Positions 1 to 20,867 of a stretch of 20,867 nt of DNA are shown here, piece by piece; position 1 is the stretch's first letter, and the number at the start of each line of letters is the position of its first letter. The stretch lies in the IMG/VR virus record IMGVR_UViG_3300032285_002576, positions 1 to 20,867 of that record; one strand, 5' to 3'. The notes beneath the pieces were generated by a model. The model was not told where the DNA came from. It was given only the letters and a program-made list of their open reading frames with translations, and did not search any database. The DNA comes from a virus. The translations under genes and the position numbers were made by a program.

Positions 1-585
1 CTTCAAATAGAGCACCACCCAGATGAGTCTAAATCTAGGGGGCAATACCTGCCGCTATTAGAAGAAGCGGCAAAAGAAAACTATTACGATGAAAGATGCG
101 CTTTTTACTATGCGCGTGAACTCTATTTTTATTCAAGATATGAAGAAGCTGCTGAAGAATTTAAGCGTCATTTGTCTTTGCCAAGCTCTGTATGGAAACC
201 TCAAAGAGCGGCATCCTACAGATACCTAGGAGAATGTGATGCCGATAATGCCGAACTTTGGTGGTCTAAGGGGTACGAAGAAGACCCCATTCGTAGAGAA
301 TGCGCAGTAAAGCTTGCTGAGCTTTACTATACCCAAGGGGAATGGCAAGACTGCAAAGAGTGGGCTCTTAGGGCATTAGAGGCCAAAGATAAGGCTTTAG
401 ACTACTTTTGTGAGCCTTGGGCTTGGGGATCGCTTCCGCATGATTATTTAGCTATAGCAGCGTATAATTTGGGGGAATACGGATTGGCTAGTGAACAAGG
501 CAAAATAGCCCATAGTTTAGACCCGACTAGTGAACGCCTAGCCGTTAACATTAGTCATTACACCGCAAAGTTACAGGAGCAATAA
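1..585 (+). CDS. Probable glycosyltransferase, C-terminal TPR part (5' end outside window)
   Basis: The reading frame is open from base 1, so the gene starts upstream and only about 194 C-terminal residues are seen. They form helical TPR-like repeats: YYDERCAFYYARELYFYSRY near the start, then EEAAEEFKRHL, then segments with W, A, L and Y at TPR spacing, ending in GEYGLASEQGKIAHSLDP. The pattern (DER..FYYARELYF, RREC..KLAELYYTQGEW, EPWAWG..PHDYLAIAAYNLG) matches the TPR tail of family-2 glycosyltransferases common in phages and bacteria. The catalytic GT-A domain is not in the window, so the activity is inferred. A TTG at 172 could be taken as a start, but the same frame and fold continue upstream of it. 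The stop overlaps the next ATG (TAATG). The product may glycosylate a virion or host-surface component. Confidence 0.75.
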   Translation, partial: LQIEHHPDESKSRGQYLPLLEEAAKENYYDERCAFYYARELYFYSRYEEAAEEFKRHLSLPSSVWKPQRAASYRYLGECDADNAELWWSKGYEEDPIRRECAVKLAELYYTQGEWQDCKEWALRALEAKDKALDYFCEPWAWGSLPHDYLAIAAYNLGEYGLASEQGKIAHSLDPTSERLAVNISHYTAKLQEQ

Positions 586-929
586 TGGCCACCGCAAGCT
601 ATCTAATTTTAGGTCAAGCTACACCTGCAGGATCTAACGCAACACTATATGCCACACCTGCGGCTACTCAGACCGTAATGTCTACTATCGCTATTTGCAA
701 CACAACAAGTTCTTCAGCAACAGCTACAGTATACGTATGCAAGGCTACCGGCTCTTCACCTGCCGCAGCATCTACAGCAAATGCACTTGTTTATCAAATG
801 CCTATTACAGCTAATACTACACAGACACTTACTATTGGCTTAACCCTTGGCGCTTATGACACAGTCTATGTAGCGTCTGGTACATCTAGCTCCTTAACAT
901 TCCACGCATTTGGAAGTCAGTTAGTATAA
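585..929 (+). CDS. Small Ala/Thr/Ser-rich virion-surface-like protein
   Basis: This 114-residue protein is rich in Ala, Thr, Ser and Val, has no Lys-rich or enzymatic motif, and shows alternating polar and non-polar residues typical of an all-beta fold. It resembles in composition and size the 96-residue protein at 5180-5470: both have a ligand-free beta pattern with TATVYV or TAIVYV strands and a short YVAS or YGVSS strand near the end. Such proteins are common beside tail-fibre genes and may be decoration or adhesin-like domains. No specific family is recognised. It starts on an ATG that overlaps the upstream stop and ends in a TAATG overlap with the next gene. Confidence 0.6.
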   Translation: MATASYLILGQATPAGSNATLYATPAATQTVMSTIAICNTTSSSATATVYVCKATGSSPAAASTANALVYQMPITANTTQTLTIGLTLGAYDTVYVASGTSSSLTFHAFGSQLV

Positions 930-1126
930 TGTCTAAAAGAACCTTCCCAGAATCCAGCGATGGCGCTGGTCGTGAGAATTCAAATATAATTCTTAATACA
1001 ACAGCTACAAAGGTTACTTCACCTACAACTGTAACTGTTGGCGCGCTTAGAAATATCTATGCCTCCACTTCAGCACCACAGGCTAGCGACGGGGCAGATG
1101 GAGACATTTGGGTTCAGTATAGCTGA
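929..1126 (+). CDS. Short fibre-like protein ending in a DGxDGDIWVQY motif
   Basis: The product is 65 residues. Its C-terminus, TSAPQASDGADGDIWVQYS, is a motif that recurs in phage tail-fibre and other surface proteins, usually just before or between GTWK-type repeats. The next gene begins with exactly such repeats, so the two ORFs look like consecutive pieces of one modular surface protein, now encoded separately with a TGATG overlap (stop 1124-1126, start 1126). The N-terminal half (Asn/Thr-rich, TATKVTSPTTVTVG) looks like beta strands. The role is inferred from composition and context. Confidence 0.6.
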   Translation: MSKRTFPESSDGAGRENSNIILNTTATKVTSPTTVTVGALRNIYASTSAPQASDGADGDIWVQYS

Positions 1127-1818
1127 TGCCCGAGAGTATTAAAGTAGGCGGCACTTGGAAGACCGTCTCTACGCCTTACGTTAAAGTTAACGGAGCTTGG
1201 AAAAGTTCCTCTAACTCTTATGTTAAAGTAAACGGTACTTGGAAATCATTCTTTTCGGTTTCTACACCGACGCCAACGCCTACCCCAACTCCAACTCCTA
1301 CCCCTACACCTACTCCTACTCCTACTCCAACGCCTACCCCTACACCTACTCCTACCCCTACTCCTACACAGCAGTCTTCTATTGGCGGTTTCTTGGGAAA
1401 TGATGGTAACAATTATTTTAGGTGGGGTGGAAATTTTGTTGAGTCCATTACAAATATTATTGCTAATGGAGTTTACCTAAGCTATAGCCAAACAAGTAGC
1501 TACGTAGATATCTACGCCAGTCAATTTGCTGGGCAATGCGTTAACTTTCAAATTTATAATGGATCTCTTCCATTGCTCCCCACTATCGGTTACTGCGTAA
1601 CAACATATACTCCCCCTACACCTACGCCAGTACCAACGCCTACCCCTACACCTACTCCTACCCCTACTCCTACCCCTACCCCAGTACCTTCTTGCTCTAG
1701 TAACCCAAATACTTGTTCCTGTAACTGCTACTGGTGTCCTTCCACCTTCGTTTCCTGTCCACCAAATGTTTGCGTATACGACGGCTGCGGCGGGTTCTCC
1801 GGCTATACCTCAACGTGA
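1126..1818 (+). CDS. Modular tail-fibre/adhesin-like protein with GTWK repeats, two Thr-Pro linkers and Cys-rich tip
   Basis: The 230-residue protein is clearly modular. Residues 1-43 hold three repeats of the VKVNGxWK type (IKVGGTWKT, VKVNGAWKS, VKVNGTWKS), a motif frequent in phage surface proteins. Residues about 46-82 are a nearly pure Thr-Pro repeat. Residues about 83-160 form a separate, probably globular domain containing two Cys. A second Thr-Pro linker (about 162-188) leads to a C-terminal tip of about 43 residues with eight Cys (PSC, NTC, SC, NC, YWC, VSC, NVC, DGC), suggesting a disulfide knot or metal site. The design resembles secreted carbohydrate-binding proteins, where Thr-Pro linkers are often O-glycosylated. 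It lies between a glycosyltransferase and a sulfotransferase. A host-receptor or glycan-binding role is inferred. Confidence 0.7.
   Translation: MPESIKVGGTWKTVSTPYVKVNGAWKSSSNSYVKVNGTWKSFFSVSTPTPTPTPTPTPTPTPTPTPTPTPTPTPTPTPTPTQQSSIGGFLGNDGNNYFRWGGNFVESITNIIANGVYLSYSQTSSYVDIYASQFAGQCVNFQIYNGSLPLLPTIGYCVTTYTPPTPTPVPTPTPTPTPTPTPTPTPVPSCSSNPNTCSCNCYWCPSTFVSCPPNVCVYDGCGGFSGYTST
1264..1371 (+). repeat. Thr-Pro-coding hexanucleotide-like repeat tract 1
   Basis: The DNA is a run of ACN-CCN codons (Thr-Pro) with mixed third bases, so it is degenerate at DNA level but uniform at protein level. Positions 1327-1367 are identical to 1633-1673 in the second tract. The opposite strand reads as a Val-Gly repeat, which is a shadow and not a gene. 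Confidence 0.9.
1609..1686 (+). repeat. Thr-Pro-coding repeat tract 2, with 41-bp direct repeat of tract 1
   Basis: This second Thr-Pro tract contains 1633-1673, which matches 1327-1367 base for base over 41 bp. The copies are 306 bp apart, a multiple of three, so recombination between them would delete 102 codons in frame, including the whole central domain of the fibre-like protein. Confidence 0.9.
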
Positions 1819-1824
1819 TATAAT
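1816..1824 (+). promoter_or_regulatory. Extended -10 promoter for the sulfation cassette, probably leaderless
   Basis: The bases TGATATAAT are a perfect extended -10 element (TGn plus TATAAT at 1819-1824). The expected start point about seven bases downstream of the hexamer falls on the A of the ATG at 1831, and no Shine-Dalgarno sequence precedes that ATG. Together these suggest a leaderless mRNA, a common arrangement in actinobacteria. A -35 match is weak (TTCTCC at 1795-1800), but extended -10 promoters do not need a strong one. The TG of the element is also the stop codon of the upstream gene. Confidence 0.55.
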
Positions 1825-1830
1825 TATAAA

Positions 1831-2634
1831 ATGGAAACACATAAGGCGCTATACTTCTTACACATACCAAAAACTGGTGGTATGACTATAGGCGTTGGTA
1901 TCGCTAGATTTTTAAATAGAAATGGTTTAGCAAAGTATCCGCCAACACCACCTCCTCATCCGGATGTAGATGAGGGATATGCGTTTATTCAAGGACACCT
2001 AGGAAGATACCCAATTTCAAGGGTTCCCAACTTAACTGTTGCTACTTTGGTAAGAGATCCTTTAGATCGCGCTATCAGTAACTTTTTGTATATATACAAC
2101 CGAGTTTTGGTAAATAGGCCTGAATACGCTGCTATTGAAAAAATGGAAGATAAACTAAAGTTTTACCTATTCGACGATGTTTACTATACGGCGCATAGAA
2201 ATATTCAATCTAAGTTTATCTGCTCTGAACCTGAAACAAATAACTTTAGAAATATCCCTTCAGATATAGAAGTAGATTATAGAAATAGGTCTAAGCAGTG
2301 GTACTTGGTAGATGTTGATCTAAGCTTTGATTTAGTCAAGAGCTATATTGATTCTTTTGAGATTGTTAATACTACTAATAAAGTTCCTGTATTTCTTGAC
2401 CGAATAATCACTTGGTTTAACCAAAACTACCCAAATCTAAGCGTAAAGGAACTAGAGGGGGGCTTAACCCATATAAACGCCTCTTTAGTTGAAGACAATA
2501 ATCAATCCTACACAACTGTAGATCTTAAAGATAAGCTAACTGATGAAGACATAGCTAAATTTTTAGACCTAAACAGCATAGATTTTGAGCTTTATGAGTA
2601 CGTCTATAACCGTGAGGTCCAGGAAAATGTCTGA
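1831..2634 (+). CDS. PAPS-dependent sulfotransferase (Sulfotransfer_2-like)
   Basis: The 267-residue product carries both cofactor motifs of PAPS-dependent sulfotransferases. The 5'-phosphosulfate loop is HIPKTGG at residues 11-17, and the 3'-phosphate-binding motif is RDPLDRAISNF at residues 75-85, with Arg75 and Ser83 in the expected positions. Length and motif spacing fit the family that sulfates carbohydrate chains (heparan-sulfate or chondroitin type), so the acceptor is more likely a glycan than a small molecule, but it cannot be read from sequence. No signal peptide or membrane segment is seen, so it should act in the host cytoplasm. It is first in a cassette with an APS kinase that could supply PAPS. 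Translation is probably leaderless; the end overlaps the next gene by 8 bp. Confidence 0.88.
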   Translation: METHKALYFLHIPKTGGMTIGVGIARFLNRNGLAKYPPTPPPHPDVDEGYAFIQGHLGRYPISRVPNLTVATLVRDPLDRAISNFLYIYNRVLVNRPEYAAIEKMEDKLKFYLFDDVYYTAHRNIQSKFICSEPETNNFRNIPSDIEVDYRNRSKQWYLVDVDLSFDLVKSYIDSFEIVNTTNKVPVFLDRIITWFNQNYPNLSVKELEGGLTHINASLVEDNNQSYTTVDLKDKLTDEDIAKFLDLNSIDFELYEYVYNREVQENV

Positions 2635-2869
2635 TGAAAAGCTTTCCCCGTTACAAAGATATAAACAAATGCTCGGGGACACTCGGCCTTGGGACGTATT
2701 AAATCCTGCTACCGAATGGGTTGATGATGAAAAATCAAGCGAGAGATTTTCAATCTGTAAAGCTTGTCCAGAATTGATTAAACTTACCTCTCAATGCAAA
2801 AAGTGTGGCTGCATGATGAAGGTAAAGACCAAAATGGCAGAGGCTACGTGTCCGATTGGAAAATGGTAA
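2627..2869 (+). CDS. Small six-cysteine zinc-ribbon protein (DUF6171-like)
   Basis: The start chosen is the ATG at 2627, preceded by an AGG-containing site and overlapping the sulfotransferase stop; an earlier ATG at 2585 would add 14 residues read out of frame inside the upstream gene. The 80-residue protein has a helical N-terminus (LQRYKQMLGDTRPWDVLNP) and a metal-binding C-terminal half with Cys at 44, 47, 57, 60, 62 and 75 (CKACP, CKKCGC, CPIGKW). This is the layout of small zinc-ribbon proteins found in many T4-like phages and resembles DUF6171; function is unknown. It sits between the sulfotransferase and a dioxygenase, with a TAATG overlap to the latter. Confidence 0.75.
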   Translation: MSDEKLSPLQRYKQMLGDTRPWDVLNPATEWVDDEKSSERFSICKACPELIKLTSQCKKCGCMMKVKTKMAEATCPIGKW

Positions 2870-3432
2870 TGAATATAAAAGAACCAGAAATTATTAAAAC
2901 AGTTCTACCACCAGAAACGTTAAAAAAGCTACAACAGCACGCTATGAACATGTGGTCAAATTCAGGCACCTTTGATAAGGCTTTTGGCCGGCATCAGTGG
3001 GCCAACACGCCCGTATTAAGCGAGGTGCACGAGATGCTTACAGACCTTGCTAAAGAACATTTTGAATCTGAAACGCTTAAGCCTTCTTGGTGCCTAATGG
3101 GTATCTATGAAACATCAGAAGCAAAACTTTGGAAGCATAAAGACGATAATGCATGTACCTATCATATAAATTTTTGCGTATTTCAAAAAACTCCATGGGA
3201 ACTTTGGGTAGAGGGAAAGCCATACCTTTTAGAAGAAAACGATGCCCTTATGACCTACGGCAATGATCAGGAACATTGGAGAGAAGAATTTCCGGATCCA
3301 GAAAAAAATTTAGTTTGCAATGTATTCTTCTTTTATTGTGAGCCAGATCATTGGTACTTTACTAAAGGCCCTACATATCTTGAGGTAATTAGAGGACACG
3401 TAACAGAAGAAGATTGGGCTGCAAAACAATGA
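2869..3432 (+). CDS. 2-oxoglutarate/Fe(II)-dependent oxygenase-like protein
   Basis: The ATG at 2869 overlaps the upstream stop (TAATG) and begins the conserved region (MNIKEPEII), giving 187 residues; an ATG at 2794 would add 25 residues that only read through the zinc-ribbon gene. The protein has the facial triad of the jelly-roll dioxygenases: His90-x-Asp92 (WKHKDD) and a distal His136 in EHWREE, with a strand-rich core between (CTYHINFCVFQKTPWELWVE) and the typical acidic turn before the distal His (LLEENDALMTYG). Phages often carry such prolyl-4-hydroxylase-like enzymes. The substrate is unknown; within this cassette it might hydroxylate a protein or sugar before or after sulfation. It ends in an ATGA overlap with the APS kinase gene. 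Confidence 0.75.
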   Translation: MNIKEPEIIKTVLPPETLKKLQQHAMNMWSNSGTFDKAFGRHQWANTPVLSEVHEMLTDLAKEHFESETLKPSWCLMGIYETSEAKLWKHKDDNACTYHINFCVFQKTPWELWVEGKPYLLEENDALMTYGNDQEHWREEFPDPEKNLVCNVFFFYCEPDHWYFTKGPTYLEVIRGHVTEEDWAAKQ

Positions 3433-4181
3433 TTATTCAGATTATTGGTTTGCCTGGATCTGGTAAAACAACCTTAGCTACTGAGCTTGCTAGTCGTATA
3501 AACGCGGTTCACCTTAATGCAGACTATGTTAGATCAACAGTTAACTCTGATCTTGGTTTTACACCTGAAGATCGCAAAGAACATGCCCGCCGTATGGGAG
3601 AGATGGCCCGCCTATTGTCTGGACAGGGCTTAGATGTAGTAGTCGACTTTATATGCCCAACACAAACAACTCGTGAGGCATTTGGTAAGGCGGATATCCT
3701 GGTCTGGATGGATACCATTAAAGAAGGTCGTTTTGAAGATACCAATAAGATGTGGGAAACTCCTACCATCTTTGACTACAAGTTTGAGACCTTTGACGCA
3801 AATGCCCACGTAAATAACATTATCTTTACATCCAATCTTCATGATTGGAAAGCACCTACAACTTTGATGCTAGGGCGCTACCAACCATGGCACGAAGGAC
3901 ATCATGCCCTATACCATGAGGCCAAAGAACGTACCCAACAGGTAATGTTGGGTGTTCGTAATACGCATGGAACTAGCGAGAAAGATCCACTTAGCTTTGA
4001 TGAGGTTAAGGGGTATATTTCAGCAGATCCAGCTATGTCTGGGGCTATGGTCGTAAAGATGCCTAACATTACTAACATTGTCTATGGTAGAGATGTTGGA
4101 TACAAGATTGAGCAAGTAGATCTGGGGGCAGATATACATGCGATATCCGCTACTCAGAAGCGTAAGGAAATGGGCCTATGA
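3429..4181 (+). CDS. Adenylylsulfate (APS) kinase fused to HxGH nucleotidyltransferase domain
   Basis: The start is the ATG at 3429 (ATGA overlap), which begins at the first strand of the P-loop domain; an ATG at 3414 would add five residues. Residues 1 to about 115 look like APS kinase (CysC): Walker A GLPGSGKT (7-14), NADYVR (30-35) in place of DGDxxR, NSDLGFTPEDR (39-49), then HARRMGEMARLL and ICPTQTTREAF (75-85). This enzyme phosphorylates APS to PAPS. Residues about 143-250 are a separate Rossmann-type nucleotidyltransferase: GRYQPWHEGH (149-158) with the HxGH signature, and ISATQKR (239-245), the second family motif, as in NMN or cytidylyltransferases. It lacks the QxRNPxHxxH motif of ATP sulfurylase, so it is probably not the APS-forming enzyme. 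It supplies the likely PAPS donor for the sulfotransferase upstream. Confidence 0.8.
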   Translation: MIIQIIGLPGSGKTTLATELASRINAVHLNADYVRSTVNSDLGFTPEDRKEHARRMGEMARLLSGQGLDVVVDFICPTQTTREAFGKADILVWMDTIKEGRFEDTNKMWETPTIFDYKFETFDANAHVNNIIFTSNLHDWKAPTTLMLGRYQPWHEGHHALYHEAKERTQQVMLGVRNTHGTSEKDPLSFDEVKGYISADPAMSGAMVVKMPNITNIVYGRDVGYKIEQVDLGADIHAISATQKRKEMGL

Positions 4182-4387
4182 ATGTAACAAAACAGCGGTC
4201 TGGGGTAAAAGCCATTACTTGGAGAGTAGTTGGTACAGTAGATACTTTTGTCTTGTCTTTATTGATTACCCATAAACCAATAACCGCAGCCTCAATTGCA
4301 GGGTTTGAGGTATTAACAAAAACCGTACTGTACTACTACCATGAGCGGGTTTGGAACAAGGTTGAGTGGGGCAGGGAACAAGTCTAA
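4178..4387 (+). CDS. DUF2061 family small membrane protein
   Basis: The 69-residue protein carries the family hallmarks: VKAITWRVVGTVDTF (about 10-24), a hydrophobic helix (VLSLLIT), and a second segment IAGFEVLTKTVLYYYHERVWNKVEWGR. It should span or sit in the inner membrane with one or two helices. The molecular function of DUF2061 is unknown. In cellular genomes it is often found near sulfate-activation genes such as APS kinase, which fits its place here directly after the APS kinase gene with an ATGA overlap. It is the last gene of the cassette; 34 bp separate it from the next gene, which has its own strong ribosome binding site. Confidence 0.8.
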   Translation: MNVTKQRSGVKAITWRVVGTVDTFVLSLLITHKPITAASIAGFEVLTKTVLYYYHERVWNKVEWGREQV

Positions 4388-4421
4388 CCCCTATACTGTC
4401 CACCTACGGTAAGGAGCTAGT

Positions 4422-4997
4422 ATGCGTGGAGAACGCCGAATTGGGCGCTTTAACATCCCTAATGAGCGGGCATCTATAATCGCAGGTACCACCTCGGACC
4501 TAGTCCGTACTGTTGGGAACAAGGTTCAGTGGTATGTATTTGACGCTAACAATACCCAGGTAGACCCAATCTACGATGTCGGTAGTTTTGATGGTGGACG
4601 TAGGTGGTTCCAACCCCTAACCCTTCCAGTAACAAAAGCCATCCTTTATCAGGGCGTGAGCGTTCAGAACGACCGTGGTTTCTACAATACCGACGTATTG
4701 CGTATAACGATCAATATGGACGTTATTGAGCAGGGAACCAACCTATACGGTATGGATTCAGATACTCTACCCCACTTTGAGCAACTCATGAATAACCCCG
4801 ACAACTTCCTGAGAGACCGAATCGTCTTTAGAAATGAGGTTTTCAGCCCTAGCAAGATTCAACCTCTAGGGATTGTAAATAACCTCTATACTTTGGTATC
4901 AGTAGAGTGTTTGCAGGTTAACTCTGAAGAGCTTGTAAACGACCTTCAATTTCAGCACTTTGCTGGATATAGCTCATTTGATGAAAGTACTTATTAA
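4422..4997 (+). CDS. Putative neck/head-closure virion protein
   Basis: The 191-residue protein starts at an ATG preceded by AAGGAG with six-base spacing, the best ribosome binding site in the first 5 kb. It contains DPIYDVG, GGRRWFQPLTLPV and a C-terminal block (LRDRIVFRNEVFSPSKIQPLG..NNLYTLVSVECLQV) that resembles the small beta-barrel of head-closure or stopper proteins, where an x-DRVxYRGxxFxV strand pair is followed by a Y/H-T-x-V-x-V strand. No signal peptide or membrane helix is present. Its position upstream of the tail-completion genes would fit a connector role, but fibre and small-protein genes lie between, so the call is tentative. Confidence 0.45.
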   Translation: MRGERRIGRFNIPNERASIIAGTTSDLVRTVGNKVQWYVFDANNTQVDPIYDVGSFDGGRRWFQPLTLPVTKAILYQGVSVQNDRGFYNTDVLRITINMDVIEQGTNLYGMDSDTLPHFEQLMNNPDNFLRDRIVFRNEVFSPSKIQPLGIVNNLYTLVSVECLQVNSEELVNDLQFQHFAGYSSFDESTY

Positions 4998-5006
4998 GGA
5001 GTAACA

Positions 5007-5177
5007 GTGGCTGCAAAGAAAGCAAGTAAGAAGCATCCTGGTTTTGAAGCTGTTCAAAATAAGATTGCTAAAAAAGAAGGCGTATCTAAGAAAGCTGCTG
5101 GAGCAATTCTAGCTGCTTCTTCACGCGGTGCCTCTAAAGCGGCTAAGCGCAAGAACCCAGCTCTTAAGAAAGTTTGA
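5007..5177 (+). CDS. Small Lys/Ala-rich basic protein (GTG start)
   Basis: The gene begins with GTG at 5007, preceded by AAGGAG (4996-5001) at good spacing, and encodes 56 residues. The sequence is strongly basic (AAKKASKKHPGF at the start, KAAKRKNPALKKV at the end) with a central helix-turn-helix-like core VQNKIAKKEGVSKKAAGAIL. The combination HPGFxxVQxKIAKKEGVSxxxAGAIL..SSR.AS..AKR.NP.LKKV recurs in small proteins of many tailed phages; no function is known. DNA or RNA binding, or co-packaging with the genome, is possible from charge alone. The TGA stop lies two bases before the ATG of the next gene. Confidence 0.8.
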   Translation: MAAKKASKKHPGFEAVQNKIAKKEGVSKKAAGAILAASSRGASKAAKRKNPALKKV

Positions 5178-5179
5178 TA

Positions 5180-5470
5180 ATGGCATCCCTATATCATGGA
5201 CAAGTAACCCTATCTACGTCAACCCCTGCAGTGCTGACAATTGCTGGAGTTGAAGAGACTACATCTAGCTCTGTAAGCGTATCAATTCAAAACATTGATG
5301 CAACTGCAATTGTTTATGTTGGGGACGCAACTGTCTCCTCTACATCTTATGGAATGAAGTTAGTTCCTGGAGCAGTAGCAACCTTAGATCAATTAAGTGC
5401 ATCTATGGACGTATACGGAGTTTCTTCTGTTGCCAATTCAAAAGTCGCTACTATTACGATTCAACGATAA
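5180..5470 (+). CDS. Small beta-rich virion-surface-like protein
   Basis: The ATG at 5180 is used rather than the in-frame ATG at 5174, because the latter lies inside the end of the upstream gene and adds only two residues. The 96-residue product is Thr/Ser/Val-rich, with strands such as ATAIVYVGDATVS and AVATLDQLSASMDVYGVSS, ending in VATITIQR. Size, composition and pattern resemble the protein at 585-929. These look like decoration or fibre-attached beta domains; no family name is assigned. Confidence 0.6.
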   Translation: MASLYHGQVTLSTSTPAVLTIAGVEETTSSSVSVSIQNIDATAIVYVGDATVSSTSYGMKLVPGAVATLDQLSASMDVYGVSSVANSKVATITIQR

Positions 5471-5472
5471 CC

Positions 5473-5955
5473 ATGGGTATTGCATACGATAATAGCCAGA
5501 ATGTAGGGCCTGCCGGACCAACAGGAGCAACAGGTCCAGCAGGACCTTCAACATCGGTTCAAACTTATTCCCCTGTTTGGACGGGAACAGGTTTGGCCTT
5601 TACAGGTACCCCGGCTACTGGTGAATACATTCAATTTGGGAAGTATATATTTTTTAATATAAAAGTTTTGTTCTCTACAGTAACAAACTTTGGTACAGGG
5701 CAGTATAGCCTCACCCTACCATTTGCTCCAGATAACAACTATTTTTTTAGAAATAGCTCAATACATCAAGGATCTACGCACTATAGCATTGCGGCCGATG
5801 CTGCCCCCGGGACAACTTCTGTAGTGCTGTACCATACGGCAAATACCAATGGTAGTAGCTCATATGCTTATGACGATCTGTTGACTGGAACAAACCCAGT
5901 AACCCTAACCACATCCGGTTATATGTATATCTCCGGACAATATTTGGTCCCATAA
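5473..5955 (+). CDS. Collagen-like fibre/spike protein
   Basis: The 160-residue protein has a short N-terminal tail, then a Gly-X-Y collagen-like run (GPAGPTGATGPAGP, about residues 12-25) that should form a trimeric triple helix, then a beta-rich domain of about 130 residues (YSPVWTGTGLAFTGTPATGEYIQFGKY, then strands up to YMYISGQYLVP). A short collagen stem with a globular C-terminal head is a common design of phage head or tail fibres that touch the host surface. It follows the small beta protein after two bases and ends with TAATG into a basic small protein. Confidence 0.7.
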   Translation: MGIAYDNSQNVGPAGPTGATGPAGPSTSVQTYSPVWTGTGLAFTGTPATGEYIQFGKYIFFNIKVLFSTVTNFGTGQYSLTLPFAPDNNYFFRNSSIHQGSTHYSIAADAAPGTTSVVLYHTANTNGSSSYAYDDLLTGTNPVTLTTSGYMYISGQYLVP

Positions 5956-6164
5956 TGGCTAAAATTAAGGTTACGGGTAAAACCCACGTTGTCAAGAAGA
6001 ATAAAAAGGGTGAGGTTATAGTTGACCATGCCGGTAAAAACGACCCTAAATGGGATAAGATTAACCTCACTAAGGTAGCTGGGGCTAAGACTATTAAGTC
6101 TGGTGTAAAGGCAACCAAGGCCTACCACAAGACCCACCCTCATAAGAAGACAGGATCCAAATGA
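5955..6164 (+). CDS. Small basic phage protein
   Basis: The 69-residue protein is rich in Lys and Thr (KITHVVKKNKKG-type N-terminus, KTHPHKKTGSK end). A segment WDKINLTKVAGAKTIKSGVKATKAYHKTHP resembles a recurring short phage family with a L-T-K-x-A-G-A-K-T core and WH-like or YH-like ending; function unknown. It starts in a TAATG overlap after the collagen-like gene and ends in an ATGA overlap with the acidic protein, so expression is coupled. It opens a run of five tiny proteins before the terminator. Confidence 0.65.
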   Translation: MAKIKVTGKTHVVKKNKKGEVIVDHAGKNDPKWDKINLTKVAGAKTIKSGVKATKAYHKTHPHKKTGSK

Positions 6165-6331
6165 CAGAACTTCCAGTAGATGCAGCTACCGAGTCAGAAG
6201 ACGCCGTAGCTCATTTTGACATCACCCCAGGACCAGACCTAGAGCTTGAAAATGCAAGACTAGAAGAGATTGAGGCTGCAGAAAAGTCAGCTGAAGCCCT
6301 ATCAGAGACTCACGAAGAGGAGCAAGAATAA
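6161..6331 (+). CDS. Small acidic protein
   Basis: This 56-residue protein is strongly acidic (Asp/Glu about a third of residues), with a predicted coiled or helical middle part LELENARLEEIEAAEKSAEAL and an EEEQE end. It lies between Lys-rich proteins and is joined to both by overlaps (ATGA at 6161, TAATG at 6331). Its charge is opposite to that of all its neighbours in this run, so it might pair with or neutralise them; that is inference from composition only. No family is recognised. Confidence 0.65.
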   Translation: MTELPVDAATESEDAVAHFDITPGPDLELENARLEEIEAAEKSAEALSETHEEEQE

Positions 6332-6507
6332 TGTGCGCTACATGCGGATGCGGTAAGAAGACAGCTAAGAAGGCAGCTAAGAAGGCAGCTAAGAAAGCCC
6401 CTGCTAAGAAGATGACAGGTAAGCAGAGCAAGCTTGATATGAACAAGAACGGCAAGCTAGATGGTGCTGATTTTGCAATGCTTCGTGGAAAGAAAAAGAA
6501 GAAGTAA
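6331..6507 (+). CDS. Lys-rich Cys-headed small protein with an EF-hand-like loop
   Basis: The 58-residue product begins MCATCGCGKK (three Cys in the first seven residues), followed by an H1-like Lys/Ala tail (TAKKAAKKAAKKAPAKK) encoded by a 12-bp repeat at 6361-6396. Residues 36-47 read D-x-N-x-N-G-x-L-D-x-x-D (DMNKNGKLDGAD), a near-canonical EF-hand or dockerin-like calcium loop, followed by F and a Lys-rich end. Such proteins are seen in phages, without known function. A calcium site with a DNA-binding-like tail is unusual. The ATG overlaps the upstream stop (TAATG). Confidence 0.7.
   Translation: MCATCGCGKKTAKKAAKKAAKKAPAKKMTGKQSKLDMNKNGKLDGADFAMLRGKKKKK
6361..6396 (+). repeat. Three 12-bp tandem repeats coding AAKK
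   Basis: Three tandem units of (A/G)CAGCTAAGAA(G/A) at 6361, 6373 and 6385 encode the Lys/Ala tail; units differ by one or two bases. Such a tandem repeat can gain or lose 12-bp units in frame. Confidence 0.85.
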
Positions 6508-6674
6508 TGGCCCAAGAAAAAGTAGTTGGTCCGCAAATTAAAAGAAAAAGCGGAACCGGAGCCCCTTCTGAAACTAGAAATTACGTGACACCTCCTGCGG
6601 CTCGCAAGACCGGCAAAGGTGCTCCGACCCCACCAGTATCAAAACAATTTAGACGATTTGGAGAACCTAAGTAA
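6507..6674 (+). CDS. Small Pro/Lys-rich protein
   Basis: The 55-residue product is Pro-, Lys- and Arg-rich (VVGPQIKRKSGTGAP, TPPAARKTGKGAPTPP), likely disordered, with an aromatic-basic end (KQFRRFGEPK). No family is recognised. TAATG overlaps at both ends link it to the two Cys/Lys-rich neighbours. Whether it is a virion component cannot be told. Confidence 0.6.
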   Translation: MAQEKVVGPQIKRKSGTGAPSETRNYVTPPAARKTGKGAPTPPVSKQFRRFGEPK

Positions 6675-6928
6675 TGTGTGCTAAATGTGGTTGTGGCTGC
6701 AAAGCCGGTAAGCCAGCAAAGGGTTGCAAGTGCTCTTGCGCGACCTGTGCTGCAGCTCGTGATAAAAAGCAAGATTCAAAGCTTGAAAAGGGCATGAGTC
6801 CTAAAGAAAAAGCGGCTTTTGAAAAGGCTGATAAGAAGATGGATAAGAAGAAGCCATCACCTAAGGAAGATGCCAAGATGGATAAGGCATTAGCTAAAAA
6901 GGTTAAGAAGAAGGCCAAGAAGAAGTAA
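6674..6928 (+). CDS. Cys-rich head, Lys-rich tail small protein
   Basis: The 84-residue protein begins MCAKCGCGCK and has eight Cys by residue 25 (C2, C5, C7, C9, C18, C20, C22, C25), a metallothionein-like density, then a helical Lys/Glu/Asp region (SPKEKAAFEKADKKMDKKK) and a terminal Lys run. The MCAxCGCG start matches the EF-hand protein at 6331-6507, so the two are probably diverged relatives. Metal binding is inferred from the Cys; binding to nucleic acid or to other virion proteins is possible from charge. It is the last gene before the terminator at 6935. Confidence 0.7.
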   Translation: MCAKCGCGCKAGKPAKGCKCSCATCAAARDKKQDSKLEKGMSPKEKAAFEKADKKMDKKKPSPKEDAKMDKALAKKVKKKAKKK

Positions 6929-6934
6929 CGACTT

Positions 6935-6956
6935 AGCCCCCGAAAGGGGGCTTTTT
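6935..6956 (+). terminator. Rho-independent terminator
   Basis: A perfect 7-bp stem AGCCCCC / GGGGGCT with a GAAA tetraloop (6942-6945) is followed by five T (6952-6956, sharing the last stem base). It lies seven bases after the stop at 6928 and ends the run of small basic and Cys-rich genes. Confidence 0.93.
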
Positions 6957-7015
6957 CGTTTACCCTTATACATGACGCCGGAGAAATCCGGAACCCTGCT
7001 GCTTTACCTTGCGCC

Positions 7016-7029
7016 TTCCTATGGAGGAA
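7016..7029 (+). promoter_or_regulatory. Hairpin overlapping a ribosome binding site
   Basis: TTCCT-ATGG-AGGAA is a 5-bp perfect inverted repeat that pairs part of the GGAGG ribosome binding site at 7023-7027. A further GNRA hairpin (CCGGA-GAAA-TCCGG, 6978-6991) lies in the same leader. The stems are short, so regulation of the gene at 7032 by RNA folding is only a possibility. Confidence 0.35.
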
Positions 7030-7031
7030 TT

Positions 7032-7193
7032 ATGATCTTTTTAGTCAACCGGTTGAATCGGGCTGAGTCCGAAGCCGACCGTGAAGAGTTTGTTCGAGGA
7101 GTTGCCAATCTAAATAAAGATGGCAATCGTAAAGTCGCAGCAGGATTAGTAGCTGGATATTTACTCTCGAAAGCTCTTCGCAAAAATGGCTAG
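7032..7193 (+). CDS. Small hypothetical protein
   Basis: The ATG at 7032 follows a strong GGAGG (7023-7027) at four-base spacing, so this start is preferred to the in-frame ATG at 6972, which has no ribosome binding site and would begin 15 bases after the terminator. The product is 53 residues: an amphipathic charged part (NRLNRAESEADREEFVRG) and a C-terminal helix (AAGLVAGYLLSKALRKNG) that could be membrane-associated or packed against another protein. No family is recognised. The last 8 bp overlap the next gene. Confidence 0.6.
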   Translation: MIFLVNRLNRAESEADREEFVRGVANLNKDGNRKVAAGLVAGYLLSKALRKNG

Positions 7194-7464
7194 TATACAG
7201 AGCGCATTAAGCAGACGGCTTCACCACCACTTACTTCAAAAAGCCAAGCACCGTACAACAGACCTTCGCCTTGAGGCAATTACCTCAGGTTGGCCGGAGG
7301 AACTTGCCCATGCTTTAACTATTAAAGTTAATCATGAGGGTCATTACATTGTTGGCTATCCAAAGCATTTAGAGCATAAAATCCTGACCCAGGAATACGG
7401 GACAGAAGATACTCCTCCCTCACCTGTAATTCGAAATTTTATGGCGGGGACGGTGGGTAACTAA
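7186..7464 (+). CDS. Tail completion-like protein (HK97 gp10-like motifs)
   Basis: The 92-residue protein is helical at its N-terminus (SALSRRLHHHLLQKAKHRTTD) and has the motif LEHKILTQEYGTEDTPPSPVIRNFM near the end, like the E-(Y/F)-G-T..P.P..R pattern of HK97 gp10-type tail completion or head-tail joining proteins. The following gene is at the position of a tail terminator, with sheath and tube next, so a joining role fits the order seen in myoviruses. The evidence is motif-level only. It starts in an 8-bp overlap with the upstream gene and ends in TAATG. Confidence 0.5.
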   Translation: MASIQSALSRRLHHHLLQKAKHRTTDLRLEAITSGWPEELAHALTIKVNHEGHYIVGYPKHLEHKILTQEYGTEDTPPSPVIRNFMAGTVGN

Positions 7465-8111
7465 TGCCATTTTTATTAAATGAAGAGGCTGCACTCAAGT
7501 CTTTGCTTTCTGGAATGACCGTAGCGGATGCAGGTAATGCTGCCCGCCCTGTAGCAGTATTTTATGGGCAACCTGACAAAGAAATTCGTCAGCAATCCTA
7601 TCCATATATAACTTTAGATTTAATCGGTATCTACGAAGCTACCGAACGAGTTCAGTCTGGAAATATAGTAGTACCTTATGCACCGGAAGGTTGGGATGGA
7701 GTCTCTAGCTTAAAGCAGCCTTATCCTATGCCCATCAATCTTGACTACCAGGTAACTACATTTAGTCGACAACCTCGCCACGATCGTCAAATGTTAGCCC
7801 AACTTTTTTTACCAACAAAACTACCAGTTAGATTTGGACAACTCTACGTACCAGAAGACAACACATGGCGTCGCCTGGAAACATTAGGGTTTTCAAAAAG
7901 AGATACGACTGAAGCGGACAAGCGCCTATTCATGAATGTCTTTTCTATCAGATTGACTTCTGAACTATTCAGACTTCCATTTGATACCGTGGAATACCCA
8001 GTTACCGAAAGAGTCATTACTCGCAAGGTTAGTGACCCTATCAATCAGGTACCCGCTAGCGAAAGCCTATACAATACGTTGCTTACGCAACAAGGAACAC
8101 AAGTCAAATAA
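7464..8111 (+). CDS. Putative tail terminator / sheath-proximal joining protein
   Basis: The 215-residue protein is all alpha/beta-like with segments ARPVAVFYGQPDKEIRQQSYPYITLDLIGIYEA and PINLDYQVTTFSRQPRHDRQML, reminiscent of tail terminator proteins (strand-helix-strand with a YP.I..D. element followed by a Tyr-Gln-V-T-T strand). Its place directly before the sheath gene is the canonical place of a terminator. The family is not named from sequence alone, and a head-tail connector is the alternative. The spacer to the sheath gene (8112-8158) holds a ribosome binding site but no clear promoter. Confidence 0.5.
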   Translation: MPFLLNEEAALKSLLSGMTVADAGNAARPVAVFYGQPDKEIRQQSYPYITLDLIGIYEATERVQSGNIVVPYAPEGWDGVSSLKQPYPMPINLDYQVTTFSRQPRHDRQMLAQLFLPTKLPVRFGQLYVPEDNTWRRLETLGFSKRDTTEADKRLFMNVFSIRLTSELFRLPFDTVEYPVTERVITRKVSDPINQVPASESLYNTLLTQQGTQVK

Positions 8112-8158
8112 TATGGATCCCCTAGATAATAACCCAACCCAATTAAGGAGAAAATCGA

Positions 8159-9739
8159 ATGCCTACTTATAGTAGACCAGGCGTCTTTATCCAAGAAGTA
8201 GAACTTCCACAAACGATTGATCTTGCAGATGATACCAATGCTATTGGTGCGTTCGTAGGTTCTTTAGCTAAGGGAACCACAGCAGCACCAGTATTGGTAC
8301 GCTCTTGGTCACAGTTTGTAAAGCTTTTTGGATCACTAGAAGACGCGTACCCAACAACATGGGCAGCATATAACTTCTTTGCTAATGGCGGCCGTGACCT
8401 TTATGTCAAGCGCGTTGTTGGCTCAGGATATGCTACTGCTTCAGTAATTCTAACAGACTCATCTTCAAGCCACCTAAACACTATCTCAGTTGCAGCTGCT
8501 AACCCAGGAATCTGGGGAAACAGCCTAGCTGTTCAGGTTAATGCTGCGGGCGTATCAACACGTTTTGGTATCTCAGTTTACGGAGCTCCAACAATTGCTG
8601 GTAACTCTACCTCAAACTTGCTTGAAACCTATACAGATCTAAGCATGGATTCAACAGATCCACGTTATTTTGTTTCTGTAATTAATACCCAGTCTTCATT
8701 TATTTTTGTTGCTAACCAGAACTCTGCGTCTGTTGCGCCAACAAATATGCCTACAATAGGCTCTACACTATATGCTCTAGGTTCAACAACCGCTGGAGCA
8801 AATGGTGCAACACCAACTCGTAGCAATTACGTTACTGCTTTGACTACTTTTGATTCAATTCAGAGCCCGCTTGTATTCAACAACCCAGATGCAGCTTACT
8901 ACTACAACGTATCAACAGGTTCAGGTACAGACCGTACCAATGCTGTAGGTATTAACGCAGACTTGGTAGCTTACTGCCAAAGTCGTGGAGATGCTTTTGC
9001 GGTTCTAGATACCCCTCAAGGATTAGCAGTTTCTGAAGCCCAGACTTTTGTTTCAGATACGGTAGCCGGTTTTGCTGCTTCATCTGATGGTGGAGTTGCA
9101 GCGTTTTACTATCCTTGGACACTTATTCCAGATGCTTTGAAAGCAACACCTGGTTCTACACGCCTTCAAGCTCCAGGAGCAGCGGTTGTAGGTCAGTACC
9201 TTGCAACAGACGCGTCTCGTGGTGTATTTAAGGCTCCAGCAGGATTGCAAAATCAAATCGCATTAGCAGTTTCTACAGACAAGCAGTTTACTAACTCTGA
9301 ACTTGACACTGTTAACTCAGCTACATACCCAATCAACGCAATTCGTAATGTACCTGGTGCAGGAATTGTTATCATGGGTGCACGTACTCTTAAAAATACA
9401 GCAGGAGCACGCTACATTAACGTACGTCGTTCTCTTACCTATATTGAAAAAGAAATTAAGGATCGCACATCATTTGCTATCTTTGAAAATAATGATTCTA
9501 ATCTATGGAATCAAATCAGCATTGCAATTGGAACATTTTTAGGTTCTTATTGGCAAGCAGGAGGTTTGCGTGGAAACAAACCTACTGATGCTTACTACGT
9601 AAAGTGTAACTCAACTAACAATTCTATGGCAGATATTATGTCTGGAAAAGTTAATATCGAAGTTGGCGTTGCTCTTGAGTATCCAGCCGAATTTGTAATC
9701 ATCAAGATCGGCCAACTTACAGGAAACGCTAGTATCTAA
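8159..9739 (+). CDS. Phage tail sheath protein
   Basis: The 526-residue product begins with PTYSRPGVFIQEVELP, the classical sheath start (Y.xPGVY..E), followed by IGAFVGSLAKGTTAAPVLVRSWSQFVKLFG. The C-terminal domain contains the conserved INVRRSLTYIEKEIKDRTSFAIFENND and WQAGGLRG segments and ends in the conserved strand region EYPAEFVIIKIGQ. Length is usual for contractile-tail sheaths (about 450-650). An AAGGAG at 8145-8150 lies eight bases before the ATG. The sheath surrounds the tube and contracts to drive it through the host envelope. The protein is the basis for calling this a myovirus. Confidence 0.97.
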   Translation: MPTYSRPGVFIQEVELPQTIDLADDTNAIGAFVGSLAKGTTAAPVLVRSWSQFVKLFGSLEDAYPTTWAAYNFFANGGRDLYVKRVVGSGYATASVILTDSSSSHLNTISVAAANPGIWGNSLAVQVNAAGVSTRFGISVYGAPTIAGNSTSNLLETYTDLSMDSTDPRYFVSVINTQSSFIFVANQNSASVAPTNMPTIGSTLYALGSTTAGANGATPTRSNYVTALTTFDSIQSPLVFNNPDAAYYYNVSTGSGTDRTNAVGINADLVAYCQSRGDAFAVLDTPQGLAVSEAQTFVSDTVAGFAASSDGGVAAFYYPWTLIPDALKATPGSTRLQAPGAAVVGQYLATDASRGVFKAPAGLQNQIALAVSTDKQFTNSELDTVNSATYPINAIRNVPGAGIVIMGARTLKNTAGARYINVRRSLTYIEKEIKDRTSFAIFENNDSNLWNQISIAIGTFLGSYWQAGGLRGNKPTDAYYVKCNSTNNSMADIMSGKVNIEVGVALEYPAEFVIIKIGQLTGNASI

Positions 9740-9752
9740 GGAGATATGAATA

Positions 9753-10382
9753 ATGGCACTATCAATCGATAATATTAAAAGAGGTTTAGCTACGGATCCA
9801 ATCCGTACGTTTAAGTTTCTTGTAAAATTTACACCAAATACTCCTAGCGACTCCACTACTTGGGAAACCACTAAGTGGAATACTATGGGATTTGTATCTC
9901 TTTCAGGATTAAGCGTCTCAACAGAGCCTATTGCTTACCGTGAAGGCGGATATAACACTAATGTCCATCAGATTCCAGGACAATCTTCGTTTACCCCAAT
10001 CACCCTTTCACATGGGTTGATGCTAGGTCAAACAGCAAACCAGCAGTGGATGAAGCGCTTATTTTCAGTTCTATCAACTGGAGCGGCTTCAGGCGTAGGG
10101 GCAGACTTCCGCTGTACTTTGGATATTGCGGTATTAAGCCACCCAAACCCAAAGGGCGCAGCCTCAAAGGCTACTAACACTGTTTCAGCGGATAACGATG
10201 ATAGCCAGCACGTCTCTATGCGCTTTAGAGTGTATAATGCTTGGATTGCTAACCTTGGCTATAGCAGCCTAGACGCAGGACAAAGCACACTTATGGTTGA
10301 AGAAATGACAATTGTTCATGAGGGCTTTGATGTCATCATGGCAAATGATTATGGAACAACTGCCGGAACATTCACAGCTTAA
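9753..10382 (+). CDS. Tail tube protein (T4 gp19-like)
   Basis: The 209-residue protein has the tail tube pattern: DPIRTFKFLVKFTP near the N-terminus, VSLSGLSVSTEPIAYREGG, then TPITLSHGLMLGQTANQQWMKRLFS and a final strand VEEMTIVHEGFDV. Size matches T4 gp19-type tubes (about 150-220). It is preceded by AAGGAG at 9738-9743; an out-of-frame ATG at 9746 gives only a few codons and is ignored. Tube and sheath genes are adjacent as in nearly all contractile-tail phages. The tube polymerises inside the sheath on the tape measure. Confidence 0.95.
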   Translation: MALSIDNIKRGLATDPIRTFKFLVKFTPNTPSDSTTWETTKWNTMGFVSLSGLSVSTEPIAYREGGYNTNVHQIPGQSSFTPITLSHGLMLGQTANQQWMKRLFSVLSTGAASGVGADFRCTLDIAVLSHPNPKGAASKATNTVSADNDDSQHVSMRFRVYNAWIANLGYSSLDAGQSTLMVEEMTIVHEGFDVIMANDYGTTAGTFTA

Positions 10383-10404
10383 TAATAAAGAATAGGTATA
10401 CAAA

Positions 10405-11223
10405 ATGGAAACAGAACAGGTCGTAAAAGCGTCAGACTCACCTGACGTCGCTAATCAACTCGTAGAAAAAGCTTTATCAGATTCAGAGAAGACTACCGTT
10501 GCACCCGCTCCGGTAGCTCTTCCAGCTGACAGTGAAGTTCTCTTGCCGGGCGGTATTAATGACCCATTTGAGGGTTTAATTAAAACCGCAACGGTAAGAG
10601 AACTTACTGGAGCTGACGAGGAGGCTATCGCAAGGATTGCAGATCCTGGCAAGTCTTTGCTAGCAATTCTTGAGCGAGCTGTAGTAACTGTTGGAGATAA
10701 ACCCGCTAATAAGGAATCTCTAGACATGCTATTGGCTGGAGACCGTGAGATGCTGCTCCTAGCAATTCGTAAGATAACCTTTGGAGAAGAAACACAGGTT
10801 GGTCCAGGACTATGCCCCACCTGCTCTACAGAACAGACTTTTACAATCAATCTTACTGAAGATGTAGAAGTCAAGGAGCTAGACGAAAATGATCGACACT
10901 TTACCTTGAAGTGTAAGGTGGGGGTTGTAGACGTTTCGTTACCAAGCGGGGCTGTACAAAAAGCACTAGTAAATGCTACAAATAAGAATTCCGCTGAGCT
11001 AGACACAATCCTTCTAAACGGCTGTATTACTAGCATAAACGGCATCCCAGTCATGAATCCCCAGGCGATTAAAGACCTCGGAATCAAGGATCGTAGGGAT
11101 ATACTTAAGGCTATAACAGACCGCAACCCTGGTCCACAACTCGGTGAAATCGCAAAGACTTGCAGTTCTTGCGGCTCGGAGGTACCGCTTCCGCTTACAT
11201 TAGCGGAATTGTTTCAAGAGTGA
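10405..11223 (+). CDS. Tail assembly chaperone (T4 gp26-like zinc-finger protein), short form
   Basis: The 272-residue protein lies between tube and tape measure, the position of tail assembly chaperones. A disordered N-terminus (to about 45) precedes a folded part with GDREMLLLAIRKITFGEE (112-129) and four Cys: C137/C140 (CPTC) and C253/C256 (CSSC), which could form one zinc site. This layout resembles T4 gp26-type baseplate-hub or chaperone proteins. It ends in LAELFQE with TGA at 11221-11223. In the +1 frame an ORF without a start codon continues from the same place (see next feature), as in chaperones that use frameshifting to make a long form. No strong ribosome binding site is seen before the ATG. 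Confidence 0.7.
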   Translation: METEQVVKASDSPDVANQLVEKALSDSEKTTVAPAPVALPADSEVLLPGGINDPFEGLIKTATVRELTGADEEAIARIADPGKSLLAILERAVVTVGDKPANKESLDMLLAGDREMLLLAIRKITFGEETQVGPGLCPTCSTEQTFTINLTEDVEVKELDENDRHFTLKCKVGVVDVSLPSGAVQKALVNATNKNSAELDTILLNGCITSINGIPVMNPQAIKDLGIKDRRDILKAITDRNPGPQLGEIAKTCSSCGSEVPLPLTLAELFQE

Positions 11224-11350
11224 GTTAAGTTACGAACTCTTAATCGAGAGCTATGAGCTGCTATCAAAAGCCTACCCAGGCTGGACATTGCAGGACATAA
11301 GATCGTTCTCTTTCCGTGAGAGAACAATGTGGATACTACGTATTAGGTAA
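11216..11350 (+). CDS. Frameshift extension of the tail assembly chaperone (+1 frame)
   Basis: In the frame one base ahead of the upstream gene, the sequence is open from 11204 to a TAA at 11348-11350, but has no ATG, GTG or TTG before the middle of the ORF. It reads KSELSYELLIESYELLSKAY, then PGWTLQDIRSFSFRERTMWILRIR, a well-formed helical domain like the second part of phage tail assembly chaperones. A codon TTT (11212-11214) followed by C allows the P-site tRNA-Phe to slip from UUU to UUC, a known +1-prone arrangement; the long form would be 314 residues. A 7-bp stem (TTCCGCT/AGCGGAA, 11189-11208) lies just upstream. The tape measure starts 15 bases downstream. A sequencing error is the main alternative. 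Confidence 0.65.
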   Translation, partial: KSELSYELLIESYELLSKAYPGWTLQDIRSFSFRERTMWILRIR

Positions 11351-11364
11351 GGCGGTGATTAACT

Positions 11365-14247
11365 ATGGCAGGTCAAAATCTCATCTCCCCAGATGATGAA
11401 GAGGCAATGTTCCGAAGTGTGGAACGAGAAGTTGCCCGCATCAAAAAAGATATGGGGGATGTTGAAAAAAGCTCTGAGGGCGTAAAGAAAAACTTTACAG
11501 ACGCCGCTAATGCCATGGGCGGAAATCGGCCTGGCGGAGGAAAACTTGGCCTAGGCACAATGCCTTTCCGAAGTGCACTGGGGCAATTTAGCAACAAAGA
11601 ACTCGCAGTAGGCGGAGCTATGGTTGCCGGATCTATCGGCATGAGCATGGCTCCAAATACCATGTCAGCGGTCGCTCAAAGGATGTATGCGGACTCCGTA
11701 GCGGGTCTTAGTGGTATGAAGGCAAGCCAGGTTATTGGCCAGTCTAATCGCCTTGTACAGGGCGCTACAAGCGCCGGTGGACCAACTGCTGCTGCCGCTA
11801 ACCTGTTTTATCAGGGCGGTTATTCTGCAGGATCGTTGAGCTCTAAGAGCATCATGTCAAGCCTCGGCGGGCTCAGCGCAATGACCGGCGGCACTAATGA
11901 ACAGGTAGCCTCTAGCCTTGCTGGAATTAACGGTATGGGCTTCTTAAGAGCTGGCGTAAGAATTCGTGATAATCAAGGAAATCTTCTTCCTATAAACCAG
12001 ATTGTTAACTCTGTTTATAACATGCTTTACGGTGGAAGAAGCATTACTCCCGAGCAAGCGGCAATGCTATTGAACCCTAATTCTAAGGGTTATCAAACAT
12101 TGATGATTGTTTGTGGTGGGGATACAAACCTCATGCAAACAATCTCTATGGCAGTCATTGCACGTGCTAAAAAGGGCAGCGCGTTAAGTAAAAAAGATTT
12201 GGGAAGCTCTAATCAAGCCTTAAATATCATGGGTGTAGAAGGCAACTCCCCAATTAGATCTAACTTTAATTTTGCAAAAGGCGAGAACATGGCTCTCGCA
12301 TCAACCCAAGCAGGTTTAGTAAACGGATATAACGTTTCTTTAAACACAGTTGGTGGCCTTAATCGTGCATTTGCTGATTTAGCTTCCGCTGTAGCACCAG
12401 TTACTTACGGCCTAATGAGCCTAAAAGGTACACTACAGACTTTCCCACAAGCTGGAAATATGGGTGGAACACTTTCCGGTATAGGAAGCATGGCAACAGG
12501 ATTTGCTGGTCAAGCTATGAATGCCGCAATTATGGGTAGAGTGATGGGTGTCGGTAAATTTGCAGCCGGAGGAAGTACAGCTGAATCTATGGCAGCCGGT
12601 CAATCAAGACTTGCAGCTCTACGAGGAAGTACAGGGCTTAAACTTGGCGGAACTGCACTGATAGCTACACTACTTCAAGCTGGATTAAACGCAACTTATG
12701 GTAATAAGCATCAAGGCAGCAATATAGTTAAATATGGAAACATGGCTGCATCTATGGGAACAGGCGCTGCTTCTGGAGCTGCAATTGGAACTATGATTGC
12801 TCCAGGAATTGGAACTGGAATTGGTGCGGTTCTTGGAACAGGTCTTGGACTTATTCAGTCATTGATGGCTGGCGGCCAAGGAGGTAGTAGCGATGGCTCC
12901 GGAGGTAACGGTAATACTGGGTCTCCTAGCGGTTCTTCTCAAGGATTAGCTTTGGCTGTTCCTGCAGGAACCGCAATTAGCTCTCCTTACGGTAACCGTA
13001 AAGGTGGGGAAGGCGTTAAGCCTGGATTCCACCATGGAATTGACTATAAAACTCCAGTAGGAACAAATATCACTGCTATGGCAGATGGTATTGTAAGCTA
13101 CGTTGGAAACGATAAAGCGGGTTATGGAAACTACGTAACTATCGATCACGGCGCTGTCTCTACTCGTTACGCTCACTTAAGTAAAGTATTAGTTCGTAAG
13201 GGTCAAAGAGTAAAGCGTGGAGAAGTAATTGGTAAGTCTGGTGGTAAAAAGGGTGCTGCAGGAGCGGGTAACTCTACTGGACCACACCTACACAATGAAG
13301 TACTTCAAAACGGAAAAGCGGTAAACCCCGCTAGCTTCTTTGGAAAAGCTGGAAATTTCTTGACCAACTTATTTAAAGATGGCATTAATATGGCAAAGAA
13401 TGCTGTTGGTTGGCTTACAGGTGGAAATACTAAGAACCCAGTCACCAATCCATTCCGTAATGTACAGAATTCAAAACCAGGTGTAGACCCATCGGGATTA
13501 AGCAGCGCAAGTTTAAGTTCTATATTAAACGGTGACCTAAACCACGGAAGGTCTGTGGGATATAAGGACATCGAAAAATGGCTTAATAGTCATCCGTCTA
13601 AAAGCATGAACCTAAATGGGGACGCCACATCTGTTATAAATAATGCATACAATGCAGGAAAAGATGAAAGCCCCGGACGCATGGCTGGCGGAAGTAGAGC
13701 CGGGATGATGCGTATCCTTCAGCAGGCAGGCTTTAAGGGAAAAGCCTTAGAAACTGCATTTGCTGTTGCTTTAGCCGAATCTGGCGGTCGTATGGATCGT
13801 CCAGGTGATTTAAATCTTCAAAGCAAAAAATGGGGGCCAAGTATTGGTATGTTCCAGATTCGATCCCTAAAAGACTGGAAATCATACAATAATCCTAATA
13901 GAGATGCCTCAAGGCTTTCAGACGCTAATTATAATGCTCAAGCGGCTTATAACATTAGCCACGGAGGAACAAACTGGAAACCTTGGTCTACCTACAATAG
14001 CGGAGCATTCCTAAAGTACATTGACGACGCACAGCGTACCGAGTCTGGTATGGGTGGTTCTAGTGGCATGTCTTCTTTGTCCACTAACCCCGCAAGAGAT
14101 GCGCACCCAAATAAAAACGTACATATAAAATTAGATATGCACGTTAATATTGCAAAGTCAGGTGTAGCAGAGGCTGAGCAAATGTTCCGTCATTTAGAAA
14201 AGAAATTAGAACACGCCCTACGCAAGCATGAGGTAACTCTTTACTAA
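11365..14247 (+). CDS. Tape measure protein with M23 peptidase and lytic-transglycosylase-like domains
   Basis: The 960-residue protein is the longest in the window and follows the chaperone, as tape measures do. The N-terminal half (to about 465) is helical, Gly/Ala/Met-rich. Residues about 472-502 are a hydrophobic Gly-zipper-like stretch (AIGTMIAPGIGTGIGAVLG), followed by a Gly/Ser linker. Residues about 535-655 are an M23-type metallopeptidase: FHHGID (His556, Asp560) and HLH (641-643, His643) are the zinc ligands. Residues about 775-895 resemble a transglycosylase/lysozyme fold with a likely catalytic Glu805 (AVALAESGG) and GPSIGMFQIRS. These domains cut host peptidoglycan during entry. 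A stop-ATG overlap (TAATG) leads to the next gene. Confidence 0.92.
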   Translation: MAGQNLISPDDEEAMFRSVEREVARIKKDMGDVEKSSEGVKKNFTDAANAMGGNRPGGGKLGLGTMPFRSALGQFSNKELAVGGAMVAGSIGMSMAPNTMSAVAQRMYADSVAGLSGMKASQVIGQSNRLVQGATSAGGPTAAAANLFYQGGYSAGSLSSKSIMSSLGGLSAMTGGTNEQVASSLAGINGMGFLRAGVRIRDNQGNLLPINQIVNSVYNMLYGGRSITPEQAAMLLNPNSKGYQTLMIVCGGDTNLMQTISMAVIARAKKGSALSKKDLGSSNQALNIMGVEGNSPIRSNFNFAKGENMALASTQAGLVNGYNVSLNTVGGLNRAFADLASAVAPVTYGLMSLKGTLQTFPQAGNMGGTLSGIGSMATGFAGQAMNAAIMGRVMGVGKFAAGGSTAESMAAGQSRLAALRGSTGLKLGGTALIATLLQAGLNATYGNKHQGSNIVKYGNMAASMGTGAASGAAIGTMIAPGIGTGIGAVLGTGLGLIQSLMAGGQGGSSDGSGGNGNTGSPSGSSQGLALAVPAGTAISSPYGNRKGGEGVKPGFHHGIDYKTPVGTNITAMADGIVSYVGNDKAGYGNYVTIDHGAVSTRYAHLSKVLVRKGQRVKRGEVIGKSGGKKGAAGAGNSTGPHLHNEVLQNGKAVNPASFFGKAGNFLTNLFKDGINMAKNAVGWLTGGNTKNPVTNPFRNVQNSKPGVDPSGLSSASLSSILNGDLNHGRSVGYKDIEKWLNSHPSKSMNLNGDATSVINNAYNAGKDESPGRMAGGSRAGMMRILQQAGFKGKALETAFAVALAESGGRMDRPGDLNLQSKKWGPSIGMFQIRSLKDWKSYNNPNRDASRLSDANYNAQAAYNISHGGTNWKPWSTYNSGAFLKYIDDAQRTESGMGGSSGMSSLSTNPARDAHPNKNVHIKLDMHVNIAKSGVAEAEQMFRHLEKKLEHALRKHEVTLY

Positions 14248-15977
14248 TGGCAACCACATACTACTACAACGCTTATTTGCAACAGGAAATCAACAAAAAT
14301 TGGTGCACCTTGTTAACAGCAAACACCGCTATAAATGCAAATAGACTATCAGAAACCCTAGTAGGTACAGGGGCTAGAACAGCCTGCCGTTGGGTCATAC
14401 AGGTATACTCTCTTTCAGGCGGTACAAAAACCCTATTAGATAACAATGTTGTTACCGTAAGCCTGCCTTCAAAATTTTCTAAATATTTTTCGCAGGTTGA
14501 AACTGTTAATGGGAATATTTTTCGTGCCAACTTATTGCCGCAGCCTATGCCTGAGCATAACTGGCAGACTGTAATTGCAAATACTGGCTCTAAAAAATTT
14601 TTAGTTAATCCGGCATTTGATGTAAAAGTAAACGTAAACAATGTAACTACTCAAGTAAGCTTTCAACCATTTAGCCAAGATGAGTGGAATGGGCTTGGGG
14701 TAGGAGTTCCATACCCTACTGGAGCGGTATTATCTACTCCCCCAACAACTTTGCAATCAATTACGGTAACTGCAGCCGCAAAGGAAGATCCAGCACCCCT
14801 TGCTTTGATAAAGCTATTAAACCCAAACTTGCAGCCTCAATATAAACCAAACCTATCTCAGGCGCAATACGATGCTGTAAATAAATGGTGGGTAGCAATT
14901 GTAGAAACAGTTAAACCGCCTCTTGAACCAAGTTATACCGCTTACTACTATAACCCCGGTTCTACAGGAACCTTGATCAAAAAAGAAAATTTAGGTAGCG
15001 GAAAAGCAGGTAAATTAGCTGGTCAAGGCGTACTAATTGACGCGGTTGATAGCAAAAAGAATACCTCTATAAAAACCCCCGTTACCGGTCAAGGCACAAC
15101 CACTTATAAAGCCTCTGCTCAAGTAGAGCCTACATCCGATATACGCTGGAATCCGGATCCGCATAACATAACTAGGAGCCCTTCCAGAGGGTTTAAGTTT
15201 CAAGCTCTTACCCGAAAAGTAGAGGCGCCAGCTGAAAGCAGTGAAAAGTTTATAAATGAGGCGTACGTACAAGTCGACCCAACTAATTATTATGGGGTTC
15301 CTGGACGTATTATTCAGGATGCAAACTCAGCTCAGATTGCAAACCCTAAGGGGGATTCAAAACCTTGGGGCTTTAAGTTTACGTATAACCCTACAACTAT
15401 CCAATATAATAATCAGGGAAATACGACTGTAGACTGGACTCTTTCTAATGCTGATCCTGCTGCACTGATCGGTGGAAATCTTCAAGTAACCTTTCAACTA
15501 TACTTAAATAGAATAGTTGATATGACACAGTTAGCTAAAGACCCATCAAAAGGCTACCCTACAGTTTTAGGTAAAGAAGCGGTTGAAGGAATCTTAAATC
15601 GCGGAACCGAATATGATATTGAATTTTTGTACAGGGCTTGCAACGGTTCTCCGGATAAAACTATAAAGAACCCAATGCTTTCGTACAACGGATTAAGTTC
15701 AGATATAGGTATCTTAAAGATGCTTCCCGTATGGTTGCATATCAATGACAACATGAAATTTTATGGATCAGTAGCGTCTATTTCCGTAAACCACGCCATG
15801 TTTACCCCAACAATGATCCCTATCTTGTCTACCGTGGATATAACCTTCCTTCGTTATCCGGCTATCTTTGGAACTTCAAGCCAATCCACGGATGCGGCAG
15901 TACAAAGCTATGCTACTGCGGCTGGGCTTACTTTTGTGAAAGATCTTGCTACTGGAAATGGCGGTACAACAAAATAA
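14247..15977 (+). CDS. Tail/baseplate protein of unknown specific role (XkdP-like position)
   Basis: The 576-residue protein lies between the tape measure and the LysM baseplate protein. The N-terminus is beta-rich (TTYYYNAYLQQEINKNWC). A middle part with NPxx-type strands includes KPWGFKFTYNPTTIQYNNQG and VDWTLSNADPAALIGGNLQVTFQLYLNR, resembling the segment of tail proteins that join the tube tip to the baseplate and often carry a LysM domain; here LysM is encoded separately in the next gene. The C-terminus continues with LPVWLHINDNMKFYGSVASISVNHAMFTPTMIPI, which fits the same fold. A specific family is not claimed. TAATG overlaps exist at both ends. Confidence 0.6.
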   Translation: MATTYYYNAYLQQEINKNWCTLLTANTAINANRLSETLVGTGARTACRWVIQVYSLSGGTKTLLDNNVVTVSLPSKFSKYFSQVETVNGNIFRANLLPQPMPEHNWQTVIANTGSKKFLVNPAFDVKVNVNNVTTQVSFQPFSQDEWNGLGVGVPYPTGAVLSTPPTTLQSITVTAAAKEDPAPLALIKLLNPNLQPQYKPNLSQAQYDAVNKWWVAIVETVKPPLEPSYTAYYYNPGSTGTLIKKENLGSGKAGKLAGQGVLIDAVDSKKNTSIKTPVTGQGTTTYKASAQVEPTSDIRWNPDPHNITRSPSRGFKFQALTRKVEAPAESSEKFINEAYVQVDPTNYYGVPGRIIQDANSAQIANPKGDSKPWGFKFTYNPTTIQYNNQGNTTVDWTLSNADPAALIGGNLQVTFQLYLNRIVDMTQLAKDPSKGYPTVLGKEAVEGILNRGTEYDIEFLYRACNGSPDKTIKNPMLSYNGLSSDIGILKMLPVWLHINDNMKFYGSVASISVNHAMFTPTMIPILSTVDITFLRYPAIFGTSSQSTDAAVQSYATAAGLTFVKDLATGNGGTTK

Positions 15978-16261
15978 TGGCTATTGAAAGAGTATCTAGA
16001 TATAATGACGGGACTTTAGCTCAAGTCTCCTATGAACATTCGGGGACATATCAAATTACTGTGTACAGAAAATGGCCTGAAAAAATGACCGTTAAGTACG
16101 TAGAACATACCTGGAAATATGGAGATACTTTAGCAAACCTTGCTAATACCTACTTGGGTGGGTCTAAATACTGGTGGGAAATTATGGACATTAATCCAGA
16201 AATAATTGACCCATTTAGCATAGATCCTGGAACTGTGATTAGGATTCCAAATGGATTATAG
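15977..16261 (+). CDS. LysM-domain baseplate protein (gp53/tail protein X-like)
   Basis: The 94-residue protein contains one LysM domain at its C-terminus: VEHTWKYGDTLANLANTYLG, then KYWWEIMDINPEIIDPFSIDPGTVIRIPNG. Short LysM proteins such as P2 gpX and T4 gp53 link the tube and baseplate. The start is coupled to the upstream gene (TAATG). The stop at 16259-16261 lies inside the next gene, which starts at 16251. Confidence 0.88.
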   Translation: MAIERVSRYNDGTLAQVSYEHSGTYQITVYRKWPEKMTVKYVEHTWKYGDTLANLANTYLGGSKYWWEIMDINPEIIDPFSIDPGTVIRIPNGL

Positions 16262-17111
16262 AAATTCCGTACGCCCCTTTATTTGGGGGTCTAACGTATA
16301 CGGGGCTAGCTTTTCTGTAAGTTTTTCAAAAACACCCGGTTTAGAGTTAATTCCGATTATGCTTGAAATTGATCAAAAACAGGCTGCTCATGATTTTGCG
16401 TCTATCTATTTTAAGGGAAAACCCTATAAACTAGAGTCTCAAGTTCAGTATAATGATCCTGTAGAAATTACCTATAGATCAGATAAAACAACCTATAAAT
16501 TCCATGGTTACGTCCACGCTATTAGGCAGATTACTGGTACCACTGGAACTACAGAAACAATTGTAGAGTGCGTATCAGCTTCTAGCATTTTAAAAGAAAG
16601 TGCTCAAAAAGTTTATACAAAGACTACTGCGGATCAAGTTATATCTCAAGTTTGCGCAAGTTTTGGACTTTCTGCAGTTACTCAAAGAGACCCTAGAGTA
16701 AGAAATGCCATTGTACACAGCGGCCAAAGTTATTGGCAACTATTTCGTTCGTTAGCCCTACAGACCGGTAATGCTTTAAGAGCGGAAAATACCACTATTA
16801 CTTTTTGCTCAAAAGATAAGATAACTAACTCTAAAAAAACTAGTGCACCTTATTTTGTATTAGCGGATAACGCTAATGGTGGAGTAGTTACTCGTGAACT
16901 CAGAAACTTAGGAAGTATAGTAGAGTTTAACCCTATTGTCTCCAACGCTTCTCCAGAAACAGGGTCAAATGTAGACAGAGTAGTAACGGGCAGAGCTACC
17001 TCTAGTAGCAATCCTAAAGGCAAGGCAATCAAGACTACACACACAAATGCAAAGTCTTCTGCTTCGGCAAAAGGTGCTGTAAAGCCTAGTAAGGATTACT
17101 TTAAAAAATGA
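16251..17111 (+). CDS. Baseplate hub protein, N-terminal part (gpD/gp27-like)
   Basis: The 286-residue protein has the hub pattern: an N-terminal beta domain (RPFIWGSNVYGASFSVSFSKTPG), VEITYRSDKTTYKFHGYVHAI, TETIVECVSASSILKESAQKVYTKTTADQVISQVCASFG and the QSYWQLFRSLALQTGNALRAEN segment typical of gpD/XkdQ/gp27-like proteins. The usual single hub protein is longer than this; the following gene (198 residues) looks like its C-terminal half, so the hub appears to be split in two. The C-terminus here is Lys/Ser-rich and probably disordered. The start lies 11 bases before the end of the LysM gene; the stop overlaps the next ATG (ATGA at 17108). Confidence 0.8.
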   Translation: MDYRNSVRPFIWGSNVYGASFSVSFSKTPGLELIPIMLEIDQKQAAHDFASIYFKGKPYKLESQVQYNDPVEITYRSDKTTYKFHGYVHAIRQITGTTGTTETIVECVSASSILKESAQKVYTKTTADQVISQVCASFGLSAVTQRDPRVRNAIVHSGQSYWQLFRSLALQTGNALRAENTTITFCSKDKITNSKKTSAPYFVLADNANGGVVTRELRNLGSIVEFNPIVSNASPETGSNVDRVVTGRATSSSNPKGKAIKTTHTNAKSSASAKGAVKPSKDYFKK

Positions 17112-17704
17112 CTCAAAGTTTTTCTAAAAATACAAAAGCAGTATATAAAAAACATTTTCCTTTTGAGGTAGCAACAAACTCAAATGATGCAAAATTAATT
17201 GCTGAGGCTCAAGGAAAAAATCATAGGTACCAATATATGGCGCATTGTGTCCTTGCAGGAAATGCGGATATTAGGCCATATGATCCTATATACTTAGATA
17301 ATCTTCCTAATGGAATGTCCGGTTATTGGACAGTAATAAGTGTTACCCACAGATTTGGTGGAAAATCAGGTTATTACATGTTAGACGTGCTTGTCGGTAC
17401 GGACATAATTGGTGAAACAAACCCAAATGCGTCTACTGCTGTTGCGTATAGAGACGTAGACTCTGAGCTTAATAACCAAAGCTTAGTTACTAATGACTCT
17501 ATGTTGCAAGAATATAGTGTGTCACCTAATGACTCTAGCCTTCCGTCTGCGGGAACAGATGTTCGTGGACCAAAGGTAACTCCAAAAGCATCGTTTATTT
17601 CAAACATAACTACAAACCCTTACGCTGTATACCCACCTACTGCCGCAACACCAAAAAGAACCGCACAGTGGAAAGCATCTAAAGGAAACAAGGTGGTAGA
17701 GTGA
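17108..17704 (+). CDS. Baseplate hub protein, C-terminal part
   Basis: The 198-residue protein starts within the stop of the N-terminal hub gene. Its first 100 residues (DAKLIAEAQGKNHRYQYMAHCVLAGNADIRPYDPIYLDNLP, then GYWTVISVTHRFGGKSGYYMLDVLVGTD) match the second beta-barrel of hub proteins of the gpD/gp27 kind. The following 90 residues are a low-complexity Pro/Asn/Ser-rich tail. The two hub halves must associate, or be read as separate chains of one ring. It overlaps the spike gene (GTGA at 17701). Confidence 0.75.
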   Translation: MTQSFSKNTKAVYKKHFPFEVATNSNDAKLIAEAQGKNHRYQYMAHCVLAGNADIRPYDPIYLDNLPNGMSGYWTVISVTHRFGGKSGYYMLDVLVGTDIIGETNPNASTAVAYRDVDSELNNQSLVTNDSMLQEYSVSPNDSSLPSAGTDVRGPKVTPKASFISNITTNPYAVYPPTAATPKRTAQWKASKGNKVVE

Positions 17705-18225
17705 AAAATACTGAAATTGATTACGGTATTGACCCGCTAGGTCGTCATAGGTTTTGGGGAATTTATTCTGGAAAAGTAATCGATATTAACGACCCCCTTA
17801 AAAAGAGCAGAATTAAAGTGACTGTTGACCAGCCATTTGGAACATCAAAAACTAACTGGGCCGAGGCTTGCTTGCCTATAACCTCAAATTCAAACCACCC
17901 TGACCACAAGGAGCACTTAGCTTCTGAAGTGGCTGCGCTGCTAACTACTAGCGAATCTAGCGCATCTGGCGGGGATCCTCAAGGAGGTACTGTAACGGTA
18001 AATATTCCGGCATTAACGGTGGTTGCTAAATCTGGGGCGGGGACATTAAAGCATGCTCATAAAACAGGCTTTAATTCGACTGAGCTATGGAATGATTCCC
18101 AAGAGACTAACACGACAGATGAGCATACACCCCATAGAATTATCCCTAGAGTTGGTCAAGAAGTTTGGGTTATGTTTGTAGCCGGAGACCCTGAGTACCC
18201 TGTATGGATTGGAGTTAGGCCATGA
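17701..18225 (+). CDS. Central spike / baseplate OB-fold protein (gp5/gpV-like)
   Basis: The gene starts with GTG at 17701 (overlapping the upstream TGA). The 174-residue product has the OB-fold of baseplate spike proteins: HRFWGIYSGKVIDINDPLKKSRIKVTVDQPFG, SKTNWAEACLPI, and the closing strand RVGQEVWVMFVAGDPEYPVWIGVRP. Between about residues 70 and 145 there is a long insertion (Ser/Gly-rich, then AGTLKHAHKTGF and HTPHRI, His-rich) replacing the usual short loop. The spike sits on the hub and punctures the cell. It ends in an ATGA overlap with the gp25-like gene. Confidence 0.85.
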   Translation: MKNTEIDYGIDPLGRHRFWGIYSGKVIDINDPLKKSRIKVTVDQPFGTSKTNWAEACLPITSNSNHPDHKEHLASEVAALLTTSESSASGGDPQGGTVTVNIPALTVVAKSGAGTLKHAHKTGFNSTELWNDSQETNTTDEHTPHRIIPRVGQEVWVMFVAGDPEYPVWIGVRP

Positions 18226-18635
18226 GCTATATCTCATACCCTTTTACTCTAGATACTATTGGGGTGGTTAATACTACCGATAATCCAGCAAAAATATACG
18301 AAGATAGGCTTTTAACCCTTTTATCAACAAATGTTGGTCAAAGACCAATGAACCCTGGGTATGGGGTTGACTTTTCTCAAGCATTTTTTGAAAACGAATT
18401 TATCGTAAGTGGTGGCAATAGAACTACCTATAAGAAGGCTATAGATGAGGCAATTAGATCTGCCACAGAACGTTGGCTTCCAGATATTAAGATACACGAT
18501 ATTGTAGTTTCAAATCCAAATGATTCTGGGCAATCTGACGTAAGTATTCTTATAACAGTGCCTGGAAATATCAGCACTTCTTTAAATGTTACAACGGCAA
18601 TATTCATGAACGACGGGACGGTTACAAGACTATAA
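18222..18635 (+). CDS. Baseplate wedge protein (gp25/gpW-like)
   Basis: The 137-residue protein fits the gp25-like baseplate wedge family. It has a central helix with IYEDRLLTLLSTNVGQRPMNPGYGVDF, the recognisable R-x-M-x-P-x-Y-G-x-D motif, followed by AIDEAIRSATERWLPDI and beta strands (DVSILITVPG). It stands between the spike and the baseplate J-like gene, the usual order. Coupled by ATGA at the start and TAATG at the end. Confidence 0.92.
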   Translation: MSYISYPFTLDTIGVVNTTDNPAKIYEDRLLTLLSTNVGQRPMNPGYGVDFSQAFFENEFIVSGGNRTTYKKAIDEAIRSATERWLPDIKIHDIVVSNPNDSGQSDVSILITVPGNISTSLNVTTAIFMNDGTVTRL

Positions 18636-20182
18636 TGAGTGAAATTCAGATTGACTACACGTCTAGAGATTACGCGTCTCTAAAAGCAGATCTTATTAAT
18701 CTTGTGTCCTACAACACAGGAAATTCTTGGAAACCAACTGACCAGTCAGACTTAGGAAACGTTCTTCTTGAAGCTTTTGCCTATATGGGGGACATCATGT
18801 CCTACTATACAGATAGAGTTGCTAACGAGACCGCTGTTGATACTGCCGTGTTGACAGACACACTACTTGGATTTGCAAACTTGTATGGATTTAAACCGTC
18901 GGGCCCAACCCCAGCAACGGTCTCTGTTCAATTTACCAACATTAGTACTAGCGCAGTAGATCTACCGGTAGGAACCCAGGTTATGGCTCCCCTAACTTAT
19001 GGTCCCTATACACAGGCTTATTTTGAAACAACCGTGGGCTACACAGCAATTCAGCCTGGGCAGAATATATCTATTACTGCTACAGAAGGAAAGACTGTAA
19101 ATACTGACAGAGAAGACTTTATCGACACGACATACCACCAAGCGCTACCGGCAAACATTGGTAGTTCTGACGGCACCCCAAATCAAAATATTTTAATCTT
19201 AGATGAAAGCATTGTAGACTCGTCTTTGATTGTTTATGTTGGGCAGGGTGTGGCATTTACTCCTTGGACTTACGTAGACACCCTATTGGAGTATGGTCCT
19301 AATGACCTTGTATTTACTACAAAACAAAATTCTAACGGAACCTTAACAATAGTATTTGGAGATGGAGTTAATGGCTATATTCCACCTTCAGGACAGCTAT
19401 TAAGTGCTAGCTATAAAACTAGCGTTGGAGAGTACGGAAATATCATTTCCGGAGCGATTACTGAATTAACATTTATTCCTGGAAACGTAGATCCTGAAGC
19501 GTTAACTTTCTTTAGTGTTACAAATCCCGCAGCTGCTGTAGGCGGGGCGCCTGCTGACGGCTCTGATCAGTTAAAGAAAAAAATTAAAGCAAGCATTGTC
19601 TCTAGAAAACGAGCAGTTACTCTTGCAGACTACGGTTATTTGGCGGAGCAGGTGTTCCTTGTTGGCCGCGCAAATGCTTCTGCCGCAGTTTATAGCTCTG
19701 TAAACCTTTATGTACAACCTCAAGATGATGGAAGTACTACCCCCGGCCTTGTGTCTGGTGTGCCAACAAATGCCTGGAATACCCTTGCCGGAAATGTATC
19801 AAGCAACCTTTCTACAAAAATACCTGTAGGAGTTACGTTAACTGTTTTGCCTCCAGTCTATGTTCCTGTATATGTAAGCGCTTCTGTTTCTATTGGGGCT
19901 ACTTACCGACAGAGCACAGTAAAGCTTGCTCTTTATAAAGCCTTATTAGACTCAGCAACTGGGCTATTTGCATATGTTAATAATGATTTTGGTCGATCTG
20001 TACCTTTGTCAGCAGTAATTTCTGCTTTGGCTGTAGTTCCGGGCGTAGCTTCGGTCAATGTAACACAACTAAATATTGATGGAAGCGGTTCAACCACTTC
20101 TCTTGTTCTTAGCCCAAATCAAATTCCATACCTATTAACATCTAACATCAACTTCACCGTTTCTGGTGGAATTGCCCTATAG
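18635..20182 (+). CDS. Baseplate J-like wedge protein (gp6-like)
   Basis: The 515-residue protein has the baseplate J features: SEIQIDYTSRDYASLKADLINL, LGNVLLEAFAYMGDIMSYYTDRVANETAVDTA near the N-terminus, and a C-terminal region with KIKASIVSRKRAVTLADYGYLAEQV, then VGRANASAAVY. It forms the wedge ring around the hub and anchors fibres. Length is normal for this family. An AGGAG (20182-20186) lies just after its stop and serves the next gene. Confidence 0.92.
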   Translation: MSEIQIDYTSRDYASLKADLINLVSYNTGNSWKPTDQSDLGNVLLEAFAYMGDIMSYYTDRVANETAVDTAVLTDTLLGFANLYGFKPSGPTPATVSVQFTNISTSAVDLPVGTQVMAPLTYGPYTQAYFETTVGYTAIQPGQNISITATEGKTVNTDREDFIDTTYHQALPANIGSSDGTPNQNILILDESIVDSSLIVYVGQGVAFTPWTYVDTLLEYGPNDLVFTTKQNSNGTLTIVFGDGVNGYIPPSGQLLSASYKTSVGEYGNIISGAITELTFIPGNVDPEALTFFSVTNPAAAVGGAPADGSDQLKKKIKASIVSRKRAVTLADYGYLAEQVFLVGRANASAAVYSSVNLYVQPQDDGSTTPGLVSGVPTNAWNTLAGNVSSNLSTKIPVGVTLTVLPPVYVPVYVSASVSIGATYRQSTVKLALYKALLDSATGLFAYVNNDFGRSVPLSAVISALAVVPGVASVNVTQLNIDGSGSTTSLVLSPNQIPYLLTSNINFTVSGGIAL

Positions 20183-20190
20183 GAGACGCC

Positions 20191-20739
20191 ATGACAGCTA
20201 CATATCCCTCAACAGTTCGCCAATTTACGGCTAAAGTTGATATCCAAGACACAATCTTGGCAGATCACGTAAACTCTCTACAAGATGAGGTACGTGCAGT
20301 AGAGACAACACTTGGAACCTCTCTTCTGACATCAAGCTATAGCGGCTCTTTTGCTCAAACAACTACTTGGACAAGCCTTAGTGCTCGTATAGCCAATATT
20401 GAAACAGGTTTGATTAACGGAACCGGTTCAGGCAGCTTTGTTTCTACAACAGGCGGATCTACAATCACGTCTGCAGGCTCATCTATTGGATTGGCCATTC
20501 AGCCGGCTTCAGGTAACCTAAGCAACCAGATTACTTTTAAAAATAGCTCAGGAGTATTGGGTTTTGCTGTAGACTATCTTGGTATACCTAAAGTAGGCAC
20601 TTACAACGTGCTTTATGTAAACAGCACCGAGTATAACGCCCTTTCAGCCACAGTAGCTGCAGCATCCGCATCAGCAAATGCCGCAACTACAGCAGCAAAC
20701 GCAAACCCCCTACACCCTTTCTTACTCTCAGGAATGTAA
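20191..20739 (+). CDS. Tail-fibre/baseplate-associated protein
   Basis: The 182-residue protein starts at an ATG preceded by AGGAG. An N-terminal part, VDIQDTILADHVNSLQDEVRAVETTLG, is a motif found at the start of many phage tail-fibre and baseplate-attached proteins. A coiled segment (LSARIANIETGL), a Gly/Ser/Thr-rich beta part, and a C-terminal Ala-rich helix (ATVAAASASANAATTAANANP) follow. It lies just after the baseplate J-like gene, where fibre adapter proteins usually sit. The specific host-receptor role is not shown. Confidence 0.7.
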   Translation: MTATYPSTVRQFTAKVDIQDTILADHVNSLQDEVRAVETTLGTSLLTSSYSGSFAQTTTWTSLSARIANIETGLINGTGSGSFVSTTGGSTITSAGSSIGLAIQPASGNLSNQITFKNSSGVLGFAVDYLGIPKVGTYNVLYVNSTEYNALSATVAAASASANAATTAANANPLHPFLLSGM

Positions 20740-20750
20740 ACTATTAGATT

Positions 20751-20867
20751 ATGGCAAAGTATGGTTCTGGGCTCTATGGAGTCTCCAAGTATGGTGAAAG
20801 ATTAGTAAGCTATGTTTACTATTCTTCCAACATTCGTGGACTTGCATTTCAGTATGGTGCTATATCC
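20751..20867 (+). CDS. Start of a YG-repeat structural protein (3' end outside window)
   Basis: A frame starting ATG at 20751 runs to the window end (39 codons seen). It begins AKYGSGLYGVSKYGERLVSY, with YG repeats as in phage tail proteins that carry YGxGxYG runs. No ribosome binding site is seen before the ATG. It may be a tail-fibre or baseplate protein; too little is visible to say more. Confidence 0.55.
   Translation, partial: MAKYGSGLYGVSKYGERLVSYVYYSSNIRGLAFQYGAIS

Follow-up and report, generated by a model that had tools for sequence, protein, structure and literature searches.

APS kinase makes PAPS, the sulfotransferase donor, and a phage locus with an APS kinase-like gene close to a sulfotransferase gene raises the question of whether the phage supplies this donor itself, where the APS comes from, and what becomes sulfated. 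The locus lies in a 20,867-nucleotide stretch of DNA (the window; IMG/VR record IMGVR_UViG_3300032285_002576) and comprises plus-strand genes for a sulfotransferase (positions 1831 to 2634), a small zinc-ribbon protein (2627 to 2869), a 2-oxoglutarate-oxygenase-like protein (2869 to 3432), a 250-residue protein of two domains that we call kinase-NT (3429 to 4181), and a small DUF2061 membrane protein (4178 to 4387). A first-pass annotation, made from the sequence alone, had described a single coupled run, and adjacent genes indeed overlap by 1 to 8 bases; a promoter and terminator scan gave counts no higher than in shuffled sequence. The same annotation included the zinc-ribbon and dioxygenase genes in the cassette. 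These we excluded as module members because they are not conserved with kinase-NT, occurring in 8/85 and 10/85 kinase-NT loci, respectively. The zinc-ribbon protein is DUF6171-like (24.2 bits, under the Pfam cut-off of 27) and matches phrog_13558 (E = 2.8e-15). Its neighbor may be a dioxygenase, judging from weak matches to Pfam 2OG-FeII_Oxy_2 (E = 0.097) and to PHROG 2954 (E = 3.2e-14), which bears the label "ferrochelatase."

The first gene product is a sulfotransferase whose fold, modeled as like those of heparan-sulfate 2-O- and 6-O-sulfotransferases, can be regarded as settled. Both PAPS motifs reported in the first-pass annotation are present (HIPKTGG, the 5′-phosphosulfate loop, and RDPLDRAISNF, the 3′-phosphate motif), and residues R75, P77, and S83 are invariant across 17 aligned relatives. 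The match to Pfam Sulfotransfer_2 (E = 4.3e-4; 20.9 bits) falls slightly below the curated cut-off of 22. The AlphaFold model (pLDDT 86.8) has its best PDB fold match in the heparan sulfate 2-O-sulfotransferase 4ndz (Z = 16.1 over 217 amino acids; 3.4 Å), followed here by 5t03 (Z = 14.5; 197 amino acids), whereas guanylate kinases reach only Z scores of about 8 to 9. A search with this protein gave no match among phage records.

The N-terminal domain of kinase-NT (3429 to 3845; residues 1 to 139) is an APS kinase-like P-loop kinase, as had been proposed. Residues 2 to 84 match Pfam APS_kinase (PF01583; E = 4.6e-17; 62.9 bits against a cut-off of 21.1), and the motifs GLPGSGKT (the P-loop), NADYVR, and LGFTPEDR are present. 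The best PDB sequence match is 2yvu (E = 5.8e-13), and in the VIA fold comparison the modeled kinase fold is specifically nearest to APS kinases (Z = 17 to 18; 28 to 30% identity). The full-length APS kinase equivalog TIGR00455 (NCBIfam) is not reached (62.2 against 138.7 bits, over positions 20 to 107 of 184), and the window kinase has no counterpart to the last third of the APS kinase profile. The full-length protein also belongs with a PHROG "kinase" family (E = 5.8e-68). ATP sulfurylases top the VIA fold list, matched through their APS-kinase-like C-terminal domain only (1m8p, 397 to 573), and the list is therefore uninformative on the second domain of kinase-NT.

This second domain (3846 to 4181; residues 140 to 250), overlooked in the first-pass annotation at residues about 143 to 250, is an HxGH nucleotidyltransferase, here called NT. 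It matches Pfam CTP_transf_like (E = 1.1e-3) and carries the motifs HxGH, YGRDVGY, and ISATxxR, which, in the form HxGH, YGR-VGY, and ISATxxR, are kept across 34 diverse phage proteins. When an NT alignment was compared with PDB profiles, the nearest solved relatives were NMNATs (E = 3.3e-9; positions 8 to 77 of 113), a likeness confined to the first half of the domain. NT shares with NadM and NMNAT-Nudix this half of the fold, the GRxQPxHxGH motif, and an ISxTxxR-like C-terminal end; it differs from them in the new invariant YGR-VGY and in lacking about 25 mid-domain residues (11 profile positions against 36 residues in MJ0541), a stretch that we take to be the NMNAT segment bearing the nicotinamide-stacking Trp. 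No whole-domain match to an NMN adenylyltransferase was found (best NCBIfam score, 27.5 bits against a cut-off of 397), nor did ATP sulfurylase appear, either as PF01747 among the 25 Pfam families listed at E ≤ 1 or among the PDB profiles listed for the NT alignment.

The resemblance to NMNATs, together with a NADAR-domain gene that precedes kinase-NT in phage Bhz60, would fit a NadR-like NAD enzyme (a nicotinamide riboside kinase joined to an NMN adenylyltransferase) that shares a cargo region with sulfotransferases only by coincidence. The missing mid-domain residues and a kinase nearest to APS kinases speak against this reading, which also leaves both the sulfotransferase enrichment and the bacterial cys operon described below unexplained, and we consider it most unlikely. 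NT is instead the best candidate for APS formation, and we propose that it is a noncanonical ATP sulfurylase, a reaction that we infer from genome context. Since the kinase carries this domain on its own chain, the phage probably does not depend on its host for APS, contrary to the first-pass annotation.

Phages very commonly encode kinase-NT, and sulfotransferase genes crowd around it. Across 158 phage loci, their density was 49 per 100 kb of flank within 0.3 kb of kinase-NT, falling to 7 at 0.3 to 1.5 kb and to about 1 (0.3 to 2.8) at greater distances. A sulfotransferase lies within 1.5 kb in 55 loci (within 100 bp in 37), and none was recognized at that distance in 103. Kinship among the loci bears on these counts: a near sulfotransferase occurs in 20/49 clusters of loci at 90% identity and in only 5/27 at 80% single linkage. 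The sulfotransferases belong to several dissimilar families, in five sequence clusters. Pfam support, checked on one or two representatives in each of four clusters, was above the cut-off for cluster 73 and below it for clusters 18, 25, and 41, and the window's own cluster rests on the Pfam match and fold of the window protein; HMM comparisons link cluster 18 to cluster 73 and cluster 35 to a Pfam-supported protein. In the distant Casjensviridae phages Bhz60, Suzuki, AhaSv, and Clavibacter 33, a Sulfotransfer_4 match is found two genes before kinase-NT in all four (E = 8e-6 to 9e-4; three over the cut-off), while phage DLP_6 had no sulfotransferase among the genes tested. Related phages support well the earlier idea of a cassette that joins donor synthesis to transfer, and they bear out co-occurrence for DUF2061 and for sulfotransferases of several families, although BLAST places a sulfotransferase of the window's own type close to the kinase in just 5/80 nearest loci.

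For comparison, we examined relatives of the window identified by tail sheath. Kinase-NT, DUF2061, and a sulfotransferase occur together in 4 loci, and 31/35 have none of the three among the matches listed; by hand count, 26 of these 31 extend 5.2 kb upstream. Kinase-NT was absent from all 17 kinase-less tail-sheath records that were searched whole. Because our sulfotransferase HMMs derive from families first seen around kinase-NT, their absence from kinase-less loci is biased, and Pfam models were used instead to compare records: PF03567 or PF13469 was found in 11/33 records with kinase-NT and in 0/17 without (P = 0.009 by Fisher's test).

Genes of this kind are probably among the viral cysC auxiliary metabolic genes, annotated from their APS kinase domain and described as sulfate assimilation. 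Metagenome surveys have read freshwater phage cysC in this way (PMC10914622, PMC9529941), and a term search of the main text of these two papers returned no mention of sulfotransferases. Under such a reading, kinase-NT would aid host sulfate reduction, in keeping with its presence inside a bacterial cys operon. This is very unlikely given the crowding of sulfotransferases and the lack of CysH, CysI, CysD, and Sat within about 6 kb in all 160 phage loci searched, where the CysN model matched solely at the kinase itself. Because these loci hold no canonical sulfate-activating or -reducing gene, viral "cysC" of the kinase-NT type probably serves sulfation. An enzyme that probably makes PAPS from sulfate and ATP, encoded beside a sugar-sulfating one, points to sugar sulfation by many aquatic phages and to a misreading of their "sulfur-assimilation" cysC genes; if so, claims about viral effects on sulfur cycling would change.

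Cellular genomes link kinase-NT and DUF2061 to sulfate activation. In three alphaproteobacteria (G247, G378, and G475), the gene order is sulfite reductase-cysH-DUF2061-kinase-NT. The operon's CysH carries cysteines that we take to be of the APS-reductase type, and the enzyme would hence need APS and not the kinase, which weighs against a PAPS synthetase. Neither Sat nor CysD was found in the 840,118 bases read of G475, and for this genome the view that NT is the only ATP sulfurylase stands as far as those 840 kb show; it fails for G247, which has the operon and a Sat gene elsewhere. In SAR11, NT also occurs as a separate gene. As gene or domain, it is present in 82/147 SAR11-family genomes, about 49 of them (counted by hand) with a kinase match no more than 1 kb away, and many copies have catabolic or housekeeping genes as neighbors and no sulfotransferase close by. 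NT and Sulfotransfer_3 co-occur in these genomes (45 with both, 37 with NT only, 19 with the sulfotransferase only, and 46 with neither; odds ratio, 2.9; P = 0.0025), an association confounded by genome completeness and relatedness.

These contexts bear on two further explanations. The kinase half alone might matter, in line with the first-pass annotation, boosting PAPS from host-made APS for the sulfotransferase while NT does something else or regulates; the APS-kinase fold match is specific, and APS kinase is carried by 11/14 control genomes, which makes host APS plausible. The conservation of the NT motifs through diverse phage proteins, the persistence of NT in SAR11, often near a kinase, and the G475 operon with no other visible APS source make this explanation rather unlikely. 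Alternatively, kinase-NT could make another 3′-phospho-nucleotide-activated group, such as phosphoramidate, to be moved by sulfotransferase-like enzymes. A cytidine diphosphoramidate kinase is known, the APS-kinase-like Cj1415 of the Campylobacter capsule, and in two SAR11 loci (L441 and L444), genes for APS-kinase-like and sulfotransferase-like proteins stand together with genes for a PEP-synthase-like protein and an NTP transferase. The L441 kind of locus, however, has a MobA-type NTP transferase and no HxGH domain, and both the cys operon and the nod-plasmid context of DUF2061 (below) indicate sulfate, so that we find this option highly improbable.

We consider it reasonably likely that kinase-NT is a mini PAPS synthetase in which an NMNAT-like domain replaces ATP sulfurylase and which feeds sulfotransferases. 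In this mechanism, the conserved core would be kinase-NT plus DUF2061. NT would adenylylate sulfate (ATP + sulfate → APS + PPi), the kinase domain would convert APS to PAPS and so pull the unfavorable first step, and DUF2061, a small membrane protein, would assist sulfate activation. The adjoining sulfotransferases, swapped between phages, would spend PAPS on sulfating a glycan, most likely one of the virion or of the host surface, presumably to the benefit of the phage. Such sulfation would be testable in the cultured Stenotrophomonas phages Suzuki and Bhz60.

The animal PAPS synthetases PAPSS1/2 have the same domain order, an APS kinase followed on one chain by a domain of the nucleotidyltransferase superfamily. 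The kinase halves of PAPSS1 and kinase-NT superpose (1x6v_B aligned over both domains, 242 residues, with an rmsd of 15.8), but kinase-NT has 250 residues against about 620, and its second domain is NMNAT-like where, by sequence, that of PAPSS1/2 is of the ATP sulfurylase family. Rhizobial NodPQ-NodH, which sulfates Nod factor, likewise keeps a dedicated PAPS supply with a sulfotransferase; its ATP sulfurylase is CysD/CysN, and its target is a lipochitooligosaccharide. In the open-licence literature, we found no paper on phage PAPS synthesis paired with a sulfotransferase or on an NMNAT-like ATP sulfurylase. We lean slightly toward a broader joint proposal, that NT is a second, independently evolved ATP sulfurylase derived from NMNAT-like nucleotidyltransferases, forming with the kinase the smallest known PAPS synthetase, and that the pair serves sulfate assimilation in at least one streamlined alphaproteobacterium, while aquatic phages spread it as the donor part of a modular system whose pluggable sulfotransferases act on phage or host glycans. 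NT would then be a candidate to fill the ATP sulfurylase gap of at least one such bacterium.

DUF2061, also named in the first-pass annotation, is unambiguous in the window (PF09834; E = 1.9e-20; 73.5 bits against a cut-off of 23.1). It is a conserved partner of kinase-NT, near it in 72/80 nearest loci and within 600 bp in 88/158 phage loci; a search with the window protein itself matched a single phage record, in which no kinase was listed close by. The family is not tied to sulfate in general: 27/30 alphaproteobacterial DUF2061 loci had none of the tested genes within 1.5 kb, and sulfate genes were not seen in two Vibrio contexts (L333 and L334) or with two plasmid matches (H16 and H22). On four Mesorhizobium nod plasmids, DUF2061 lies between a sulfotransferase gene and cysD-cysN, after nodI. 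Sulfate activation would give DUF2061 a first functional lead.

At the window edge, the plus-strand gene at positions 1 to 585, open at its 5′ end, encodes the C-terminal TPR part of a protein that matches phrog_13126 (E = 2.5e-20; profile positions 222 to 360 of 394). The likeness is to the TPR end of a family of phage glycosyltransferases, and the product might tentatively be considered a glycan maker.

The window is the complete record of the virus (20,867 bases), and its ORF list, inspected by eye, includes the sheath, tube, tape-measure and baseplate genes of a contractile-tailed phage. Five consecutive genes occupy positions 1831 to 4387, with neighbors overlapping by 1 to 8 bases: a sulfotransferase (1831-2634), a zinc-ribbon protein, an oxygenase-like protein (2869-3432), a 250-residue protein that we call kinase-NT (3429-4181) and the small membrane protein DUF2061 (4178-4387). 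The first-pass annotation had described a run of sulfotransferase, APS kinase and DUF2061 genes here, which ORFs, Pfam searches and the sulfotransferase fold confirm. The APS kinase (E = 4.6e-17) and DUF2061 (E = 1.9e-20) matched their Pfam models; the sulfotransferase scored slightly under the Sulfotransfer_2 cutoff, and its identity was settled by fold. Because its AlphaFold model (pLDDT, 86.8) aligns with the structures of heparan sulfate 2-O-sulfotransferase (Z = 16.1; 217 residues) and 6-O-sulfotransferase (Z = 14.5), the predicted fold is that of a complete glycan-type sulfotransferase. An HMM of its family also reaches a Pfam-supported protein. One homologue (locus L291:6001-6804) carries an in-frame stop codon inside the matched stretch. 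The PHROG 2954 label of the oxygenase-like protein, "ferrochelatase," looks wrong, and the protein at 1126-1818 has long Pro-Thr repeats, with mirror-image repeat ORFs in other frames.

The APS kinase-like domain of the first-pass annotation is present but makes up only the first half of kinase-NT; the second domain, a nucleotidyltransferase (NT; residues 143-250; motifs GRYQPWHEGH, YGRDVGY and ISATxxR), had been missed. The NT motifs are retained across 34 diverse phage proteins, with identity down to 38%. In the confident structure model (pLDDT, 92.4), the kinase half is nearest to APS kinases (Z = 17 to 18; 28 to 30% identity), followed by gluconate kinases (Z of about 15; 15% identity), and by sequence it falls under the equivalog cutoff for APS kinase. 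The NT profile matches NMN adenylyltransferases (3e-9) in the first half of the domain only, about 25 mid-domain residues of MJ0541 are absent, and NT matches no ATP sulfurylase by sequence.

We then surveyed the neighbors of kinase-NT in phage loci, clustering 2,600 ORFs of 160 loci. Of the 80 nearest loci, 72 have DUF2061 alongside kinase-NT, and in 88/158 loci from both query sets the two lie within 600 bases of each other. The window's own sulfotransferase type was found by BLAST near kinase-NT in only 5/80 nearest loci, but several further sulfotransferase-like families occur there. A cluster 73 representative and four single genes scored above the Pfam sulfotransferase cutoff, and representatives of clusters 18, 25 and 41 scored below it; the cluster 18 HMM reaches cluster 73. 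The density of sulfotransferase genes over all flanks was 49 per 100 kb at up to 0.3 kb from the kinase, 7 at 0.3 to 1.5 kb and 0.3, 2.8 and 0.4 in successive bins beyond 1.5 kb; 55/158 loci have one within 1.5 kb, and 103/158 show none that was recognized. Overall, the analysis supports and sharpens the sulfation reading first proposed for the window, with several sulfotransferase families in place of one conserved sulfotransferase. At some loci (L018:1788-2630, L029:509-1351 and similar), a sulfotransferase bearing a fused N-terminal phage domain of the MAHFAEVDENN type lies directly upstream of kinase-NT. NodU-like carbamoyltransferase genes also recur by kinase-NT, in phages and surface-polysaccharide loci (cluster 21, in 19 phage loci; L100:7044-8546; L325:6746-8530).

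Separate phage groups carry the protein. Four cultured Casjensviridae phages encode kinase-NTs that are 38 to 42% identical, with a Sulfotransfer_4-like gene, annotated as hypothetical, two positions ahead. The fifth full-length phage match, DLP_6, has metallophosphatase and 2OG oxygenase genes and no sulfotransferase among the genes tested. In Stenotrophomonas phage Bhz60, a NADAR-domain gene (L082:5553-5996) overlaps the kinase-NT start. In sheath-protein relatives of the window, kinase-NT, DUF2061 and sulfotransferase occur together in 4 loci, and none of the three is found in 31 of the 35 loci listed from 80 fetched; one locus (L220) has the differing order kinase, DUF2061, sulfotransferase. 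Whole-record searches found no kinase-NT in 17/17 kinase-less sheath relatives. A Pfam sulfotransferase occurs anywhere in the record in 11/33 records with kinase-NT versus 0/17 without, although in several of the 11 it is distant from the kinase and all 17 come from one phage group.

The viral-contig survey yielded at least 588 relatives of kinase-NT, from 600 pattern-matching stretches listed; with the DLP_6 protein as the query, 139/143 stretches encode a relative. NT also occurs in 82/147 SAR11-family genomes, as a separate gene beside the kinase or as a fusion. That the two domains are fused in phages and encoded by adjoining genes in bacteria speaks for a joint function of kinase and NT. 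Many SAR11 copies stand away from sulfotransferases. Pyruvate-kinase-like genes directly adjoin fused kinase-NT at two SAR11 loci (L320:3034-4014 and L324:3531-4496) and canonical ATP sulfurylase genes at three other loci (L420:355-1773, L434:6932-8278 and L436:9099-10424); next to this gene, kinase-NT and Sat seem able to replace each other.

Most simply, NT would adenylylate sulfate (ATP + sulfate to APS), the kinase would convert APS to PAPS, DUF2061 would serve as a membrane accessory and PAPS would feed the exchangeable sulfotransferases. Kinase-NT would then be a 250-residue counterpart of PAPS synthetase. Canonical ATP sulfurylase, cysH and cysI are absent from the 160 phage loci, which in phages speaks for sulfation rather than assimilation. 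A glycan acceptor, on virion or host, is suggested by the fold of the window's sulfotransferase and by a glycosyltransferase-like TPR fragment at 1-585. Sulfate may not be what is transferred at every locus: SAR11 loci resembling phosphoramidate synthesis also combine APS-kinase-like with sulfotransferase-like genes. These loci (L441:1954-8430 and L444:78-5589) resemble methyl-phosphoramidate synthesis and include PEP-synthase-like kinase and NTP transferase genes. One report reads freshwater phage cysC, transcribed in a lake, as assimilatory sulfate reduction (PMC10914622), and another describes the function of phage sulfotransferases as unclear (PMC10580990); our literature search found no paper joining the two.

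Cellular operons bear on the NT step. DUF2061 occurs in 59 of 289 sampled alphaproteobacterial genomes; kinase and NT adjoin it in 3 of 30 loci fetched (G247, G378 and G475), and in the other 27 no tested gene lies within 1.5 kb. The three share the order sulfite reductase, cysH, DUF2061, kinase, NT (by Pfam for G247 and G475), with siroheme-synthesis-looking genes ahead in G247. The operon's CysH shows an APS-reductase-type cysteine pattern and so depends on APS and hence on an ATP sulfurylase to make it. In G475 (840,118 bases), four Sat and two CysD queries found no match, and CysN queries gave only translation-GTPase-like matches of ∼30%; the 799,698 bases of G247 include a single Sat gene, which lies next to a pyruvate-kinase-like gene within a polysaccharide locus. 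NT is thus the sole visible APS source in G475 but not in G247. There is a fair chance that NT represents a new ATP sulfurylase class.

Pairing PAPS synthesis with a sulfotransferase is already known; the surprise lies in the NT domain. In Nod-factor sulfation, NodPQ makes PAPS and NodH transfers the sulfate. Four Mesorhizobium symbiosis plasmids match this logic, with the order nodI, ABC permease, sulfotransferase, DUF2061, cysD, cysN. DUF2061 itself is broader than sulfation; a Caulobacter study lists it as an iron-responsive gene (PMC3751524). In two Vibrio genomes, it forms a tandem repeat in one protein (L333:5497-5901 and L334:5190-5594), adjoining valyl-tRNA synthetase-like and acetyltransferase-like genes.

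Follow-up and report, generated by a model that had tools for sequence, protein, structure and literature searches.

A very probable +1 frameshift at a UUU_Y site, preceded by a conserved hairpin, in a phage tail assembly chaperone gene

The chaperone gene and its two reading frames

We analysed a 20,867-nucleotide stretch of viral DNA (IMG/VR record IMGVR_UViG_3300032285_002576, hereafter the window), in which a tail assembly chaperone gene sits between the genes for the major tail tube and the tape measure protein, a gene order that is the same in relatives. The zero frame of this gene ends with TTG TTT CAA GAG TGA. The +1 frame opens at 11204, after a TAG at 11201-11203, stays open through 11347 and closes at a TAA (11348-11350); the ATG of the tape measure gene, at 11365, follows 15 bases later. 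The preliminary description had placed the chaperone at 10405-11223, ending in TGA, with a start-less +1 reading frame running to 11350, and these coordinates were confirmed. The features considered here are as follows.

8159-9739: sheath gene, 5' of the tube gene
9753-10382, plus strand: tail tube protein, gp19-like (PF06841, E 6e-22), the 5' neighbour of the chaperone gene
10405-11223, plus strand: tail assembly chaperone, short form, 272 aa (PF12322 T4_baseplate, PHROG 150)
11178-11183, plus strand: Shine-Dalgarno-like (SD-like) GGAGGT, of putative function, assessed by the position of its GAGG in relatives
11189-11208, plus strand: 7-bp hairpin TTCCGCT / AGCGGAA with a 6-nt loop, assessed by stability against synonymous shuffles and by covariation
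11212-11215, plus strand: candidate slip site UUU_C, where tRNA-Phe would re-pair from UUU to UUC in the +1 frame, assessed by in-frame TTTY in relatives
11216-11350, plus strand: C-terminal T domain in the +1 frame, 44 codons plus TAA (KSELSYELLIESYELLSKAYPGWTLQDIRSFSFRERTMWILRIR), conserved with protein-like substitutions
11221-11223, plus strand: zero-frame stop TGA, whose offset from TTT varies among relatives
11365-14247, plus strand: tape measure protein with M23 peptidase and lysozyme-like domains, the 3' neighbour

The chaperone gene matched PF12322 with 42.6 bits, above the Pfam gathering cut-off of 24.5. This is the family of T4 gp26 and gp51, which thus belong to the same protein family as the window chaperone; in T4, gp26 consists of PF12322 alone and gp51 of PF12322 plus the gp51 C-terminal domain, a natural in-frame fusion. 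The short form also carries zinc-ribbon-like CxxC...CxxC pairs. An AlphaFold2 model of the short form reached a pLDDT of 88.9 with 65 aligned relatives and of 36 from single-sequence input. The top PDB match of the model, covering its residues 163-245, was the HK97 tail assembly chaperone 2OB9 (Z 7.2, rmsd 3.2, 82 of 104 residues; next match Z 3.5), and comparing the short-form model with VIA-align yielded no further convincing fold. The sequence of T4 gp51 had no match among PDB chains. The predicted fold lends moderate support, with a Z under 8, yet it agrees with the gene's position.

Frameshifts in chaperone genes are textbook knowledge, with T4 long listed as an exception (PMC5009743). 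The lambda pair gpG/gpGT is alike in lying between tube and tape measure and in comprising, besides the short form, a long form extended by frameshifting into a C-terminal T domain (Xu et al. 2004, as described in PMC5009743). Position, overlapping reading frame and fold together support the assignment of the window gene as a G/GT-type tail assembly chaperone. If TTTC at 11212-11215 is read as one Phe codon, the product is a 314-residue fusion.

Other parts of the window also held noteworthy reading frames. The hub (gpD-like) region is present as two ORFs with an ATGA overlap (16251-17111 and 17108-17704); at this place, Streptomyces relatives have a single annotated gene of about 1.2 kb, and the window possibly contains a split gene. 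A single ORF at 3414-4181 encodes an APS-kinase-like domain and, after it, a region weakly resembling a cytidylyltransferase, and a sulfotransferase-like ORF just under the Pfam cut-off (1831-2634) shares the window with the tail genes. The protein encoded at 1126-1818 contains long proline-threonine repeats, specified by 6/18-bp tandem repeats.

The +1 frame and the slip site across relatives

We scanned viral contigs, bacterial genomes and annotated phages and obtained 288 analysable loci, many of them near-identical, in which the frame of the T domain was called with an HMM of +1 tails. A +1 T domain was present in 273 loci, of which 237 were unique when judged over 400 nt; 14 loci had the domain in the -1 frame, and one locus was truncated. 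Twelve of the 14 were found by the HMM; the other two, from Atu_ph07 and PA5oct, have a -1 ORF that it missed. The +1 set includes the Streptomyces phages BRock, LuckySocke, GiJojo and pSt2308, as well as SP-15, LIS04, Mel-JY01, Flavobacterium phage immuto, GXN1 and the 484-kb record LR756508. The same +1 arrangement was observed in actinobacterial contigs (Saccharothrix, Actinomadura, Streptomyces, Nonomuraea and Terracoccus) and in one contig that carries a Bacillota MAG label (together L209-L220). Counts over these relatives are not independent trials owing to shared kinship, though the clades span about 30% identity. The preliminary description had called a +1 shift with an upstream stem less usual: -1 shifts are indeed commoner in chaperones at large, but within the sampled family +1 is the common state.

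Coding in the +1 frame, which the preliminary description had proposed to check in relatives, is kept. The proportions of substitutions at the three codon positions were 0.26/0.12/0.62 in the +1 tail versus 0.23/0.10/0.67 in the zero frame, a protein-like pattern indicating that the +1 ORF evolves as a protein. All 237 unique +1 loci contained, inside the overlap of the two frames, an in-frame TTT with C or T as the next base, such that the tRNA on UUU could pair with UUC or UUU in the +1 frame. This bears out the proposal of UUU-C at 11212-11215 as a +1 slip site yielding a 314-residue long form. In the clade of the window, the slip codon was TTT in 55/55 loci, and TTTY occurred elsewhere in the chaperone gene at 0.19 in-frame sites per gene. 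In loci above 60% GC, the slip codon was TTT in 41/41, and Phe elsewhere in the gene was encoded by TTT and TTC in a ratio of 8 to 261. The recurrence of the +1 ORF, the TTT and the upstream hairpin in relatives is far beyond chance.

The overlaps between zero and +1 frames mostly spanned 3-7 codons. The segment from slip site to stop read TTT TAA (5 loci), TTT TGA (3), TTT CGC TAA (7), TTT CAA GAG TGA (9) or TTT CGA GAA TGA (12) in variants of the window clade. Since the zero-frame stop moves relative to TTT, the shift is pinned to UUU, and the stop directly after TTT in some loci indicates that it does not occur later. The site is not of the -1 X_XXY_YYZ type: the T domain lies in +1, and the -1 frame of the window closes 5 nt beyond the point where the zero-frame stop begins. 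We rejected -2 slippage, in which tRNA-Phe would land on UGU, AUU or UCU and pair poorly. A tRNA scan of the window found none, and thus no phage tRNA-Phe there.

Alternatively, the T domain could be a separate small protein with its own start, made by termination-reinitiation. Such a route is plausible in the T4-like phages KVP40 and S-SM2, whose gp51-like ORF starts with an ATG of its own close to the gp26 stop, and two further loci (L107 and L112) are perhaps likewise arranged. The +1 ORF of the window, however, offers no ATG, GTG or TTG before the TTG at 11288, in the middle of the T domain, and 88 of the 237 unique loci have no start codon within 45 nt on either side of the stop. Reinitiation would also leave the invariant TTT, the moving stop and the hairpin unexplained, and we consider it very improbable.

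Many relatives among L225-L304 read TTT TTT TGG CCT at the slip site, and on such a run of seven T the polymerase could slip in addition to the ribosome. Transcriptional slippage as the source of the frame change is conceivable in many TGG-clade loci, but no more than three consecutive T occur at the slip site of the window. The other non-ribosomal source would be an indel from sequencing or assembly, and here the recurrence of the +1 arrangement in independent isolates (BRock, LuckySocke, GiJojo, pSt2308, SP-15 and LIS04) and in hundreds of metagenomic and other contigs argues against an artefact. Slippage or an indel therefore strikes us as more improbable still than reinitiation. With the two-frame arrangement itself confirmed, the comparison supports its interpretation as a ribosomal frameshift: one gene very probably gives rise to a 272-residue short and a 314-residue long chaperone through a +1 slip at UUU 11212-11214.

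The upstream hairpin and the SD-like site

The hairpin arms lie at 11189-11195 and 11202-11208, and in the window the 3' end of the stem stands 3 nt, the E-site codon, before the slip TTT. Across 55 non-redundant loci of the window clade, the 36 nt before TTT had a mean folding energy of -11.2 kcal/mol versus -4.4 kcal/mol for synonymous shuffles, and 82% of these loci were individually below 0.05. Mean z values in three other +1 clades ranged from -1.3 to -1.7. One sequence from each of 50 clusters under 50% identity gave a mean z of -1.22 (Fisher p 1.5e-11), and control windows of the same genes a mean z of -0.03. With clustering taken to 40% identity, the deepest level (17 clusters), the signal was weaker (mean z -0.67, Fisher p 0.014). 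The stem also contains two synonymous positions that covary: Pro CCG occurs with Ala GCG in 41/41 loci, and CCA with GCA or GCT in 14/14, the latter pairing building the stem in another register. We regard this covariation as supportive rather than as proof, because the codon types follow phylogeny. The 7-bp hairpin three bases upstream, noted in the preliminary description, is thus borne out, and the comparison with synonymous shuffles and control windows indicates that it is conserved beyond codon needs. The weak GAGTT/AACTC stem noted downstream is also present in the window, but most relatives lack it and it is not conserved; we rejected it as an element. Downstream sequence of the window clade was in general weakly structured (z -1.2, relative to plain shuffles only). 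An Rfam search returned no match.

It is conceivable that the frameshift is real and the hairpin non-stimulatory, either arising from codon choice or acting as a weak intrinsic terminator. A terminator scan did flag the hairpin, yet about 1.1 chance hits are expected in the region and no T-run follows it; in the Streptomyces clade, the stems are followed by CATCCTGTTTC. A codon-choice origin is at odds with a stem that exceeds synonymous shuffles where control windows do not, and with the lack of excess structure at the same place in 8 of 9 sampled -1 relatives. We consider a non-stimulatory hairpin unlikely, albeit less so than the two alternatives to ribosomal shifting discussed above.

Upstream of the hairpin, the distance from the start of GAGG to TTT is exactly 33 nt in 55/55 loci of the window clade and in 22/23 of the Streptomyces-phage clade. 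Its Glu codon GAG is invariant in 55/55 window-clade loci; of 88 conserved positions, only three are fully codon-invariant, and this GAG and the slip TTT are two of them. Compared with synonymous shuffles, anti-SD pairing was in clear excess in the window clade and in partial excess in the TGG clade; in the high-GC clades, where GAGG is expected anyway, no excess was detected. Another near codon-invariant stretch in the window clade lies about 78 nt 5' of the slip site, at 11134-11139, where CCA CAA (Pro-Gln) is kept in 55/55 (CCA) and 98% (CAA) of loci.

The +1 site of prfB (RF2) resembles the window in P-site re-pairing on a pyrimidine run (CUU_U), a slow A site and an internal SD. It differs in where the SD lies: the prfB SD is 3 nt away from its slip codon, whereas the window has no internal SD at that distance, its SD-like site being 28 nt off (GAGG begins at 33 nt) with the hairpin between. 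Looping out of the hairpin would bring this site to 8 nt from TTT. The GAGG may have a role in shifting. The influenza A PA-X site, UCC_UUU_CGU, shares its UUU_CGN form and re-pairing logic with many relatives (UUU_CGC, UUU_CGA), but acts on a eukaryotic ribosome in an unrelated gene (PMC3498833).

Shift direction and a proposed mechanism

Lambda and most other chaperones shift -1, unlike the window, which has +1 at UUU_Y with upstream structure; the likely +1 chaperone case named in a review is the myovirus HSTV-2 (PMC5009743). Vladimirov, Gautam and Davidson (2022, Virology 566:9) identified T4-like chaperone genes, and some T4-like phages have separate short and long chaperone genes (both as cited in PMC12846349 and PMC10885494). 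Within the family, T4 uses two genes, KVP40, S-SM2, Atu_ph07 and PA5oct have a -1 ORF with T_TTT_TTC, and the window clade is +1. KVP40, S-SM2, Atu_ph07, PA5oct, RAS14 and L117 carry T_TTT_TTC or T_TTT_TTT before the zero-frame stop, with the T domain in -1, and the HMM built on +1 tails also matches the gp51-like ORFs of KVP40 and S-SM2. In 8 of 9 sampled -1 relatives, folding of the upstream segment did not exceed that of synonymous shuffles, and downstream hairpins are predicted in most of these relatives (the shuffle comparison covered upstream segments). A tree of 71 proteins, with several long branches and a small -1 sample, implied at least 4 changes between +1 and -1. Genome contigs of Lysobacter, Lysobacteraceae and Ramlibacter (L221-L224) have the T domain in -1 and are sister to the actinobacterial +1 group.

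In synthetic constructs, an upstream hairpin raises +1 and lowers -1 shifting on both 70S and 80S ribosomes (PMC3639245, PMC6321510). The window is alike in that a stable hairpin abuts the E site, and differs in that its hairpin is a conserved natural element rather than part of an engineered construct. On 70S ribosomes, hairpin-driven +1 shifting occurred only without RF2, that is, at a hungry stop codon (PMC6321510), unlike the slip sites of the relatives, where the A site often holds CAA or CGN.

Coding in two frames, the site of the shift and the conservation of the hairpin are shown by the comparison, whereas the slippage event, its rate and the stimulatory roles of hairpin and SD-like site belong to a proposed mechanism. 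In it, most ribosomes would stop at TGA 11221 and release the 272-residue short form. With tRNA-Phe on UUU in the P site and a slowly read codon or a stop in the A site, some would move one base forward, and tRNA-Phe would re-pair on UUC and lead into the T domain and the 314-residue long form. The hairpin, melted by the passing ribosome, would refold against its trailing edge and favour forward slippage, and the SD-like GAGG may help through pausing. The presumed partners of the two forms are the tape measure and the tube.

A broader proposition joins two claims: that a large family of myovirus chaperones has conserved a natural three-part +1 cassette (SD-like GAGG, refolding E-site-abutting hairpin and UUU_Y), and that the direction of shifting at the homologous site changed several times, the upstream hairpin going with +1 and the downstream one with -1, as the synthetic flanking-duplex model predicts. 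We see the chances for and against the two holding together as evenly balanced.

Frameshifted chaperones, and their occurrence in T4-like phages (published in 2022, as cited above), were already known. A +1 UUU_Y site with a conserved upstream hairpin in a large group is undescribed in the literature that we searched, although the 2022 paper may list some of the groups. These loci would offer natural, conserved candidates for upstream-hairpin-stimulated +1 shifting, a mechanism that we found tested only in engineered RNAs, within a gene family where homologous sites appear to have switched between +1 and -1. Some of the +1 sites lie in actinobacterial contigs or Streptomyces phages, and the prfB +1 shift is absent from Actinomycetota (PMC12421855), so that the hosts would lack that motif. 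The long chaperone is also missed by annotation: in Streptomyces phages, its +1 part is annotated as a separate hypothetical protein or left out.
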